Made by a program: the position numbers and the translations under genes | Source: Lysinibacillus sp. JNUCC-52 | Lineage (GTDB): Bacteria; Bacillota; Bacilli; Bacillales_A; Planococcaceae | NCBI RefSeq assembly: GCF_015999545.1 | Contig: NZ_CP065546.1 | Span: forward strand, 4,248,001-4,312,000 | Direction: 5' to 3' | DNA length: 64,000 bases | Shown here: one piece after another, positions 1-64,000 of the stretch | How positions within the stretch are numbered: the first letter of the stretch is position 1 | How the letters are laid out: each line of letters begins with the position of its first letter | Notes under the pieces: generated by a model | The model's database searches: none | Told to the model about the DNA's origin: nothing | What the model saw: the letters and a program-made list of their open reading frames with translations, nothing else

Positions 1-921
1 CCAATTGGCTCAAGTTTAAGCTCGATTTCGGCTTTATTGGAGAAAAAGGGCATAATTAAAGATGCAAAAGTTTTTAAATACTATGCAAAATTTAAAAATG
101 AATCCCAATTCCAAGCAGGGAATTATGATTTAACACAATCAATGACATTGGACGAGCTGATTGAGAGCTTAAAAACAGGGAAGGTGTATCGCGAGCCTAT
201 CTTTACAATGACAATTCCAGAAGGCTTAACATTAGATCAGATTGGAAAAATCGTTGAAAAGAAAACTCCTTATACACAAAAAGAATTTATGGATTTAGTG
301 ACAAGCGAAGCATTTGTCCAAAAAATGATGGCCAACTATCCAGAGCTGGTTACAGATGCGGTACTGGCAGACAATATTCGCTATGATTTAGAAGGCTATT
401 TATTCCCTGCAACATATTCATACTTTGAAGAGAAACCTTCGTTAGAAGCAATTGTTGAAGAAATGATAGGTGCTATGAATAATGTTGTGAAAAATTACAA
501 TGAAGTACTAGTAGAAAAACAAATGTCAGTCCATCAACTATTAACGTTTGCCTCATTATTAGAGGAAGAAGCAACGGCACAAACAGATCGTGAGACGATT
601 GCAAGTGTATTCTATAATCGTATTGATGAAGGCATGCCACTCCAAACAGACCCAACTGTTTTATATGCACTTGGCTCACATAAAGACCGCGTTTTATATG
701 AAGATTTAGAAGTAGAAAATGCTTATAATACTTACAAAAATAAAGGATTACCGCCAGGTCCAATTGCTGGTGCTGGAAAAACTTCGATTGAAGCAGCATT
801 AAATCCGAGCAAAACTGATTATTTCTACTTCCTTGCAGATAAAGAAGGGGTCAACCACTTCTCAAAAACATATGATGAGCATTTGCAAAAAGTAGAAAAA
901 TATTTACGTCAAGCAGAGTAG
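1..921 (+). CDS. mltG: Endolytic peptidoglycan transglycosylase MltG, 5' end outside the window
   Basis: The reading frame is open from base 1, so this is the C-terminal 306 residues of a longer protein; the TTG at 37 lies inside the gene and is not a start. MltG (YceG/YrrL family) is a membrane-anchored enzyme that cuts nascent glycan strands and so sets their length. The YceG fold is complete here: the catalytic-glutamate motif ASLLEEEA is followed by a conserved stretch with YNRI and LQTDPTV, then GLPPGPIAG near the end. The N-terminal membrane anchor must lie upstream. It precedes trmR-trhP1-trhP2-udk-greA as in B. subtilis (yrrL-yrrM-yrrN-yrrO-udk-greA), which supports the assignment. 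Confidence 0.95.
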   Translation, partial: PIGSSLSSISALLEKKGIIKDAKVFKYYAKFKNESQFQAGNYDLTQSMTLDELIESLKTGKVYREPIFTMTIPEGLTLDQIGKIVEKKTPYTQKEFMDLVTSEAFVQKMMANYPELVTDAVLADNIRYDLEGYLFPATYSYFEEKPSLEAIVEEMIGAMNNVVKNYNEVLVEKQMSVHQLLTFASLLEEEATAQTDRETIASVFYNRIDEGMPLQTDPTVLYALGSHKDRVLYEDLEVENAYNTYKNKGLPPGPIAGAGKTSIEAALNPSKTDYFYFLADKEGVNHFSKTYDEHLQKVEKYLRQAE

Positions 922-953
922 TTTCTAAAAAATAGAAACGAACATAGTGCGCT

Positions 954-996
954 AAAAAGAATAGAAGGAAAGAAAAATAGCTTTCCTTCTATTTTC
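954..996 (+). terminator. Hairpin after mltG
   Basis: A stem of about 14 bp (959-972 with 981-995) is built from GAATAGAAGGAAAG and its complement and ends in a short T run. It lies 35 bases after the mltG stop and probably ends that transcript. The rest of the gap to trmR (997-1197) holds only weak inverted repeats, such as CAATTGTT/AACAATTG. Confidence 0.7.
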
Positions 997-1197
997 GTGC
1001 TATTATAAATTGTGATTTTTAATCAATTAATACGTGGTGGCAATTGTTTCGTGGCATATAGACAACAATTGCTCATTTTTGTATGGCAAAGTACCAAGAC
1101 ATCACGTTTGGTCTTTTTCTTTTTGTAGCAAAGTGATGATGAAGTTTGGACAACGGGAGTGTGCTCGTTTCCTTTTAAATTGAGGGTGAATTTTACA

Positions 1198-1830
1198 ATG
1201 GAATTATCGGATGCATATATACAATCATTTATTCAACCACGTAATGAGTTGCTTTTAGAAATGGAAGCATATGCGGAAGAAAATCATGTACCGATTATGC
1301 AACTAGCAGGTATAGATGCGTTAAATCAGTTACTTCGTATTCAAAATCCGTCAAAAATATTAGAAATTGGCACGGCAATTGGCTACTCAGCAATGCGTAT
1401 GGCTGACGCTTTGCCGAATGCGCATATTGTGACGATTGAACGCGATGAAGAGCGTGTAGCTAAAGCAAGAGCTTATATTGCACGTTCAACTGTTTCAAAT
1501 CGTATTACGGTCATTGAGGGAGATGCCTTAGAGGTAGACGATGAGGCAATCCATACAACTTTTGATGCGATTTTTATTGATGCAGCGAAAGGTCAATATC
1601 AACGATTTTTCGAAAAATATGCCCCTCTTGTAAAATCAGGAGGCGTCTTATATATCGACAATATGTATATGCATGGCTTGTCGGATTTGGACTTAAAGGA
1701 CGTGCCACGTCGCAAGCGGACAATGATTCGAAATTTAAAAAATTTTACCGATTGGATTATGCAACATCCTGAATATACGAGTGCATTTTTACCAGTCGGT
1801 GATGGCTTATTATTATGTTTGAAGAGGTGA
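1198..1830 (+). CDS. trmR: tRNA 5-hydroxyuridine methyltransferase TrmR (YrrM)
   Basis: A 210-residue class I SAM-dependent O-methyltransferase. The SAM-binding motif ILEIGTAIGYSAMRMA lies near residues 58-73 and the acidic/metal motif FIDAAKGQ near 130. B. subtilis YrrM (TrmR) methylates 5-hydroxyuridine at tRNA position 34 to 5-methoxyuridine; I transfer that role because the next two genes are the trhP1/trhP2 pair that makes the hydroxyl substrate. The ATG at 1198 is preferred over the GTG at 1159 because GAGGGTG sits nine bases upstream and the family begins here. The stop overlaps the upstream ribosome-binding region of trhP1, so the genes are probably translationally coupled. Confidence 0.9.
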   Translation: MELSDAYIQSFIQPRNELLLEMEAYAEENHVPIMQLAGIDALNQLLRIQNPSKILEIGTAIGYSAMRMADALPNAHIVTIERDEERVAKARAYIARSTVSNRITVIEGDALEVDDEAIHTTFDAIFIDAAKGQYQRFFEKYAPLVKSGGVLYIDNMYMHGLSDLDLKDVPRRKRTMIRNLKNFTDWIMQHPEYTSAFLPVGDGLLLCLKR

Positions 1831-1835
1831 CGACT

Positions 1836-2768
1836 ATGAAAAAACCTGAATTGCTTGTCACACCACAATCAGTGGACCATGTAAAAGCACTTTTAACAGC
1901 TGGAGCAGATGCTTTTGTCATTGGAGAACAACAATTTGGTCTTCGTCTTGCTGGGGAATTTTCTGTAAGCGAAGTAGAAGAAGCAACGAAGCTAATTCAT
2001 GCAGCTGGTAAAAAGGTTTATGTTGCAGTGAATGCGCTATTTCATAACGAAAAACTAGATGCATTAGGTGAATACTTAAAAGAAATGCAAAGTATTGGTG
2101 TAGATCGTTTAATTTACGGCGACCCTGCTGTTATTATAGTACGTCGTGAGCAAGGAGTTACAATTCCATTACATTGGAATCCTGAAACAACAGCAACAAA
2201 CTGGTTTACTGCAAATTATTGGGGTAAACGAGGTGCCACAAGAGCTGTTCTTGCACGTGAGCTTTCACTAGATGAAGTAATAGAAATTAAAGAAAACGCG
2301 GAAGTAGAAGTTGAAGTACAAGTGCATGGTATGACTTGTATGTTCCAATCAAAACGTCCATTACTAGGTCATTATTTCCTATACCAAGAAAAAATAATGA
2401 CAATTGAAAATCGTCAGGAAAACCGTAACATGTTCCTACACGATGATGAACGTAACAATAAATATCCAATTTATGAAGATACCAATGGTACGCATATTTT
2501 CAGTCCAAATGATATGTGTATTATTGATGAGCTTGGCGAGTTATTTGAAGCGGGGATCGATTCATTAAAAATCGAGGGTGTTTTACAATCACCAGAATAT
2601 GTTGTCACAGTAACGGAAGCGTATCGTCAAGCAATTGACACATATTTTGACGAATCTGAAGAAGCATATGACGATATAAAAGATGATTTACTGGCTAAAA
2701 TTGAAGATGTCCAGCCCGCTATTCGACCACTCGATACTGGCTTTATCTTCAAAGAAACAGTGTACTAG
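1836..2768 (+). CDS. trhP1: tRNA hydroxylation protein P1, peptidase U32 family (YrrN)
   Basis: A 310-residue protein of the U32 family, named for a supposed peptidase. In B. subtilis YrrN and YrrO (TrhP1/TrhP2) are required for prephenate-dependent formation of 5-hydroxyuridine at tRNA position 34. The U32 N-terminal barrel is evident (ELLVTPQSVDHVKALL, then GADAFVIGEQQFGLR). Start: an ATG lies at 1815, but the ATG at 1836 has GAAGAGGTG six bases upstream, begins MKKPELL as in relatives, and leaves only five bases after the trmR stop. It is the shorter partner and lacks the cysteine-rich signature seen in trhP2. Fourteen bases separate it from trhP2. Confidence 0.9.
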   Translation: MKKPELLVTPQSVDHVKALLTAGADAFVIGEQQFGLRLAGEFSVSEVEEATKLIHAAGKKVYVAVNALFHNEKLDALGEYLKEMQSIGVDRLIYGDPAVIIVRREQGVTIPLHWNPETTATNWFTANYWGKRGATRAVLARELSLDEVIEIKENAEVEVEVQVHGMTCMFQSKRPLLGHYFLYQEKIMTIENRQENRNMFLHDDERNNKYPIYEDTNGTHIFSPNDMCIIDELGELFEAGIDSLKIEGVLQSPEYVVTVTEAYRQAIDTYFDESEEAYDDIKDDLLAKIEDVQPAIRPLDTGFIFKETVY

Positions 2769-2782
2769 GAGGTGGCAAGAAA

Positions 2783-4063
2783 ATGGCATTGGCATTAGAA
2801 CAAAATGACAAAATTCGCGAAGTCGTCGACGGCAAGCGCGTCATTACAAAAAAACCTGAACTACTTGCCCCTGCAGGTAGCTTAGAAAAACTAAAAGTTG
2901 CTGTCCATTATGGTGCAGATGCAGTATTTATTGGCGGTCGTGAATTTGGTCTTCGTTCAAACGCAGATAATTTCTCAATCGATGATATGCGAGAAGGTGT
3001 AGATTTTGCTAATCAATACGGAGCAAAAATCTACGTGACAACGAATATTTTCGCTCATAACGAAAATATGGATGGCTTAGAGCAGTACTTGAAAGATATT
3101 GAATCAGCAGGAGTTACTGGCATTATTGTAGCGGACCCGCTAATTATCGAAACATGTCGTGCTGCTGCACCAAAGCTCGAAATTCATCTTTCGACACAGC
3201 AATCATTATCTAACTGGAAAGCTGTTCAGTACTGGAAAGAAGAAGGATTACATCGAGTAGTGTTAGCGCGTGAAGTTGGCGGCGAAGAAATGAAGCTTAT
3301 GAAAGAAAAAGTCGATATTGAAATCGAAGCATTCGTTCATGGCGCTATGTGTATCGCATATTCGGGTCGTTGTGTACTATCAAACCATATGACAGCGCGT
3401 GATTCTAATCGTGGTGGCTGTTGCCAATCTTGTCGTTGGGACTATGATTTATACGAGCTAGAAGACGGTGAGGAAAAAGCGCTTTTCGATGATAACCATG
3501 CACCATTTGCAATGAGTCCAAAAGATTTAAAGTTAATTGAAGCGATTCCACATATGATCGAGCTTGGTATTGATTCATTAAAAGTAGAAGGTCGTATGAA
3601 ATCAATTCACTATGTGGCTACAGTGGTTTCTGTTTATCGTAAAGTGATTGATGCTTACTGTGCAGATCCAGACAATTTTAAAATTAAGCGTGAATGGCTA
3701 GAAGAGTTAGATAAATGTGCGAACCGTGAAGCAGCTGAGGCGTTTTTCCACGATGCACCTGGCCACGAGGAGCAAATGTTTGGCGTTCATGGTCGTAAAA
3801 CAACTTACGAATTTGCAGGACTTATTTTAAACCACGATCCAGAGACGAAAATTGTTACAATGCAACAACGTAACTATTTTAAACCTGGTGATGAAGTTGA
3901 ATTTTTTGGTCCAGAAATCGAAAACTTCCGCATTACGATGGGAGAAATTTGGGATGAGGACGGCAACAGCTTAGACGCTGCACGTCATCCATTACAAATT
4001 ATTAAATTTAAATGTGATACATTGCTTCAACCGCATAACATGATGCGAAAGGAGAATAATTAA
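2783..4063 (+). CDS. trhP2: tRNA hydroxylation protein P2, peptidase U32 family (YrrO)
   Basis: A 426-residue U32-family protein with a strong AGGAGGTGG ribosome-binding site. It carries the family signature [19 protein letters not shown] (about residues 192-210) followed by CCQSCRWD, a set of cysteines that fits an iron-sulfur cluster. With TrhP1 it is expected to hydroxylate U34 of certain tRNAs, and TrmR would then methylate the product, so trmR-trhP1-trhP2 encodes the last steps of 5-methoxyuridine synthesis. The old annotation as a collagenase-like protease is not supported by this context. The stop codon shares one base with the udk start (TAATG), implying coupled translation. Confidence 0.92.
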
Positions 4064-4701
4064 TGGCAATTAAGCGTCCAGTTGTCATCGGAATCGCTGG
4101 TGGCTCATGTTCAGGTAAAACGAGCGTGACACGTGCTATTTATGATGTTTTCCGTGACCATTCTGTTGTTGTAATTGAGCAAGATTATTACTACAAAGAT
4201 CAAAGTCATTTAACATTTGAAGAACGTTTAGGTACGAATTATGACCATCCTCTAGCGTTTGATAATGATTTATTAATTGACCATATTAAAAAATTATTAA
4301 AGCGTCAGTCCATTGATAAACCTGTATATGACTATGTACAGCATACACGTGCCAATGAAGTGATCCATGTTGAGCCAGTAGATGTTATTATACTAGAAGG
4401 AATTTTAGTATTAGAGGATGCGGACTTACGTAATTTAATGGACATTAAATTGTTTGTCGATACGGATTCAGATTTACGTATTATTCGTCGTATTCTTCGT
4501 GACATAAAAGAGCGTGGTCGTACAACGGATTCCGTTATCGAGCAGTATTTATCTGCCGTGCGTCCAATGCATAATATGTTCATTGAACCAACTAAACGTT
4601 ATGCTGATATTATTATTCCCGAAGGCGGGGAAAATGGCGTCGCAATTGACTTGATGGTAACGAAAATTAAAACTATTCTTGAAACTGACAACGTATTGTA
4701 A
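4063..4701 (+). CDS. udk: Uridine kinase
   Basis: A 212-residue P-loop kinase that phosphorylates uridine and cytidine with ATP or GTP in pyrimidine salvage. Walker A is [12 protein letters not shown] at residues 10-21, followed by the family motifs DYYYKD and [17 protein letters not shown] and the lid [11 protein letters not shown] follow. Length and motif order match bacterial Udk. The ATG overlaps the trhP2 stop by one base and AAGGAG lies just upstream in the end of trhP2, so it belongs to the same operon. A terminator follows about 105 bases later. Confidence 0.97.
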
Positions 4702-4805
4702 TAAGATAGAGTGGTATTGACAATATTTACATGAATTTCAAAGCATATTTTTGTAACGCATGCATACTATTAGGTCAAAGCATATTTTGAACTGAGATTA
4801 AAAAT

Positions 4806-4857
4806 AATAAAATTCGATTAAATGCACTTTATAAAGCATTTGGTCGAGTTTTATGTT
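4806..4857 (+). terminator. Hairpin after udk
   Basis: A 17-bp imperfect stem (4809-4825 with 4836-4852, including G-U pairs) ends in TTTTATGTTTTT. It separates the trmR-udk operon from greA. Just upstream, 4736-4790 holds two direct copies of TCAAAGCATATTTT about 35 bases apart, with no known role. Confidence 0.7.
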
Positions 4858-4888
4858 TTTATATTGATGAAATAAGGAGTGAAGTACT

Positions 4889-5377
4889 TTGTCAAATGAA
4901 AAACAGTACCCAATGACAGCAGAGGGTAAACGAAAATTAGAAGAAGAATTAGTAAAATTAGAAACAGAAACACGTAAAGAAATCGTAGAGCGTATTAAAA
5001 TCGCACGTGACTTCGGTGACCTTTCTGAAAATGCTGAGTACGATTCAGCTAAAGAAGAACAAGCCTTTTTAGAGGGGCGTATTTCTACTTTAAAATCAAT
5101 GATTCGTAACGCAGTTATTATTTCTGAAGATGAAACAGATAACAGTGTAGTTTCTCTTGGGAAAACGGTTACATTCGTTGAAATTATTAACGGTAAACCA
5201 TCTTCTGATGAAGAATCTTATACAATCGTAGGTTCAGCTGAGGCAGATCCAATGGAATTCCGCATCTCAAACGAATCACCAATTGCAAAAGGCTTACTTG
5301 GCAAAGGTGAAGGTGAAGAAGTAGTTGTACAAACACCTGGTGGCGAAATGAAAGTGAAAATTCTATCAATTAAATAA
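4889..5377 (+). CDS. greA: Transcription elongation factor GreA
   Basis: A 162-residue GreA that rescues backtracked RNA polymerase by stimulating cleavage of the transcript 3' end. The N-terminal coiled coil ends in the conserved acidic tip, [18 protein letters not shown] (about residues 43-60), and the C-terminal FKBP-like domain ends with [18 protein letters not shown]. It starts with TTG at 4889; AAGGAGTG lies eight bases upstream and no ATG suits the family start. It stands as its own unit between two terminators. Confidence 0.97.
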
Positions 5378-5390
5378 TTACAAATGTACA

Positions 5391-5434
5391 AGCAGTTAGC
5401 TTCTCTTTCTAAGTGAAGCTAACTGTTTTTATTT
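5391..5434 (+). terminator. Rho-independent terminator after greA
   Basis: A perfect 10-bp stem, AGTTAGCTTC (5394-5403) with GAAGCTAACT (5415-5424), is followed by TTTTTATTTT. Confidence 0.9.
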
Positions 5435-5485
5435 TGCATGCGGTGTGGAACTTGATAAAATATTGGTTAGAGAGGGGGAGACTTC

Positions 5486-6148
5486 ATGAGTGAACGAAAA
5501 ACACGAAGCAGTCGTCATTTGCAGCCATCTCGCAATAAAAAGCTAGATAAGATGTTGAATGTTTTAATTGGTATAGTCATTATACTAATTGTTATAACGG
5601 CAACGTATGTGTTTAAGTGGCAGGATGACGAACAAGAAGCAGTTAAAGAGGAACCAGTTCAGGAACAAAAGAACGAAGAAGGTGAGCAGGAACCTCAGAA
5701 AGAGGAAGACAGCGCCGAAAATGAAGAACAATCGACAGATAAAGAACAATCGACAGACGAAGACCAGTCGAAAGAGGAAGAACAGCAGCTAGAGCAAAAT
5801 ACGGCTGAAGAAACGACGTCTGACGATCCGATTGTTGATCGTGTTGTGACAGATAAAAACTGGAAGCCAACGCCTACAACGCAAACAGGAGCACATGTAT
5901 CGTCATATGATGACCAATCTGTCGACTGGGCAGAGAAAATCGCTACAATTACCGCAGTGACAGGTATAACAAATGATAATATGATTGTTTGGCGTTTACA
6001 AAATAATGGTGGGGCGAATAAAGCAATTGCAACCGTTTCTACGAAAGATAAGAGTGAAAAGTATCGTGTCAGTATGGAATGGGTTGATAATGAAGGCTGG
6101 CTGCCAGTAAAACTAGAACAGTTGAATACATTAGATGGTGCCTATTGA
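5486..6148 (+). CDS. yrrS: YrrS family protein (DUF1510), membrane-anchored
   Basis: A 220-residue protein with a basic cytoplasmic N-terminus, one transmembrane segment near residues 24-44, a highly acidic Glu/Gln/Asp/Ser-rich linker (about 50-115), and a compact C-terminal DUF1510 domain (about 120-220) beginning after KNWKPTPT. The function of the family is not established; it usually follows greA in Bacillales and the topology puts the DUF1510 domain outside the cell. AGAGGGGGAGA provides the ribosome-binding site. The linker is built from near-repeated DNA (AATCGACAGA units), so its length could vary between strains. Confidence 0.85.
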   Translation: MSERKTRSSRHLQPSRNKKLDKMLNVLIGIVIILIVITATYVFKWQDDEQEAVKEEPVQEQKNEEGEQEPQKEEDSAENEEQSTDKEQSTDEDQSKEEEQQLEQNTAEETTSDDPIVDRVVTDKNWKPTPTTQTGAHVSSYDDQSVDWAEKIATITAVTGITNDNMIVWRLQNNGGANKAIATVSTKDKSEKYRVSMEWVDNEGWLPVKLEQLNTLDGAY

Positions 6149-6350
6149 CGAAAGCTGTTGTATTGATTATTTTTAAAGATGGCAAAGAAATACGGATTCG
6201 TTCTTAGCTTTACCGAAAGTGGAACAATCGGTCATAAAACTATATGGCAACTATTTTCGATTTTGATTGTAGTAAAGCTCATCAAAATGCAGATGCCGAC
6301 TAGTGAGTAATCTGTTTAGAGTTGAATTAAAGAAGGGAAGTAAAGAATTC

Positions 6351-7043
6351 ATGAAAATCGCAGTTATCGGTGCAATGGAAGAGGAAGTAGAGCTGCTACG
6401 TGCATCTTTAGAGGATGCTAAAAGTAAAACAATTGCTGGCAGTGAGTATACAACAGGGACATATGAAGGAAAAGAAGTAGTATTATTAAAAAGCGGTATT
6501 GGGAAAGTCAATGCAGCAATGTCTACAACAATTTTATTGCATGAATTCAAGCCAGATGTAGTAATTAATACGGGTTCTGCTGGGGGCTACGATGAGGCAC
6601 TTGAAGTAGGAGCAGTTGTTATTTCTGATGAAGTACGCCATCATGATGTCGACGTGACAATCTTCGGTTATGAAATTGGGCAAATGGCAGGAATGCCTGC
6701 TGCTTTTCAATCAGATGCAAAGCTAATGAAAGTAGCTGAGGAGGCTGTAAAAGCGGTAGGTGAACACCAATATGGTATTGGCCTAATTTGCTCAGGTGAT
6801 GCTTTTATGAATGATCCTGTACGTGTAGAAGCAGTACGTCAGCATTTTCCGCAAATGAAAGCAGTAGAAATGGAAGCGGCAGCTGTTGCGCAAGTATGTT
6901 ATCAATTCGGGACACCATTCGTGGTTATCCGTGCTTTATCTGATATTGCAGGGAAAGAATCGAACATTAGCTTTGATGAGTTCCTACCAGTAGCTGCTAA
7001 GCACTCTACACAAATTGTATTAAAGGCAATTTCGTCATTATAA
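6351..7043 (+). CDS. mtnN: 5'-methylthioadenosine/S-adenosylhomocysteine nucleosidase
   Basis: A 230-residue nucleosidase that hydrolyses methylthioadenosine and S-adenosylhomocysteine to adenine plus the thioribose product, feeding methionine salvage and removing inhibitors of methyltransferases. It starts [14 protein letters not shown] with the general-base Glu; NTGSAGG, the ribose-binding [10 protein letters not shown] and the catalytic-Asp motif RALSDIAG follow in the usual order. A TTG at 6303 is also open in frame, but the ATG at 6351 gives the standard family length. The 200 bases between yrrS and this gene contain no convincing gene. Confidence 0.96.
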
Positions 7044-7164
7044 AACTACAGGAAATAGACAAAATGAACAGTTAAAGAGTGAGAAAAATCACAGTCGTAA
7101 TGAATCTTCAATGCTACAATGGCATTAATTAATTCTCTTCATAGTTAGATGGGAGGTATACATT

Positions 7165-7251
7165 ATGCTATTTTTGACAGCAGGTGTCGTCATCATTACG
7201 ATGTTAATCGGCACGCTTATTTCGGCCGACCTTACTGAAACAACTCATTAA
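7165..7251 (+). CDS. 28-residue single-span membrane peptide
   Basis: A short frame encoding a hydrophobic peptide, MLFLTAGVVIITMLIG at its start and a polar tail ending ETTH. GGGAGGT lies seven bases before the ATG, which is a strong ribosome-binding site, and a clean terminator follows 10 bases after the stop, so it has the layout of a real monocistronic gene. I do not recognise a family. It sits between mtnN and sigK; a role in sporulation is possible only by proximity. Confidence 0.55.
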   Translation: MLFLTAGVVIITMLIGTLISADLTETTH

Positions 7252-7261
7252 TATTGTATAG

Positions 7262-7301
7262 AAAGCTCCTTTGCGGCTGCTAAAGCGTAAAGGAGCTTTT
7301 T
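7262..7301 (+). terminator. Terminator after the 28-residue peptide gene
   Basis: An 11-bp perfect stem, AAAGCTCCTTT (7262-7272) with AAAGGAGCTTT (7289-7299), ends in TTTT. Confidence 0.85.
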
Positions 7302-7397
7302 ATATGAAACAAGTAACTGCTAAATCTCCATGTAATTTTTGAACACATGTGCCTCATATTCTTGATTGAATTTTTATCAATAACACATTACAATAAA

Positions 7398-8105
7398 TTA
7401 CTCAATAGACTTTTGATCTCTTTTGTAAAATTGATAGAGTTTAATGAGTGCTCGCTTTTCTATGCGAGATACATAACTACGAGAAATGTTCAAACGGGCA
7501 GCAATTTCTTTTTGGGTAAGTGCGTCATGTTGATTTAATCCGTAGCGCAGTGTGACAATTTCAAGCTCTCGTTCATCAAGCATATGCAAATAATGATACA
7601 ACTGCGCAACGTGCTCTTTGTGTTCTAATTTTTCTGTTGCACTTTCTTCATCACATTGAAGCAAATCGCGAATTTGCAGCGCATTTCCATCTTTATCTGT
7701 ACCAATCGGTTCAAACAAAGAAACATCCTTTTGTACTTTTTTCTGTGTCCGTAAGTGCATTAAAATTTCATTTTCAATACAGCGCGCTGCGTACGTAGCA
7801 AGGCGCGTCTTTTTATCAGGGGTATAGCTTTCAACGGCTTTCATTAGACCAATTGTACCGATGGAAATATAGTCATCGAGTTGCTCGTGCTTAGGGTGGA
7901 ATTTTTTTACGACATGTGCAACAAGTCGCATATTGCGCTCGATTAAATCAAGACGCGCTTGCTCATCACCACCTAAAAATCGTTCAATACAAGCAGCTTC
8001 CTCTTCTTTAGAAAAGGGTTTATGGAATGTTTGCCCTTTTAAATAACCGAATAACGCAGGAATTTCAAACCATAACTGCAACATAGAAGTAAAAATTCCG
8101 CTCAT
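7398..8105 (-). CDS. sigK: RNA polymerase sporulation sigma factor SigK (pro-sigma-K)
   Basis: A 235-residue sigma-70 family protein, the late mother-cell sigma factor of sporulation. The hydrophobic N-terminus (about residues 1-25, IFTSMLQLWFEIPALFGYL) is the pro-sequence removed by the SpoIVFB protease. Region 2 is clear (NMRLVAHVVKKF, ATYAARCIENEILMHLR) and region 4 ends with an HTH (QKEIAARLNISRSYVSRIEK). The gene is continuous: no skin-type element interrupts the region between the N-terminal and C-terminal halves, unlike B. subtilis 168. AAAGGATG lies ten bases before the ATG. Confidence 0.96.
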   Translation of the reverse strand: MSGIFTSMLQLWFEIPALFGYLKGQTFHKPFSKEEEAACIERFLGGDEQARLDLIERNMRLVAHVVKKFHPKHEQLDDYISIGTIGLMKAVESYTPDKKTRLATYAARCIENEILMHLRTQKKVQKDVSLFEPIGTDKDGNALQIRDLLQCDEESATEKLEHKEHVAQLYHYLHMLDERELEIVTLRYGLNQHDALTQKEIAARLNISRSYVSRIEKRALIKLYQFYKRDQKSIE

Positions 8106-8164
8106 TGAATGATTTCATCCTTTCCCCATTTTTCGACAGTATATGTTAAGAAACTGCGTTCAAT

Positions 8165-8206
8165 GAAAAAAAGTGCAACAGCAAATGCGCTGTTACACTT
8201 TTTTTA
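8165..8206 (-). terminator. Terminator of pssA
   Basis: Read on the minus strand, AAAAAAAGTG plus ACAGC pairs with its complement across 8166-8205 and ends in a long T run. It overlaps the last codons of pssA and separates it from sigK. Confidence 0.85.
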
Positions 8207-8735
8207 ACGTGAATGTACTGATCATTAGTAAAGCTAAAATGGGAAGTAGGAAAAGATAAAAAGCTGGGTGGAACGTATTGGACGCAAAATACGTTAATGT
8301 TAATAGCGTACCAGCAGCTGTAATCGGTAGTCCAGTGAAATAACCGTTTGCTTCACTAATATTGAAGCGAGCTAATCGCATCGCACCGCAGACGATATAA
8401 AGAACGGTCATCATCATGCCCGCGAAACCAAAATCAACTAGGACAACTTCATACATTAATAATGCAGGGGCTACACCAAATGATATAATATCACTCATAG
8501 AATCTAATTGCTTACCTAACTCAGAAACCTGTCCGAGTGCACGTGCTACTTTCCCGTCATAACGATCGAGAAGAGCAGCAATAAAGATAAACAAGACACT
8601 ATAGCTATAATATTCATGTAAAGTGGCCATAATGGCCGCGCCACCAAAGGACATATTACTAATAGTAATGAAGTTTGCTGCGTGCGATTTCATTTTCTTA
8701 ACCGTCGTATCCACCAACTTGTGATAAAAAAACAA
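8193..8735 (-). CDS. pssA: CDP-diacylglycerol--serine O-phosphatidyltransferase
   Basis: A 180-residue integral membrane enzyme that joins serine to CDP-diacylglycerol, the first step to phosphatidylethanolamine. The CDP-alcohol phosphotransferase signature DRYDGKVAR, then eight residues, G-K-Q-L-D-S-M-S-D, lies near residues 57-82 with all its aspartates. About five transmembrane helices surround it. Start: TTG at 8735, with AAGGAGTGA nine bases upstream; no better ATG exists. The partner enzyme psd is divergent and 94 bases away, whereas in B. subtilis pssA and psd are in one operon. Confidence 0.93.
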   Translation of the reverse strand: MFFYHKLVDTTVKKMKSHAANFITISNMSFGGAAIMATLHEYYSYSVLFIFIAALLDRYDGKVARALGQVSELGKQLDSMSDIISFGVAPALLMYEVVLVDFGFAGMMMTVLYIVCGAMRLARFNISEANGYFTGLPITAAGTLLTLTYFASNTFHPAFYLFLLPILALLMISTFTLKKV

Positions 8736-8829
8736 GGCGGATCACTCCTTTGCACTTAAGATATTGTACCATTATACTTCGGATGCGAAAAAATTGACAG
8801 TCTAATTTAATCGATAGGGGTTTTGCTTT

Positions 8830-9612
8830 ATGAAAGAAAAACTTTACCAACGCTTAATAGAATTAACGAATGGCAAACAATCTTCCCAGCTTTTACAAAC
8901 TATTGCTAAAGCGAAGTGGAGTAAGCGAATAATTCCAAGCTATATGAAAATATACGATATAAACCTTGAAGAGGTTTCAAAAAAACAACAACAATTTTCA
9001 AGTTTACATGATTTTTTTACAAGGGAACTTGTAACTGAGGCACGACCAATCAATGAAAATCCTTTCGTCTATACAAGTCCAGTGGATGCCAAAGTAGAAT
9101 CATTTGGGCGCATCGAATGGGATATGACTTTTCTTGTCAAAGGCAAGCCATATGCACTACAGGATTTATTAGGAAATAAAGATCGTGCTGCCCAATATGC
9201 TGATGGACATTATATAGTATTTTATTTAAGTCCTGCGGATTACCATCGAATCCATAGCCCAATTGATGGCACAGTGTTAAGACAATATACACTTGGACAA
9301 ACGTCTTTCCCAGTTAATCAGCTTGGGCTCACATATGGCAAAAAACCAATTTCTCATAACTACCGTCTTGTAACGGAGTTAAAAGTAGCAAATGACCAGC
9401 ATGTAGCATTTATTAAAGTTGGTGCTACCTTTGTCAACTCCATTGTGCTGACAAATACAACAACGCAATGGGCAAAAGGTGAGGAAGTCGGTTATTTTTC
9501 ATTTGGTTCGACAGTGGTCATGCTATTTGAAAAAGATACGATTACATTTACGGACAATGTTGTGCAAGGAAGTCCAATTCGCATGGGTGAAGCCTTTGCA
9601 AATATGCTATAA
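8830..9612 (+). CDS. psd: Phosphatidylserine decarboxylase proenzyme
   Basis: A 260-residue proenzyme that cleaves itself to form a pyruvoyl group and then decarboxylates phosphatidylserine to phosphatidylethanolamine at the membrane. The self-cleavage site is FGST in YFSFGSTVVM near residue 222 (LGST in many relatives; the Gly-Ser bond is kept). The Asp and His of the charge relay are in SPVDAKVE and DYHRIHSPIDG. It is divergent from pssA, so the two steps of the pathway may share one control region. GATAGGGG is the likely ribosome-binding site. Confidence 0.95.
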   Translation: MKEKLYQRLIELTNGKQSSQLLQTIAKAKWSKRIIPSYMKIYDINLEEVSKKQQQFSSLHDFFTRELVTEARPINENPFVYTSPVDAKVESFGRIEWDMTFLVKGKPYALQDLLGNKDRAAQYADGHYIVFYLSPADYHRIHSPIDGTVLRQYTLGQTSFPVNQLGLTYGKKPISHNYRLVTELKVANDQHVAFIKVGATFVNSIVLTNTTTQWAKGEEVGYFSFGSTVVMLFEKDTITFTDNVVQGSPIRMGEAFANML

Positions 9613-9648
9613 TGGTCGAATAATACGTTTAGATTAGGGGTCGCTATT

Positions 9649-10170
9649 TTGTATAATTTTTTATTACCAGATGAATTTGTGACAAGCATTTTTGAAATTA
9701 CACCAGAAAAGCTTCAAGAACTAGGCATTAAAGGGATTATTACAGATTTAGATAATACGCTTGTGGAATGGGACCGTGCAGATGCAACGGAAGAGCTTAT
9801 TATTTGGCTACGTATTATGAAGGAATCAGGTATTCGCGTTATTATTGCGTCGAATAATAAAGAGGCGCGTGTAAAGCATTTTGCTGACCCGCTTAATATT
9901 CCGTATATTCATAAAGCAAAAAAGCCACTTCGCAATGCCTTTTATAGTGCTGTAATTCAATTAGGATTACGTCCAAATGAAGTAGTCATGGTAGGAGACC
10001 AGCTACTAACAGATGTAATGGGTGCCAATCGTTTAGGACTGCATACGATTTTAGTAAAACCAGTTGCACAATCAGATGGGCTCGTAACAAAATTTAATCG
10101 TTTCGTTGAGCGTCGTGTGTTCAATGATTTAAAACGAAAAGGAATAATTACTTGGGAGGAAAAAGAATGA
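9649..10170 (+). CDS. yqeG: YqeG family HAD-IIIA phosphatase
   Basis: A 173-residue HAD-superfamily protein. The nucleophile motif DLDNTLVEWD is at about residues 34-43, motif II Ser at IIASNN, the Lys at KAKKP, and the acidic motif at MVGDQLLTDV. The substrate in vivo is unknown. It starts with TTG at 9649 behind TTAGGGGTC. The last codons overlap the yqeH start (ATGA), so it opens the conserved yqeG-yqeH-aroE-yhbY-nadD-yqeK-rsfS-yqeM operon, which mixes ribosome assembly, shikimate and NAD genes. Confidence 0.93.
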   Translation: MYNFLLPDEFVTSIFEITPEKLQELGIKGIITDLDNTLVEWDRADATEELIIWLRIMKESGIRVIIASNNKEARVKHFADPLNIPYIHKAKKPLRNAFYSAVIQLGLRPNEVVMVGDQLLTDVMGANRLGLHTILVKPVAQSDGLVTKFNRFVERRVFNDLKRKGIITWEEKE

Positions 10171-11270
10171 ACGAAATGCCAAATTGTATTGGCTGCGGTA
10201 CGACAATTCAAACAGAAGATAAAACAGCAGTAGGGTACGCACCCCCATCATCATTAGAAAAAGACGTGGTTATTTGCCAACGTTGCTTCCGTTTGAAAAA
10301 TTACAATGAAATTCAACCTGTGTCATTAACAGATGACGACTTTCTACGTATTTTAAATGGTCTTGGAACACAGCAAGGCTTAATCGTAAAAATCGTTGAT
10401 ATTTTTGACTTCAATGGTAGCTGGTTGCCAGGGCTTCATCGCTTCGTTGGCAAAAATCCAGTGCTCTTAGTAGCGAATAAAGCTGATTTGCTTCCCAAAT
10501 CAGTGAAGCCTAAAAAGGTTATTAACTGGCTGAAGCGTGAAGCAAAGGCACTTGGCTTACAACCTATTGATGTGCTATTAGTGAGCGCACATAAAGGACA
10601 AGGGATGACCGAGGCAATGGAAGCGATAGACGAATATCGCAAAGGACAAAACGTTTACGTAGTAGGTTGTACAAATGTAGGGAAATCCACGTTTATTAAC
10701 CGCGTTATAAAACAGGCTACGGGTGAAGGGGAAGTCATTACAACTTCTCATTTCCCTGGAACTACGTTAGATATGATTGAAATTCCACTTGACGATGGTA
10801 GTGCATTATATGATACCCCTGGGATTATTAATCACCACCAAATGGCGCATTATATTGATTCGAGTGAATTAAAATACATTATGCCCAAAAAAGAAATTAA
10901 ACCGAAAGTGTATCAGCAAAATCCAGGTCAATCCTTATTCATTGGTGCACTAGCACGATTTGACTTTATTCAAGGTGAACGTTCTGCATTTACAATACAT
11001 GTTGCAAATGATCTGCCCATCCACCGTACGAAGTTAGAAAAGGCAGATGCTTTATATGCTGAGCATAAGGGCGAATTACTTGCACCACCGACAGCAAACT
11101 TTATCGACAAGCTGCCTGAATTAATCCGTCATGAGTTTTCAATAAAAGAGGCAAAAACAGATGTCGTCTTTTCAGGTCTTGGTTGGATTACAGTACAGCA
11201 TGCTAATGTCGTTATTGCTGCGTATGCCCCAAAAGGTGTACAAGTTTCAATTCGTCCATCGCTCATTTAA
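10167..11270 (+). CDS. yqeH: Ribosome biogenesis GTPase YqeH
   Basis: A 367-residue circularly permuted GTPase needed for assembly of the 30S ribosomal subunit. An N-terminal zinc finger (CIGC ... CQRC, about residues 7-38) is followed by GTPase motifs in permuted order: NKADLLP (G4), SAHKG (G5), then GCTNVGKST (G1) and DTPG (G3). A longer frame opens at a TTG at 10152, but the ATG at 10167 has GGGAGGAAAA in front and begins at the zinc finger as in the family. It overlaps the yqeG stop by four bases. Confidence 0.96.
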   Translation: MNEMPNCIGCGTTIQTEDKTAVGYAPPSSLEKDVVICQRCFRLKNYNEIQPVSLTDDDFLRILNGLGTQQGLIVKIVDIFDFNGSWLPGLHRFVGKNPVLLVANKADLLPKSVKPKKVINWLKREAKALGLQPIDVLLVSAHKGQGMTEAMEAIDEYRKGQNVYVVGCTNVGKSTFINRVIKQATGEGEVITTSHFPGTTLDMIEIPLDDGSALYDTPGIINHHQMAHYIDSSELKYIMPKKEIKPKVYQQNPGQSLFIGALARFDFIQGERSAFTIHVANDLPIHRTKLEKADALYAEHKGELLAPPTANFIDKLPELIRHEFSIKEAKTDVVFSGLGWITVQHANVVIAAYAPKGVQVSIRPSLI

Positions 11271-11301
11271 TAATTAGTGAAGAGAGAAGAGGAGCTAGGA
11301 C

Positions 11302-12132
11302 ATGAAGAAGTGGTTTGCAGTAATTGGTGATCCGATCGAACATTCAAAATCACCAGCCATGCATAATGCTTGGTTTGAGGAAATGGCGATCGATGCAACT
11401 TATATTCCAGTACATGTGACACCAGATCAGTTAGAAGCGGCTGTTGTTGGTTTTAAAACATTAGGTGCAAGTGGTTGGAATGTTACTATCCCCCATAAGA
11501 CAGCAATCATTCCTTATTTAGATGAGTTAGATGAGCTAGCAGAAAAAATGGGTGCGGTAAATACAGTTGTCCGAACAAAAAACGGTAAGTTAAAAGGGTA
11601 CAATACTGATGGGCTTGGTTTTGTTCGCTCGTTAGAAGAAGCTGTCGGCAAGTCACATAAAGAAAAGCCTGTCCTTCTTATCGGAGCAGGAGGGGCAGCA
11701 CGTGGCATAGCTTTTGCAATGCAACAACAAGGCTATACGAATTTAACGATTGCTAATCGTACAGTTGCCAATGCACAGGCAATTATTGATGAACTTGGAA
11801 CAGGTCGAGCGATTTCATTAGCACAGGCTGAAGAAACGTTAGCTGACTATGGCATTTTCGTACAAATGACGTCCGCTGGTCTTGTTGCGGGCGAGTATTC
11901 TATGCCGTTTTCACTGAATCGACTTGTAAAAGGCGCAATTGTTGCAGATATTGTGTATAATCCATTAATGACGCCTTTTTTACAAGCGGCTGAGGAAAAA
12001 GGCGCAACCGTAGTAACAGGTCTTGGCATGTTTGTACATCAAGGTGCAATCGCGTTCCAATACTGGCTCGATGAATATCCAAAAACAAATTCAATGATTG
12101 CGCGATTGAAGGCGCAATTAGGAGGACAATAA
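11302..12132 (+). CDS. aroE: Shikimate dehydrogenase (NADP+)
   Basis: A 276-residue enzyme that reduces 3-dehydroshikimate to shikimate in aromatic amino acid synthesis. The substrate-binding motif HSKSPAMHNAWF is at about residues 13-24, the catalytic lysine is in NVTIPHK, the NTDG motif follows, and the Rossmann loop is GAGGAARG near residue 131. Length and order are standard. It lies 31 bases after yqeH with its own GAGGAGCTAGG ribosome-binding site and six bases before the yhbY gene. Confidence 0.96.
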   Translation: MKKWFAVIGDPIEHSKSPAMHNAWFEEMAIDATYIPVHVTPDQLEAAVVGFKTLGASGWNVTIPHKTAIIPYLDELDELAEKMGAVNTVVRTKNGKLKGYNTDGLGFVRSLEEAVGKSHKEKPVLLIGAGGAARGIAFAMQQQGYTNLTIANRTVANAQAIIDELGTGRAISLAQAEETLADYGIFVQMTSAGLVAGEYSMPFSLNRLVKGAIVADIVYNPLMTPFLQAAEEKGATVVTGLGMFVHQGAIAFQYWLDEYPKTNSMIARLKAQLGGQ

Positions 12133-12137
12133 TTTTT

Positions 12138-12440
12138 ATGTTAACAGGTAAACAAAAGCGTTTTTTACGTGCAGAAGCACATCATTTAACACCAATTTTC
12201 CAAGTAGGAAAAGGCGGCGTTAATGACGAAATGACAAAGCAAATTCGTGAAGCATTAGAAGTACGTGAACTAATTAAAGTGCGTATTTTAGATAACTGTG
12301 AAGATGACAAACAAGAAGTGGCGGAAGCTCTTGCAAAAGGTGCGCATGCTGAGCTTGTACAATTAATCGGATTGACAGTTGTATTATATAAAGAATCACG
12401 TAACAACAAAAAAATTGTGTTACCAAAAGTAGCGAAATAA
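12138..12440 (+). CDS. yhbY: Ribosome assembly RNA-binding protein YhbY (YqeI)
   Basis: A 100-residue single CRS1-YhbY (CRM) domain protein that binds RNA and associates with pre-50S particles. The family opening LTGKQKRFLRAEAH, the GKGG loop and the end VLYKESRNNKK are all present. It sits between aroE and nadD in the conserved operon; AGGAGG is in the last codons of aroE, nine bases before the ATG. Confidence 0.94.
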   Translation: MLTGKQKRFLRAEAHHLTPIFQVGKGGVNDEMTKQIREALEVRELIKVRILDNCEDDKQEVAEALAKGAHAELVQLIGLTVVLYKESRNNKKIVLPKVAK

Positions 12441-12449
12441 GGTGGAACG

Positions 12450-13040
12450 ATGAAAAAGGTCGGTTTACTTGGAGGTACGTTTAATCCACCACATATCGGA
12501 CACTTAATGATGGCAAACGAAGTATTTCATGCATTGGAATTAGATGAGGTACGTTTTTTGCCAAATGCATTACCACCGCATAAGCAAGCTCCACATGATG
12601 CGAGTGATGCAAAACGTTTAGAAATGGTTGAGCGTGCTATACAACCATATCCGCATTTTCGTGTAGAGTCGTATGAGGTTGATAAGGGCGGCGTATCCTA
12701 TTCATATAATACACTTGCTGCATTATGTGAAAGAGAGCCGACTGTAAAATTTTACTTTATCATTGGTGGGGATATGATTGATTCACTCCATACGTGGTAT
12801 CGTATTGACGAGCTCGTGAAGCTTGTTCAATTCGTTGGTGTAAAGCGTCCTGGGACAGAAGCACGTACGGAGTATCCTGTATTGATGGTGGAAGTACCAC
12901 AAATCGATTTATCGTCTACACTCATTCGTGAACGCCTTGCCACTGGTAGAACGGTAACCTTTTTACTGCCAGAAGCGGTAGAGACGTTTATACGAGAGGA
13001 AGGTCTTTATGGAACGCGAACAGTATCTAGCAGCGATTAA
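12450..13040 (+). CDS. nadD: Nicotinate-nucleotide adenylyltransferase
   Basis: A 196-residue nucleotidyltransferase that joins nicotinate mononucleotide and ATP to give deamido-NAD. It opens with GLLGGTFNPPHIGHL, containing the T/HxGH motif, and has the C-terminal SSTLIRERL (ISSTxxR). The end overlaps yqeK by 32 bases, which is usual for this pair. Confidence 0.96.
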   Translation: MKKVGLLGGTFNPPHIGHLMMANEVFHALELDEVRFLPNALPPHKQAPHDASDAKRLEMVERAIQPYPHFRVESYEVDKGGVSYSYNTLAALCEREPTVKFYFIIGGDMIDSLHTWYRIDELVKLVQFVGVKRPGTEARTEYPVLMVEVPQIDLSSTLIRERLATGRTVTFLLPEAVETFIREEGLYGTRTVSSSD

Positions 13041-13581
13041 ACCACGTATGCCTGAAAAGCGTTATATTCATACACTTGGGGTAACGGAAACAGCCATCGC
13101 GTTAGCGAAAATTTACGGTGAGAATGAGAAGAAAGCTGAAACAGCAGCTATTCTCCATGACATTGCAAAATATGCAGATGTCAAATGGATGGAGCAGATT
13201 GTTCAAAACGAAAATTTAGATCAACAACTGATTGGCTGGGGCAGTGAATTACTACATGGTCCAGTTGGGGCATATATTGCTGAAAGTGAATTCGGCATTT
13301 CAGATGAAGATATTTTGAATGCTATTCGCTTTCATACGACAGGGCGTGTAGCAATGAGTCGTTTAGAAAAAATACTTTTTGTCGCAGATATGATTGAACC
13401 GAATCGAAACTTCGATGGGGTTGAACGTCTGCGGAAAAAAGCGCAAAAAAATTTGGATAAGGCAATGAGTGCCTGTATACGTCATACACTAGCATTTTTA
13501 ATTGATACAAAGCAGGCAATTTACCCATTATCTATAGCATGTTATAACGATATGATGAAAAGAGAGGACAGTGAAGGATGA
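13009..13581 (+). CDS. yqeK: Bis(5'-nucleosyl)-tetraphosphatase YqeK, HD domain
   Basis: A 190-residue HD-domain phosphohydrolase. The metal ligands are in HTLGVTE (first His), AAILHDIAK (HD) and FVADMIEPNR (last Asp). YqeK enzymes split diadenosine tetraphosphate symmetrically into ADP, and their fusion to or coupling with NadD in Firmicutes fits this gene's 32-base overlap with nadD. The ATG at 13009 has GAGAGGAAGG in front. It overlaps rsfS by four bases. Confidence 0.93.
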   Translation: MEREQYLAAIKPRMPEKRYIHTLGVTETAIALAKIYGENEKKAETAAILHDIAKYADVKWMEQIVQNENLDQQLIGWGSELLHGPVGAYIAESEFGISDEDILNAIRFHTTGRVAMSRLEKILFVADMIEPNRNFDGVERLRKKAQKNLDKAMSACIRHTLAFLIDTKQAIYPLSIACYNDMMKREDSEG

Positions 13582-13922
13582 CTTCAACTTTATTACAAGC
13601 AGCTTACAAAGCAATCGACGACAAACATGGTGAGGATATTGTCGTTTTAAATATGCAAGGTATTTCACTATTAGCAGATTATTTCATCATTGCACACGGG
13701 AACTCAGATCGCCAAGTACAAGCGATTGCACGTGAATTACAAGATGTAGCAATCAAAGAGGGGCATGAAATTCGTCGCGTGGAAGGCTTCGATGGGGCAC
13801 GATGGATTTTAGTAGACCTTGGTGATGTTGTAGCACACGTATTCCATAAAGATGAGCGTGCTTACTATAACCTAGAGCGTCTATGGGGCGATGCACCGCA
13901 ATTAGACGTACCAGAGGCATAA
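13578..13922 (+). CDS. rsfS: Ribosomal silencing factor RsfS
   Basis: A 114-residue protein that binds ribosomal protein L14 on the 50S subunit and blocks joining to 30S when nutrients are scarce. The conserved DIVVLNM, ADYFIIAHGNSDRQVQAIA and WILVDLGDVVAHVF segments are present. ATGA overlap with yqeK upstream; the next gene begins on the base after its stop. Confidence 0.96.
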   Translation: MTSTLLQAAYKAIDDKHGEDIVVLNMQGISLLADYFIIAHGNSDRQVQAIARELQDVAIKEGHEIRRVEGFDGARWILVDLGDVVAHVFHKDERAYYNLERLWGDAPQLDVPEA

Positions 13923-14663
13923 GTGAGTAGCTACGAACGTTTTGCCCATGTTTACGATGAGCTTCAAACTGATATTCCATATAATAGCTATGTTGATTGG
14001 ATTGAGCAACATGCACCGAGCAAACATTATCCAAGTCTTTTAGACATTGGCTGTGGCACTGGTGTTCTTGGGCTGATGTTAGCAAATACTGGCTATAATG
14101 TTAGTGGTATCGATTTGTCAGAAGATATGCTTGCTATAGCGGCAGAGCGCTTTGCTAATGCTGGTCTACAAGTACCGCTATACTGTATGTCGATGCATGA
14201 ATTAGATGGCTTTGAGGCACTAGATGTTGTCACAATTGCCATTGATTCGCTTAACTATGTCGTGGAACAAGCAAATGTTTATGCAACGCTTGAACGTATT
14301 TTCCATTCTTTACGTGAAGGTGGTCAGTTATTTTTTGATGTCCACTCATTATTTAAAATGAATGACATCTTTTTAGACGGACCCTTTACGTATGATGATG
14401 GAGATATTAGCTATGTATGGCATACAGAGCCTGGTGATTATGAGCATTCTGTTGTTCATCAAATGACGTTTTATGTACGAGATGGAGCGAGCAATTTGTA
14501 TGAACGCTTTGACGAAGAGCACATCCAGCGCACATTTCCAATTGAGCAATATATGATATGGCTTCGTGAAATTGGTTTTACAGATGTAGAAGTGACAGCA
14601 GATTTTACAAATGAAGCACCTGAATACGAAAGCGAACGCATTTTTATTCGTGCAGTGAAATAA
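13923..14663 (+). CDS. yqeM: SAM-dependent methyltransferase YqeM
   Basis: A 246-residue class I methyltransferase of the YqeM family; its substrate is not known. Motif I is LLDIGCGTGVLGLMLA (about residues 39-54), followed by GIDLSEDML, and the C-terminal half has the beta-strand insertion typical of the family. It starts with GTG directly after the rsfS stop and has no good ribosome-binding site of its own, so it depends on coupling. It is the last gene of the operon; comER, which lies beyond it in B. subtilis, is absent. Confidence 0.9.
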   Translation: MSSYERFAHVYDELQTDIPYNSYVDWIEQHAPSKHYPSLLDIGCGTGVLGLMLANTGYNVSGIDLSEDMLAIAAERFANAGLQVPLYCMSMHELDGFEALDVVTIAIDSLNYVVEQANVYATLERIFHSLREGGQLFFDVHSLFKMNDIFLDGPFTYDDGDISYVWHTEPGDYEHSVVHQMTFYVRDGASNLYERFDEEHIQRTFPIEQYMIWLREIGFTDVEVTADFTNEAPEYESERIFIRAVK

Positions 14664-14684
14664 TAACAATATAAGTGACGCCAA

Positions 14685-14768
14685 AAAGTTCGGTATTTTA
14701 CCGAACTTTCAGCTTGTCGACAAAAGGGATTAAGAATAGAAATCTTAATCCCTTTTGTTATTTTTATT
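14685..14768 (+). terminator. Two tandem hairpins ending the yqeG-yqeM operon
   Basis: The first is a perfect 11-bp stem (14685-14695 with 14699-14709, AAAGTTCGGTA) without a T run. The second is a perfect 16-bp stem (14720-14735 with 14743-14758, ACAAAAGGGATTAAGA) followed by TATTTTTATT and is the likelier terminator. The first sequence recurs almost exactly at 15346-15371 on the far side of the repeat pair. Confidence 0.8.
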
Positions 14769-14883
14769 GTAAAGAATGGGTTCTTACTTTCGTCTTGCCA
14801 TACTCTTCGAGCCTCCCCTTCCTATGAAGCTGTTTGCCATGTCCAAGCAGCAATTATAGTAGCCTTTTAGCAATACATATAAA

Positions 14884-15021
14884 GTTGATTGGAGCAGAGG
14901 TCGGGCGACTCCTGCGGGAAAGCACAGGATGTAAGACGCAAAAAACCGCGCACTAGCAAGGGTTGCGGCTTACGTTGTGCCCACGGAAAGCGACTGCTCG
15001 TAGTAGAAATCAAAGGTAGTA
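14884..15021 (+). repeat. Structured intergenic repeat, copy A
   Basis: About 138 bases that recur at 15132-15270 with roughly 85-90% identity by eye. It starts GTTGATTGGAGC and ends near GAAATCAA, giving short inverted ends. Inside, GTAAGACGCAA pairs with TTGCGGCTTAC and flanking GC-rich arms (CTCCTGCGGG, CCACGGAAAG) can extend this to a long imperfect hairpin. GC content is well above the surroundings. It resembles the dispersed palindromic intergenic repeats known from Bacillaceae genomes; I see no reading frame. Confidence 0.8.
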
Positions 15022-15131
15022 GACCTCTAAGTTTATTTAATGATTAACGCAGACGACTATCCTATATATTCATAAGTGCGATAATTGTACTGTATTTTAA
15101 CTTTTTCCTTCGAAAGAGCGTGTTGACATTA

Positions 15132-15270
15132 GTTGATTGGAGCAAAGGTCGGGCGACTCCTGCGGGAAGGCACAGGACGTAAGACGCAACAAACCGCGTA
15201 CTAGCGAGGGTTGCGGCTTACGATGTGCCCGCGGAAAGCGCCCGCCTGTAGCGGAAATCAACGGCAGTAG
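15132..15270 (+). repeat. Structured intergenic repeat, copy B
   Basis: Second copy in the same orientation, 110 bases after copy A. Several differences from copy A fall in the predicted stem and keep pairing (for example GGCAC/GTGCC and CGCAAC/GTTGCG here). The pair fills the yqeM-comEA gap where comER is found in B. subtilis. Confidence 0.8.
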
Positions 15271-15343
15271 TCATCACCTATATTAGTTTTAAATAAAAAA
15301 GGACTATAGACAAATTCGAAAAACTTTGAGTTTATCTACAGTC

Positions 15344-15376
15344 TGAAAGTTCGGTATTTTTTCCGAACTTTTTTTA
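15344..15376 (+). terminator. Hairpin upstream of comEA
   Basis: AAAGTTCGG (15346-15354) pairs with CCGAACTTT (15363-15371) and is followed by a T run. It isolates the comE genes from transcription coming from the left and matches the hairpin at 14685. Confidence 0.75.
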
Positions 15377-15519
15377 TTAAATATAACTTTTGGAACATAT
15401 AAGGCAACAACAATTCTCTTTTTGATTTATAGCATCAATTTACTGTTCAATATGAAATGGATAGTTTATCATGAAATGGACTCCATATGATTGCCTTTTG
15501 CAGCGAAAGGATGGTTTAA

Positions 15520-16161
15520 TTGATCCAATCTTTATGGCAAAAGTATAAAAAGAGTATGTTGCTCCCTAGCATACTTGGTATCAGTGGACTTTGTTACTTC
15601 TTTTTTTCGAGTTTTGACTCTTCACCTCCCCAAGAAGAGCTCATCGAAACAATCCAACCGACAGAACAACTAGCATTAACAGAACCTGCCGAAGAAGAAG
15701 CGGTCTTACAGCAGGTGATGATTGATATAAAGGGTGCTGTATTGCATCCAGGTGTTTATACGCTAAACCCCGAACAACGTATTATCGACGCTGTACAGCT
15801 TGCTGGAGGGTATAGCGAGGATGCGGATCCAACGCTTATTAATCATGCCCAAAAGGTGCAAGATGAAATGGTGATTTATATACCTGTACAAGGTGAGCAG
15901 CTTGATGAAACGATGGCCAGTTTCCATTTTGCCAATTTAGCTGCTGAAAGTCACACGTCAACGAGTAATAAGGTGAATGTCAATAAAGCGGATAATACGG
16001 AACTGACAACATTAGCAGGTATTGGACCATCAAAGGCGCAAAGCATTATTGCGTATCGTGAGGAAAACGGAGGCTTTCAAACGATTGAGGATATAAAAAA
16101 AGTGACAGGTATCGGCGAAAAAACATTTGAAAAGCTGAAAGATTCCATTACTGTTAATTAA
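15520..16161 (+). CDS. comEA: Competence DNA receptor ComEA
   Basis: A 213-residue membrane-anchored double-stranded DNA receptor used in transformation. One transmembrane segment is near residues 14-30, a SLBB domain near 68-125 (VMIDIKGAVLHPGVYTL), and a C-terminal helix-hairpin-helix DNA-binding domain near 148-213 (NVNKADNTELTTLAGIG). The start is TTG at 15520 with AAGGA eight bases upstream; no ATG fits. It opens the comEA-comEB-comEC cluster. Confidence 0.94.
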   Translation: MIQSLWQKYKKSMLLPSILGISGLCYFFFSSFDSSPPQEELIETIQPTEQLALTEPAEEEAVLQQVMIDIKGAVLHPGVYTLNPEQRIIDAVQLAGGYSEDADPTLINHAQKVQDEMVIYIPVQGEQLDETMASFHFANLAAESHTSTSNKVNVNKADNTELTTLAGIGPSKAQSIIAYREENGGFQTIEDIKKVTGIGEKTFEKLKDSITVN

Positions 16162-16282
16162 TGAGTCAATATCGTGTGAAGTTGACGACTCTTTTCGAAA
16201 AGGGCTACACTATAGTAGAAAAGTGACTGGCGCAAAGATGCACAGTTCGTAATCAACGAAAGTAAATTTAGGAGGTAGTCAT

Positions 16283-16852
16283 ATGGAGCGTATTACTTGG
16301 GATCAATTTTTCATGGCACAAAGCCATTTACTCGCGTTACGTAGTACTTGTACAAGACTGGCAGTCGGAGCGACGGTCGTACGCGATAAGCGTATTATAG
16401 CAGGAGGATATAACGGCTCGATTACAGGTGATGAACATTGTATTGAAGAAGGTTGCTATGTCGTGGATAATCATTGTGTCCGTACAGTGCATGCAGAGAT
16501 GAATGCCTTACTGCAATGCGCAAAGTACGGTACTCCGACAAAAGGAGCAGACCTTTATGTTACACATTTCCCTTGTCTTCCATGTACAAAATCAATTATT
16601 CAAGCAGGAATTGAACGTGTCTATTATGCAACGGACTATAAAAACAATTCATATGCGCAAGAATTATTTAAAAAAGCAGGCGTAGAGGTATTGCACGTAC
16701 CTTTTGATGAACGCAAAATTGACTTTTTAAGAAATGAAAAATTGGCATTGTACATAGATATGCTTAATGAATTACGTGAAAGTGGCGTGCCTGCTGAAAA
16801 ATTACTCCCTTATGAACAGAAGGTGAGTGCATTATTTGGCAAAATACAATAA
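16283..16852 (+). CDS. comEB: ComEB, dCMP deaminase family
   Basis: A 189-residue zinc-dependent cytidine/dCMP deaminase. The zinc and catalytic residues are in VHAEMNALLQC and FPCLPCTKSI. In B. subtilis comEB sits in the comE operon but its deaminase activity is not needed for DNA uptake. AGGAGGTAGTCAT is a strong ribosome-binding site. Its last codons overlap the proposed comEC start region (16834-16852). Confidence 0.95.
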   Translation: MERITWDQFFMAQSHLLALRSTCTRLAVGATVVRDKRIIAGGYNGSITGDEHCIEEGCYVVDNHCVRTVHAEMNALLQCAKYGTPTKGADLYVTHFPCLPCTKSIIQAGIERVYYATDYKNNSYAQELFKKAGVEVLHVPFDERKIDFLRNEKLALYIDMLNELRESGVPAEKLLPYEQKVSALFGKIQ

Positions 16853-19140
16853 AGCATAAATGGATTTATATAGCGCTTGCTGTACTTGTTGCCTCACTAG
16901 CGGCACACAAGTCAGCTTGGCTTTTAGCGAGTTTACTAATTATAGCAACTTGGCTTACTTTAAAAGGTGAAACATTCATCATCACAGCACTCGTAGTAGC
17001 TGCTGGACTTCTTTCCTTCTTCTTTATTACAAAGATACAATTGACGGAACCTTCCCCATTACCGTCAACTTTTCAATTAACATGGACGAGCGATTATAAA
17101 ATTAATGGACAACGGCTAAGTGGATTTGCGAGGACAGATACAGGCGAAAAACTATATGTCACGTATACATTATCCTCAGAGCATGAAAAGCATTTTTATG
17201 AAAATACATTAATTACTGGCTTTACTTATATCGTTCAAGGAGAACTTGTAGCACCAAATCCACCAGCACATACTTACGCTTTTTCATTTGAGAAATACTT
17301 AGTAAGTAAGGGCGCAAGGGGGATATTTGAAGTGAAAAGCTGGACGTTGATGTCAGAAAATAAAACGATAGGCTCTGTTCTAGCAAATTATCGATTTCTT
17401 CTTAAAAAACATATTGAGACTACTTTCCCGCCATCATTAATAGCAGAGGCACAGTCGCTGCTTATTGGTTTACGAGATCATGTGGATGATGAGCTTCAAC
17501 GAGCATACCAAAAGCTCGGCATTACGCATCTATTTGCAATCTCTGGCTTACATGTAGCACTTATATGTTGGTTGTTTTATGAGGGCCTTCTTCGTGTCGG
17601 TATTCGTAAAGAGATGGCCACAATTATTCTACTTATCATATTACCCACTTATGGTGTAGTAGCAGGTGGTGCTCCTTCAGTAATCCGAGCGGTGGCAGTT
17701 GTAGAAATAATAATGTTTATGCGACTAAAAGGGTGGTATATGGCAGTAGAAGATGCACTTGCCATCAGCTTTATTGGCTTTGTCTTACTAGAGCCAGGGG
17801 TTATTTTTCAGATTGGTTTTCAGCTATCCTATTTAGCAACGGCTAGTCTTATATATTCAAGCGTTATTTTGCAGAATAGACACTGGTTGACAAAAACATT
17901 TTTAATTACATTTGTATGCCAACTACTTGTTTATCCGCTATTGCTTTATCATTTTTATGAGCTATCGATATCTTCCTTTTTGGTAAACATTGTTTTTGTA
18001 CCATTATTCTCGTTTGTTATTTTACCGATGAATATTTTATTGCTTATTGTCACATTTGTCTCTATGCCTTTAGCTAAGCTATTATTTCAAATATATGAGC
18101 CATTGCGTACTTGGCTAACAGAGGCAATTTTGTTTTTTCAAGCATTACCATTGCAACTATGGTCGCCTGGGAAACCAACAATATGGCTAGTTTGCATAGC
18201 GTTTATTAGCGTGCTTATTAGTTTATATTTGTTAGAAACAAAACATTATTTTAAAGTCGGCATTGTCCTCCTTGTTCCAGCTCTTTGTATACATTTTGCA
18301 CCGATGCTCTATAAGGAAACGAAAATCACGTTTTTGAACGTAGGTCAAGGTGATTGTACAATCATTGAATTACCGTTTAGAAGGGCCGTATACGCGGTTG
18401 ATACGGGAGGTGTACTTCGACTTAGGCAAGAGCCATGGAAGCTCTCAAACAGCCCCTATGAGGTTGGTAGACAGGTTGTTGTTCCGTTTCTCAAAGGTAA
18501 AGGTATTCGTGTTGTTGATATTTTGATTGTGACACATCCAGATGCTGACCATGTAGAAGGAGCCGAAGAAGTGCTTGAAGAGATACGGATGCGAGAGATT
18601 CATGTAACACCAGGCTCATTAAATACACCTGCCATGCAAGATTTATTAGCGGAAGCCACGAAACAAAAAGTACCTGTGAAGGAAAAAATGGAAGGTACTT
18701 CATGGCAAGTAGGTTCAACGCGTTTTCACTACTTATCCCCACACGATACACTTTATGAAGGCAATAACGATTCCATTGTGTTATTTATACAGCAAGGGTC
18801 CTTTCGAGCATTGTTAACAGGTGATTTAGAAGAACCTGGAGAACGCCAGCTGATAAAGCTATATGGCCACCAATTAGCAAATATGACGCTGTTAAAGGCA
18901 GGCCATCATGGTAGTAAAACATCAAGTATTGAGCCATTTGTAGAGCTTCTTCGGCCAGCATTAACCGTTTTTAGTGCAGGGCGTAATAATCGCTACCATC
19001 ATCCTCATGATATTGTAGTCGAGCGCTTTAGGATGCGGCAATTAGCGACGAAAACGACAAGCATTGATGGGACAATTGAAGTGTTAGTTCATGGTGGAAA
19101 ATGGATTGTTCGTACAGAAAAAGACCTTGTCCGAAAGTGA
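16834..19140 (+). CDS. comEC: Competence DNA channel ComEC, start codon non-standard or frame broken near the start
   Basis: ComEC forms the channel that carries single-stranded DNA through the membrane. The frame holds an N-terminal pair of membrane segments (from 16861), an OB-like soluble region, the Competence domain with about eight helices (GITHLFAISGLHVAL), and a C-terminal metallo-beta-lactamase-like domain (VGQGDCTIIE, THPDADHVEG, AGHHGSKTS). From 16816 to 17040 the frame has no ATG, GTG or TTG, yet it encodes the expected first two helices, so the TTG at 17041 is too late. Starting at ATT 16834 gives 768 residues, the usual family size. AAGGTGAG at 16820-16827 suits either ATT 16834 or the TTG at 16836, which is in another frame and would fuse cleanly if one A near 16851 were absent. 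Confidence 0.85.
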   Translation: MWQNTIKHKWIYIALAVLVASLAAHKSAWLLASLLIIATWLTLKGETFIITALVVAAGLLSFFFITKIQLTEPSPLPSTFQLTWTSDYKINGQRLSGFARTDTGEKLYVTYTLSSEHEKHFYENTLITGFTYIVQGELVAPNPPAHTYAFSFEKYLVSKGARGIFEVKSWTLMSENKTIGSVLANYRFLLKKHIETTFPPSLIAEAQSLLIGLRDHVDDELQRAYQKLGITHLFAISGLHVALICWLFYEGLLRVGIRKEMATIILLIILPTYGVVAGGAPSVIRAVAVVEIIMFMRLKGWYMAVEDALAISFIGFVLLEPGVIFQIGFQLSYLATASLIYSSVILQNRHWLTKTFLITFVCQLLVYPLLLYHFYELSISSFLVNIVFVPLFSFVILPMNILLLIVTFVSMPLAKLLFQIYEPLRTWLTEAILFFQALPLQLWSPGKPTIWLVCIAFISVLISLYLLETKHYFKVGIVLLVPALCIHFAPMLYKETKITFLNVGQGDCTIIELPFRRAVYAVDTGGVLRLRQEPWKLSNSPYEVGRQVVVPFLKGKGIRVVDILIVTHPDADHVEGAEEVLEEIRMREIHVTPGSLNTPAMQDLLAEATKQKVPVKEKMEGTSWQVGSTRFHYLSPHDTLYEGNNDSIVLFIQQGSFRALLTGDLEEPGERQLIKLYGHQLANMTLLKAGHHGSKTSSIEPFVELLRPALTVFSAGRNNRYHHPHDIVVERFRMRQLATKTTSIDGTIEVLVHGGKWIVRTEKDLVRK

Positions 19141-19153
19141 ACAAGGTCTTTTT
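19119..19153 (+). terminator. Terminator of comEC
   Basis: AAAGACCTTGT (19120-19130) pairs with ACAAGGTCTTT (19141-19151), then TTC. The left arm lies in the last codons of comEC. Read on the minus strand it could also end yqzM. Confidence 0.85.
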
Positions 19154-19172
19154 CATTGGTATAAGAGGTAGA

Positions 19173-19310
19173 TTACATGCTTGCGTAGTCTACTATTACT
19201 GCGATGATGAACATAATAGTGAAGACCCCAAATGATACGCCGAAACCAACGCCTGAATCGATAGCATCGTTACGTCTGCATTGTATATTATTACCTTCAA
19301 ATGGATTCAT
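19173..19310 (-). CDS. yqzM: YqzM family small membrane protein
   Basis: A 45-residue protein beginning MNPFEGNN, with the family core RRNDAIDSGVGFGVSFG followed by one hydrophobic helix (IMFIIAVIV). GGAGGGATG precedes the ATG. B. subtilis yqzM is the same size, carries the same RNDAIDSGVGF core, and lies at the same place, antisense between comEC and holA. Function unknown; abundance of the family in spore formers is suggestive only. Confidence 0.85.
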   Translation of the reverse strand: MNPFEGNNIQCRRNDAIDSGVGFGVSFGVFTIMFIIAVIVDYASM

Positions 19311-19479
19311 TGTCATCCCTCCAATTCTGTTACTAATTATAAGACATCGTTTTCATAAAAGCTATATCGAAAAGATGAATTACCAACTGTGGCAAGGAAT
19401 GGACACAATTTAGCTCGAAGTCACAATCGAAACTAAATCATGTATACTAGTAGTATTGCTATATGGAGGTAAAAATATT

Positions 19480-20490
19480 ATGATTTCAACGGTTTGGAAC
19501 AAAATAAAAAAAGGTGAGCTTGCACCAGTGTATTTGATTATTGGTGAAGAAAGCTATTTTATAGATGAAACTGTAAAACGTTTAAAAGAAGCACTTGGTA
19601 CGGAAGAAGAAATTGAAATGAGCACTTTTGATTTGGAAGAGTTGCCTGTGGATGTCGTTATAGATGAAGCGGATACAGTCCCATTTTTTTCAGAACGAAA
19701 GCTTGTCATTGCTAAAAATGCCTCGTTTTTAAAGGCAACTGAAAAAGGGAAGGAAAAAATTGATCATGATGTTAAACGTTTAGAGTCATGGCTAGCAAAT
19801 CCTTCAGATTTTTCGGTGACGGTTTTTATTGCTCCATATGAAAAGCTGGATGAACGAAAAAAAGTGACAAAAATGATGAAAGAACATGCGTTTATCGTCC
19901 AAGCGGAAACACCGAAAGAACAAGATTTAGCTGTGTGGATTCAAGGGCTTGTAACATCGCAAGGCAATACAATTACTCAAAGTGCTATTGAGCAGCTTGT
20001 CTCAATGGTTGGATCGAATATGCTCCAACTGCAGATGGAAATAGAAAAACTGGCATTATATGTTGGCGACGGTGGAGAAATTACAACGATGCTAGTGGAG
20101 GATTTAGTAGCGAAAACACTAGAACAAGATGCTTTTAAAATGTTAAATGCTTATTTAGCACATGACCCTGTTGCAGCATTGTCAATTTACCATGATTTAT
20201 TGCGACAAAAACAAGAGCCGATTATGCTTGTTGGACTTCTTGCCTCTAATGTGCGAACGATGTCGAATGTTTTTTACTTGCTGAAAAAAGGCTACCATCC
20301 ACAGCAAATTGCAAAAAATTTAAAAATCCACCCTTATCGTGTAAAGTTAATGGTCGAGCAACGCAATCGTCCATCCGAAGAGAGTTTATTGAAAGCTTTG
20401 TATCAATTGGCAGAGGTTGATTTAAAGCTAAAAACAGCTGGAGGAAACCGCGAGCGTTATTTAGAACTATTTTTACTGCGCCGACTGTAA
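19480..20490 (+). CDS. holA: DNA polymerase III subunit delta (YqeN)
   Basis: A 336-residue clamp-loader subunit that opens the sliding clamp. It has the delta-type AAA+ fold: PVYLIIGEESYFIDET at the N-terminus, FFSERKLVI where Walker B would be, and a C-terminal collar domain with DLKLKTAGGNRERYLELFLLRRL. It lacks a true P-loop, as expected for delta. The ATG at 19480 is chosen over the one at 19456 because TATGGAGGT lies directly before it and relatives begin here. Confidence 0.94.
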   Translation: MISTVWNKIKKGELAPVYLIIGEESYFIDETVKRLKEALGTEEEIEMSTFDLEELPVDVVIDEADTVPFFSERKLVIAKNASFLKATEKGKEKIDHDVKRLESWLANPSDFSVTVFIAPYEKLDERKKVTKMMKEHAFIVQAETPKEQDLAVWIQGLVTSQGNTITQSAIEQLVSMVGSNMLQLQMEIEKLALYVGDGGEITTMLVEDLVAKTLEQDAFKMLNAYLAHDPVAALSIYHDLLRQKQEPIMLVGLLASNVRTMSNVFYLLKKGYHPQQIAKNLKIHPYRVKLMVEQRNRPSEESLLKALYQLAEVDLKLKTAGGNRERYLELFLLRRL

Positions 20491-20547
20491 AAAATATTAA
20501 CTTGTTGGGCATGAATGGTTGTATAATGTCGTGGGGGGTTTTTGAAC

Positions 20548-21582
20548 GTGCAAACACGAATTCAGTACATGGATAGCCTACGTGCCATAGCTATTATAGG
20601 TGTATTACTTTTACATGCTGCGACTCCTTATGTCGTACTTTATGACAAAATAGATGGTTTTGATTGGCAAACGGGCATTGTGTTCAATGCTTTGTCACGA
20701 TGGTGTGTACCCATTTTTTTAATGATTAGTGGGGCACTTTTACTTGGACGAAAGGAAGAATCTTTGAGTACCTTTTTTAAAAAGCGTGCCAATAAAATTT
20801 TACTACCTTTCGTAGCTTGGTCGATTATTTATTATGTATGGGCAACATATATGTGGAATCCAGGGTATTCGGTAAAAGAATTTCTAATCATGTTCTTTAA
20901 TGACCAGATATACTATCATTTGTGGTATTTTTATGCGCTTATCGGTATTTATCTACTAGCGCCAATATTTAATATTTTTGTTAATCATGCCTCCAAACAA
21001 GTGATAGGCTATGTGGTTGTTCTATGGATATTATTTTATGGGGTATTCCGATATTATTCCTATATTGTGAGTAATGAATTTACATTGTTTTTCCCTTTAA
21101 GTGAGTACATCGGCTTCTTTTTACTAGGCTACTATTTAGCAAAATTTGAGCTATCAAAAAAATGGCGTGTTGGAATTTACATGTTAGGGATTATTGGAGC
21201 ACTTGAAACGATTTGGCGGACAATTGTCTTGTCTGAGCAGCAAGGGCAATTTTCAGGCTATGCATTTTCGTATTCAAGCCTTAATGTTATTGCGATGAGT
21301 ATTGCACTTTTTGTTTTTGTGAAATATTGGGTCAATCGAAAAGTAGCACAAGGAAGCTATGAAACAAGTGGGATTGTCAAGCTAATTGGACAAACAAGCT
21401 TTGGTGTTTACTTAGTGCATGCGATGATTTTAGATAAGGTCCGTCCGCATTTTTTTGAAGGCAATGAGCTCTTTGTAAAGCCACTTATGGCGATTCCGTT
21501 ACAAGTAGTCATTATTTTAGTACTTTCTACAATAATTGTGTGGATAATACAGAAAATACCTTTGTTGAAAAAACTAATTTAG
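20548..21582 (+). CDS. Acyltransferase 3 family membrane protein
   Basis: A 344-residue integral membrane acyltransferase with about ten helices. The N-terminal motif YMDSLRAIAIIGVLLLHA carries the family Arg and His. Such proteins transfer acyl groups (often acetyl) to sugars of cell envelope polymers; the acceptor is unknown here. There is no SGNH domain, unlike the gene at 24668. GTG at 20548 is preferred to TTG at 20542 because the GGGGGG ribosome-binding stretch ends nine bases before it. It lies between holA and rpsT, where B. subtilis has no such gene. Confidence 0.82.
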   Translation: MQTRIQYMDSLRAIAIIGVLLLHAATPYVVLYDKIDGFDWQTGIVFNALSRWCVPIFLMISGALLLGRKEESLSTFFKKRANKILLPFVAWSIIYYVWATYMWNPGYSVKEFLIMFFNDQIYYHLWYFYALIGIYLLAPIFNIFVNHASKQVIGYVVVLWILFYGVFRYYSYIVSNEFTLFFPLSEYIGFFLLGYYLAKFELSKKWRVGIYMLGIIGALETIWRTIVLSEQQGQFSGYAFSYSSLNVIAMSIALFVFVKYWVNRKVAQGSYETSGIVKLIGQTSFGVYLVHAMILDKVRPHFFEGNELFVKPLMAIPLQVVIILVLSTIIVWIIQKIPLLKKLI

Positions 21583-21607
21583 TTTAAAAAACGGAAAAAC
21601 TATATAT

Positions 21608-21690
21608 TAAAATCCGCTTTGCTTTTTGATAGGTAAGTAAGATACGAATGTGTTATCACTTTCCCCTTTAGCTGCAAGGCGGATTTTTTA
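21608..21690 (+). terminator. Long-loop hairpin after the acyltransferase gene
   Basis: AAATCCGCTTTGC (21610-21622) pairs with GCAAGGCGGATTT (21674-21686) with one mismatch, followed by TTTTA. The loop is about 50 bases, long for a simple terminator, so a small structured RNA is another reading. Confidence 0.6.
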
Positions 21691-21712
21691 TATATTGCTG
21701 AAAAACATAAAG

Positions 21713-21752
21713 AAATGAAAAAAGACCAGTTACTCCTAAGAGTAAACTGATC
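21713..21752 (-). terminator. Terminator of rpsT
   Basis: On the minus strand GATCAGTTTACTC pairs with GAGTAACTGGTC and is followed by TTTTTT. It starts 13 bases after the rpsT stop. Confidence 0.88.
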
Positions 21753-21764
21753 CTTAATAAACAC

Positions 21765-22013
21765 TTACGCTTTTTTAGCTAGGCGAGACTTTTTACGAGC
21801 CGCCGCGTTTTTGTGGATAAGTCCTTTTGAAGCTGCTTTATCTAAAGATTTGTAAGCTGCTTGTAAAAGTTCTTGTGCGTTTTCAGCGTTTGCAGCAACA
21901 GCGTTTTCAGCTTTTTTCACTGTAGTACGCATTGCAGATTTAGCTTGAGTGTTAGCAGCGTTAGCTTTTTCGTTCACTTTTACGCGTTTAATCGCAGATT
22001 TAATGTTTGGCAT
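21765..22013 (-). CDS. rpsT: 30S ribosomal protein S20
   Basis: An 82-residue, lysine- and alanine-rich helical protein, [18 protein letters not shown] at its start, which binds 16S rRNA early in 30S assembly. The ATG at 22013 has AGGAGG eight bases upstream; the GTG at 22022 would place the start inside that site. It is divergent from gpr, as in B. subtilis. Confidence 0.97.
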
Positions 22014-22127
22014 ATCTTTCACCTCCTAAAATAGGTACGAGATGATATCTTCTCATTGATTTCTTGTGTCAATACAACAAAAATCATTTTAACAAACGCT
22101 AGGCTAAATTGCAATAGATAAATGCAA

Positions 22128-22158
22128 AGAATATTTACTTGACAGTTTGAACAAACTA
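22128..22158 (+). promoter_or_regulatory. Candidate sigma-G promoter of gpr
   Basis: AGAATA (22128-22133) and CAAACTA (22152-22158) are separated by 18 bases. They match the sigma-G consensus TGAATA / CATACTA at 5 of 6 and 6 of 7 positions, as expected for a forespore gene. A TTGACA also lies here but has no -10 at the right distance. Confidence 0.5.
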
Positions 22159-22176
22159 CAATTTGAGGTGAACTGA

Positions 22177-23193
22177 ATGCAAAACTTAAATTGGCAGCGT
22201 ACTGATTTAATTGATGAATCTGAAGAGGTAGTATTGCATCAAACGAAAGAACAAAAAGATACACTTAAACAATCAAGTGGGGTTCAAATCGAAGACAAAA
22301 CTGCTGGGCGTGTGAAAATTACCGATGTACAAGTAAATGCGGAGGGTGGAAAACAAATAGGCAAAAAGGAAGGGAAATATATAACCCTTTCCGTCCCAAC
22401 GCTTACATTAGAGGATGAAGATGGATTCGACCAGCTTGAGAAAGAATTGCTAGCAAATTTTAAAACATTGCATGAGTCAATTTCCTGGAAGGAAGATGAC
22501 AAAATATTAATTATAGGTCTTGGAAATAGAACGATTACGCCAGATGCTATTGGACCTTATGTGATCGATCATTTGCATAGTTTAGATCATATCGATGACA
22601 AATTTGTCATGTATGCACCTGGGGTAACAGGACAAACAGGTTATGAAACAGGTGAATTTGTAGCAGCATTGGCAGAGCGGCTACAGCCCAAATTAATAAT
22701 TGTAGTAGATGCACTCGCAACAAGAGCGAGCGATCGATTATGTAAAACAATTCAGCTTACTGATACAGGGATCCATCCTGGCTCGGGTGTCGGCAATCAG
22801 CGCAAGGAAATTTCCTATGAGATGCTCGGTATCCCAGTTACTGCAATTGGAATTCCAACTGTCGTTGACGCGCCCGTATTAATTGCGGATGCAGTAGAGG
22901 TGATGCTACGTTCTATTGCGGCTCGTGTTGCAGAACGCGGAAAGCCTTCATCTAAATTATCCTTATCTTCTTGGCGCCCAGATATTAATAAGGAACTTGA
23001 TATGTCGCTTGTGACCCCGATTTTTGGTGAATGGGCAACATGGACAAAAGAGGAACGTCAACAGCTTTTTGAAGAGACATTTGCCGCTTCCCATTCACAG
23101 TTAATGGTTACACCAAAAGAAGCAGATTATTGGATAGATAAGTATGCAACAATCATTTCAACTATGCTTATGAATTGGGCAAACGATCTATAA
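22177..23193 (+). CDS. gpr: Germination protease GPR (spore protease)
   Basis: A 338-residue zymogen of peptidase family A25 that degrades small acid-soluble spore proteins during germination. The conserved IRTDL-type start is TDLIDESEE, the family core KYITLSVPTLT, LIIGLGNRTITPDAIGP and VVDALATRASDRL follow. The first part (about residues 1-20) is the propeptide removed late in sporulation. GAGGTGAACTGA lies before the ATG. The next gene is spoIIP, as in other Bacillales. Confidence 0.95.
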   Translation: MQNLNWQRTDLIDESEEVVLHQTKEQKDTLKQSSGVQIEDKTAGRVKITDVQVNAEGGKQIGKKEGKYITLSVPTLTLEDEDGFDQLEKELLANFKTLHESISWKEDDKILIIGLGNRTITPDAIGPYVIDHLHSLDHIDDKFVMYAPGVTGQTGYETGEFVAALAERLQPKLIIVVDALATRASDRLCKTIQLTDTGIHPGSGVGNQRKEISYEMLGIPVTAIGIPTVVDAPVLIADAVEVMLRSIAARVAERGKPSSKLSLSSWRPDINKELDMSLVTPIFGEWATWTKEERQQLFEETFAASHSQLMVTPKEADYWIDKYATIISTMLMNWANDL

Positions 23194-23250
23194 AATCATC
23201 GTTCTAAAAGACACATCCCCTCCATACGATATTGGGAGGAGGGTGTGACT

Positions 23251-24087
23251 TTGCTAAAAAAACTACAATGGTCAATTGGTCTATTATTGTTCTTTTTCGT
23301 ATTACCAGTCATTGCTGGGCAACTTCCGTTCAACAAGCAAGCATCGACTCCGATCAAGCAACCAGAGGATAAACAAGTCGTGTTTGCCGCTACAAATTTG
23401 CCTGAACAAACAGCACTAGAGTTGACGAAAGAGCAGACGAAAGAACAGGATCCTTTTAAAGTATTATTGTTATTTACGCATTCACAAGAAGCCTATCAAC
23501 CAATGGTGAAAGCGGTAAGCGGGAAAGCAGACTTTTATGATGAAAAGACAAATATTTTTAATTTACAAGGAGCTATTTCCAAGCATTTTAGCATGAACGG
23601 TATACAGACAGATGTATTAGATGTAGATGTCATGAAGGTAATGAAATCTGAAGGTAAAACCTTTCCACAAGCTTACAACACAGTACGTCCATATTTAGCC
23701 AATCGTTTACAGGAACAATCCTATGATTTAGTGATTGATTTACACCGAGATTCCGCTAAACGAGATGCGACAACGATTACACACAACAATGAAAGTTACG
23801 CACGCATTGCCATTGTTGTGGGGGCGGAACATAAAAACTACCGATGGAATACTGCTTATGCTGAAACTCTCTCTGTTGCTATGAATGAGATGGTGCCAAA
23901 AGTATCAAGAGGAGTTATCTCTAAAAGTGGTGACAATGTAGATGGTCGTTACAATCAAGATTTAGCCAAGGAAATGATTTTAATTGAATTAGGTGGAATT
24001 GATAATACGGAAGAAGAATTAAATCGTACCATTGCTGTTATTGGGAAAGCAATTGCGAAAAGCTTTGTAACTGAATCCAAAAGTTAA
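23251..24087 (+). CDS. spoIIP: Stage II sporulation protein P
   Basis: A 278-residue SpoIIP: one N-terminal transmembrane segment, then the SpoIIP domain that acts with SpoIID and SpoIIM as amidase and endopeptidase on septal and engulfing peptidoglycan. Key segments are LLFTHSQEAY (metal His), DLHRDSAKRD and the catalytic-Glu motif LIELGGIDNTEEE. It is shorter than the 401-residue B. subtilis protein, mostly in the N-terminal linker. TTG at 23251 fits GGGAGGAGGG at 23234-23243; the GTG at 23245 is too close. The ribosome-binding site can pair with ACATCCCCTCC just upstream. Confidence 0.92.
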   Translation: MLKKLQWSIGLLLFFFVLPVIAGQLPFNKQASTPIKQPEDKQVVFAATNLPEQTALELTKEQTKEQDPFKVLLLFTHSQEAYQPMVKAVSGKADFYDEKTNIFNLQGAISKHFSMNGIQTDVLDVDVMKVMKSEGKTFPQAYNTVRPYLANRLQEQSYDLVIDLHRDSAKRDATTITHNNESYARIAIVVGAEHKNYRWNTAYAETLSVAMNEMVPKVSRGVISKSGDNVDGRYNQDLAKEMILIELGGIDNTEEELNRTIAVIGKAIAKSFVTESKS

Positions 24088-24142
24088 AAACTAGCTTTTA
24101 TTATCTCTATAAAAAATTTTCGGAATCGCTAGTTTTAATAAA
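24085..24142 (+). terminator. Hairpin after spoIIP
   Basis: AAAAACTAGC (24086-24095) pairs with GCTAGTTTT (24128-24136), followed by AATAAAAT. The loop is 32 bases and the tail is not a clean T run. Confidence 0.55.
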
Positions 24143-24667
24143 ATACGCATATCTATGCGATAGCTTTATTGGTGTCCACGATTATAAAAATGAGTTGTAG
24201 TAAGACCTATAAGGAAATAAATGGTGAACAGAAGTACCTTTTGAAAAAATTACCTAAAAATTTTTGTTTCAGAGGTCTTTCAATTGTTTTTCCGTTGCAT
24301 TATACTTTTCAAGTCAGCTCATACGCCTTATTGAATCGGGCGATTTTCGATGGTGTACATCAATGGAAAAAACCGCTTCAAAAGCATCTACCATTATGGG
24401 CAGATGCTTTTTTTCGTTGGTTAATATTACAAATTTTAATTAAGAAGTTAAGTATTTGATACATATAGGTATTTATAAAATCATGGAGCTAAAAAATCTC
24501 AGCGAAAATTTTTTGTTTTAGAAAATGGTTAACCTTTTTAGGTAGCTCATACGTCTTTAATAATAGGTAATGGAAATGAAAGTAAAGGGGCAGAGGCTAG
24601 GCGTAATACAAACTATTTTTATAACTAAATAATGTTAATGGTTTTACATTTTATTGGAGGAAACAGT
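24143..24667 (+). other. Gene-poor stretch between spoIIP and the OatA-like gene
   Basis: No convincing gene. A strong terminator lies at 24381-24410 (AAAGCATCT...AGATGCTTT, T run); no gene upstream obviously needs it, so an untranslated RNA or decayed gene is possible. A 96-codon frame (24169-24459) runs straight through that hairpin and is rejected. Two similar short tracts, ending CAGCTCATACGCCTTA (about 24315) and TAGCTCATACGTCTTT (about 24542), each preceded by AAATTTTTTGTTT-like sequence, form a degenerate direct repeat. Confidence 0.5.
24380..24414 (+). terminator. Orphan terminator upstream of the OatA-like gene
   Basis: AAAGCATCTACC (24381-24392) pairs with GGGCAGATGCTTT (24398-24410), followed by TTTT. 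Confidence 0.8.
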
Positions 24668-26548
24668 ATGTTAGGCAAGTCATTGAATCATCGTTACATC
24701 CCTGGATTAGATGGGATTAGAGCATTAGCAGTATTAGCTGTAATTGCTTATCATTTTAACTTTCGATGGGCCAGTGGAGGATTCCTCGGAGTTGATATAT
24801 TTTTTGTATTATCAGGTTACTTAATTACCTCAACAATTTTACCGATGCAAGGGGAGCAAATAACAATTAATTTGCGTAAATTTTGGATTGGACGCTTTAG
24901 ACGCCTAGTTCCAGCTGCGTATGTCATGATAATGACTACCTTTGTGTGGGTCATGTTATTTCATAAAGAGCTACTTAATACGTTACGAGGAGATGCTCTT
25001 TCCTCCATTTTTTATTCGAGTAATTGGTGGTTTATTTATCACAAACTATCTTATTTTGATAGTTTTGGGTCGCCTTCTCCTTTGAAAAATTTATGGTCGT
25101 TAGCGATTGAGGAACAATTTTATGTTATTTGGCCAATTGTATTAATCATTGGATTGTCTATTGTGAAAAAACAAAGCAAATTTTCTAACATTATTTTTAT
25201 TGGAGCAATTTGTTCAGCAATCCTTATGGCTATCTTATTTCAGCCTGGAGCTGATCCTAGTCGCATTTATTTTGGAACAGATACTCGTTCATTTGAATTA
25301 CTAATCGGTTGTTGGTTAGCCTTCGTTTGGCCGATGAAAAGACTTTCTACTAAAAAGCTTTCTACAAAGCATGTTTATGAGCTCAATAGTATCGGTGTAA
25401 TTACCTTTATAATTTTTATTGTAAGTATTTTATTTGTAGATGAATACCAAGCATTTTTATACAGAGGTGGTATGTTCCTATTTTGTATGAATGCTGCGCT
25501 ATTAATTGCCTGTGTTTGTCATCCAGCTAGTTTCTTAGGAAAACTACTCTCATGGAAACCACTTTGCTGGATTGGTTCTCGATCATATGGAATTTATTTA
25601 TGGCATTACCCAATAATAGTGCTAAGTACTCCTGTTCATGAAATAGGCAATCCAGTTTATTGGCGTGTCGCTTTACAGCTAGTGTTTATATTAATCGTCG
25701 CAGAATTGTCGTATCGTTTTATTGAAATGCCGATTCGTAAACAAGGATTCCGAACATACTTCCGACAATATTTAGTTATCAATCCAAGCAAGTGGCACAA
25801 TTTTTCAATTGCAAGAAAGATAGCAACTGCTATTATTCCGCTATTTATATTAGTATTTTTTACAGGTATGACAGGGGTAGTAGGGGAAGCACAACACGAC
25901 TCTAAGGAGAATTACCCTACAAATATTAAAATAAATGGTGAAGAACATTCTATTAAAGATTCGGCTCAACAAAATAAGACTGATGAAGAAGTAGGACCGT
26001 CAGTGGAAAAAAATGACGATACATCTCAAACAGAACAAGATGAGCCGATTGAAAATCCTATAAAAAAACCGTATAAGGAACTATTAGCAATCGGGGATTC
26101 AGTCATGATTGATATTGCAACGCGTTTACATACGCTCTACCCTAACATTACAATCGATGGAAAAATAGGGAGACAAGTTTCACAAGCAGTAAAATTGGTT
26201 CCTAGTTACACTCGCTTCAATCAACAAGAAAAAGCGGTCATTATTCAATTAGGCACAAATGGCTATTTTACAAATGACCAGATTGACACGCTACTCGGAG
26301 CGTTCTCGCAAGCTCAAATTTACCTAGTGAATACACGTGTACCCCGTCCATGGGAAACAAAAGTAAATAATGCTTTAGCAACTAAAGCACATGAGTATAA
26401 CAATATTACGTTAATTGATTGGCATTCAACAGCGCTTAACCATCCAGAGTATTTTGCTCCAGATGGCGTCCATTTAGAACCAAAAGGGGTAGAAGCGCTA
26501 TGTAACCTTATTCAACAAGCGATCGATGCGCATCAGAAAGAAGTATAA
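24668..26548 (+). CDS. OatA-type O-acetyltransferase (acyltransferase 3 plus SGNH domain)
   Basis: A 626-residue two-domain membrane enzyme. Residues 1-400 hold an acyltransferase 3 domain with about eleven helices (RYIPGLDGIRALAVLAVIA; family His and Arg present). A hydrophilic linker follows, then an SGNH hydrolase domain with block I AIGDSVM, block III GTNG and block V DGVHLEP, giving the Ser-His-Asp triad. This layout is that of OatA/YrhL, which O-acetylates peptidoglycan or other envelope glycans on the outer face. ATG 24668 with TTGGAGGAAAC is chosen over the ATG at 24632. It stands alone between two terminators. Confidence 0.9.
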   Translation: MLGKSLNHRYIPGLDGIRALAVLAVIAYHFNFRWASGGFLGVDIFFVLSGYLITSTILPMQGEQITINLRKFWIGRFRRLVPAAYVMIMTTFVWVMLFHKELLNTLRGDALSSIFYSSNWWFIYHKLSYFDSFGSPSPLKNLWSLAIEEQFYVIWPIVLIIGLSIVKKQSKFSNIIFIGAICSAILMAILFQPGADPSRIYFGTDTRSFELLIGCWLAFVWPMKRLSTKKLSTKHVYELNSIGVITFIIFIVSILFVDEYQAFLYRGGMFLFCMNAALLIACVCHPASFLGKLLSWKPLCWIGSRSYGIYLWHYPIIVLSTPVHEIGNPVYWRVALQLVFILIVAELSYRFIEMPIRKQGFRTYFRQYLVINPSKWHNFSIARKIATAIIPLFILVFFTGMTGVVGEAQHDSKENYPTNIKINGEEHSIKDSAQQNKTDEEVGPSVEKNDDTSQTEQDEPIENPIKKPYKELLAIGDSVMIDIATRLHTLYPNITIDGKIGRQVSQAVKLVPSYTRFNQQEKAVIIQLGTNGYFTNDQIDTLLGAFSQAQIYLVNTRVPRPWETKVNNALATKAHEYNNITLIDWHSTALNHPEYFAPDGVHLEPKGVEALCNLIQQAIDAHQKEV

Positions 26549-26604
26549 TGATTCAGCCCATAGACACCATATTCTCACTTCAATGTAGAAGTTCATGAAA
26601 ATAC

Positions 26605-26648
26605 AAAGAGACCAGCTGCTTATAGTTAAGCAGCTGGTCTCTCTTTTA
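26605..26648 (+). terminator. Terminator of the OatA-like gene
   Basis: A 15-bp stem, AGAGACCAGCTGCTTA with TAAGCAGCTGGTCTCT, is followed by CTTTTA. The remaining 280 bases to lepA hold only the candidate lepA promoter. Confidence 0.92.
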
Positions 26649-26871
26649 ATTTAGATATAGGATAAGGAATTTAAAAATACTAATTTAATGCAATAATACC
26701 ATTTTTTATTAAGATTATACACACACTCGCCATATTTATGCTGTTCCTTCTAGAAAGCTATATTTAGCTTAAGTGCCCTAATTAGGTGCTATTTTTTGCA
26801 TTGAAATGCAGAAGATAAGAAACATAAATAAGAGTAACCATTGATTTAACAGCATTTATGCCGTTCTAATG

Positions 26872-26901
26872 TTGTGGTTTGTATATGGTTCATAGTATAA
26901 T
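26872..26901 (+). promoter_or_regulatory. Candidate sigma-A promoter of lepA
   Basis: TATAAT at 26896-26901 is 18 bases after TTGTGG (26872-26877). The -10 is perfect and the -35 has four of six consensus bases. It lies 30 bases before the lepA start. Confidence 0.4.
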
Positions 26902-26930
26902 TCATTATAGTTTAATTAGGAGTGGAAGAG

Positions 26931-28757
26931 ATGAACCGAGAAGCACGATTAAAAAGACAAGAGAATATTCGAAATTTCTCTATTATTGCACATATTGACC
27001 ACGGGAAATCAACGCTTGCTGACCGTATTTTAGAGCAAACGAAATCACTGACATCCCGTGAAATGAAAGCACAGCTACTCGACTCAATGGATTTAGAGCG
27101 TGAGCGAGGCATAACAATTAAGTTAAATGCAGTCCAATTAAAATATGAAGCTAAAGATGGCGAAGTGTATACATTCCATTTAATCGACACACCTGGACAT
27201 GTCGATTTCACATATGAAGTATCACGTAGTTTAGCTGCTTGTGAGGGCGCTATTTTAGTTGTGGATGCAGCACAAGGCATTGAAGCGCAAACGCTGGCTA
27301 ACGTTTACCTAGCACTTGATAACGACCTTGAAATACTACCAGTTATCAATAAAATTGACTTACCTGCGGCAGATCCAGAGCGTGTTCGTCAAGAAGTTGA
27401 AGATGTCATTGGTTTAGATGCATCTGAAGCGGTATTAGCGTCTGCAAAAGCTGGTATTGGAATTGAAGATATTTTAGAGCAAATTGTTGAAAAGGTTCCT
27501 GCACCAACAGGTGATCCAGAGGCACCGTTACAAGCACTTATTTTTGACTCTGTATACGATGCCTATAAAGGTGTTATTATCTCTATTCGTATTATGAATG
27601 GTACTGTTAAACCAGGTGATAAAATTCGCATGATGGCGACAGGCGCAGAATTTGATGTTATTGAAGTCGGCGTACATACTCCGAAAAGTGTACCGCAAAG
27701 TGAATTAACGGTTGGTGATGTTGGTTACTTAACAGCGTCAATTAAAAATGTAGGTGATACGCGCGTAGGGGATACTGTAACATTTGCGAGTCGCCCAGCA
27801 GCTGAGCCATTAGCGGGTTATCGTCGTTTAAATCCAATGGTGTACTGTGGATTATATCCAATCGATACAGCTAAGTATAATGACTTACGTGATGCCTTAG
27901 AAAAATTAGAGTTAAATGACTCAGCATTGCAGTATGAGCCTGAAACGTCACAAGCGTTAGGTTTCGGTTTCCGTTGTGGTTTCTTAGGACTTCTTCATAT
28001 GGAAATCATTCAAGAACGTATTGAACGTGAATTTAACATCGATTTAATTACAACAGCACCATCTGTTATTTACGAAGTGCATATGACAGATGGTACGTCC
28101 ATTAAAGTCGACAACCCATCATTTATGCCTGACCCACAAAAGATCGATCGTGTTGAAGAGCCATATGTGAAAGCAACGATTATGGTACCGAATGATTACG
28201 TTGGGGCGGTTATGGAACTTTGCCAAATGAAACGTGGTAATTTCATGACAATGGACTATATTGATACATCACGTGTCAGCATTATTTATGAAATGCCATT
28301 AGCTGAAATTGTCTATGACTTTTTCGATTATTTAAAATCAAATACAAAAGGCTATGCATCATTTGACTATGAGCTAATCGGTTACCAGCCTTCAAAACTA
28401 GTGAAGATGGATATCCTACTAAATGCTGAGCAAGTCGATGCACTAAGCTTTATCGTTCACCGCGACTTCGCTTATGAACGTGGCAAAATTATCGTAGAAA
28501 AACTAAAAGAATTAATTCCACGTCAACAATTCGAAGTACCGATTCAAGCCGCAGTTGGACAAAAAATTGTCGCGCGTTCAACAATTAAAGCGATGCGTAA
28601 AAACGTATTAGCGAAATGTTACGGCGGAGATATTTCCCGTAAACGTAAACTTCTTGATAAACAAAAAGAAGGTAAAAAACGTATGAAACAAGTCGGCTCC
28701 GTCGAAGTACCACAAGAAGCGTTCATGGCTGTACTGAAGATGGATGATTCGAAGTAA
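26931..28757 (+). CDS. lepA: Elongation factor 4 (LepA)
   Basis: A 608-residue ribosome-binding GTPase that acts in translation initiation or back-translocation. The G domain has AHIDHGKST (G1), RERGITI (G2), DTPGHVDF (G3), NKIDLP (G4) and SAKAGIG (G5); domains II, III, V and the LepA C-terminal domain follow and end AVLKMDDSK. The ATG at 26931 is preferred to the GTG at 26922 because AGGAG lies eight bases upstream. In B. subtilis the next gene is hemW; here hemW is 35 kb away. The 3' end is the site of repeated DNA insertion (see repeats). Confidence 0.97.
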
Positions 28758-28816
28758 TTCAGTAGTAGTAAGAGTTTGTAACGTATTTTGATAAATTATT
28801 ATAGGGTTAAATGGTG
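28711..28816 (+). repeat. lepA 3' end, copy 1 of a threefold direct repeat (probable attachment site)
   Basis: The last codons of lepA and about 60 bases beyond it. About 95 bases recur at 30975-31068 and a shorter, more diverged version at 32899-32943. The best conserved core in copies 1 and 2 is GATGATTCGAAGTAATTCAG followed by GTAAGAGTTTGTAACGTATT after a few mismatches. The arrangement (intact gene at left, gene-end fragments at right, recombinase gene between) is that of elements integrated at the 3' end of a gene. Confidence 0.8.
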
Positions 28817-28841
28817 GGGCTCCCCACCAATTCCCCACCAT
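28811..28841 (+). repeat. Paired CCCCACCA repeats, candidate recombinase arm sites (left end)
   Basis: CCCCACCA occurs at 28822 and 28833, in direct repeat at 11-base spacing, and an inverted copy (TGGTGGGG) lies at 28812. A degenerate pair with the same 11-base spacing lies at 30844-30863 near the other end of the element. Direct repeats just inside the ends of integrative elements are often arm-binding sites for the recombinase; that role here is inferred. Confidence 0.45.
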
Positions 28842-28861
28842 AAAAAAATATGTTAGTAATT

Positions 28862-29706
28862 TTATATATCTTGAGCAAATGAATCAAAGATGTTCGTGGC
28901 ATCTCTGGCCATTTTCTCAGTGAGGTGGACATAGCGATCTTCTGTTACGGCAGCTCGACTATGTCCTAATCTTTTTTGTACAGTTTTAACAGGAGTACCA
29001 TTCTCGATTAAAGTCGTAGCATGTGTAGGGCGTAGAGAATGATAATTAAAAGTAATATTTAATTTTTCTAGTGTTATATTTGATTACACTTGGTGTACAA
29101 TGTTCACCACTTTCTTTTTGCACTTCTGCATTACCAAAAGGAATCGTACGATAACCAGCCTTTGATTTAGGAGGTCTAGGTTGCCATTGAATTTTTCCGT
29201 TTTCATCTTTAATACCAACCAGTTGTTGCTCAACTTCCAGTGTCATTTCTTCGAAATTTATATGTTTCCATTCAAGACCACAAACTTCTCCAACACGTAA
29301 TCCACAATGCAAGCCAATATGAAATGGTAGATAAAAAGGATGATCTTCATTTATTGTGCTATTAATGCCTCTTAAGTTTTCTTTCGATTGGATTTTTAAC
29401 TCTTCACGAGTAGGTTTTCTATTTTTGTCTCTCATTAATTCCACATAATGCATTTGGTTTTTATTTGATGTATTTATACGGATATACAGCATGATTTAAG
29501 GACTTACTAAGGATACCCACGATAATGCTCAAAGTTTGACGAGCGTAACCCTCACGCGATTTTAGATTAATAAACTGTTGCAATACATGGGGAGTCAATG
29601 ATTTCACTTTATACTTACCCAAATGAGGTATTATGTGAATTCTAATCGTCGACTCGTAATTATAATACGTATTGGGCTCTAATTTGAGCTCAACATATTC
29701 ATGCAT
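28862..29706 (-). pseudogene. Tyrosine recombinase/phage-type integrase, broken by at least two frame disruptions
   Basis: Three minus-strand pieces in the right order make up a phage-type integrase. The N-terminal core-binding part (29706-29461) has ESTIRIHIIPHLGKYKVKSLTP. The middle (29492-29046) has the catalytic-Arg motif GLHCGLRVGEVCGLEW. The C-terminal piece (about 29075-28862) has HSLRPTHATTLIENG, RLGHSRA and VTEDRYVHL. The frame shifts near 29470 and again near 29080, where 30 or more residues also seem to be missing; a TAG just upstream of 29706 cuts off the N-terminal arm domain. The enzyme cannot be active as it stands. It lies directly beside the lepA end, where the integrase of an element at this site would be. 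Confidence 0.88.
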
Positions 29707-29926
29707 CCTTTCTATAACTGGCTAAAGGAAAGAGATAGCCTTTCACAATCAAATTAGTAATAAACCATTTATTTTAGAGAATTGGGTAGAATGGTAGATG
29801 GATGAAATAATGTAATGGAAAAACACTCTACTTTTGTTGGATTTTTAACATTCGTTGCTAGAATATTAGATTACTAGTATATAATACTGAGAGATTATTT
29901 TTTTAAAACTGAGTAGGAGGAGAATA

Positions 29927-30694
29927 ATGAAAAAAATACTTATTGTGTTACTAACAGCATTTGTAATCGCAGTAGTAAATCCAACAAAATCAGAAGCAAA
30001 AGTAATGTATGATGGAGCAGAGGTTGTAAAAGAGCAAACAGGAAAAATGACCTTTAAAAAAGACATCAAGGTATACAAGAAAAATTCAGATGGTACGTTT
30101 GATTCGTTAGTGGTTAAGTCAAATAACTTCTTTAGAACGTATGATATTGAAAAATATGATGGCAAAATATTTTACCAGATGGGGCAATATCGCGTACAAG
30201 CAACGGATTTGGTAATTTTCAAAGAAGTACCAATAAAAATTCGTTCATCTTTCTATAACAATCCAACTTATATTTATATTAATCGTGACCAAATTGGATA
30301 CTTTAAGAGTTACGGAAAATATTTTAATAAAGATGAAAAGCTCAATGGACAAGCGGCCAAGATTTCTTTCTCAAATGACGAACAATTCCTTTCTTATTGT
30401 TTCATGGATGCAGATGGAGAAATATGTATGGGATATCAAGGGACAGATATTAAAATAGCAGAAACGATAAAAAGAAAAGAAGGCGTGCATTATGAGTTAA
30501 CAGCGGATACGCGAGCGCAACTTAGTCCAATAGAGGGATACGTTCGAGCTGATGATAACAGAATGTATTTAAAGGGAAGCGTTTTTTCATCGCTAGGTAT
30601 AGAAATTAATGGTTATCTATATGTAAGGAATGAATCGGATTCGTTAGTTAGCTATTTTCCAATAAAATTATTAAAGTCAGTTGGAGATAAGTGA
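29927..30694 (+). CDS. Secreted protein of unknown function
   Basis: A 255-residue protein with a signal peptide: Lys-rich start, hydrophobic core ILIVLLTAFVIAVV, and probable cleavage after SEA near residue 24. The mature part is mostly beta by composition, with DIKVYKKNSDGTFDSLVVKS and a tyrosine-rich middle; I recognise no family. A strong GTAGGAGGAGAA ribosome-binding site and a following terminator show an intact unit. It is the only intact gene between the first two lepA-end copies, so it is probably cargo of the integrated element. Confidence 0.75.
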   Translation: MKKILIVLLTAFVIAVVNPTKSEAKVMYDGAEVVKEQTGKMTFKKDIKVYKKNSDGTFDSLVVKSNNFFRTYDIEKYDGKIFYQMGQYRVQATDLVIFKEVPIKIRSSFYNNPTYIYINRDQIGYFKSYGKYFNKDEKLNGQAAKISFSNDEQFLSYCFMDADGEICMGYQGTDIKIAETIKRKEGVHYELTADTRAQLSPIEGYVRADDNRMYLKGSVFSSLGIEINGYLYVRNESDSLVSYFPIKLLKSVGDK

Positions 30695-30710
30695 TATATT
30701 ATGAATTATA

Positions 30711-30750
30711 TATAGCTCTCTTATTTAATTGATAAGGGGGCTATTTATAT
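30711..30750 (+). terminator. Terminator of the secreted-protein gene
   Basis: ATAGCTCTCTTATT pairs imperfectly with GATAAGGGGGCTAT and is followed by TTATAT. It begins 17 bases after the stop. Confidence 0.65.
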
Positions 30751-30843
30751 GGTTGTTGATATACAATGTTTGTCAATGTCTTGGTCTTAGCTGAATAAAC
30801 AATAATAAGACCACTCTGTGATGGGTGGCAATTTTGTTATTTT

Positions 30844-30863
30844 TCCCATCATATCCCCACTAA
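30844..30863 (+). repeat. Degenerate CCCCACCA-like pair near the right end of the element
   Basis: TCCCATCATA and TCCCCACTAA are spaced 11 bases apart and match the left-end pair at 28822-28841 at 14 of 20 positions by eye. Proposed second recombinase arm site; low certainty. Confidence 0.3.
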
Positions 30864-30921
30864 TGATAGTAAATAAGCGAAGATAAAACCTATATACAAC
30901 TAGATAAAATTAAATAAAAAA

Positions 30922-30960
30922 CAACCGACAAACCGTTATATATCATAGGATTGTCGGTTG
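30922..30960. terminator. Perfect 10-bp hairpin near the right end of the element
   Basis: CAACCGACAA (30922-30931) pairs exactly with TTGTCGGTTG (30951-30960). An A-rich run precedes it, so on the minus strand it would act as a terminator; on the plus strand it lacks a T run. Confidence 0.5.
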
Positions 30961-30974
30961 AATACAATGTTTCT

Positions 30975-31068
30975 ACAGGAAGGGTTCATGGCTGTACAGA
31001 AGATAGATGATTCGAAGTAATTCAGTAATGGTAAGAGTTTGTAACGTATTTTTTTAGGGTTCAATGGT
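30975..31068 (+). repeat. lepA 3' end, copy 2 (probable att site remnant)
   Basis: About 94 bases matching 28711-28816 at roughly 85%. It would encode QEGFMAVQKIDDSK and a stop in the lepA frame, then the same 3' flank (GTAAGAGTTTGTAACGTATT). It has no start or upstream lepA sequence, so it is a gene-end fragment left by integration rather than a gene. The match ends close to AATGGT, near 28816 and 31067. Confidence 0.8.
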
Positions 31069-31094
31069 AACTAACGAATAAATATATCTGAGTT

Positions 31095-31127
31095 AAGCCT
31101 TTCACATTTCTGTGGAGGGCTTTTCTT
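31095..31127 (+). terminator. Hairpin after lepA-end copy 2
   Basis: AAGCC...CACA pairs with TGTG...GGCTT, followed by TTCTTATT. It may be the old terminator that followed the earlier lepA junction. Confidence 0.5.
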
Positions 31128-31375
31128 ATTCAAAAATAGGAGATGAGCCTTATGAGAGGTATTGATTTGAACCAGTTATGAGAACTGAAACAAAAGCTTT
31201 ATTGCGCACGCTGTTAAGGACGGTATTATTTCAGGATTTATAAAATGGTATAACTGACCATTTATCGGTTTATATGTCACCAATTCAGCAGAGAGGTAGT
31301 AAATGATAAGTGATAACAGTTTTCCTTGCTTTTGCATACTATAGGAGCATGTATGCAAAAAGAGGAGGATAAAAT

Positions 31376-31600
31376 ATGGTAATGCCTTCATATAATCAGA
31401 GAATTACTCCCCAACAGGCAATGCAGATTGCTGTGCAAAGAGTACCTGGCCAGATCATTCATTATGGTATGGATATGGAAAACGGCACTTTAGTGTATGA
31501 AATATTCATTTTAACTGCTCAAAATAAGATTTATGAAGTAGAAGTAAATGCAAAGACAGGTGTAGTTCGAAAAATTGAAGAAGAGAATGATTATGATTAA
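31376..31600 (+). CDS. Small PepSY-domain protein
   Basis: A 74-residue protein made almost wholly of one PepSY domain: ITPQQAMQIAVQRVPG, then LVYEIFILTAQNKIYEVEV and DAKTG-like NAKTGVV. PepSY domains often inhibit or chaperone peptidases or sense cations. There is no signal peptide, so it should be cytoplasmic, which is unusual for the domain. AGAGGAGGATAAAAT precedes the ATG. It lies between lepA-end copies 2 and 3. Confidence 0.8.
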   Translation: MVMPSYNQRITPQQAMQIAVQRVPGQIIHYGMDMENGTLVYEIFILTAQNKIYEVEVNAKTGVVRKIEEENDYD

Positions 31601-31659
31601 TTAAAAATAAAAGGACAGGACTTACTTAGTTGAATAAACAATAAAAAATGACTCCGAAA

Positions 31660-31784
31660 TGAACTGCACCTCAATTGTTAGACACAATCTAACAATTGAG
31701 GTGCGTTTAATATGGTTAAGATTACACTAGACAATTACTTTACTTACAAAAGTATAAAATGTCTAACTTTTTGGGTTCACTTCA
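31660..31784 (+). mobile_element. 125-bp remnant of an IS3-family (IS150-like) element
   Basis: The left end TGAACTGCACCTCAATTGTT (31660 on) and the right end (31761-31784, reading GTCTAACTTTTTGGGTTCAC then TTCA) form imperfect 24-bp terminal inverted repeats, similar to those of IS150-group elements. Next to the left end is the hairpin CAATTGTTAGA/TCTAACAATTG. A start of a short frame follows (ATGGTTAAGATTAC), which would be orfA, but almost all of the transposase is missing, so the element is internally deleted. No clear target duplication is visible. Confidence 0.65.
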
Positions 31785-31826
31785 AATATGGGTGGTCAAA
31801 ATAAATAAAACCTAATTAATCTTATA

Positions 31827-31991
31827 TTATAATGAGGTTGATTTACTTTTCTTCTCATTAATTATAAGGTCTTCTTGATTTTGTGGGCGAGCAGTTTCAG
31901 TATGTCCGACACGCTCATTAGGTTTTTTAATATTTGATTGTTTTGTTGGCTCGTCTGTTGCAAATTCTGTATCTTTCTTATCCCTTTTCAT
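31827..31991 (-). CDS. Small hydrophilic protein, 54 residues
   Basis: A 54-residue charged, probably unfolded protein (MKRDKKDTEFATDEPTKQSN at its start), rich in Lys, Glu, Thr and Gln and without a hydrophobic stretch. AGGAGGTGTTGAA lies before the ATG, which makes it a likely real gene. It resembles small spore-associated proteins in composition only. It is antisense to its neighbours, within the second lepA-end interval. Confidence 0.55.
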   Translation of the reverse strand: MKRDKKDTEFATDEPTKQSNIKKPNERVGHTETARPQNQEDLIINEKKSKSTSL

Positions 31992-32180
31992 TTCAACACC
32001 TCCTAAAGATATTATTTAACTTATCTCAATAAAATATCCTTGTTTATTTCGACTTCATACTTACAACTATAGCGGAGCTGGTTTTTTAATTTGCAATGAA
32101 AGAGCCATAGCGAAGAGTTAACGATTCTTCACTTTAAAATGCCAATAAATGGTCGATATATAAACAAGAGGTGATGTAAT

Positions 32181-32888
32181 ATGAAACTTACGAATGAAGT
32201 AAATTCTTCTAATTTCATGAAGTTGTCAAATGGATCAGCAATTAAGCCTAAATTGGTTCAGCAAAATCTTATAGTACATAAAGATACATTAACAATTGGA
32301 CAACAAGCTCGTAATTTGTTTAAAGGGCAGCAAGCTAAAACGAGTCTTATCGAAAGTTTAATGAAACAACGTGAGAATATTCAAAAGATGAAAAGTGATC
32401 TGAGTGAACGTACGTTGGAAAGCGGAGGCGACTTATCATCTATTAAGGAACAACTAAAAGATTTTGAAAAGCAAATAGCTGATATAGATGCGCAAATAGC
32501 TGAACAGCAAACGGATGAGCAAAAGAAAACGACAAACCAAAATGAACAGGATTTGAAAAGCGAAAAGCCATCCAACTCAATGGAAAATCTTTTAGAAAAA
32601 TCTGTTTCACTAGAACAAATGAAAACACTTGAGTTGACAAAGAATTCATTAGGACGTGAGCAAAATCGCCTTTCCAGTGAATTAGAGATGGATGCCGACC
32701 GAGGTATTTTTATTGATAGTAAATATGAAAAACTTTCGGATGTAGAGAATCGAATACAAACGGTTCAAGAACAAGTTGCTGAAGAAATCCAGAATAATGA
32801 TGATAAAGAACTAAATAAAGATGTTTCCCTAGCGCCTATAAGTGAAAAAGAAGTGCTTAATGAATCAAAAATGGACAATCAATGGTAA
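32181..32888 (+). CDS. Coiled-coil protein of unknown function
   Basis: A 235-residue, highly charged and mostly helical protein with no signal peptide or membrane segment. Coiled-coil stretches are likely near residues 55-110 (SLMKQRENIQKMKSDLSE, LKDFEKQIADIDAQIAEQ) and 140-205. AAGAGGTGATGTAAT is its ribosome-binding site. I do not recognise the family. It ends 11 bases before lepA-end copy 3 and is the last gene of the second interval. Confidence 0.7.
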   Translation: MKLTNEVNSSNFMKLSNGSAIKPKLVQQNLIVHKDTLTIGQQARNLFKGQQAKTSLIESLMKQRENIQKMKSDLSERTLESGGDLSSIKEQLKDFEKQIADIDAQIAEQQTDEQKKTTNQNEQDLKSEKPSNSMENLLEKSVSLEQMKTLELTKNSLGREQNRLSSELEMDADRGIFIDSKYEKLSDVENRIQTVQEQVAEEIQNNDDKELNKDVSLAPISEKEVLNESKMDNQW

Positions 32889-32898
32889 GCGAGAAAAA

Positions 32899-32943
32899 GC
32901 GTTATAAGCGGTGCTGAAGATGGACGAAGAAGTAATTCAGTAA
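32899..32943 (+). repeat. lepA 3' end, copy 3 (diverged att-like remnant)
   Basis: About 45 bases with GTGCTGAAGATGGACGAAG then AAGTAATTCAGTAA, matching 28721-28772 apart from a three-base gap and several changes. In the lepA frame it reads AVLKMDEE, like the LepA C-terminus (AVLKMDDSK). A good terminator follows at once (32980), which may be the original lepA terminator pushed away by insertions. Confidence 0.65.
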
Positions 32944-32977
32944 CCTCTATAATTTTAGCGCCAATAAAAAAAGTTAA

Positions 32978-33018
32978 ATAGCCCAGGCTCCCGAGTAATT
33001 GCGAGTCTGGGCTTTTGT
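32978..33018 (+). terminator. Terminator after lepA-end copy 3
   Basis: AGCCCAGGCTC (32980-32990) pairs with GAGTCTGGGCT (33003-33013) and a TTTTGTTA tail follows. Confidence 0.88.
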
Positions 33019-33171
33019 TATTCAGTTTATATAAGTAAAAAAATTTTTTAATAGTTATTTGAAAGCTCGCAGCAATTTTATCTAATTTAATTTTTTGAAC
33101 AAAAAAGGATAATATAAGTAAATATAGAAATGGTTATCTTATAGTAAAAAAATGACGGGAGGCAAGTTATT

Positions 33172-33561
33172 GTGACCATACCAATAAATAAAACACCGAT
33201 TAAAAACCAAATAGGCGGTGTATTTGTTCCAGTACGTGATCTAGAAAAAGCAAGAGAATGGTACAGTAAAATACTCGGATTAGAAGGGGGAGAAATATGT
33301 TTCGGGCATTTATACACAGCACCAATGATGGGAACGGCAGGTTTGATGTTAGATACAATGCCTAAGTGGAGAAAGGAAGATGGGGATATTTCAACCTATC
33401 AAGCTCCCTTTATTCAGTTACTAACAAATGATATCCAAGCTTCTTATCAATTTATGAAAGAAAATGATGTTGAACTTGTGACGGAGATTGAGGACAATTT
33501 TTATTTTGTAATTAAAGATCCAGATGGAAATTTATTGATGATTTGTAGGGGAATATCTTAA
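33172..33561 (+). CDS. VOC (glyoxalase/bleomycin resistance) superfamily protein
   Basis: A 129-residue single vicinal-oxygen-chelate domain: GGVFVPVRDLEKAREWYSK at the start and FYFVIKDPDGNLLMICRG at the end, the usual first and last metal-side motifs. Members include lyases, dioxygenases and drug-binding proteins; the role here is unknown. It starts with GTG at 33172 behind GGGAGGC. Confidence 0.85.
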   Translation: MTIPINKTPIKNQIGGVFVPVRDLEKAREWYSKILGLEGGEICFGHLYTAPMMGTAGLMLDTMPKWRKEDGDISTYQAPFIQLLTNDIQASYQFMKENDVELVTEIEDNFYFVIKDPDGNLLMICRGIS

Positions 33562-33727
33562 ACAAGATTTAGTCAACTACAAGCTTCACTGGCTGATATT
33601 CATAATTAAGTACCTCTTATGCCAATTTTTTTACCACTTATCATGAGAAAAACAAATCCTCTAAAATTTAATGCTACATTAAGGACTGAGGAACGTATTT
33701 CTAAAATAAATTTTAGGGGACCGCACA

Positions 33728-34366
33728 ATGAATAAAAAAACTTGGCTTCTTGTTAGTTTCTTAGCTATTGGTATAGCTTGTTATTCCATTGTTCAATATT
33801 TAATATTGGATGCCCATCAAGCAGGGTTTGTTAGCTTGAAACTTATGTTTATAGATACTTTAGATTCGCTTTGGTATACGATGCTGTATATCCATATTAT
33901 ATTTAGTATACTGGCATTAGTTATTGGCCCCTTTACATTATTCTCAAAGTTTAGAGAAAACAATATAAAGCGGCATCGTATTTTAGGAAAAATCTATATG
34001 ATTGGTATTTTATTTGGTAGTATTGCAGGTCTTTATTTAGCCATTTATGCTACGGGTGGAACCATATCGCAGCTCGGTTTTAGCGCATTATCTATATTAT
34101 GGATGATCACTGGTTATCAAGCACTTGTTAAAATTAAAGAACAAAAAATTTATGATCATCAACAATGGATGATACGCAATTATTCGTTGACTTTTGCTGC
34201 TGTAACATTGAGAATTTGGCTATTAGTCTTTACAGTATTATTCGGATTTGAAAATTTTATAATAAGCTATCCGATTATTTCATGGTTATGTTGGGTACCG
34301 AATCTCATGATAGCTCAATGGATTATTGGGCGGTCACGTCAAGAAAGAGGCTTAATAGTTAAATAA
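33728..34366 (+). CDS. DUF2306 family membrane protein
   Basis: A 212-residue integral membrane protein with about six helices. The conserved pattern of the family is visible: YIHIIFSILALVIGPFTL, RHRILGKIYMIGI, and DHQQWMIRNYSLTFAAVTLR. The His and Arg residues in the helices resemble those of membrane redox proteins, but no function is established. TAGGGGACCG precedes the ATG and a terminator follows 10 bases after the stop. Confidence 0.85.
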   Translation: MNKKTWLLVSFLAIGIACYSIVQYLILDAHQAGFVSLKLMFIDTLDSLWYTMLYIHIIFSILALVIGPFTLFSKFRENNIKRHRILGKIYMIGILFGSIAGLYLAIYATGGTISQLGFSALSILWMITGYQALVKIKEQKIYDHQQWMIRNYSLTFAAVTLRIWLLVFTVLFGFENFIISYPIISWLCWVPNLMIAQWIIGRSRQERGLIVK

Positions 34367-34376
34367 ATTAGGGTAA

Positions 34377-34406
34377 AGGCCACTCCATTTTGGGTGGTTT
34401 TTTTAT
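34377..34406 (+). terminator. Terminator of the DUF2306 gene
   Basis: GCCACTCC (34379-34386) pairs with GGGTGGTTT (34392-34400), followed by TTTT. The next 280 bases (to 34686) are AT-rich and I see no feature in them. Confidence 0.8.
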
Positions 34407-34686
34407 TTGTTCTTGTAGAAAAAATATAAGGGAAGAATTAATATAAAATATTTTTTACATAATACTAAAATTTTTATTACAAAAGTGCCTGAATTTTATA
34501 AAAAATAAATTGATATTACTATTGATTGAGAAATGTTTTCAATGATAAATTATTATTAAATTCGAGGTTGTTTAGCTATAGCTATTTGATGTTGGTATTA
34601 ATAAGTTAAAAGATAGTTTTTTCAAATTGACACCACAAATGAAAATTTAGATTTTACATTTCATTAATAGGGTGAACTAATACTAA

Positions 34687-35030
34687 ATAAAAATTGAAAA
34701 AGGTGAATTAAAAGTTTTAGACAACGGTGCCATGATTGATTCGACCGATAAAAACTTTTATATTCAGGGCGGATCTACTTACGATGAAACTTTTTGGTGG
34801 GGCAAACGACGTTATATGAGTACTTCAGCTGCTAGGCAATGGGTTTATGATTTAAGAGATGCAGCAGGCTGTATCAACTGGTCTCGCACTTGCTAGTGTC
34901 GTTTTTGGCAAACTTGGTATAATTCCTGGAACTATTAATGGTATTACTGCTTTATGGACTAACCAATTAGCTAATCGAGTAGAATATCATAATGGAAATA
35001 CAAATAGAGGATTTAGAGCAGATTTATACT
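34687..35030 (+). pseudogene. Remnant of a small Trp/Tyr- and Gly/Ala-rich protein, frameshifted and truncated
   Basis: Two frames join to one protein: the first (34687-34894) reads DETFWWGKRRYMSTSAAR and QWVYDLRDA, then the sense continues one frame over from about 34859 with VSTGLALASVVFGKLG, IPGTINGITALW and RVEYHNGNTNRG. One inserted base near 34860 breaks it, there is no clear start codon, and the end runs into a subtilase fragment. A central hydrophobic Gly/Ala segment flanked by aromatic and basic residues is reminiscent of bacteriocin-like peptides, but I cannot name a family. Confidence 0.55.
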
Positions 35031-35399
35031 GTAGTAGCATCCTCAGGAGATTATGGAAATACTGAATTGATGTATCCTGCAATTTTGGATGAAGTTATTT
35101 CAGTTGGAGCAATTGATGCTTCTGGAAATGTACTTGATTTAACAAGCGGTCCTCAAAGAACGACGATTAACGCTCCTGGTCACGAGATATCAACAATCAA
35201 TACCGATAGAGCAATAATTAAAACAAGTGGTACCTCACAGGCAACAGCCTTAATTTCAGGTTATATCGCACTATTAAAGGATTATGCATTTTCGAAAAAT
35301 AAAGATTTGACCAATGATAGTATTATAGCGCTACTAAAATCTATTAATAGTCGAGAGATAACCTATCTACAAGCATTGAAGAAGATAGATTCTCTCTGA
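35020..35399 (+). pseudogene. C-terminal fragment of an S8 (subtilisin-like) serine protease
   Basis: The fragment begins at TVVASSGDYGNTELMYPA and holds the catalytic-Ser motif GTSQATALISGYIALL. The Asp and His thirds of the catalytic triad are missing, so it cannot be active. The ATG at 34992 that opens the frame lies in sequence belonging to the preceding remnant, and the join falls at GCAGATTTATAC, so a deletion has fused the two genes. Protease plus small secreted protein plus the small membrane protein that follows could be what is left of a processed-peptide locus. Confidence 0.75.
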
Positions 35400-35414
35400 A
35401 GGGGGCTAGTTAAT

Positions 35415-35597
35415 ATGAAATTATTACCATACTATTATTTAGTGATAGTACCTGTCAGTATAAGCTGTATTGCATCGTATTTATCTATATCTTCAAATAC
35501 CAAAACCATTATTAATCTTATCGCGGCTTTGTTAGTGATTATTTCGATACCTTTGAACTACAGAGAATACAAAAAGTTAAAACAAGAGTCTAAATAA
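35415..35597 (+). CDS. Small two-span membrane protein, 60 residues
   Basis: A 60-residue protein with two hydrophobic helices (about 5-24 and 30-47) and a basic tail ending KKLKQESK. GAAGGGGGCTAG is a clear ribosome-binding site and the start is 15 bases after the subtilase fragment, so it was probably in an operon with it. Family not recognised; the topology fits a small accessory or immunity protein. Confidence 0.6.
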   Translation: MKLLPYYYLVIVPVSISCIASYLSISSNTKTIINLIAALLVIISIPLNYREYKKLKQESK

Positions 35598-36146
35598 GTA
35601 GACATGACAAGTGCAGATACATTCTATTTTGATTAATGGGATGATGATAGATGGAATTGGGTGATTGGTTCAGCATACCAATGATTCTAAGTCAAATTGT
35701 CGTTTGGATTTTATGGAGCTTTTTACAGTTGGCAATAGGCAGCGAAATAAACAGGTCTTTTCAATCCGTTAAATTTTCTTTTTATAGTTAATTTTATTTT
35801 TGGGGTTGTTTATCACATAAAAAAAGTAAAAAGACAACAAAATTAAAAATAACCATTTGAATCATAATTAATTATTGGCATCGAAAAAAAGAAGAAGATT
35901 ATATGTTCAAATCAATAAAAAAATGACCAAGGACCAGCACAAAAATGTGAACCTGGTCATTTTTTATTGCTAATATAAATCTCAAGCATCATACAAAATA
36001 GTGGGGAAAATAGTAACTGTCGAATTTACATATCGTGTATGATGATAAAAGAATAGGAAATTTGTTCCGTCGTCGAAAATTCGGAAAGAAGGGATTAACC
36101 CTGGATTTAAAAAATAGTCCTCTATCAAGAAAAAGGAGCAATTACA
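35598..36146 (+). other. Gap with a decayed small membrane-protein frame
   Basis: From 35651 a frame reads MELGDWFSIPMILSQIVVWI and continues to 35791; the sense then resumes one frame over as VNFIFGVVYHIKKVKRQQN up to about 35850. This looks like a small membrane protein broken by a frameshift. The ribosome-binding site is poor. A terminator follows at 35921-35962. The remaining 180 bases hold only the upstream region of the TPR gene. Confidence 0.35.
35917..35967 (+). terminator. Terminator in the 35.6-36.1 kb gap
   Basis: AAATGACCAAGG (35921-35932) pairs with CCTGGTCATTT (35952-35962), then TTTATT. Confidence 0.8.
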
Positions 36147-36635
36147 TTGTACGAAAAACAACTAGAAAGAGCGCTTGAATTACGAAAAGTTAATAAGAAG
36201 CAAGAATCAAATCAGTTACTTTTACAGTTGGTAGAGGAATATCCAGAAGATGCATACATTAACTACCAATGTGCTTGGAGTTTTGATGTGTTAGGACAAG
36301 AATTACAAGCCGTTCCTTACTATGAAAAGGCCATCAAACAAGGGTTATCTGGAACAGCTTTAGAAGGAGCATTTTTGGGACTTGGCAGTACGTATAGAAC
36401 ATTAGGGCACTATGAAAAATCCGAAAAAGTTTTTTTAGAAGGGATGCAATTATTTCCAACGAATCATGCATTACAAGTGTTTTATGCAATGACTTTATAT
36501 AATCTAAAAAAACATAACGAAGCAATGGAACTCTTACTTCAATGCCTAGCAGAAACGACAACAGACGCTGAAATACTTAGTTATAAAAACGCAATTAATT
36601 TCTATGCAAATCAATTAGATAAAGTATGGAAATAG
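36147..36635 (+). CDS. Tetratricopeptide repeat protein
   Basis: A 162-residue soluble helical protein with about four TPR units, for example YINYQCAWSFDVLGQELQA, LGSTYRTLGHYEKSEKVF and LYNLKKHNEAMELLLQ. TPR proteins act as binding scaffolds; the partner is unknown. Start is TTG at 36147 behind AAAGGAG. The next small gene begins about 40 bases downstream and may be co-transcribed. Confidence 0.82.
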   Translation: MYEKQLERALELRKVNKKQESNQLLLQLVEEYPEDAYINYQCAWSFDVLGQELQAVPYYEKAIKQGLSGTALEGAFLGLGSTYRTLGHYEKSEKVFLEGMQLFPTNHALQVFYAMTLYNLKKHNEAMELLLQCLAETTTDAEILSYKNAINFYANQLDKVWK

Positions 36636-36675
36636 TCCCTTGATAATCGAATCTACTATAATGGAGGAGCAAAAT

Positions 36676-36885
36676 GTGACGAAGTTTTATATGATGAACA
36701 TTTCAAAGAGATCAGATGATTCAGAAGGTGAAGAAATGAATCAAGATAAAGTTTTTGAGAAAAAATCTGAGCTAAAAGAGTATTTGAAAAATGATGGATA
36801 CATTAAAGAATCGAAGGATCAATACATTAAAATGCATGAAGAAACGATTTATATTGCTTCAGTCGAAAAAATTAAAGTTAAATGA
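36676..36885 (+). CDS. Small charged protein, 69 residues
   Basis: The frame opens at TTG 36640 but the GTG at 36676 is favoured by GGAGGAG six bases upstream. The product is hydrophilic, mixed helix and strand, ending TIYIASVEKIKVK. No family recognised. It follows the TPR gene and precedes a cupin gene. Confidence 0.5.
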   Translation: MTKFYMMNISKRSDDSEGEEMNQDKVFEKKSELKEYLKNDGYIKESKDQYIKMHEETIYIASVEKIKVK

Positions 36886-36969
36886 TCGGTATGTCACGTA
36901 TGATGCGCGTGACTTTTTTTATGAAATGATAGTGCCATCCAAAAAGGTAAAATTGAAAGGGTGTTGTAG

Positions 36970-37308
36970 TTGAAAATTAGTAAAGAACATGCAGAACATT
37001 ATAATTGGGGAAATGCGTGTGATGGTTGGCATTTAGTTAAAAATAATGAATTGAGTGTTATTCACGAAAGGATGCCAGCCAATACAGCGGAAGTTTGTCA
37101 TTATCATCATCAAGCACAACAATTCTTTTTTGTACTTTCGGGTACGGCAACAATGGATATAGACGGAGAAAGGATTACATTACAGGCGAATGAGGGAATT
37201 GAAGTGCCAGCGCTTACGCCGCATCAAATGCGCAATGATTCACAGGAAGATGTAGAATTTTTAGTAATCTCTCAACCGAATAGTAAAGGAGATCGTATAC
37301 CGCTATAG
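36970..37308 (+). CDS. Cupin domain protein
   Basis: A 112-residue single cupin. Motif 1 is CHYHHQAQQFFFVLSG and motif 2 GIEVPALTPHQMRN, giving a likely three-His-one-Glu-type metal site. The substrate is unknown. It starts with TTG at 36970; AAAGGGTGT lies ten bases upstream. It is followed at 120 bases by a two-domain VOC protein and then a GNAT gene, a common grouping of small metabolic or resistance proteins. Confidence 0.85.
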   Translation: MKISKEHAEHYNWGNACDGWHLVKNNELSVIHERMPANTAEVCHYHHQAQQFFFVLSGTATMDIDGERITLQANEGIEVPALTPHQMRNDSQEDVEFLVISQPNSKGDRIPL

Positions 37309-37425
37309 GGCATGAAGCTATAAGACGTGTCCTATTTTCCAAAATGTTCATTCTTTTGCATGAGGTTCACCATGTATTTATTTAGTACAGTAAATGGTAG
37401 TAAATACAAAGGGGATGTTTGGAAA

Positions 37426-38109
37426 ATGAAGATTTCGGAAGTGAAACTTAACGTGCATGATTTACATAAAATGAAGGAATTTTACTGTGACAAATTAGGA
37501 TTTGAATTATTAGAACAAGCAGAGCATTTTTTTGAAATAGCAGCTGGGGAAAGCAATATCCTATTTGAAAGAATAGACTCTACTATCGACAAGCAATATC
37601 ATTTTGCGTTCAATATACCAAGTAATTTATTTCAACAAGCGAAAAAATGGGTGCAAGAACGTGTAGAAATATTACGCGCAGATGAACAAGATGAGGTCTA
37701 TTTTGAATTTTTAGATGCATACGCATGCTATTTTTACGATCCAGAGGACAATATAATTGAGTTTATTGCTAGACAGGGGATAAACCCAAAAGTGAGTACC
37801 AATGCATTTTCAATTCAACATGTATTAAATATTGCGGAAATAAATTTAACGACTGATGCGATCCTTACTGTCGCAGAACGTTTAAAGGAATATGGTATCA
37901 CGCCCCTTAAAGATGAAGAAATACGTACAGATGCGCTTACTTTTATGGGGAATTACGAGGATGGTGTCCATCTATTAATCGGTCCGAGTGAACGTATGTG
38001 GTATTTCTCTACTAAAAAAGCAATTGTCAGCCCGATTGAAATTAGAGTCGATGATCATCTACAACTATGTGTAAGCGTAAATGGAGAATTTGCTATTTCA
38101 CACCTATAA
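37426..38109 (+). CDS. Two-domain VOC superfamily protein
   Basis: A 227-residue protein with two VOC modules: ISEVKLNVHDLHKMKEFYCD opens the first, whose end is CYFYDPEDNIIEFIAR; the second begins near IQHVLNIAEINLTTD and ends in EDGVHLLIGPSERMW. The frame is open from GTG 37327, but ATG 37426 has AAAGGGGATG and starts at the domain boundary. Function unknown. Confidence 0.82.
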   Translation: MKISEVKLNVHDLHKMKEFYCDKLGFELLEQAEHFFEIAAGESNILFERIDSTIDKQYHFAFNIPSNLFQQAKKWVQERVEILRADEQDEVYFEFLDAYACYFYDPEDNIIEFIARQGINPKVSTNAFSIQHVLNIAEINLTTDAILTVAERLKEYGITPLKDEEIRTDALTFMGNYEDGVHLLIGPSERMWYFSTKKAIVSPIEIRVDDHLQLCVSVNGEFAISHL

Positions 38110-38198
38110 AAATTGTATTGCTATTTTCCGAAATTGTATTGAATAATAAATCTCTTTATTGTATATTTATTCAAAATAGTGCGGGGGGAATAGCCAAG

Positions 38199-38606
38199 GT
38201 GTACATAATAAGTGAAACGAATCCTACCTTTGAAGATTATCAAGCATTACATCAGACTACTGGCTGGAATGCGAAAGGGCTATATACGTACGAACAATTA
38301 TTTCAAGCCATTTGTCGTAGCTGGTATAGTATTTCAATTTATGATGAGCAAACATTAATCGGCTATGGTCGAATTATTTCTGATGGTATTTATCAAACAT
38401 TTATTTGCGACGTAATGGTACATCCTGAGTATCAACGAAATGGCATTGGTACAACTATTATGGAAGCTCTATTCGCACATTGTAAACTTAAAAATATAAA
38501 GTGGATTCAATTATCATGTGCTAAGGGTAAACAACCTTTTTATCAAAAACTTGGATTTTCTGAAAGGGATGCAGATGCTCCAGGAATGATGTTGTTTTTT
38601 GAATAA
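38199..38606 (+). CDS. GNAT family N-acetyltransferase
   Basis: A 135-residue GNAT domain. The acetyl-CoA pyrophosphate loop is VHPEYQRNGIGTTIMEAL (R-x-x-G-I-G), and the end QPFYQKLGFSER is the family's beta-6/alpha-4 motif. The longer frame from 38067 overlaps the VOC gene; GTG at 38199 with GGGGGGAATAG is the better start. The acceptor cannot be told from sequence. Confidence 0.87.
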   Translation: MYIISETNPTFEDYQALHQTTGWNAKGLYTYEQLFQAICRSWYSISIYDEQTLIGYGRIISDGIYQTFICDVMVHPEYQRNGIGTTIMEALFAHCKLKNIKWIQLSCAKGKQPFYQKLGFSERDADAPGMMLFFE

Positions 38607-38624
38607 TATGTGAGCCGTTGCTGA

Positions 38625-38660
38625 GAAAAAAGAAGGATAGAATGCTGTCCTTCTTTTTTA
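38625..38660 (+). terminator. Terminator of the GNAT gene
   Basis: AAAAAAGAAGGATAG pairs with TGTCCTTCTTTTTT across 38626-38659, leaving a T run. Confidence 0.85.
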
Positions 38661-38774
38661 TGAAATTAACTAGCGTATAGTACCAAGGTTGTTCAAAAAT
38701 TTTCACATTCATAATATGGGGGAACTACGAAATACGATATGATATTTATAGGTAATGTTTATTCGGAGGTGAGC

Positions 38775-39536
38775 ATGATGAAAGAAACCATTGCCATTGT
38801 TTGTTCGACAGCTAGCATGAAAGTTACGATGATGAAGAAAAGGCCTATTAACTATTTATTGCAAGCGATAGCTGGAGGACTCTTTATTGGCTTTGGTATT
38901 TTGTTGATTGTTACTATTGGAGGCTTATATGATCCTGTTGGTGTACCAAGTATGAAAGTTGTTCAAGGATTAGCATTTGGTGTGGCACTTAGCATGGTCA
39001 TGATGGCTGGTGCAAATTTATTTACTGGGGATAACTTCGTATTATCTGTAAGTACTTTAGAGAAAAAATCCACCCCTTTTGCAATGGTCGGTATTTGGTT
39101 ATTTAGCTATATAGGTAATTTTATTGGCTCTTTAGTTGGGGCAGTGCTGTTCTTCTATGCAGGGCTTGCAGTAGGTGATACCGCGACGTATATCGAGAAA
39201 GTGGCAACGTCCAAAATGAATGCAGGCTTTGTCGCTTTGCTATGTCGTGGTATTTTATGTAATCTTCTTGTTTGCTTAGCTGTCTGGAGTACCTATAAAT
39301 TAAAATCAGAAATAGCAAAATTAGCGATGATTTTCTGTTGTATTTTCCCCTTTATTACATCAGGTTTTGAGCATAGCATTGCCAATATGACACTTTTTTG
39401 CCTAGCGCTCTTTGTTCCACATGATGATCTAGTGTCCATTGGAGGTGCAGTGGCAAATTTAGTTCCCGTCACACTAGGTAATATCATTGGCGGTGCAATA
39501 ATTGGTTTTGTCTATTGGCTTAACGCACGGAGATAA
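38775..39536 (+). CDS. Formate/nitrite transporter (FNT) family channel
   Basis: A 253-residue membrane protein with six helices and two-fold pseudo-symmetry: FIGFGILLIVTIGG, GANLFTGDNFVLSV and FALFVPH-like ALFVPHDDL with VTLGNIIGGAIIG near the end. FNT channels pass formate, nitrite or hydrosulfide; the substrate is not clear here. The frame opens at 38739, but GGAGGTGAGC precedes the ATG pair at 38775/38778. It stands 24 bases before the DUF1835 gene. Confidence 0.88.
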   Translation: MMKETIAIVCSTASMKVTMMKKRPINYLLQAIAGGLFIGFGILLIVTIGGLYDPVGVPSMKVVQGLAFGVALSMVMMAGANLFTGDNFVLSVSTLEKKSTPFAMVGIWLFSYIGNFIGSLVGAVLFFYAGLAVGDTATYIEKVATSKMNAGFVALLCRGILCNLLVCLAVWSTYKLKSEIAKLAMIFCCIFPFITSGFEHSIANMTLFCLALFVPHDDLVSIGGAVANLVPVTLGNIIGGAIIGFVYWLNARR

Positions 39537-39559
39537 ACTTATCGAAAGGAGAAATGGAA

Positions 39560-40576
39560 ATGCTCGAGGATTCTATTCGATTGAAAGAGGCAATTAAAAA
39601 ACTTAGCGAAGCCGAAGCGAAGTCAATGCTTTTCTTTTCCTTATTAAATGGCAAATCAAGTGAGGATATTCAACAAGTTATATTACAAGTATCAGAGGAA
39701 AAAAATAATACGAATGCACAAACGGTACATATCCTATTTGGCGAATCACCAGGAGGAAGTTTAAAAGCTGCATTTAGAAATACAGACTATCAAAAGACAG
39801 AAGATATCATTGTGTTGCCACATAATCTATCTATTGGTCCTATTAATGACTTACATAAAACATCAGGTATTGAAGCCAGATTTGCGTGGTTTAAGAATCG
39901 ATACACAACTGAAGATGATGGAATTACGCATTATAGACAGCTTATGTTAGCTGCAGTTGAAAAAATAAACAATATTTTACCGCATCAGAACATTGTTATT
40001 TGGACTTGTCAAAATGCACATGAGCAAACAGGGTTACGTCTTGTGCTAGCTATGCTAGATGGTAAGTTAAATACAGTGCGTGTAATTGACACATTCACTG
40101 CTTTTCATAAAAAGAAAATAAACCCGCACTTAGCGCAAGATAACTATCCAAGATCAACGGGTGAATTAAATGGGGAAACGCTTGTTAATTTTTATGAGCA
40201 GGGGATAGAGCCATTAAATAACGTACAAAGGCAACAATTGGTTGATGAAGGGAAACGTTTATTATTAGACGATGTCCATATTATTCGAACATGGGCTTGT
40301 GATAAGCTATTAACCAGCAGTAACGAAAAACGAGATGATGATTATATTGTTGAATGTGCAAAGCGTATGTATCAAGAAGATGGCAAGGTGGAATATAAGA
40401 AGGCAGCACGATTAATTGGTGAAGTGATTGGACATATGCAGGAATATACAGGAGACGAATGGATAGAATATCGGTTACGTTGTTTAATTAAGGAAGGTGT
40501 TTTTTCATATAAAGGTGATATAAAAGCCATGCGTTTTTATGAAGTAAAATTACTAGACGATTTCTTGACAAATTGA
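39560..40576 (+). CDS. DUF1835/DUF3658 family protein
   Basis: A 338-residue soluble protein. The DUF1835 domain begins near residue 55 with VHILFGESPGGSLKAA, and a DUF3658-type C-terminal part follows. The N-terminal 45 residues are a charged helix. The family is widespread in Bacillales and its function is unknown. ATG 39560 is chosen because AAAGGAG is eight bases upstream; the ATG at 39554 is too close. Confidence 0.82.
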   Translation: MLEDSIRLKEAIKKLSEAEAKSMLFFSLLNGKSSEDIQQVILQVSEEKNNTNAQTVHILFGESPGGSLKAAFRNTDYQKTEDIIVLPHNLSIGPINDLHKTSGIEARFAWFKNRYTTEDDGITHYRQLMLAAVEKINNILPHQNIVIWTCQNAHEQTGLRLVLAMLDGKLNTVRVIDTFTAFHKKKINPHLAQDNYPRSTGELNGETLVNFYEQGIEPLNNVQRQQLVDEGKRLLLDDVHIIRTWACDKLLTSSNEKRDDDYIVECAKRMYQEDGKVEYKKAARLIGEVIGHMQEYTGDEWIEYRLRCLIKEGVFSYKGDIKAMRFYEVKLLDDFLTN

Positions 40577-40716
40577 AATTTTTGATGTTTTGACTTCATT
40601 AAAAATGGTAGATAAAATTGGTATGGAAGAGCTCGTAAGACTCTCATAGATTAATAACATTAAAAGTGAACATAAAGATTGACTTAATAGATTAATTTAA
40701 AGAAAGGAAGTTGACA

Positions 40717-41376
40717 ATGAATCCTGAGATCAATCAAAATGCAATTCTTCAAGCAATTTTGGAGCTTTCTACACAAGTACAAGGCGTGAAAACAGAGATT
40801 CAACAGCAAATTGTAGCAGTAGAAAAAAGATTAGTAGAGAAAATTGAAGCAGTAGAAAAAAGATTAGAAGAGAAGATCGAAGCGGTAGAAAAAAGATTAG
40901 AAGAGAAAATCGAAGCGGTAGAAAAAAGATTAGAAGAGAAAATCGAAGAGGTAGAAAAAGGATTAGAAGAGAAAATTGAAGAGGTAGAAAAAGGATTAGA
41001 AAAGAAAATCGAAGAGGTAGAAAAAGGATTAGAAGAGAAAATTGAAGAGGTAGAAAAAGGATTAAAAGAGAAGATCGATTTAGTTGAAACAAGATTGGAC
41101 TCACTTGAAATAAGATTAGGGAAAGTTGAAACAAGACTAGATTCGCTTGAAACAAGATTAGAGTCAGTTGAAACACGAATAGACTCACTTGAAATTAGAT
41201 TAGAGAAAGTTGAATCAAGATTGGATTCTCTTGAAACTAAGCTAGAGAATAAAATGGAGACGGTTGAAAAAAATCTTAGTGAAATAATAGATAAAGTAGA
41301 TGCTAAGATGGAAGTGTTAACTATAGAAATATTAGAAACAAAGGCAGATGTGTTAAAATTAAAGAAAGCAAAATAA
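40717..41376 (+). CDS. Repeat-built coiled-coil protein (hendecad and heptad repeats)
   Basis: A 219-residue protein that is almost all coiled coil. Residues 34-121 are eight head-to-tail 11-residue units of the form AVEKRLEEKIE, the last four with EVEKGLEEKIE. Residues about 122-178 change to 14-residue units (VETRLDSLETRLES type), which is a heptad pattern. No signal peptide or membrane segment. An 11-residue period favours a nearly straight coil, the heptads a left-handed one, so the rod should change twist in the middle. Function unknown. ATG 40717 fits GAAAGGAAG. Antisense frames over this repeat are shadows. Confidence 0.8.
   Translation: MNPEINQNAILQAILELSTQVQGVKTEIQQQIVAVEKRLVEKIEAVEKRLEEKIEAVEKRLEEKIEAVEKRLEEKIEEVEKGLEEKIEEVEKGLEKKIEEVEKGLEEKIEEVEKGLKEKIDLVETRLDSLEIRLGKVETRLDSLETRLESVETRIDSLEIRLEKVESRLDSLETKLENKMETVEKNLSEIIDKVDAKMEVLTIEILETKADVLKLKKAK
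40816..41079 (+). repeat. Eight tandem 33-bp repeats inside the coiled-coil gene
   Basis: Eight in-frame copies of a 33-base unit containing GTAGAAAAAAGATTAGAAGA and GAAAATCGAA-like sequence; neighbouring units differ at only a few bases, and the last four share AAAGGATTAG. Such an array can gain or lose units by slippage without breaking the frame. Confidence 0.9.
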
Positions 41377-41445
41377 ATTGTTTCTGCCATCACTATGTGC
41401 AATAATCATTGACAATTAGTGATGCATATTTGAGGAGTGAGCTTG

Positions 41446-41871
41446 ATGTTAAAAACAGAAGTATTTGATCAACTAAAAAAGGCTATGAAGGAAAAGGATG
41501 TCTTGGCAAAAGGCGTACTTACACTTGTTAAATCGGCACTAGATTTAGCTGAGAAGGAAAAGGGTGAACCCCTATCACAAGCTGAAGAGATTGCCATTAT
41601 TAATCGTGAAGTAAAGCAGACGAATCAGGCATTAGAAGGTGCGCAAAATGCTGGTCGCGCGGATTTAATTGAAAAAGAGGAAGCAAAATTAGTACTATTA
41701 AAATCATTCCTTCCTAAACAATTAACTGAAGAAGAAATTGCTGAAAAATTAGTAGCCGCTGGTGTTACTAAAGGCATGAATATGGGAGACGCAATGAAAA
41801 TTGCAAAACCTTTGTTAAATGGTCAAGCGGAAGGTGCCGTTATTTCAAAAGTAGTCAAAAGTTTAATTTAA
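41446..41871 (+). CDS. yqeY: YqeY, GatB/YqeY domain protein
   Basis: A 141-residue protein whose C-terminal half is the tail domain of GatB (amidotransferase subunit that handles misacylated tRNA); the conserved LPKQLTEEEIAEKLVAAGV and MGDAMKIAKPLLNG are present. Free-standing YqeY proteins have no settled function. In B. subtilis it follows rpsU; here rpsU is absent nearby. ATG 41446 has GAGGAG eight bases upstream. Confidence 0.93.
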   Translation: MLKTEVFDQLKKAMKEKDVLAKGVLTLVKSALDLAEKEKGEPLSQAEEIAIINREVKQTNQALEGAQNAGRADLIEKEEAKLVLLKSFLPKQLTEEEIAEKLVAAGVTKGMNMGDAMKIAKPLLNGQAEGAVISKVVKSLI

Positions 41872-41879
41872 TAGAGGAA

Positions 41880-41927
41880 CAAAAAGGATAGCTGGCGTTC
41901 GTAACGTCAGCTATCCTTTGTTTTTTA
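41880..41927. terminator. Terminator of yqeY
   Basis: AAAGGATAGCTGGCGTT (41883-41899) pairs with AACGTCAGCTATCCTTT (41903-41919) with one mismatch, followed by GTTTTTT. It may also stop transcription from the chemoreceptor gene on the other strand. Confidence 0.92.
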
Positions 41928-41970
41928 AGCCATTGGCAATCTACCACAGACTTCGTATGGAAGAATTCTT

Positions 41971-41994
41971 AATTGTTTCGGTGCCTGGCACGCA
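41971..41994. repeat. Short palindromic repeat GTGCCTGGCAC, copy 1
   Basis: AATTGTTTCGGTGCCTGGCA followed by CGCA. The same motif recurs inverted at 48006-48029 and, decayed, at 60936-60956. All three lie just after the 3' end of genes. Confidence 0.7.
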
Positions 41995-42004
41995 AAGATG
42001 GCAC

Positions 42005-43702
42005 TCATAGATTAAATTTCTGGATAATATTTCGTAGTTGTTGAGCCATTTCCGCTAAATTATTTGAAGAAGCGGTAATCTCTTCGATGCTAGCAGACTG
42101 TTCTTCGGAAGCAGCTGCGACATTTTGAATGTTTCCAGATGCTTGAACAGCTACAATTCCAACTTGCTCAACTGAATTAGCAATATTGCTAACTCCTTCA
42201 TTCATGTTCGTAATGATGCTGTTAACCTGGTTCATTTCTTGTGTAAGTTCTGTTATATGTGCATAGATATCGCCAAAGGCTTCTCCAGATGCGTTAAAAG
42301 TAGTAGAACTTTCAGCAAGGTTATTACTGCTAATCGCCATTGATTTCACTGCTTGAGCAGATTCTTCTTTGATCGTTTCAATACGTGTTCGAATACTATT
42401 CGTTGCTGTAAGTGATTGATCAGCTAATTTACGTACCTCTTCAGCTACAACTGCGAAGCCTTTACCATGTTCGCCCGCACGCGCTGCTTCAATAGAGGCA
42501 TTTAAAGCAAGTAAATTGGTTTGGTCTGTAATTTCATTTATAAGTGAAACGATATCACCAATCTCATTTGTATAAGTGCTTAAACGTTTTACAACATCCG
42601 CAGTATGGTGAATGGCCTCAGATGTGATTGCCATTTTTTCTGTAGCACTTTGGATTGTAGTATTGCCCTTTTCGGCAATAGTGGATGCGCTAAACGCCTT
42701 TGTTGTGACATCATTGACACTATCTACAACATCTGTCATCTTCGTCGAAATCATTGTAATATGACCTTCTACCTCTTCAATAGATGATGTTTGTCTTTCT
42801 GAGCCTGCAGCTACTTCCTGCATAGAAGATGTAATTTGTTGAATAGATGCGCTCGTTTGTTCGGAGCTGGCAGTTAATTCTTCTGACATGGCAGCCACTT
42901 GTTCAGCATTTTCTGCAATTTGCTGAATGAGCGTCCGTAAATCAGCCGTCATGTTTTGAATGCCATCTGAAAGCTGAGCGATTTCATTTGTACCTTTGAT
43001 TGGTAATGGGTCAACAGCTAAATCACCCTTTGCAACCTTATCCACATAACTTGTCATGTTTTTAATTGGTTTAATTATGCCTTTACTGATGAAATAAGCA
43101 ACAATGACACCAAATAGTGCAAAAATAATTGTCATGATGATGCTAACCCAAATAATTTGTGTTTGAAGTTCAGATATAAATGAAGCATCCATATCTAACC
43201 CAAAAAGAATATCTGTATTGTTGAATGGAATAAAAATCGATTTATGAATACCGTATTCGTCTTCATAGATCTCACTTATTTGCGTCCGCCCAGTATCTAA
43301 AGCCGCATGCATTTTTGGATCAAAAACGTAGTCTTCCTGATAACTATCCGTATTACTTAATGCAACGATATGCTCCTTACCATTAGCGCGGGATAGTATA
43401 TAGGCATTTTCAATATCAAACTTTTTTGTTGTACCATTTAATTGTTTCATTATTTTTTCATATTGAGTTTTAATACCGTTATCTGCTGCTTTTACTTTAT
43501 TTTTATCGATATCCTCGAAAATATTGCTAGAAATCACCTCTAATGATGATTCAAATTCCTTTATAACAAAATTATCAATGATTTTATTAGAAACGAGAAA
43601 TAACATGAAACTAAATATTATTGAAATAATTACGATTGGAATTGTTAAACTTGCAATATATTTATAGAGTAAAGAACTTTTAAATTTACTTAATATACTC
43701 AA
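42005..43702 (-). CDS. Methyl-accepting chemotaxis protein
   Basis: A 565-residue chemoreceptor: transmembrane segment near residues 14-37, an extracellular sensor of about 150 residues, a second membrane segment near 185-205, a HAMP domain ([20 protein letters not shown]), and the long signalling coiled coil with the conserved hairpin tip ([40 protein letters not shown]). TTG at 43702 fits the GGAGG nine bases upstream. It overlaps the end of the PLP decarboxylase gene by 17 bases, so the two should be co-translated, which suggests the receptor senses something linked to that enzyme. Confidence 0.93.
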
Positions 43703-45329
43703 CTTGTAAATCCTCCAATAATACAACTTTTTGTTGTAGGAATTGAATCATAGCACTAATATGTTCTGTCTCAGTGTAAGGTGAGATAGAAAAGAATTTA
43801 GCTGCTGCTACTGGAACTTGTTGCTTTGTATCACTTGCGTTAACAGTGCAGACACGTGTCGTATCACCGAAAAATACTTCATCTCGTCCTTCACCTAAAA
43901 TTTCAAAGAATGAAGCATTTAAACCATTAATGTACTCGATTTGATCTTGTGTATAATTTCCAGCTTGTTCATTTGCCCAGTCAAAGCCTTTTGGATATAG
44001 TCTATAGGCTGTTACTGGTCCGATATTTGCGTCATTTACTACTTGTAACATTGGTAATTGATCAGCTAATTGTGTACGGAATGCTAAATTTACACGAACA
44101 TAGTTAGCTAATATTTGTTGATAACCTTCTTTACCAAATGCCTGTAATGCAGCATAAATAGCAATTGAGCTACCCATACGAGAACATTCTAATGTATAAC
44201 CAGTATGATATGAACCGTAGCCTCTATTGCCTACATATGGTGTATCAAAGTCGTCAATATCTAATAGTTGTAAACTTTTTCCTTCTTTTATTAAGAATAG
44301 ACTTGTTAAATACGGTGTTTGACCAAGCTTTTGGAAATCAAAACATAGACTATCCGCAATTGCGAGATGTTGCATACGTTGGCGAATTTGTTGTAAGCCT
44401 TTCAATACATCTTCCTCGAATTGTAGTGTGTTTGCTTTAAAGTCGTAGTCATTGAAAAATGCGTAAAAACCGCCTAAAGCAGAGTCAGCATGGATATGTA
44501 TTTGTTTTAAATCATATTTTTGTTCAAGTGTTGTTGCAACTTCCTTAATTGCCTGCACATCATCGATTGCAAATTGATCTGTAGCACCTGTAGTCGCTAC
44601 GATGTAAACAGGAATACCACCATTTTCAATTACTTCTGTCATGCGTTTTCTTAAATCTTCTACGTCCATCGATTGGTCTTTACCTGCTTTTACACGTACT
44701 AAGTGGTTACTACCAATACCGACTGCTTCAATAGACTTTAATAAGCTATAGTGGGCGTTTTCTGAAGCGAAGCAATATAAATTATTTGGAACACCTTCCT
44801 CTTTAGCGTGAGGGAATTGTTTCGCAATGGCAAGACGTAAACCACTAAATACCGCTCCTTGTCCACCCCAAGTTGTATAACCAAAACTTTCTGTGAAATC
44901 ATAACCAACTAATTTTGACATCATTGCGATAACTTTTACTTCGCATTCTGCTGCTGCAGGTCCATATACATCCCACAAATTGTTGCCATTAAGTAAGGCA
45001 TTCGTAAATTGTCCCAATACACCAGGGATACTAGCCATTGGTAAAACGTTTGTGACAAAGTTGCGTGTATGATAAGGATGACCTTGCATTAATTGTGTTA
45101 AGTCTTGAACGACCTGATCAAGTCCAACGCCTGATGTAGGAACTTGGTTTTCTTGCATAAGATCTTTATAGAAAGTAGCAGAACGTTCTTGTATAGGTCC
45201 TAGTGTTGTTTTCTTTGGATCTTTTAATTGATCTAATGAAGTTACAATTTGCTCTATTAGAGATAAAAAGTTTTCCCTTTGTAAGCTGTTCCCATCTTCA
45301 CTTTGAAATAGTTGTTGGATTTTCTTCAT
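43686..45329 (-). CDS. PLP-dependent group II amino acid decarboxylase
   Basis: A 547-residue fold-type I enzyme. [25 protein letters not shown] (PLP-pyridine Asp and its His) and [10 protein letters not shown] with the Schiff-base lysine are clear, and the N-terminal [19 protein letters not shown] is typical of the glutamate/aromatic/diaminobutyrate decarboxylase group. The substrate cannot be fixed; aromatic or acidic amino acids are possible. ATG 45329 is chosen because AAAGG lies nine bases upstream; two further ATGs are at 45335 and 45338. It overlaps the chemoreceptor gene downstream. Confidence 0.88.
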
Positions 45330-45827
45330 TTTCATCATCCTTTATTAGTTCATATTTCACCATTATTTAGATAATAATAGTACAATTTACTAAAGTCATA
45401 ATAACATATTCTTATGGAAAATATATTCATATTTGAGTAGGATATTAAATTTCTATTATTTAAAATTATTAGAAAATATTTTCATTATATTTAAAGAATG
45501 ATTTGTAGACAGATGTTTACGTCGTTTTTTTACTTTTATTACTATTTAATGCAACGAAGGTCCTGAAAAAAAGATCCATTAATATTTTCTTGATATAATT
45601 AATTGTTAAATAGATACTTTTAGCTATAAAAAAATAGCATAATAAATTACGGTTTTCTTTATGGTTCTTTTTGCTTATTTTATATAATTAGAGATGAGAT
45701 TTTGACTAGTGGAATAACACACCACATTTTTTGTTATGCGGGTTGTTGGTTATATAATGCATAACTCGTTATTACAATGAATCATAAAGAGTTAACGTCG
45801 AAAGATTTTGAACTCGGGGGTGTTTAA
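45330..45827. other. Divergent AT-rich control region
   Basis: About 500 bases between the divergent decarboxylase and DUF4179-like genes. It is strongly AT-rich with several possible -10 boxes (TATAAT-like near 45590, 45680 and 45755) but no clear -35 partner, operator or reading frame. Confidence 0.4.
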
Positions 45828-46694
45828 TTGCCAGTTGAGCCACATGTACATGAAGTCGACTATTTTGGGAAAAGTGGAAGACGTAAAAGATGGGTGATTA
45901 TTGTAGTAAGTGTTTTAGTAGGTGCCAGTGTACTTTTGGCAAGTGCTCTGTTCGTCTCCTCAATTTTTAATAAACATGATGAGTCGGATTTTTCGGCCTA
46001 TAAAACACTTGTAGGTACAACAACCAAAAATGATTTTGGTCAATTGACCTTAAATGAAGTGATGATTGATGATAATCAATTATTACTAAATGCAACATTT
46101 GAACCAGCAAAAGGCATGAATTTTAACTATCAAATATTTTTCTTTCCGCAAATACTAGTAAATGGTCAAGATTATATGGTTCGAAATGGGGGACAGACCA
46201 TTGCACAGTCAGCATCAACCTATACAATTTATAGCAGTGTGAAGATGCGTGATTTACCGAAAGATGAAATACTACAACTAAAAATTCTTTATAATGATTG
46301 GAATTGGGAACAACCAATCGATAATCCGTGGGCATTTGAAATTGAAGCTTCCCAAAAACAATTACAAGAGGACCGAAAAGTAATCGAGGTTAATAAAACA
46401 ATTCAGCTTAATGACGGCCAAGAAATTAATGTAGATAAAGTTGTTTCTACACCTATTTCGACTACGGTTTATTTTGAATCAAAGGAAACATTGAATGAAT
46501 CCATTGACTTTAAAATTTTAACAGAGTCAGGAAAAACATGGCGTCACGACTCATCATATACATTAAATGAAGCGCATACAAAGTGGGGAATTCGCTTCGA
46601 TGCTCGTTATTTAACAGATAAAACGTATAAGCTAATCCCTGTAACGACAGGGGATATTGAGCTGGGGTCAGCTATCAAAATTCGTGTAAAATAA
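45828..46694 (+). CDS. DUF4179-like membrane-anchored protein
   Basis: A 288-residue protein with a cytoplasmic basic stretch (SGRRKRW), one transmembrane helix near residues 22-47, and an extracellular beta-rich part. The first extracellular module (FGQLTLNEVMIDDNQLLLNA) resembles DUF4179 and the last (about 190-288) a DUF5643-type domain. Relatives often act as anti-sigma factors beside an ECF sigma gene, but no sigma gene adjoins this one. Start is TTG at 45828 behind GGGGGTG. Confidence 0.7.
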   Translation: MPVEPHVHEVDYFGKSGRRKRWVIIVVSVLVGASVLLASALFVSSIFNKHDESDFSAYKTLVGTTTKNDFGQLTLNEVMIDDNQLLLNATFEPAKGMNFNYQIFFFPQILVNGQDYMVRNGGQTIAQSASTYTIYSSVKMRDLPKDEILQLKILYNDWNWEQPIDNPWAFEIEASQKQLQEDRKVIEVNKTIQLNDGQEINVDKVVSTPISTTVYFESKETLNESIDFKILTESGKTWRHDSSYTLNEAHTKWGIRFDARYLTDKTYKLIPVTTGDIELGSAIKIRVK

Positions 46695-46793
46695 ATTTTA
46701 CACGCAACTAATTAATTTTTACAATTTTTTAATAATAATAAAGTATTCTCCATGTAATATGTTTGTATATAACATGGAAAGTAGTTGAACTAA

Positions 46794-47954
46794 TTGCCAA
46801 AGCTGTTAGAAATATTTCTTACTTCCTTTAAGCTAGGCTGTACTTCCTTTGGAGGACCAACCGCCCATTTAGGTTTTTTTCAAAATGAATATGTGCAAAA
46901 GAGAGAATGGCTCACGGATAAAGAATATAGTAATTTAGTAGCACTAAGTCACTTTCTTCCAGGTCCTGCATCAAGTCAGGTCGGAATGGGTATTGGTGTC
47001 CTACGTGGAGGACTTATAGGAAGTTTAGTTTCTTTTCTTGGGTTTACATTACCCTCTGTGTTGCTGTTAACGCTATTTGCCTATTTTTACAAGCATACAA
47101 CGATGGACATGGGCTGGATTCATGGCTTGAAAATAGTTGCTGTCGCCATCGTTGCACAAGCAATTTGGGATATGTCCAAAAAATTAATACCAAGTATTTT
47201 ACACTTGATGATCGCCATATTATCGCTTTTAACTGTTCTATTATGGGACAATCCGTTTGCACAAGTAATTGTCATAGCATTAGCTTGTTTAACAGGATCT
47301 CGCCTTTTTAAGCAAACAAAATTAAATACTGATACTGTAAATAAAACTATGCCCATCTCTAAAGCGACAGGTGGATTGTTTCTCGCATTCTATGTCATAC
47401 TACTGGTGGCTTTACCGATAGCAAATACACTTTTTAAATCCGAATGGCTTATGATATTAGAAAAGTGTTATCTAGCAGGAGCTTTAGTATTTGGTGGTGG
47501 GCATGTAGTGTTGCCATTGCTAGAAACACAATTTGTACAAAGTGGCTTAATGAGTTCTACAGACTTTATAGCAGGGTATAGTCTTGCGCAGGCAGTGCCT
47601 GGTCCATTATTTACGTTTGCCTCCTATATTGGTATGGTCATTGCTGGATTACCAGGAGCAGTGGTAGCGACAGTGGGCATATTTCTACCGTCATTTCTTT
47701 TAATCATTGGAGCAATGCCCTTTTGGCTTTCTCTGCACGGTCATACAGCATTGAAAGGTGCAATGGTCGGAGCAAGTGCTGCGGTTGTTGGTATTTTAGC
47801 TAGCGCTTTTATTCATCCCATTGTGACGCAATCAATACAAAGTGGATTAGATTTTCTTTTAGCAGCCTTATTTATATGGCTGACCATGAAACGAGCCTGG
47901 TCACCTTACCTATTAGTAGTATTGGGGGTAGTCGTTGGACTTATATGTTACTAA
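46794..47954 (+). CDS. Chromate transporter family protein (two-domain ChrA)
   Basis: A 386-residue membrane protein with two homologous CHR domains. Each starts with a conserved Gly-rich block: FKLGCTSFGGPTAHLGFFQ and YLAGALVFGGGHVVLPLL; SHFLPGPASSQVGMGIGVL and AQAVPGPLFTFASYIGM are the paired second motifs. Long ChrA proteins export chromate; many family members have other, unknown anions. The start TTG at 46794 has only a weak, distant ribosome-binding site (GGAAAG), so expression may be low. Confidence 0.88.
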   Translation: MPKLLEIFLTSFKLGCTSFGGPTAHLGFFQNEYVQKREWLTDKEYSNLVALSHFLPGPASSQVGMGIGVLRGGLIGSLVSFLGFTLPSVLLLTLFAYFYKHTTMDMGWIHGLKIVAVAIVAQAIWDMSKKLIPSILHLMIAILSLLTVLLWDNPFAQVIVIALACLTGSRLFKQTKLNTDTVNKTMPISKATGGLFLAFYVILLVALPIANTLFKSEWLMILEKCYLAGALVFGGGHVVLPLLETQFVQSGLMSSTDFIAGYSLAQAVPGPLFTFASYIGMVIAGLPGAVVATVGIFLPSFLLIIGAMPFWLSLHGHTALKGAMVGASAAVVGILASAFIHPIVTQSIQSGLDFLLAALFIWLTMKRAWSPYLLVVLGVVVGLICY

Positions 47955-48005
47955 AGTAAACTGTGGCATCGGAAATACGGCAATGTCTTGCCAAAGGTTT
48001 ACTAG

Positions 48006-48029
48006 CTCGGTGCCAGGCACTCAAACAAT
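48006..48029. repeat. Short palindromic repeat GTGCCAGGCAC, copy 2
   Basis: CTCGGTGCCAGGCACTCAAA then CAATT; inverted relative to copy 1 at 41971. It lies between the chromate transporter stop and a terminator. Confidence 0.7.
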
Positions 48030-48041
48030 TTAGTTTGCACG

Positions 48042-48090
48042 TAAAAAGTGTTAGATTGATGGCAGTCAATCTAACACTTTTTCTTTTTTG
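48042..48090. terminator. Bidirectional terminator between the chromate transporter and the activator gene
   Basis: A perfect 16-bp stem, AAAAAGTGTTAGATTG (48043-48058) with its complement (48067-48082), flanked by T and A runs. Confidence 0.93.
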
Positions 48091-48101
48091 TCCTGGACGT
48101 T

Positions 48102-49784
48102 TTATATAAGCTCTTCTTTTTGAATCGCGAGTTTTTTCATATGATATTGCAACGATTGTCGGGAAATATTTAATTGTTTCGCAGCAGCTGATATATTTCC
48201 ATCACACTGTTGTAGCACTTTTCGTATATACTGTTCTTCATTTGTATGCATAAGTGCTTTGAAAGGGCGTTTTTTAGATGGGGCCGCTTTTATTGAAATT
48301 TTATTTTTTAAATAACGTGGCAGCATATCTTCTGTAATATCGCTGTCAGAGCTCGCTTGAATTACAAGGTTTTCAATTAAGTGCTCCAGTTCACGTACAT
48401 TGCCAGGCCAATCGTAAGCAACAAGAATTTGATAAAGGTCAGGCTTAATCGTGATATTTGCCTTCATATATTTCAGCACATTTTTATGTAAAAAATGCTG
48501 AATAAAGAAAAGGATATCCTCTGGTCTCTCACGTAACGGGGGGATATATATACTTGAATGGGCTATACGATAAAATAAGTCAAGCCGCATTCGCTCACCA
48601 GCAGTTAGTAGCTCTGGATCTTCATTGGATGCACTAAACACCGTACATTCAATAGGAATAAGTGTATTACTGCCCACTCGTCGAACAGCACGTTCTTGCA
48701 GGACACGCATTAATTTTGGTTGAAGCTCCATTGGTAATGAATTAATTTCATCTAGAAAAAGAGTGCCATCTTTGGCATATTCAAAAAGACCTTCTTGGTT
48801 GGTAGCACCAGTAAAAGCCCCTTTAACCGAGCCAAAGAGCGTGCTCTCTAACAATGTAGCAGGGATGGCAGCACAGTTTATGGCAACGAAGGGCTTTGTT
48901 ACACGAGGGCTTAAATTATGCATGCTTTGGGCAAACAATTCTTTACCTGTGCCAGTTTCCCCAACTATTAATGTATCCGTATTATAATTAGCAATATTTT
49001 TCGCTTCAGATATTGTTTGAAGGAGCTCGTGACTGTTCCCTTTGATATCTTGAAATGTGTAAATCGTTCCATTATTCCGTTTGACTTCTTCAGGTACTTC
49101 CATTGTCTCACGTTTGGAATCCAATGTTTGTTGTAATTGATTTCGTAAGCTTTTTTCCGTATGGGTAATTGAAAAAACACCAATGGTTTTATTATCCTTT
49201 TGAATAGGGAACGAACTGTAACCTACAAATTTAGGTTCATTTTCTGAATAGGCATGTGCTCTATATTTCGTATAAATGGGTTTAGCTGTTTTTAAAATAT
49301 GATTATGCTCTGATAGTCTACGATCTTGATAGTTATACGCATCCCACAGCTTCTTGCCAAGCATGTCCTCTTTTTTATGCTCCTCCATTTTAGCGAGTGC
49401 CTCATTGTAATAAATAATGTCCCCGTCTTCATTGCTCACAATAATCCCTTCATCTAAATGCTCTATAATTTCCTCTAGCACAAAAACTTTATTTTGTAAG
49501 GAATGCTGGAAATCTACTAAGTTTTCTACAGATACAATATACAATTGCTCTGGAAAATAAAAAGGCTCTATTGTGAAAGATAGAAGCTGGTCTTGTATTT
49601 GCAATTGTTGCGGTTGATGCAAGCTTGTCACGTCAATGGCAGCGAAGAAATCTATTGGCATATCAACTTGGATATTTAACGAGATACTTTCATTGAAATG
49701 CCACCATTTCACCTTGAATGATTTGTCTACTGCAATGATATTCGCGCCTAAAAAAGCTGTGTAACGCTGCAATTCGTTGTTCAT
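48102..49784 (-). CDS. Sigma-54-dependent enhancer-binding activator (PAS, AAA+, HTH)
   Basis: A 560-residue regulator of the NtrC/RocR type. Residues 1-100 form an unassigned N-terminal sensor part, about 105-215 a PAS domain (EEIIEHLDEGIIVSNEDGD), 245-480 the AAA+ domain with Walker A GETGTGKE (275-282), the sigma-54 contact loop GAFTGA (322-327) and Walker B TLFLDE (341-346), and 515-555 a Fis-type HTH (NISAAAKQLNISRQSLQYHM). It is divergent from the hut-like operon, whose promoter is of the sigma-54 class, so it is very probably its activator; the PAS or N-terminal part would sense the inducer. GTAGGTTTTTG is the region before its ATG. Confidence 0.94.
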   Translation of the reverse strand: MNNELQRYTAFLGANIIAVDKSFKVKWWHFNESISLNIQVDMPIDFFAAIDVTSLHQPQQLQIQDQLLSFTIEPFYFPEQLYIVSVENLVDFQHSLQNKVFVLEEIIEHLDEGIIVSNEDGDIIYYNEALAKMEEHKKEDMLGKKLWDAYNYQDRRLSEHNHILKTAKPIYTKYRAHAYSENEPKFVGYSSFPIQKDNKTIGVFSITHTEKSLRNQLQQTLDSKRETMEVPEEVKRNNGTIYTFQDIKGNSHELLQTISEAKNIANYNTDTLIVGETGTGKELFAQSMHNLSPRVTKPFVAINCAAIPATLLESTLFGSVKGAFTGATNQEGLFEYAKDGTLFLDEINSLPMELQPKLMRVLQERAVRRVGSNTLIPIECTVFSASNEDPELLTAGERMRLDLFYRIAHSSIYIPPLRERPEDILFFIQHFLHKNVLKYMKANITIKPDLYQILVAYDWPGNVRELEHLIENLVIQASSDSDITEDMLPRYLKNKISIKAAPSKKRPFKALMHTNEEQYIRKVLQQCDGNISAAAKQLNISRQSLQYHMKKLAIQKEELI

Positions 49785-49807
49785 ACAAAAACCTACTTTC
49801 TCTCGTT

Positions 49808-49909
49808 ATTTTGCATGCAAAATTTATCTGCTTTGCTCTTTATCGTATCACAATTATTTTCTGAATAAAAACAATATACAGAATATTAAAAGGTGCAAAA
49901 TATATCTGC
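49808..49909 (+). promoter_or_regulatory. Candidate upstream activator sites (16-bp direct repeat)
   Basis: TGCAAAATTTATCTGC (49816-49831) and TGCAAAATATATCTGC (49894-49909) differ at one base and start 78 bases apart, about seven helical turns. The first is part of a 16-bp perfect palindrome, ATTTTGCATGCAAAAT (49808-49823). They lie about 200 and 120 bases before the sigma-54 promoter, the usual distance for enhancer sites. Binding by the adjacent activator is inferred. Confidence 0.6.
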
Positions 49910-50017
49910 ATACACTTTCCATTTCGTGACAATAACGACGATTGAATGTGAATGTACATCATTTGAGAAACAGCATGTATTTCACATTTTTAAAATTTTT
50001 TTGAGTGTTTTGGAAAG

Positions 50018-50035
50018 TTGGCACACTATTTGCAT
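50018..50035 (+). promoter_or_regulatory. Sigma-54 (-24/-12) promoter of the hut-like operon
   Basis: TTGGCACACTATTTGCAT matches the consensus TGGCAC-N5-TTGCA fully: GG at 50020-50021 and GC at 50032-50033 with ten bases between. It lies 39 bases before the hutU-like start, between the activator gene and the operon. Confidence 0.92.
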
Positions 50036-50073
50036 TATTAAAGTGTGTAGTCACAAAAAAGGAGGAATTTTCA

Positions 50074-51789
50074 ATGACAAAACCAGAAATTTTATATTCA
50101 GTAAAGGCTCAGCGAGGAAATACATTACGATGCAAAGGATGGCGCCAAGAAGTTATTTTAAGAATGCTAGAAAATAATATGGAAAATGCCGAAAAACCTG
50201 AAGAGCTCGTGATTTACGGGGGGATTGGGAAGGCAGCTCGTAACTGGGAGTCCTACCATGCCATTGTAGATTCCTTAAAAAATTTAGAAGATGATGAAAC
50301 GCTTGTTGTACAGTCGGGGATGCCAGTTGCTGTTTTTAAAACACATAAATATGCACCAACTGTTGTTATGGCAACGACAAATATTATGAAAGCAGATTGG
50401 CCAACATTTTATGATTTACAAGAAAAGAACTTAACGATGTATGCCAATTATACAGCGGCACCTTGGGAATATATCGGTACACAAGGCGTTATTCAAGGTA
50501 CATTTGAAACGCTTTCGGCAATTGCACGATTGCATTATAACGACTCACTTGTTGGGAAAATTTTATTGACTGCTGGTGCAGGAGGTATGGGTGGCAACCA
50601 GACACGTGCGATGACAATGCACGGAGGTGTCGCTATTTTATGTGATTCCAATATTGATATTATTAATCGTCGCATTGAAAAGGGCTTTATTGACATTGTT
50701 GTAGATTCTTTAGAAGAGGCGATTGAACTAGCAAAAACGAAAGCGGCTGCTGGCGAAGCGCTTGGTATAGCAGTAGTAGGGAATGCAGCAGATATTTTCG
50801 AAAAAACATTAGAAATTGGCTTTTTACCTGATATAGCAACTTCCATGACACCTGCCCATGACCCGATTGCCTATTTACCAGCTGGTTACAGTGTCGAAGA
50901 GGCTGACGCGCTACGTGAAAAAGATCGTCTTGCATACTTAGAAAAAGCACGCCATACGATGATTCGCGAGCTGAAGGCATTAATAGCTTTATTAGATAAA
51001 GGTGTACATTCGTTTGAATATGGCACAAGTATTCGTAAAGAGTGCATTGATGCTGGATTTGATGAGAAGGAGGCAAAGCGTTTGCCAGGATTTGTAGCAG
51101 AATATATCCGTCCATTATTCTGTGAGGGGCGTGGGCCTTTCCGTTGGATTTGCATGTCAGGCGAGGCAGAGGATTTACGCAAAATTGACGATATGATTTT
51201 AGAGAAGTTTAGTGATGATTTCCTTGTTACGCGCTGGATTAAGCTTGCGAAGGAGCATATTCCGATAGAAGCATTACCTGCTCGAATTTGTTATATGGGC
51301 TTTGGACAGCGTAAAAAGTTCGCATTGGAAGTTAACGATATGATTAGACGAGGGGAGTTAAGTGGCCCAGTTGCCTTCTCCCGCGATAATTTAGACTCTG
51401 GTTCCATTGTCAATCCAACATTTGAATCTGAAAATATGAAGGATGGCGGAGATTTAATTTCTGACTGGCCAGTATTAAATGGTTTATTAAATGCAGTTGG
51501 TATGTGTGACTTAATTGCGCTTCAAGCTAACTATTCAATGGGAGAGGCTGTGCATACAGGTGTGACGATGATTGCTGATGGAACAGAGGAATCGGATATG
51601 CGCTTAGAAGTAGCAATGACAGTGGATTCAGGTATTGGCGTTGTGCGACATGCACAAGCAGGTTATGAAACTGCAAAAGATGTAGCGAATGGGAAAGGAA
51701 AATTAACGGATGAAAGTATTCAAATCCCATTATGGTGGGAACCGACTGCAACTTTTGGTCCGAAAGATTTAGTAAAAGAAAAAGTGTAA
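50074..51789 (+). CDS. hutU: Urocanate hydratase-like enzyme, divergent subfamily
   Basis: A 571-residue protein that aligns with urocanase from end to end: YGGIGKAARNWE (near 48-59), the NAD-binding GAGGMGGNQ (168-176), the active-site Cys in FCEGRGPFRW (Cys 350), RDNLDSGS and RHAQAGYE. Urocanase adds water to urocanate using tightly bound NAD. Some segments differ from textbook urocanases: the conserved SLHHGGGVGMG is replaced by ALQANYSMGE (482-491), YGNNIR is YGTSIR, and QTSAHD is SMTPAHD. These line the NAD/substrate pocket in known structures, so the substrate may not be urocanate itself. ATG 50074 has AAAGGAGGAA. First gene of the operon. Confidence 0.8.
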   Translation: MTKPEILYSVKAQRGNTLRCKGWRQEVILRMLENNMENAEKPEELVIYGGIGKAARNWESYHAIVDSLKNLEDDETLVVQSGMPVAVFKTHKYAPTVVMATTNIMKADWPTFYDLQEKNLTMYANYTAAPWEYIGTQGVIQGTFETLSAIARLHYNDSLVGKILLTAGAGGMGGNQTRAMTMHGGVAILCDSNIDIINRRIEKGFIDIVVDSLEEAIELAKTKAAAGEALGIAVVGNAADIFEKTLEIGFLPDIATSMTPAHDPIAYLPAGYSVEEADALREKDRLAYLEKARHTMIRELKALIALLDKGVHSFEYGTSIRKECIDAGFDEKEAKRLPGFVAEYIRPLFCEGRGPFRWICMSGEAEDLRKIDDMILEKFSDDFLVTRWIKLAKEHIPIEALPARICYMGFGQRKKFALEVNDMIRRGELSGPVAFSRDNLDSGSIVNPTFESENMKDGGDLISDWPVLNGLLNAVGMCDLIALQANYSMGEAVHTGVTMIADGTEESDMRLEVAMTVDSGIGVVRHAQAGYETAKDVANGKGKLTDESIQIPLWWEPTATFGPKDLVKEKV

Positions 51790-51802
51790 TGCATTTTTAG
51801 GA

Positions 51803-51848
51803 AAGAGGCCAGTGCAATAAACAATAAGAGATGCTGGCCTCTTGTTAG
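51803..51848 (+). terminator. Hairpin between the hutU-like and transporter genes
   Basis: AAGAGGCCAG (51803-51812) pairs with CTGGCCTCTT (51834-51843), followed by GTTAGTTT. The tail is weak, so it may be a partial terminator or an RNA-processing or stabilising structure that makes hutU-like mRNA more abundant than the distal part. Confidence 0.6.
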
Positions 51849-51867
51849 TTTAAAAGGAGGAATGTAC

Positions 51868-53220
51868 ATGAAAAAAGCTGATATGTCACCTGTGGATTTT
51901 GACAACTTTCTAGAAGGTGTATCGCATCAATATAAAAAGTCAGCCATCTACAAATTTTTTGCTTTTAGCTTATTTGGTATTTTCATGTTCTTTATCTCTA
52001 TCACCCTAAATGGTAAAAAAACAATACCGCTTGATCATTTAGTGACATTTATTCGTACACAGTTTTCGTCAGCCATTGTTTACTATATTTTAATCATTGT
52101 TATTGCTGGCGCCGTTTATCCTTTTTATAAAAGAACGTGGAATCGATCGGTAGTAGAAATAGTAATCTCTCTATTAAAAATAATCGGTGCAATTGCCTCT
52201 ATATTAGTTGTCTTTAAAGTTGGTCCGAGCTGGCTTTTAGCTGCAGATATGGGACCCTATTGGTATAACTCACTGCTTACACCAATCGGAGTATTAGTTC
52301 CAATTGGTGCCATATTTTTAGCTATGTTGGTAGGCTATGGATTGTTGGAGTTTATCGGTATTATAGTGCAGCCAATTATGCGGCCAATTTGGAAAACGCC
52401 TGGTCGATCGGCGATTGATGCGGTTGCCTCATTTGTCGGTAGCTATTCTATCGGTTTATTAATTACGAATCGCATTTATAAGGAAGGAAAATATACAACA
52501 AAGGAAGCGGTGATTATTGCTACTGGATTTTCGACCGTTTCAGTTACCTTTATGATTGTCGTTGCAAAAACACTAGGTCTAATGGATATTTGGAATCTTT
52601 ATTTTTGGGTGACGTTTCTTGTGACATTTTTAGTAACAGCCATCAGTGTTCGGATTTGGCCTATTCGAAATATGAGTACGGACTATTACAACCAGATGGA
52701 TGGGGATGTAGAGAAAATTGTAAAAGAAAAACGTTTGCAATGTGCATGGAGAGAGGCGTTACAAACAGCTGAGAATGCACCGAATCTGTGGCAAAGTATG
52801 AAGGACAATGTGAAAGATGGTTTAGTGATGGCTATGGGGATTTTACCAACAATTATGTCCATTGGCTTAATCGGTTTATGGCTTGTTAATAATACACCTA
52901 TCTTTGATTATGCTGCTTACTTGTTTGTACCTATTACCTATTTACTGCAAATGACAGAGCCGTTAATAGTGGCAAAAGCGGCCGTCATTAATTTAATTGA
53001 TATGTTTTTACCTTCACTTGTAGCTATAGATAGTGCTATAGAGACGCGATTTATTGTTGGAACTTTATCGATATCTGCCATTCTCTTTTTCTCTGCATTA
53101 ATTCCTTGTATTCTATCAACGGAAATTCCCATTTCTTTAGGCAAGATGATTGCAGTATGGTTTGTACGAACGGTTTTAACGCTCATTATCGTCACGCCTA
53201 TCGCCTATATACTTTTGTAA
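51868..53220 (+). CDS. YjiH family (nucleoside recognition/GATE domain) membrane transporter
   Basis: A 450-residue membrane protein with about ten helices and two Gate-type repeats (FVGSYSIGLLITNRIYKEG, STVSVTFMIVVAKTLG; later VKDGLVMAMGILPTIMSIG). YjiH relatives are thought to be transporters of small amino-acid-related compounds; E. coli yjiH-yjiG stand next to the isoaspartyl dipeptidase gene iadA, and here the gene stands with two M20 hydrolases. ATG 51868 fits AAGGAGG seven bases upstream; the ATG at 51862 is too close. Likely uptake system for the operon's substrate. Confidence 0.8.
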   Translation: MKKADMSPVDFDNFLEGVSHQYKKSAIYKFFAFSLFGIFMFFISITLNGKKTIPLDHLVTFIRTQFSSAIVYYILIIVIAGAVYPFYKRTWNRSVVEIVISLLKIIGAIASILVVFKVGPSWLLAADMGPYWYNSLLTPIGVLVPIGAIFLAMLVGYGLLEFIGIIVQPIMRPIWKTPGRSAIDAVASFVGSYSIGLLITNRIYKEGKYTTKEAVIIATGFSTVSVTFMIVVAKTLGLMDIWNLYFWVTFLVTFLVTAISVRIWPIRNMSTDYYNQMDGDVEKIVKEKRLQCAWREALQTAENAPNLWQSMKDNVKDGLVMAMGILPTIMSIGLIGLWLVNNTPIFDYAAYLFVPITYLLQMTEPLIVAKAAVINLIDMFLPSLVAIDSAIETRFIVGTLSISAILFFSALIPCILSTEIPISLGKMIAVWFVRTVLTLIIVTPIAYILL

Positions 53221-53232
53221 AGGAGTGGTCGT

Positions 53233-54498
53233 GTGTTAAAAAGACCAGACATGATTATTCAAAATGCAGCACAAATATTACCTTGTACAGGTGATAGCAT
53301 GCAAGACTTTCAAGTGTTAACCAATCAGGCAATCGTTATAGATGGACAAAAAATTATCGATATTTGTAGCCATCAACAGCTTGAACAACGCTATGTAGTG
53401 GATGCTACTAACAGTATTGATGCAAGTGGGAAAGTAGTGGCTCCTGGTTATATTGATGCACATACACATCTGGTGTTTCATGGTAGTCGAGTTGAAGAGT
53501 ATGCCGCTAAACTTACTGGAAATATAGAAGAAAATTTAAAAAAGCTTGCTATTACGACAGGACCAAATCGAACAATCGAACTTACGCGAGATACTTCAGA
53601 GGAGGAGCTTTTCGAACAAGCGAAAAAACGAATATTGACGATGCTTAAGCATGGTACAACAACGGTAGAGAGTAAAAGTGGCTACGGTTTAACACTAGAA
53701 AGTGAGCTAAAAATTTTACGAGTAGGTCGACGCTTAAGCGATCTTACTCCTCTTGATGTAGTCAATACATTTTTAGGAGCGCACGGGATTCCAGATCATT
53801 TAACAAAGGAACAATATGTGGATGAAATTGTTGAAGTGATGATTCCGCAAGTAGCCCAACATCATTTAGCAGAGTTTTGTGATGTTTGGTGTGATGAAGG
53901 CTATTTTACTGAGCTTGAATCCGAACGTATTTTACAAGCGGGCTTAGCACATGGATTATTACCTAAAATTCATGCGGATGCCTATTCGTATATCGGCGGT
54001 TCAGATTTAGCTGCGCGCATGAAAATGATTTCCATTGACCATCTCAATTACACACCAGAAGATGTTATGACACAACTAGCGAAGGCTGGAGTTGTCGGTG
54101 TATTAATGCCTGCATTAGATTTCGCTGTTGCCCATAAGAAACCATTTGAAGCGCGGAAAATGCTTGATAAAGGTATGCAAATAGCACTAGCAACAGATAT
54201 GTGCCCTGCTTGTTATACGACTTCTATGTCCTTTGTAATTAATTTAGCATGTAGACTCTATCAATTTTCAGTAGAGGAAGCAATTAAGGCGGCGACAAAA
54301 ATGGCTGCAAAGGCTCTAAATCTTACAGATCGAGGAACAATAGAAGTTGGTAAAATGGCAGATCTTCAAATATGGGATGTACCAAATTACAAGTATGTAG
54401 CATATGAACTTGGAACGAATATTGTAGAGACGGTTATTAAAAGCGGGCAAATTGTTATAAGTAATGGGACATGGGCAAAGGAAGGCACATTTAGTTAG
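53233..54498 (+). CDS. hutI: Imidazolonepropionase-like amidohydrolase, divergent
   Basis: A 421-residue amidohydrolase-superfamily enzyme that matches HutI throughout: metal-binding HTH in IDAHTHLVFHGSR (77-79), KSGYGLT (148-154), GAHGIP (182-187), His 247 in KIHADA, DHLNY (269-273) and Asp 322 in ATDMCP. HutI hydrolyses imidazolonepropionate to N-formimino-glutamate. Three positions differ from canonical enzymes: the catalytic/substrate Glu of HADE is Ala (250), the Tyr of the GATY segment is missing, and TDFNPGS is TDMCPAC. Metal site intact, substrate site changed. GTG 53233 has AAAGGAG upstream. Confidence 0.8.
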   Translation: MLKRPDMIIQNAAQILPCTGDSMQDFQVLTNQAIVIDGQKIIDICSHQQLEQRYVVDATNSIDASGKVVAPGYIDAHTHLVFHGSRVEEYAAKLTGNIEENLKKLAITTGPNRTIELTRDTSEEELFEQAKKRILTMLKHGTTTVESKSGYGLTLESELKILRVGRRLSDLTPLDVVNTFLGAHGIPDHLTKEQYVDEIVEVMIPQVAQHHLAEFCDVWCDEGYFTELESERILQAGLAHGLLPKIHADAYSYIGGSDLAARMKMISIDHLNYTPEDVMTQLAKAGVVGVLMPALDFAVAHKKPFEARKMLDKGMQIALATDMCPACYTTSMSFVINLACRLYQFSVEEAIKAATKMAAKALNLTDRGTIEVGKMADLQIWDVPNYKYVAYELGTNIVETVIKSGQIVISNGTWAKEGTFS

Positions 54499-54513
54499 AA
54501 GGGAGAATTAGTA

Positions 54514-55677
54514 ATGACAATTGAATTTGCATCGAAAGCAGCGTCATATGTAAATGAAGAAAAGTTAGTACAATTATTTTTAGAAATGGCTAAAATTAAT
54601 GGCCCAAGTAGTAAGGAGAGTCTAGTAGCAGCATTTTTAAAAGAGACATTACCAAAGCTTGGCTTTCAATTAACATTCGATGAAGCACATGAACATTTTA
54701 ATGGTGAAGTTGGGAATCTAATTGCTTGGCATCCGGGAACGGATAATACGATTCCGCCATTATTTTTTTCTACACATATGGATACGGTGTTACCAACCGA
54801 GCACCTCAAACCTATTATCAAGGAAGGGATTATTTATTCAGATGGTACGACGATTTTAGGGGCGGATGATCGGGCGGCACTAGCTTCTTATATCGAAGCA
54901 ATGCGCGCTATTATTGAAAGTGATGTCCCGCATGGTCCAATTGAATTCATTTTAACAGTAAATGAACAAGCAGGTTTAGTTGGTGCAAAATATATGGATT
55001 ATAACAAGATTAAAAGTAAAAATGGATATATCTTTGATAGTAGCGGGGATGTTGGTCAAATCATTTTACAAGGTCCTTTCAGTAGTAGAATTTGGTTCAC
55101 TGTGAAAGGCAATGCCGCCCATATAGCGCTCAATGCAGAGGCAGGAAATAATGCATTTATTATTGCTTCCGAAGGGTTGTTATCAATGGAGCTTGGAGAA
55201 ATTGATAGTGAAACATTAGCAAATGTAGGGATTATAAGTGGTGGAGAACTAACTTCAATAATACCAGGTTCAGTGACGCTTGGTGGCGAAGTAAGAAGTT
55301 TTTCAAAGGAGAAGCTGGACGCACAATTGCAACATATGCAACTAGCGATGGAAAGAGCAGCACAGAAATTTCAGGGGACGGTCGAGGTTAACATTGAAGA
55401 AAAGTATTTGGGCTTTAATATTTCTGAGGAAGATGATCTTGTGAAAACGGTAAAAAAAGCGGCTGATAATATTTGCGTTTCATCCTATTTAACAAAAACA
55501 TTAGGTGGCGCAGATACGAATGTATTAAATGAACATGGATTAACATGTATTACGCTCGGAAACGGATTTCAGAATATTCACTCTTTTAGAGAAAATATTA
55601 GTATTGAAAACTTAGTTAATACGGGTAGATTAACTGCTGCATTAATTGAGCAGTGGTATGAACTCCATAAAAATTAA
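54514..55677 (+). CDS. M20 family peptidase (PepT-like)
   Basis: A 387-residue M20 metallopeptidase related to PepT and YqjE. Metal and catalytic segments: STHMDTVLP (His 88, Asp 90), GADDRAALA (Asp 118), VNEQAGLVGA (Glu 151), DSSGDVG and NIHSFRENI (last His). In most M20 enzymes the Glu pair is EE; here the second, metal-binding one is Gln 152. M20 enzymes split dipeptides, tripeptides or acyl-amino acids. Its place in a hut-like operon suggests it frees a histidine-type amino acid from a conjugate, or opens the pathway's final product. AGAAGGGAG before the ATG. Confidence 0.85.
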   Translation: MTIEFASKAASYVNEEKLVQLFLEMAKINGPSSKESLVAAFLKETLPKLGFQLTFDEAHEHFNGEVGNLIAWHPGTDNTIPPLFFSTHMDTVLPTEHLKPIIKEGIIYSDGTTILGADDRAALASYIEAMRAIIESDVPHGPIEFILTVNEQAGLVGAKYMDYNKIKSKNGYIFDSSGDVGQIILQGPFSSRIWFTVKGNAAHIALNAEAGNNAFIIASEGLLSMELGEIDSETLANVGIISGGELTSIIPGSVTLGGEVRSFSKEKLDAQLQHMQLAMERAAQKFQGTVEVNIEEKYLGFNISEEDDLVKTVKKAADNICVSSYLTKTLGGADTNVLNEHGLTCITLGNGFQNIHSFRENISIENLVNTGRLTAALIEQWYELHKN

Positions 55678-55693
55678 AGGAGGAGAGTGTTAC

Positions 55694-56872
55694 ATGTCAA
55701 GCACTTTAAATGTAGCGAAAGAAATAGAGCAAGTAGTGCCGCAAATTTTACAGTGGAGAAGATATTTACATGAAAACCCTGAACTGTCGTATGAAGAATA
55801 TGCTACTGCAGATTTTGTTTACAATCAGTTAATCTCTTTTGGAAATTTAGTCGTAACGAGGCCGACAAAAACAAGTGTGTTAGCTGTTTTAAAGGGGACT
55901 TTACCAGGAGATTGTTTGGCATTCAGAGCAGATATGGATGCTTTGCCGATACAAGAAGAAACAGATTTACCGTTCGCTTCTAAAGTAGCGGGTGTAATGC
56001 ACGCTTGTGGTCATGATGGTCATACTGCTATGTTACTAGGCGCTGCTAAAATTTTATCTACGTTGCAGCAATCTTTAAAAGGGGAAATTCGCTTCATCTT
56101 TCAACATGCTGAGGAATTATTTCCAGGAGGCGCTAAAGAGATGGTAGCAGCTGGTGTAGTGGATGGTGTTGATCGCATAATAGGATTGCATTTATTTTCT
56201 ACGCTTCCAACAGGCAAAATAGGCATTTGTGCAGGCCCTTTTACAGCCAATTCAGATACGTTTGATTTAGAAATAATCGGAAAGGGAGGCCACTCCTCTC
56301 AGCCTCATGATTCTATTAATCCGATTTTAATAGGATCGCAAATTACAAATGTATTACACCATATCATTCCGCAAAAAGTGAATGCAGAAGAACGAGCGGT
56401 ACTTGCGGTGACAGAGTTTCATGCGGGTAGCGCCAAAAATATTATCCCTGATCGCTTAGTAATAGGTGGAAGTGTCCGAACATTCTCGCAGCAAGTGAGA
56501 GAACGGATTGCCCAACAAATAGCCATGCAAGTTCAGCATACGGTTGCTGCACATGGTGCTGATTATAATTTTACGTACAATGATGGTTATTCATCAGTAA
56601 TAAACGATGAACAATTAACTGCCGTAGTGGAAGGGGTTATCCAACAGCATTTTCCTTCCGATACCATTTTGCACATAGGGCCATTTATGGGCGGAGAAGA
56701 TTTCTCGGCATTTTTAACAAAAGTACCTGGTGTATTTATCGCGATTGGAGCAGCGTTTGATGATGAAACATTAAATTATCCTCATCATCATCCTAGATTT
56801 GCAGTAAATGAAGATTCATTAGCAATTGGATTAAAACTTTTTGTTCATTCAGCTTTAACATTAAATAGTTAA
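55694..56872 (+). CDS. M20D family amidohydrolase (N-acyl-amino-acid hydrolase type)
   Basis: A 392-residue zinc/manganese amidohydrolase of the IAA-amino acid hydrolase/hippurate hydrolase group. MHACGHDGHTAMLLGAA and FQHAEELFPGGAKEM carry the metal ligands, GLHLFSTLPTG and MGGEDFSAFL complete the site; the dimerisation domain lies near 185-295. Such enzymes remove acyl groups from amino acids. No hutG (formiminoglutamase) or N-formylglutamate deformylase is in the operon, so this enzyme is a candidate for the last step, or for removing an acyl group at the first. ATG 55694 follows AAAGGAGGAGAG. Confidence 0.9.
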   Translation: MSSTLNVAKEIEQVVPQILQWRRYLHENPELSYEEYATADFVYNQLISFGNLVVTRPTKTSVLAVLKGTLPGDCLAFRADMDALPIQEETDLPFASKVAGVMHACGHDGHTAMLLGAAKILSTLQQSLKGEIRFIFQHAEELFPGGAKEMVAAGVVDGVDRIIGLHLFSTLPTGKIGICAGPFTANSDTFDLEIIGKGGHSSQPHDSINPILIGSQITNVLHHIIPQKVNAEERAVLAVTEFHAGSAKNIIPDRLVIGGSVRTFSQQVRERIAQQIAMQVQHTVAAHGADYNFTYNDGYSSVINDEQLTAVVEGVIQQHFPSDTILHIGPFMGGEDFSAFLTKVPGVFIAIGAAFDDETLNYPHHHPRFAVNEDSLAIGLKLFVHSALTLNS

Positions 56873-56884
56873 AGGGGAGATTAA

Positions 56885-58054
56885 ATGGTTCAAGAACCTG
56901 TAATTGCAGCGATGATTATTTTAGGGCTCGTTGCGCTAGGAGAAATCATTTCCGTTATTAGTAAAGCAAGAGTGCCAATGCTTTTTGTGGCAATGATGGG
57001 CTATTTAATTTTGTTATGGCTAGGGATATTTCCGAAAGATTTGCTTGAAAACTCGACATTTTTAACGGTTGGCGCTTTATTAGGAACGGCACCTATTTTA
57101 GTTCATATGGGTACTTTAATTCCATTACGAATGATTCGCTCCCAATGGAAAGTAGTGTTAATTGCAATAATGGGTATGTTTTTTGCTTCACTCTTTATTT
57201 TAACAATTGTGACCGTCCTTTTTGATTATCAAACTGCTGTTGCAGGTACGGGACCATTAAATGGGGGTATTATTGCGGTTTTAATTACATCTGAGGGGAT
57301 AAAAGAATTGGGGTTTGTCAGCTTATTGACCATCCCTGCACTAATTATGGCTTTGCAGTCGTTAATTGGAATTCCACTAGCAAATTTATTGTTACGCAAA
57401 CATGCAACTGTGATTAGTGAGCAAATAAAAAGCGGTTCGTATGTAGCCTCCAACACTGTTGCATTTGGGCAAGAAGATAATGATCAATTAATCGTTCCTA
57501 AAAAGTTTCAAACGCCTTTAGTATTACTGTTTATGTTGTTTATTGGTGGGGCGCTAGCCGTAGTTTTAGCCAAATTAACTGGAATTCCGTATAGCTTATG
57601 GGCGTTGGCGATAGGTATTATCGGTCGGTTAGTGAAATTTTATCCTGAACGTGTTATGGAGAAATCAAATAGTTTTACCGTTGGGATGGCAGGAATTATT
57701 TTCATCGTTATTGGGATGATGAACGATATTACATTTGAGATGTTTATTGATAAATTACCTGCTGTATTAACAATTCTTTTCGTAGGAGTAACTGGCATTT
57801 TATTAGGGGGGTTACTAGGATCTAAGTTATTAAAGGTGAATCCTTTTCTTGGGATTCCAGTTGCTTTAACGTCTACATTCGGCTTTCCAGGTGATTACAT
57901 TGTATGTGAGGAAGTCAGTAGAAGCATTGGTAAAACGGAAGAAGAGCAAAGAAAAATCTTTAATGAAATTTTAACACCAATGCTCGTTGGAGGGTTTACG
58001 ACGGTAACCTTGGGAAGTGTTATTATTGCAAGTATTTTGATTAAAACAATATAA
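56885..58054 (+). CDS. Integral membrane protein, probable transporter
   Basis: A 389-residue protein with about eleven hydrophobic helices and two similar halves; GPLNGGIIAVLITSEGIKE and TSTFGFPGDYIVCEE hold the few charged residues within helices, as expected of a secondary transporter in the ion-transporter group. I cannot name the family. It lies between the M20D gene and the antiporter-like gene with short gaps (12 and 20 bases), so the three are co-expressed; the next gene may be its partner or an alternative importer. Confidence 0.75.
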   Translation: MVQEPVIAAMIILGLVALGEIISVISKARVPMLFVAMMGYLILLWLGIFPKDLLENSTFLTVGALLGTAPILVHMGTLIPLRMIRSQWKVVLIAIMGMFFASLFILTIVTVLFDYQTAVAGTGPLNGGIIAVLITSEGIKELGFVSLLTIPALIMALQSLIGIPLANLLLRKHATVISEQIKSGSYVASNTVAFGQEDNDQLIVPKKFQTPLVLLFMLFIGGALAVVLAKLTGIPYSLWALAIGIIGRLVKFYPERVMEKSNSFTVGMAGIIFIVIGMMNDITFEMFIDKLPAVLTILFVGVTGILLGGLLGSKLLKVNPFLGIPVALTSTFGFPGDYIVCEEVSRSIGKTEEEQRKIFNEILTPMLVGGFTTVTLGSVIIASILIKTI

Positions 58055-58074
58055 AACAGACAGTGGGGATGTAG

Positions 58075-59391
58075 ATGTTAGATAATCCTGTTTTAATCTC
58101 AGTCATTGTGTTATCCATTTTAAGTTTATGTGGTATTCACGTATTATTTGCTTTATTAATTGCGGCTATTGTTGCAGGGCTTGTTGCTGGTTTATCGCTC
58201 TCTGAATCACTTTCAATTTTTATTGGTGGAATGGGAGGTCAATCTGAGACGGCATTAAGTTATATATTGTTAGGAATCTTTGCGGCATTAATTGCGCATT
58301 CTGGTTTAGCAAACATTCTGATACAAAAATTATTGTCACTCGAAAAGCCTAATAAATACATTTTAATCTTTGCGTTGGCAATCATTGCGTGTTTATCAGG
58401 AACACTGATTCCCGTACATATTGCCTTTATTCCAATATTGATACCACCACTTTTATTTTTCTTTAATCAATTAAAAATGGATCGTCGTGCATTAGCATCA
58501 GCGCTAACATTTGGCTTAAAAATGCCCTACTTGTGGATTCCTGTTGGCTATGGATTAATATTTCAAGGAATTATTGCTAATGAGATGACAGCCAATGGCA
58601 TGGCCATTGTTCAAAGCCAAATACCAAAAGCGATGGCTATTCCTGCTATTGGTATGTTCGTTGGTTTAGCGATTGCTGTATTTGTTTCCTACAGAAAACC
58701 GCGAGAGTATAAGCAACTAGAAGAGGATATTAAAGACTATGAGCAAGCAAAATTAGAAAATAAAAAGGCATCCATGGATACGAAAGGATGGATAGCGATC
58801 GTTGCCATTTTTGTAGCACTGGGCATTCAATTATCATTAAGCTCATTAGTATTAGGCGCATTATCAGGCATTATCATTATGTTTATAGGCCGTGTAGTGT
58901 TTATTAAGGATAGTGAAGAAGTGGTCCAAAATGGCGTCAAACTAATGGGGGTTATTGCTTTTATTATGCTAATTGCCTCAGGCTATGCAACGATTTTAAA
59001 AGAAACAAATGCTATTACGGAGCTTGTAGAGGCAATGACTGGTATGACAGGACAAAGCAAACTTATAACAGCTATCCTTTTATTATTTATCGGTTTACTA
59101 GTAACAATGGGGATTGGCACATCTTTTGGCACCATTCCTATTTTAGCTGTAGTGTTCGTGCCGTTATGTGCGGCAGTTGGGTTTAGTGCGCTTGCAACAG
59201 CTGCGCTAATTGGAACAGCAGGTGCATTAGGGGATGCGGGTTCCCCTGCCTCTGATAGTACATTAGGTCCGACATCAGGGTTGAATGCAGATGGACAGCA
59301 CAATCATATTTGGGATACTTGTGTACCTACATTCTTACATTATAATATCCCTTTATTTATTTTTGGCATAATCGCTGCAATGGTTTTATAG
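58075..59391 (+). CDS. Na+/H+ antiporter family (YuiF/NhaC-like) transporter
   Basis: A 438-residue membrane protein with about twelve helices. The motif ALGDAGSPASDSTLGPTSGL near residues 384-403 and MGIGTSFGTIPILAVVF are typical of this antiporter-related family, whose members include amino acid permeases. Given its place in the operon it is more likely an amino-acid or acid permease than a pH-control antiporter. GTGGGGATG precedes the ATG. Confidence 0.82.
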   Translation: MLDNPVLISVIVLSILSLCGIHVLFALLIAAIVAGLVAGLSLSESLSIFIGGMGGQSETALSYILLGIFAALIAHSGLANILIQKLLSLEKPNKYILIFALAIIACLSGTLIPVHIAFIPILIPPLLFFFNQLKMDRRALASALTFGLKMPYLWIPVGYGLIFQGIIANEMTANGMAIVQSQIPKAMAIPAIGMFVGLAIAVFVSYRKPREYKQLEEDIKDYEQAKLENKKASMDTKGWIAIVAIFVALGIQLSLSSLVLGALSGIIIMFIGRVVFIKDSEEVVQNGVKLMGVIAFIMLIASGYATILKETNAITELVEAMTGMTGQSKLITAILLLFIGLLVTMGIGTSFGTIPILAVVFVPLCAAVGFSALATAALIGTAGALGDAGSPASDSTLGPTSGLNADGQHNHIWDTCVPTFLHYNIPLFIFGIIAAMVL

Positions 59392-59428
59392 AAAAAAAGT
59401 CGTAACAATCAAAGGGGTGGAGTTCTAG

Positions 59429-60934
59429 ATGGAAGTTATTCAGTTGGATGGTCATACATTGACGATAACGCAAATTGATCAAATAGCGAGGGGGCATGCT
59501 CAAGTTGCCATTGCACCAAGCGCTTTAGAAAGAGTGCAAGCAAGCCGTGCTCGAATTGAACAAAGATTAGCGGATGGACATACTATTTATGGTGTAAATA
59601 CAGGCTTTGGGAAACTAAGCGATGTCCAAATTGCCGACGAGGATAATGAATTATTACAATTAAATTTGCTACGCGCTGACGCGGTTGGTGTAGGGGTGCC
59701 ATTGGATACAGCAGTTGTTCGTTCAATGATGGTTTTACGTGCCAATGCTTTAGCGAAAGGATACTCTGGCATACGGCAAGCAACACTTCAATTACTAGTG
59801 GATTTAATTAATCATCATGTTCATCCTATTGTCCCTTCCCAAGGATCAGTTGGAGCAAGTGGTGATTTAGCCCCTCTGTCACATATCGCATTAGTTTTGA
59901 TTGGAGAGGGCAAGGCAGAAGTAAATGGACATGTTATGTCAGGGCAGGAAGCATTAGCAAAAGTGGGGTTAACAGCTGTCCGACTGCAAGCGAAAGAAGG
60001 ACTTGCATTAATAAATGGGACACAGGCGATGACTGGTATAGGGGTAATGACAATTAAAGAAGCGGAACGTCTTGGCTATATAGCAGATATGGCAGCCTGT
60101 CTCACAATGGAAGCGTTACAGGGCATTATTTCTGCATTTGATGCTGATTTATTGGCTGTGCGCCCTCATGCTGAACTTGCTATGGTTGGTAATCGAATTC
60201 GAAAGTGGTTAACTGGTAGTCAAAGGATAACGACGCAAGGTGCAGTCCGTATGCAGGATGCCTATTCAATACGTTGTGTGCCGCAAGTTCATGGTGCATC
60301 TTGGCAATGTTTTGATTATGTCCAGCAACGTTTGCAGACGGAAATCAATGCAACGACAGATAACCCGATTGTATTAGAAAATGGTGAGGTGTTATCTGGT
60401 GGTCATTTCCACGGGCAGCCGATTGCACTTGCAATGGATTTTTTAAAAGTAGGCGTAGCGGAGTGGGCGAATATTTCTGAGCGAAGAACGGAACGTTTAG
60501 TGAATCCTCAATTAAGTGGATTATCACCATTTTTAGCAACAGATCCAGGACTTGAATGTGGTTTAATGGTCGTACAATATGTTGCAGCATCTCTTGTTTC
60601 TGAGAACAAAGTACTTGCGCATCCATCGAGTGTCGATTCTATTCCTACTTCTGGCAATCAAGAGGATCATGTCAGTATGGGGACAACTGCGGCAAGGCAA
60701 GCACGACAAATTGTGCATAATAGTGCACGGGTGCTTGCCATTGAATTAATCGCCGCTTCTCAAGCTATTTATTTAGAGCAAGCAGAAGAGCAATTAGCAC
60801 CTACAACACGTAAATATTTAAATATCATACGTTCGTTTTGCCCACCATTAGAAGGGGACAAAGCGATTGGTGAAGAAACAGAGGCACTGGCAAACTATTT
60901 ATTAAATAGTAATGATATTTTAACGATTGGGTAG
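59429..60934 (+). CDS. hutH: Histidine ammonia-lyase-like enzyme, changed substrate pocket
   Basis: A 501-residue MIO ammonia-lyase. The cofactor triad Ala-Ser-Gly is 143-145 in GSVGASGDLAPLSH; YGVNTGFGKLSD, NGTQAM, QDAYSIRC and GNQEDHVSMG are the other active-site segments. HAL turns histidine into urocanate and ammonia. In canonical HAL the residues that hold the imidazole include a Ser-His pair in NLLxSHAxGVG; here it is NLLRADAVGVG, with Asp 84 in place of His. The loop GGNFHGEP is GGHFHGQP (324-331). Specificity in this superfamily is set by these positions, so the substrate may be a histidine relative. Last gene of the operon; AAAGGGGTGG upstream. Confidence 0.82.
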   Translation: MEVIQLDGHTLTITQIDQIARGHAQVAIAPSALERVQASRARIEQRLADGHTIYGVNTGFGKLSDVQIADEDNELLQLNLLRADAVGVGVPLDTAVVRSMMVLRANALAKGYSGIRQATLQLLVDLINHHVHPIVPSQGSVGASGDLAPLSHIALVLIGEGKAEVNGHVMSGQEALAKVGLTAVRLQAKEGLALINGTQAMTGIGVMTIKEAERLGYIADMAACLTMEALQGIISAFDADLLAVRPHAELAMVGNRIRKWLTGSQRITTQGAVRMQDAYSIRCVPQVHGASWQCFDYVQQRLQTEINATTDNPIVLENGEVLSGGHFHGQPIALAMDFLKVGVAEWANISERRTERLVNPQLSGLSPFLATDPGLECGLMVVQYVAASLVSENKVLAHPSSVDSIPTSGNQEDHVSMGTTAARQARQIVHNSARVLAIELIAASQAIYLEQAEEQLAPTTRKYLNIIRSFCPPLEGDKAIGEETEALANYLLNSNDILTIG

Positions 60935-60935
60935 A

Positions 60936-60956
60936 AATTGTTTGAGTGCCTAGCGC
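60936..60956. repeat. Short palindromic repeat, copy 3 (decayed)
   Basis: AATTGTTTGAGTGCCTAGCG right after the hutH-like stop; matches the other copies at 41971 and 48006 (inverted) except in the right half of the palindrome. Confidence 0.5.
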
Positions 60957-61124
60957 TTAGGATTTAAAGAATATAAATAATTCAAACAAAATTATATTAA
61001 AAAGAACTATAACGCCAACAATTATTAATACACTCTGTGTAGCAATATCTAGAATGAAGATTATTGTTATTAATATTATCATTGCAATAAGTATTTCTAT
61101 ATAACCTTTTTTTCTAACATTCAT
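60957..61124 (-). CDS. Small two-span membrane protein, 55 residues
   Basis: A 55-residue, very hydrophobic protein: basic start MNVRKKGYIE, then two helices separated by a short polar turn (DIATQS). AGGAGCTGATTTA lies before the ATG. No family recognised. It lies between the convergent hutH-like and rpoN ends, on the rpoN strand, and has no obvious terminator of its own. Confidence 0.5.
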   Translation of the reverse strand: MNVRKKGYIEILIAMIILITIIFILDIATQSVLIIVGVIVLFNIILFELFIFFKS

Positions 61125-61299
61125 TAAATCAGCTCCTAAACTAATTTAAGTTGATATTATATTGGGCATTCTGTTCAACTTAAAGCTTTGCTTTATAGTT
61201 GAAGCATAAAACCCTCAGTTAGAAGTCATTTAATATTTATGAAATTTTATATGTTACCCTTGAACATTACCACTGAAATAGAAATCAAAGCATCGAAAA

Positions 61300-61342
61300 T
61301 AAAGAGAGTACGGGAACGTTTTTCGTTCTCGTACTCTCTCAT
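61300..61342. terminator. Bidirectional terminator downstream of rpoN
   Basis: AGAGAGTACGGGAACG (61303-61318) pairs with CGTTCTCGTACTCTCT (61324-61339) with one mismatch. It ends rpoN transcription on the minus strand; the plus-strand tail is less T-rich. Confidence 0.85.
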
Positions 61343-61390
61343 TCGTTTTCGTTTCGAAAGTACTTCGAACGTTACGTGTTGAGTGAACCA

Positions 61391-62656
61391 TTATAATTCC
61401 TTACGTTTGCTCGCTGCTTGTATTCCTAGTTCCTCGCGATACTTGCTGATCGTGCGTCTCGCAATTTGAATTTGATGGGAGTTTGCTAGTATTTCAGCAA
61501 TCTTTTGATCAGATAATGGCTTTTGTTTATTTTCTGCTGTAATAATATTTTTAACCATTTCTAAGATGGAAGTTTGAGAATGTTGCGCTTGCATATTGTC
61601 AATTTTTGAAGAAAATAAATCTTTCCATAAATACGTTCCAGCAGGTGTTTGAATACGTTTGTTGCGAATTGCTCGGCTTACTGTTGAAACATGCATATCG
61701 ATTTTCGTTGCGACATCTTGTAGGGTAAGCGGTTTCAAAGAAGAGAAACCATGAATGAAAAATGCTTGCTGATGCTCTAAAACTACAGACATTATTTGAA
61801 TAATTGTTTGTCGACGTTGCTGTAAGCTATGTATAAGCCAGTTATAATGCTTGAAATGTTGTTTTACATATTTTTGCTCAGATTGAGGTAAAAAAGAAGT
61901 GATGTTTTTATAGCTTTCATCGAGTTGAACTATCGGTAATGAGCCATCATTTAAACTAAAGTGTAATGTCCCGTCTTCAAGAAAAACGATAATGTCAGGA
62001 GTGACATACAACGTATCATTCTCTTGGCTCAACGTACAAGGTACTGGTGTTAGTTGTTGTAGCCGATGAATGCAATTTGATAATTGTTCCTTTGATAGCT
62101 GCAGCGATTTCTGTAGAGCTAGGAATTTTCGTTCGGCTAACAGAGATAAACCGCTTTGGATAAGCTGTTGTAAATCAAAGTCTTTCTCTTCAATTTGCAA
62201 CAAAAGACATTCTTGCAAATTACGTGCACCTACTCCAGCTGGACCAATTTGCTGTAATAATTGAATGGCGCGATTATGCTGTTGTACTGAAAGATGGCCA
62301 ATCTGTAGTGGCGAATACCCTTTATGATCTAAGTGCATAATTACTGTTTGGGTAAGTCGTATATCTTCCCCCTCAAAAGTGAGTGCAGCTAATTGGAATA
62401 ACTCCTCACGATAGTTTGGTTCCGCCCTCTTTGTATAAAATTCGTTGGGCATAGTTGAAGCAGAGTTATAGGTAGCACTAAAAACTCTCTCCTGAAAAGT
62501 TGGCGATTGTAGATCAATTAATGGATTTTCTAATTGTTGTTCATAAAGAAATTGCTCTAATTCATAGGCATTGTATTGTAGTAATTCAATAGACTGCTGT
62601 AATTGAGGTGTCATCATCACTTTCTGTTGTTGTTGTAGCTTTAAACTCGGGTCCAT
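61391..62656 (-). CDS. rpoN: RNA polymerase sigma-54 factor
   Basis: A 421-residue RpoN/SigL. Region I is the Gln/Leu-rich start (LKLQQQQKVMMTPQLQQSIE) that blocks open-complex formation until the activator acts; a core-binding domain follows; the C-terminal RpoN box is ARRTISKYREE, which reads the -24 element, preceded by the HTH around VATKIDMHVSTVSRAIRNK. TAGGAGGAATCAT is a strong ribosome-binding site. It is convergent with the hut-like operon, so sigma factor, activator and target operon sit together within 15 kb. Confidence 0.96.
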   Translation of the reverse strand: MDPSLKLQQQQKVMMTPQLQQSIELLQYNAYELEQFLYEQQLENPLIDLQSPTFQERVFSATYNSASTMPNEFYTKRAEPNYREELFQLAALTFEGEDIRLTQTVIMHLDHKGYSPLQIGHLSVQQHNRAIQLLQQIGPAGVGARNLQECLLLQIEEKDFDLQQLIQSGLSLLAERKFLALQKSLQLSKEQLSNCIHRLQQLTPVPCTLSQENDTLYVTPDIIVFLEDGTLHFSLNDGSLPIVQLDESYKNITSFLPQSEQKYVKQHFKHYNWLIHSLQQRRQTIIQIMSVVLEHQQAFFIHGFSSLKPLTLQDVATKIDMHVSTVSRAIRNKRIQTPAGTYLWKDLFSSKIDNMQAQHSQTSILEMVKNIITAENKQKPLSDQKIAEILANSHQIQIARRTISKYREELGIQAASKRKEL

Positions 62657-62773
62657 TATGATTCCTCCTGTCTATCACTTTTTCTTATCATATCATATAA
62701 CTGAGTGAATTTTCAGAAAAATATCAACTATATACTAGTTTTTCTGTATTACTTTTAGAAGATTAATTTACAT

Positions 62774-62806
62774 AAAAAAGAACGGCATAATGCCGTTCTA
62801 TCAAAA
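62774..62806. terminator. Hairpin upstream of rpoN
   Basis: AGAACGGCAT (62779-62788) pairs exactly with ATGCCGTTCT (62790-62799), flanked by an A run on the left and AT-rich sequence on the right. On the minus strand it ends the decayed gene just to its right. Confidence 0.75.
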
Positions 62807-62816
62807 TAATTTTCAT

Positions 62817-62949
62817 TTAATATAAAGCACCGTTTTTAGAGATGCTTACTGTAAAATTAGTCGTAAATGGGATAACGACACCTTGGTAAGTATAGTTGCC
62901 AGCAAAGAGGCGAAATGAAAGATCTATAGAACATGGAGCACGGACAATT
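62817..62949 (-). pseudogene. C-terminal remnant of an unrecognised gene
   Basis: A minus-strand frame of 43 codons without a start reads SIDLSFRLFAGNYTYQGVVI then PFTTNFTVSISKNGALY and a stop, 10 bases before a terminator. The alternating beta pattern and the clean end suggest the tail of a secreted beta-rich protein whose front is lost. Family unknown. From 62950 to 63203 I see nothing else. Confidence 0.35.
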
Positions 62950-63203
62950 CAAGTTATGATGAGAATTTTGAAAGACAAAATAACGATTAAATCATCATAA
63001 ATTTAACAAGTTCTCCAGGTTTAAAGGTACTAAGCTAAAACCTCTCCTGAAATGTCGGAGTAGGTGAAATAATCTATATATATTTTAAGCTGTTCGATAA
63101 ATTGGGTCAATTTTTATGTTATGAATAAAAAAGTAATCCTTATAATTGTAAAAAAGGTTTGTTTCGTACGGATTTAATAGTAAAATAATGGTAAAAAGAG
63201 AGT

Positions 63204-63608
63204 GTGTATGAAAAATTGAGAATATTTGTTTTATTATTATGTATTCTGTCTGTCATTGTTATTGCATGCCAATCAAATGAAAGTGTAAATATTTCAAAGG
63301 TCAGTATCTCTATATCAAGTGGTTTCGGTAAAGTGAATGCTAATTTTTTTGGAGAATATGAAGATAATAATACGCTCGATATATTTAACAATGCCTTCGC
63401 TAGCGCTGTAAAGAGAGAGGGGATAGTAGATATGACTGAGCCTGAATTTGATTTAAAGGTCATTTATACAGATGGAACTAAGCAAGGTTATCATCTATGG
63501 CTAGGGGAAAAAGGACAAAAAAGTGCCTTAATGAAGGTGGATGATACACACGTTACTTATGCCATCCCAGAAGAAATAACAGATCAGTTAATTAAACTTC
63601 TTAAATAA
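63204..63608 (+). CDS. YhfM-like lipoprotein of unknown function
   Basis: A 134-residue predicted lipoprotein: hydrophobic signal with lipobox IVIAC (Cys 22), then a domain with VSISISSGFGKVNANFFGEY, EFDLKVIYTDGTKQGYHLWL and a helical tail. It resembles B. subtilis YhfM-type lipoproteins from memory of their sequence pattern. The start is uncertain: GTG at 63204 or TTG at 63216, with GAGAGTG as a modest ribosome-binding site. The 240 bases to hemW hold no other gene. Confidence 0.7.
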   Translation: MYEKLRIFVLLLCILSVIVIACQSNESVNISKVSISISSGFGKVNANFFGEYEDNNTLDIFNNAFASAVKREGIVDMTEPEFDLKVIYTDGTKQGYHLWLGEKGQKSALMKVDDTHVTYAIPEEITDQLIKLLK

Positions 63609-63854
63609 TATTTTACTCCAAAGCTTTTGCTAGGAGGTCTTTTCTTTTATTCGAAAGGTCTTTAAAGCAACCATTAATGGATTCTTTCTATTAATAACAA
63701 TTCAATGAGTTCACATATTATTGAAAGTTTATTGTCAATTTGTACTAACTCGTTTTTACTGTCGTTCATGTATCTGGATGGATTCATGGCGTTCTCCATA
63801 ACGTTTGTTTATAATGGGGAAATGGAAAAACTCAACTAGAAAGAAGGGATAGCT

Positions 63855-64000
63855 ATGGCACGAGGTGTTTACATTCATATTCCTTTTTGTCATCAAATCT
63901 GCAACTATTGCGATTTCAATAAGTTTTACTTTAAAAATCAACCTGTAGATGAATATATCGAAACGCTAGGCAAGGAGATGGCGCTTGCGACGGAAAAATA
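63855..64000 (+). CDS. hemW: HemW (heme chaperone, radical SAM family), 3' end outside the window
   Basis: The first 48 codons of a radical SAM protein formerly called coproporphyrinogen III oxidase HemN-like. The iron-sulfur motif CxxxCxxC is in PFCHQICNYCDFNKF. HemW proteins bind heme and pass it to membrane proteins. In B. subtilis this gene follows lepA directly and precedes hrcA-grpE-dnaK; its return here marks the right edge of the 35-kb stretch that separates it from lepA. GAAAGAAGGGATAG precedes the ATG. Confidence 0.93.
   Translation, partial: MARGVYIHIPFCHQICNYCDFNKFYFKNQPVDEYIETLGKEMALATEK

Follow-up and report, generated by a model that had tools for sequence, protein, structure and literature searches.

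Phage integration into lepA, the gene for elongation factor 4, has been described in other hosts. The Paenibacillus larvae phage Fern is reported to integrate into lepA, with which it has a stretch of 35 bp in common (PMC12453123), and Latilactobacillus curvatus prophages with group VII integrases have been reported in lepA (PMC10688831). Site-specific integration is also known from the same genus as the locus studied here, namely for IME8 of Lysinibacillus sphaericus, which differs in that it is a mobilizable element with yolD as its target and not a lepA phage (PMC13239906). A literature search in PMC found no report of a Lysinibacillus prophage at lepA and nothing on tandem prophages at one site, and the available portions of PMC3675006 and PMC4494060 do not concern lepA as an integration site.

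Here we describe the region behind lepA in a 64,000-nt stretch of the chromosome of Lysinibacillus sp. JNUCC-52 (contig NZ_CP065546.1, positions 4,248,001 to 4,312,000; hereafter the window). From comparison of sequences, we consider it very probable that phages with a lepA-specific integrase integrated repeatedly at the end of this gene and that the window holds their layered, decayed remains. Repeats of the gene end, shared phage ends, related elements at lepA, an empty site and a phage-borne core were all observed directly.

Copies of the lepA end

The target gene (26922–28757, + strand) is intact in the window, with a frame of 611 codons that is open through the core and a C-terminal domain that is complete by both ORF and Pfam analysis (LepA_C, E = 6e-52). 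Its last 44 nt, including the stop codon, constitute core copy 1 (28714–28757, + strand) and are repeated as core copy 2 (30977–31020, + strand), and a diverged lepA end followed by TTCAGTA forms core copy 3 (32894–32943, + strand). The initial annotation had proposed that about 95 bases spanning the end of lepA recur at 30975–31068 and that about 45 bases recur in a more diverged form at 32899–32943. Both recurrences are real, although the first is shorter than had been supposed: positions 28712–28789 and 30975–31052 match without gaps at 92% identity over 78 nt, and copy 3 aligns with the lepA end at 78% identity over 51 aligned positions with a 2-nt gap. A search of the whole genome (4.68 Mb, E ≤ 0.001) returned these three places only (E = 5e-101, 4.5e-26 and 4.3e-4). 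The local-alignment scores of copy 2 (45) and copy 3 (27) were reached by none of 400 first-order shuffles per region, for which the best scores were 17 and 15, respectively. In a second null, 400 random 62-mers from the window were aligned against 31100–33600; the best score was 20, and none reached 27.

It had further been suggested that each fragment keeps the 3′ flank of lepA and no upstream sequence. The latter holds, as nothing before approximately 28712 recurs, but the common flank does not belong to lepA: the ~32 nt of the match between copies 1 and 2 that extend past the stop codon are phage DNA, corresponding to the phage left end.

The remnant between copies 1 and 2

The interval between the first two copies (28758–30976) opens with a phage left end (28758–28839) carrying direct repeats of TCCCCACC at 28821–28828 and 28832–28839, with a spacing of 11 nt, which are putative arm-type integrase sites. 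Eight of the 31 other genus genomes have this word at a similar distance past lepA, as does IMG/VR, with both repeats in G006, G018, G019, G024 and G031 and a single one in G001, G020 and G026. Next to it lies a broken tyrosine integrase gene (28865–29706, − strand), which survives as three pieces in different frames (~28865–29068, 29034–29459 and 29455–29706) with internal loss, and whose first 81 residues were not found. The N-terminal piece scores above the Pfam cut-off for the integrase SAM-like domain and the catalytic piece, at 25.1 bits, slightly under its cut-off of 27.1, and the three pieces are 70%, 89% and 94% identical to the intact 396-aa integrase of a lepA-linked IMG/VR element. 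At the far side, the interval closes with a conserved phage right end (30689–30976) terminating in TGAATACAATGTTTCTACAGG; this end, in the same or a close form, also stands before an extra core in IMG/VR and in 7 further genomes of the genus.

The interval also contains an intact gene for a secreted protein of 255 aa (29927–30694, + strand), so that the broken recombinase and the secreted protein noted in the initial annotation do both lie between copies 1 and 2. The secreted-protein gene is likely prophage cargo, judging from where its homologues (59–67% amino acid identity) lie: in G027 and G029 they shortly precede the second core, in G023 the homologue follows a flank resembling the left end, and in G009 it belongs to the second prophage. 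The protein matched no convincing family in Pfam (E ≤ 0.01), PHROGs (E ≤ 1e-5) or the PDB sequences (E ≤ 1, best 0.37). Its dN/dS ratio was 0.47–0.70 in all six pairs formed by four genomes, which points to weak constraint and does not in itself prove domestication.

ORF and Pfam analysis revealed no phage structural genes in 28758–30976, where the integrase pieces and this one cargo gene make up the gene content. The interval is a 2.2-kb deletion remnant and not a prophage, and its own decay precludes proof that it derives from a complete phage. Under the model developed below, core copies 1 and 2 would represent attL and attR, respectively, of the younger prophage.

Older layers beyond copy 2

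As copies 1 and 2 share a phage left end as their flank, copy 2 serves both as right end of the younger prophage and as left end of an older prophage of the same type. This second left end (31021–31052) is recognised by its match to the flank of copy 1, although the exact repeat word is gone. Behind it, a fragment resembling a phage lysis module (31171–31238, + strand) matches the 3′ portion of the endolysin ORF of G009 at 80% identity (69 nt) and DNA adjoining the endolysin match of G015 at 85% identity (61 nt). It is followed by a gene for a PepSY-domain protein (31376–31600, + strand), possibly cargo of the older prophage, which has a homologue (92% amino acid identity) in G021 that lies ~2.2 kb past lepA and behind integrase traces; no second core was found at this locus in G021. 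A remnant at 31659–31820, which we take to be an IS, contains a 24-nt inverted repeat (31659–31682/31688–31711) and retains ~140 nt more in G026. This IS may have removed the right end of the older prophage.

The coiled-coil protein gene that follows (32181–32888, + strand) has counterparts beyond the second core, and hence outside the element, in G027 and G029. Its status as cargo is therefore unsupported, and the gene is probably chromosomal. The second interval had been described as holding a PepSY protein, an IS remnant and a coiled-coil protein; the first two were found there, but the last is probably not part of the element, and a single cargo block running from the PepSY gene to the coiled-coil gene was dropped for this reason. 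The terminator at ~32980 was not adopted as lepA's own, as the initial annotation would have it, since in G027 and G029, too, a similar one lies 3′ of the coiled-coil gene. These loci contain terminators of similar sequence at several positions.

The interpretation of copy 3 is the least certain part of this history. Its resemblance to the lepA end may be due to chance or convergence where the coiled-coil gene ends, or the copy may mark a secondary integration site, a reading that we find rather unlikely but to which we give some weight. In its favour, no phage right end can be recognised before copy 3, and where the coiled-coil gene and a similar terminator stand outside the element in G027 and G029, no recognisable lepA-like stretch lies between them. 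However, neither set of randomised comparisons produced a score as high as that of copy 3, the alignment takes in the TTCAGTA past the stop codon, which is phage left-end sequence, and G026 holds a homologous copy 3 site in a more decayed form. The match is significant but ambiguous, and copy 3 is likely the oldest att remnant, left by a still older junction. Two integrations are well supported, while a third, to account for copy 3, is only likely.

Elements at lepA in related genomes

Larger elements with the same architecture occur in IMG/VR and elsewhere in the genus. IMGVR_UViG_3300011483_000005, a 53.5-kb contig read at both ends (10.9 and 10.4 kb), has lepA and the core at one of its ends; another core follows ~43.5 kb further on, with a right end of the window type before it and another phage left end after it. 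Core, left-end type, right end and integrase type are the same as in the window, but the integrase is intact and the element ~43.5 kb long, whereas the window has a broken integrase and an element of 2.2 kb. A second contig, IMGVR_UViG_3300011698_000010, encodes an integrase 90% identical to that of the first, with lepA adjoining. In G009, a 43.5-kb element with a related integrase lies between two cores and is a tailed prophage, encoding terminase (226 residues tested), portal, protease, capsid, tape measure and endolysin; its core is as in the window, but its left-end repeat is of another type.

Among the 32 genus genomes, a second core was identified downstream of lepA on the same contig in 9 (E ≤ 0.01), or in 10 when G029 is included under a looser cut-off. 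In 21 genomes, the 2 kb following lepA on its contig contain an integrase trace (E ≤ 1e-4); in 10, none was found near lepA on that contig. At least one exact left-end repeat word is nevertheless found in the trace-free genomes G001, G004, G024, G026 and G027, while none was found in G005, G007, G017, G023 and G029. G030, where a contig end splits the locus, is counted as trace-free on its lepA contig, and its next contig opens with the core and a trace. An empty site is preserved in G007: aligned with the joined flanks of the occupied site in G008, it is identical in 1972 of 2016 columns, with 32 gap columns, for a species pair elsewhere in the genus and not the window's own species. The genome with the most similar lepA end, G026, has one lepA-linked core and the decayed copy 3. 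It was rejected as a representative of the state before the younger insertion, since phage left end and integrase DNA persist behind its lepA while other parts are gone, which leaves its history ambiguous and provides no clean 'before' state.

The comparison of regions downstream of lepA proposed in the initial annotation therefore yielded both elements with an intact integrase (IMG/VR and G009) and an empty site (G007). The elements at lepA, the empty and occupied pair, the second cores in 10 of 32 genomes and the lepA ends carried by phages all bear out its central claim of at least two site-specific integrations at the end of lepA, with the older one further out. Its two stated grounds for doubt, that no element might ever be found at lepA and that a plain tandem duplication might account for the identity, have both fallen away.

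The inserted elements could in principle have been integrative conjugative or mobilizable elements or phage satellites and not complete phages, but this is highly improbable. Several of the elements at lepA are indeed short (0.7–14 kb) with few genes left, and the window remnant has no capsid or packaging gene; yet the complete element at lepA in G009 is a tailed phage, and G006, G008, G022 and G027 have endolysin-type genes, homologous to one from a phage, between their two cores, as expected of deletion remnants. Simple duplication of the lepA end, whether tandem or segmental, by homologous recombination or by slippage during replication and without a mobile element, would suit the shared orientation and proximity of the copies but has a negligible probability and was rejected, as copies 1 and 2 have in common just the last 44 nt of lepA and the phage left end, so that the repeat stops at core and phage ends, the DNA before copy 2 is the conserved end that precedes extra cores elsewhere, far longer elements with phage genes fill the same interval in other genomes, the intervals are related to mobile DNA, and the core also occurs on phages that infect other hosts.

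A model of repeated integration

The history that we favour, repeated phage integration at lepA, would proceed as follows. A temperate phage with a lepA-specific tyrosine integrase would carry the last 42–44 nt of lepA beside its integrase gene, and the integrase would recombine this core with the chromosomal lepA end. The prophage would then sit directly behind lepA and leave a headless second lepA end at its far side, with the lepA frame kept, as the phage brings in the final codons and the stop. As full-length lepA stays the target, later phages would insert between the gene and the earlier prophage, and older remains would move outward. In the window, the younger prophage would have been deleted down to its two ends, the integrase pieces and the single secreted-protein gene. 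The older prophage behind it would be represented by its left end and perhaps a little cargo, cut short near the IS, and copy 3 would probably be an even older junction, although we infer its role in the layered history, as we do the recombination reaction and the order of events in time.

Integrase specificity and comparison with known systems

Specificity for lepA is not absolute within this group of integrases. The L104 integrase (48% identical by BLAST, or 52% by a second estimate) adjoins a different gene, presumably, judging from its start only, for an rlmD-type methyltransferase. No adjoining lepA end was found for the integrases of phiC2, phiCD418 and phiCDKH02 (43–45%), at the named genome loci L110, L111, L112, L113, L120 and L121 (25–48%; 2500 nt looked at) or at the IMG/VR loci with enough sequence (L132, L135, L136, L137 and L139; 26–42%); L114 offered just 115 nt of adjoining sequence. 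As expected, a lepA end is also lacking beside the integrases of LincolnB and GBSV1 (29%) and two further integrases encoded by the genome that holds the window (25–27%). On the integrase tree, which omits L089 (in-frame stop) and the integrase pieces of the window, the lepA label requires two changes and not one. The odds are about even that one integrase lineage has kept the lepA 3′ end as its target across several families of Bacillota and has struck it so frequently in Lysinibacillus that, in most species, the last ~14 codons of lepA are supplied by phage and overwritten by each new prophage, with older ones decaying outward in layers.

The locus illustrates clearly how prophages turn over at a single housekeeping gene. 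Across the 32 genomes examined, the site can be compared in its empty, occupied, tandem and decayed forms, and free phages bearing the gene end can be set alongside, making lepA a test bed for the rate of prophage decay, the cargo that survives it and the ways in which phages preserve the end of a coding gene. The understanding of the mechanism of phage integration is unchanged by it.

Among known phages, Fern and Tadhana (Fernvirus) and other Paenibacillus larvae phages share the same integrase match (51% identical over 99% of the length). Fern and Tadhana have a lepA-end reading frame beside int, which in Tadhana is identical to the window's lepA end at 29 of 36 nt; they are free phages of another host, whereas the element in the window survives as a deletion remnant within a layered array. 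The Latilactobacillus curvatus phages TMW 1.1365 P3 and TMW 1.1447 P1 also have a lepA-end reading frame beside int, but their integrases (~40% identical) are more distant from that of the window than Fern's is; they are presumably members of the group VII set out in PMC10688831. In this context, the window locus is a further case of a known phenomenon, the phage integration hotspot at the 3′ end of a protein-coding gene, and its lepA-end scars are ordinary in kind but unusually well layered.

Recurrence of the lepA 3′ end

The last bases of lepA (26922-28757) recur downstream at 30975-31052 (92% over 78 nt, ungapped) and, in a more diverged form, at 32894-32943. In the whole 4.68-Mb genome the lepA end was found in these three places only (E values of 5e-101, 4.5e-26 and 4.3e-4). 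The duplication reported in the initial annotation is therefore borne out, as both extra copies score above all 400 shuffles (0/400 for each) and none of 400 random 62-mers from the window reached the score of copy 3. The stretch common to lepA and its extra copies, hereafter the core, comprises the last 42-44 nt with the stop codon included (copy 1, 28714-28757; copy 2, 30977-31020; copy 3, 32894-32943).

Phage ends and prophage remnants

Among the genus genomes (G000-G031, G000 being that of the window), DNA past the lepA stop in occupied loci consists of a phage left end followed, on the opposite strand, by the 3′ end of a tyrosine integrase gene (int). Many left ends carry short direct repeats 11 nt apart, approximately 62 and 73 nt beyond the stop, and the repeated word varies with integrase type: TCCCCACC in the window, TTGCCACC in G009, and TTGCCGAC and/or CTTGCGAA in G013, G025 and G028. 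We infer that these repeats are arm-type integrase sites. The right end preceding a core reads TGAATAnAACnTTTCTATAGG, or a close form, at copy 2, in a 53.5-kb IMG/VR contig and before the extra core of seven genus genomes (G001, G003, G006, G022, G024, G027 and G029; on another contig than lepA in G003 and G022), with other forms in G008, G009, G016 and others. The flank that the initial annotation ascribed to lepA is indeed repeated after copies 1 and 2, but it is the phage left end.

The younger prophage remnant (28758-30976) runs from a left end behind the lepA stop to a right end directly before copy 2. Between them lie three integrase pieces in different frames, matching the 396-aa integrase of the IMG/VR contig at 70%, 89% and 94% (the first 81 residues were not found in the window remnant), and the intact coding sequence (29927-30694) of a 255-aa secreted protein that belongs to no known family. 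In G027 and G029 its homologues stand a short way ahead of the second core; G023 has one behind a flank that resembles a left end, and another belongs to the second prophage of G009. The 255-aa reading frame is intact in four lepA-linked remnants (G000, G023, G027 and G029) in which little else of the prophages remains; pairwise dN/dS is 0.47-0.70 and the C-termini differ.

Approximately 32 nt of the same left-end type follow copy 2, which therefore doubles as the left boundary of an older prophage. Next come a fragment resembling the 3′ part of a phage endolysin gene (80% identity over 69 nt with that of G009), a PepSY gene and an IS-like remnant, of which G026 retains approximately 140 nt more. 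The PepSY homologue of G021 (92% amino acid identity) lies approximately 2.2 kb behind lepA, behind integrase traces, with no second core seen in that genome. No right end of the older prophage was found in the window. The coiled-coil gene, which the initial annotation listed among the contents of this outer interval, is found beyond the second core in G027 and G029 and is probably chromosomal. At 31799-32129 is a conserved block containing a small ORF on the minus strand. The block is found again behind the left ends of decayed prophages (G006, IMG/VR) and, in G019, ahead of a phage right end, and may be of chromosomal or cargo origin. ORFs at 34859-35399 resemble fragments of a decayed subtilisin-like protease.

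Copy 3 stands behind the coiled-coil gene and ahead of a terminator, and beyond its stop it includes TTCAGTA from the phage left end. As a more decayed counterpart is present in G026, copy 3 predates the G000/G026 split. A similar terminator stands behind the coiled-coil gene in G027 and G029, with no recognisable lepA-like stretch between the two, and no phage right end was found before copy 3. Copy 3 is statistically a solid copy of the lepA end and likely a third, oldest junction.

The lepA site across the genus

The lepA end was present in all 32 genus genomes, G000 included, and was taken with 7 to 19 kb of downstream sequence where the contig allowed (51 kb for G009; contigs of G020 and G030 stop less than 1 kb from lepA). 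A second core occurred downstream on the same strand and contig in nine genomes, at 0.7, 2.1, 2.3, 4.9, 5.5, 5.5, 6.9, 14.1 and 43.5 kb, or in ten with G029 at a looser cut, while four more (G028, G015, G003 and G030) had an extra core on another contig. With the 399-aa G009 integrase as query (E ≤ 1e-4), an opposite-strand integrase trace was detected within 2 kb behind lepA in 21/32 genomes; the G030 locus is cut by a contig end, and ten had none. Five of these ten kept at least one exact left-end repeat word, and two others, G023 and G029, have flanks that appear similar by eye.

An empty site, as the initial annotation had sought, was found in a species pair of the genus that does not include the window's own species. 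In G007 a terminator-like hairpin directly follows lepA. G008 instead has a left-end-like flank with integrase traces behind lepA, and the G007-type flank resumes only past a second core 6.9 kb on. When the two G008 flanks are joined at the core, they align with G007 over 2016 columns, of which 1972 are identical and 32 are gaps.

Elements with intact integrases and apparent stacked insertions

Elements with intact integrases were likewise found at lepA. When IMG/VR was scanned with the core as an exact pattern, one contig was returned, the 53.5-kb contig, with two cores approximately 43.5 kb apart. Its two ends, which were those read, contain lepA (at one of them), an intact integrase of 396 aa and window-type left and right ends, with the left end of another prophage following the second core. 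Similarly, the 43.5-kb element of G009 encodes (PHROGs) a large terminase, portal, head protease, major capsid, tape measure, tail protein, endolysin and primase. Behind it lies another prophage, now decayed, whose left end is of the TCCCCACC type. Together with the G007/G008 pair, these elements support the initial reading of site-specific integration, which is right in substance.

Ten genomes have a second core on the same contig as lepA. Immediately past this core, three of them (G009, G022 and G024) show an exact left-end repeat word, as does the IMG/VR contig; four (G000, G001, G006 and G016) show by eye a stretch resembling a left end, and G008, G027 and G029 have a terminator-like hairpin instead. 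Given left ends past second cores in several genomes and the IMG/VR contig, stacked insertions look common here. Two cores found on contigs other than that of lepA, at position 7435 of G028 contig 14 (L045, reverse-strand reading) and position 3832 of G015 contig 78 (L047), lie between a phage right end and a left end, and could be either tandem-array or circular phage junctions.

The integrase clade beyond the genus

Searches beyond the genus used the IMG/VR integrase as query. At family level, 14/151 genomes matched at E ≤ 1e-50; setting aside the locus of the window, the remaining 13 were scanned with the last 150 LepA residues. A full lepA end lay beside int in ten; L086 has the last 14 lepA codons at its contig end, in L089 approximately 75 nt of other sequence separate a core from the end of the contig, and L084 stops before a core could appear. 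In the class draw, 4/398 genomes matched at E ≤ 1e-60, namely the window's own, two at lepA and one (L104) elsewhere. The L104 integrase is approximately 50% identical to the lepA type and adjoins a different gene, presumably an rlmD-type RNA methyltransferase, which suggests a target switch within the clade. Among 16 loci from the collection of named genomes, nine have a lepA end or core beside int. These are the nine with ≥52% identity, and seven or more of them come from genus genomes already counted. None of the seven loci at ≤48% has one (L114 is too short to tell). Of 19 IMG/VR loci, three had a lepA end beside int (the 53.5-kb contig L122, L123 and L125) and five did not; the other 11 end no more than 115 nt from int and are uninformative.

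Comparison with known phages

In the best 60 of 2123 matched phage records, the closest integrases, at 51%, belong to P. larvae phages, Fern and Tadhana among them, followed by those of Clostridioides phages (43-45%) and L. curvatus phages (approximately 40%), after which identity drops to approximately 30%. The Clostridioides phages phiC2 and phiCD418 (L096, L102) carry the TTGCCACC repeat beside a 43%-identical integrase; no lepA end was found beside these integrases. Next to int, Fern and Tadhana have an in-frame lepA end of 11 residues, and the L. curvatus phages TMW 1.1365 P3 and TMW 1.1447 P1 have EAFMSILKMNDED. Tadhana matches the window lepA end at 29/36 nt, with all seven differences, by eye from the alignment, at third codon positions. 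Fern is reported to integrate in lepA with a 35-base duplication (PMC12453123), and L. curvatus prophages are reported to occur in lepA (PMC10688831); the mechanism is thus one described for relatives and inferred for the window. The window site is a phage integration hotspot at the 3′ end of a protein-coding gene, holding degraded tandem prophages, and is of a kind already known.
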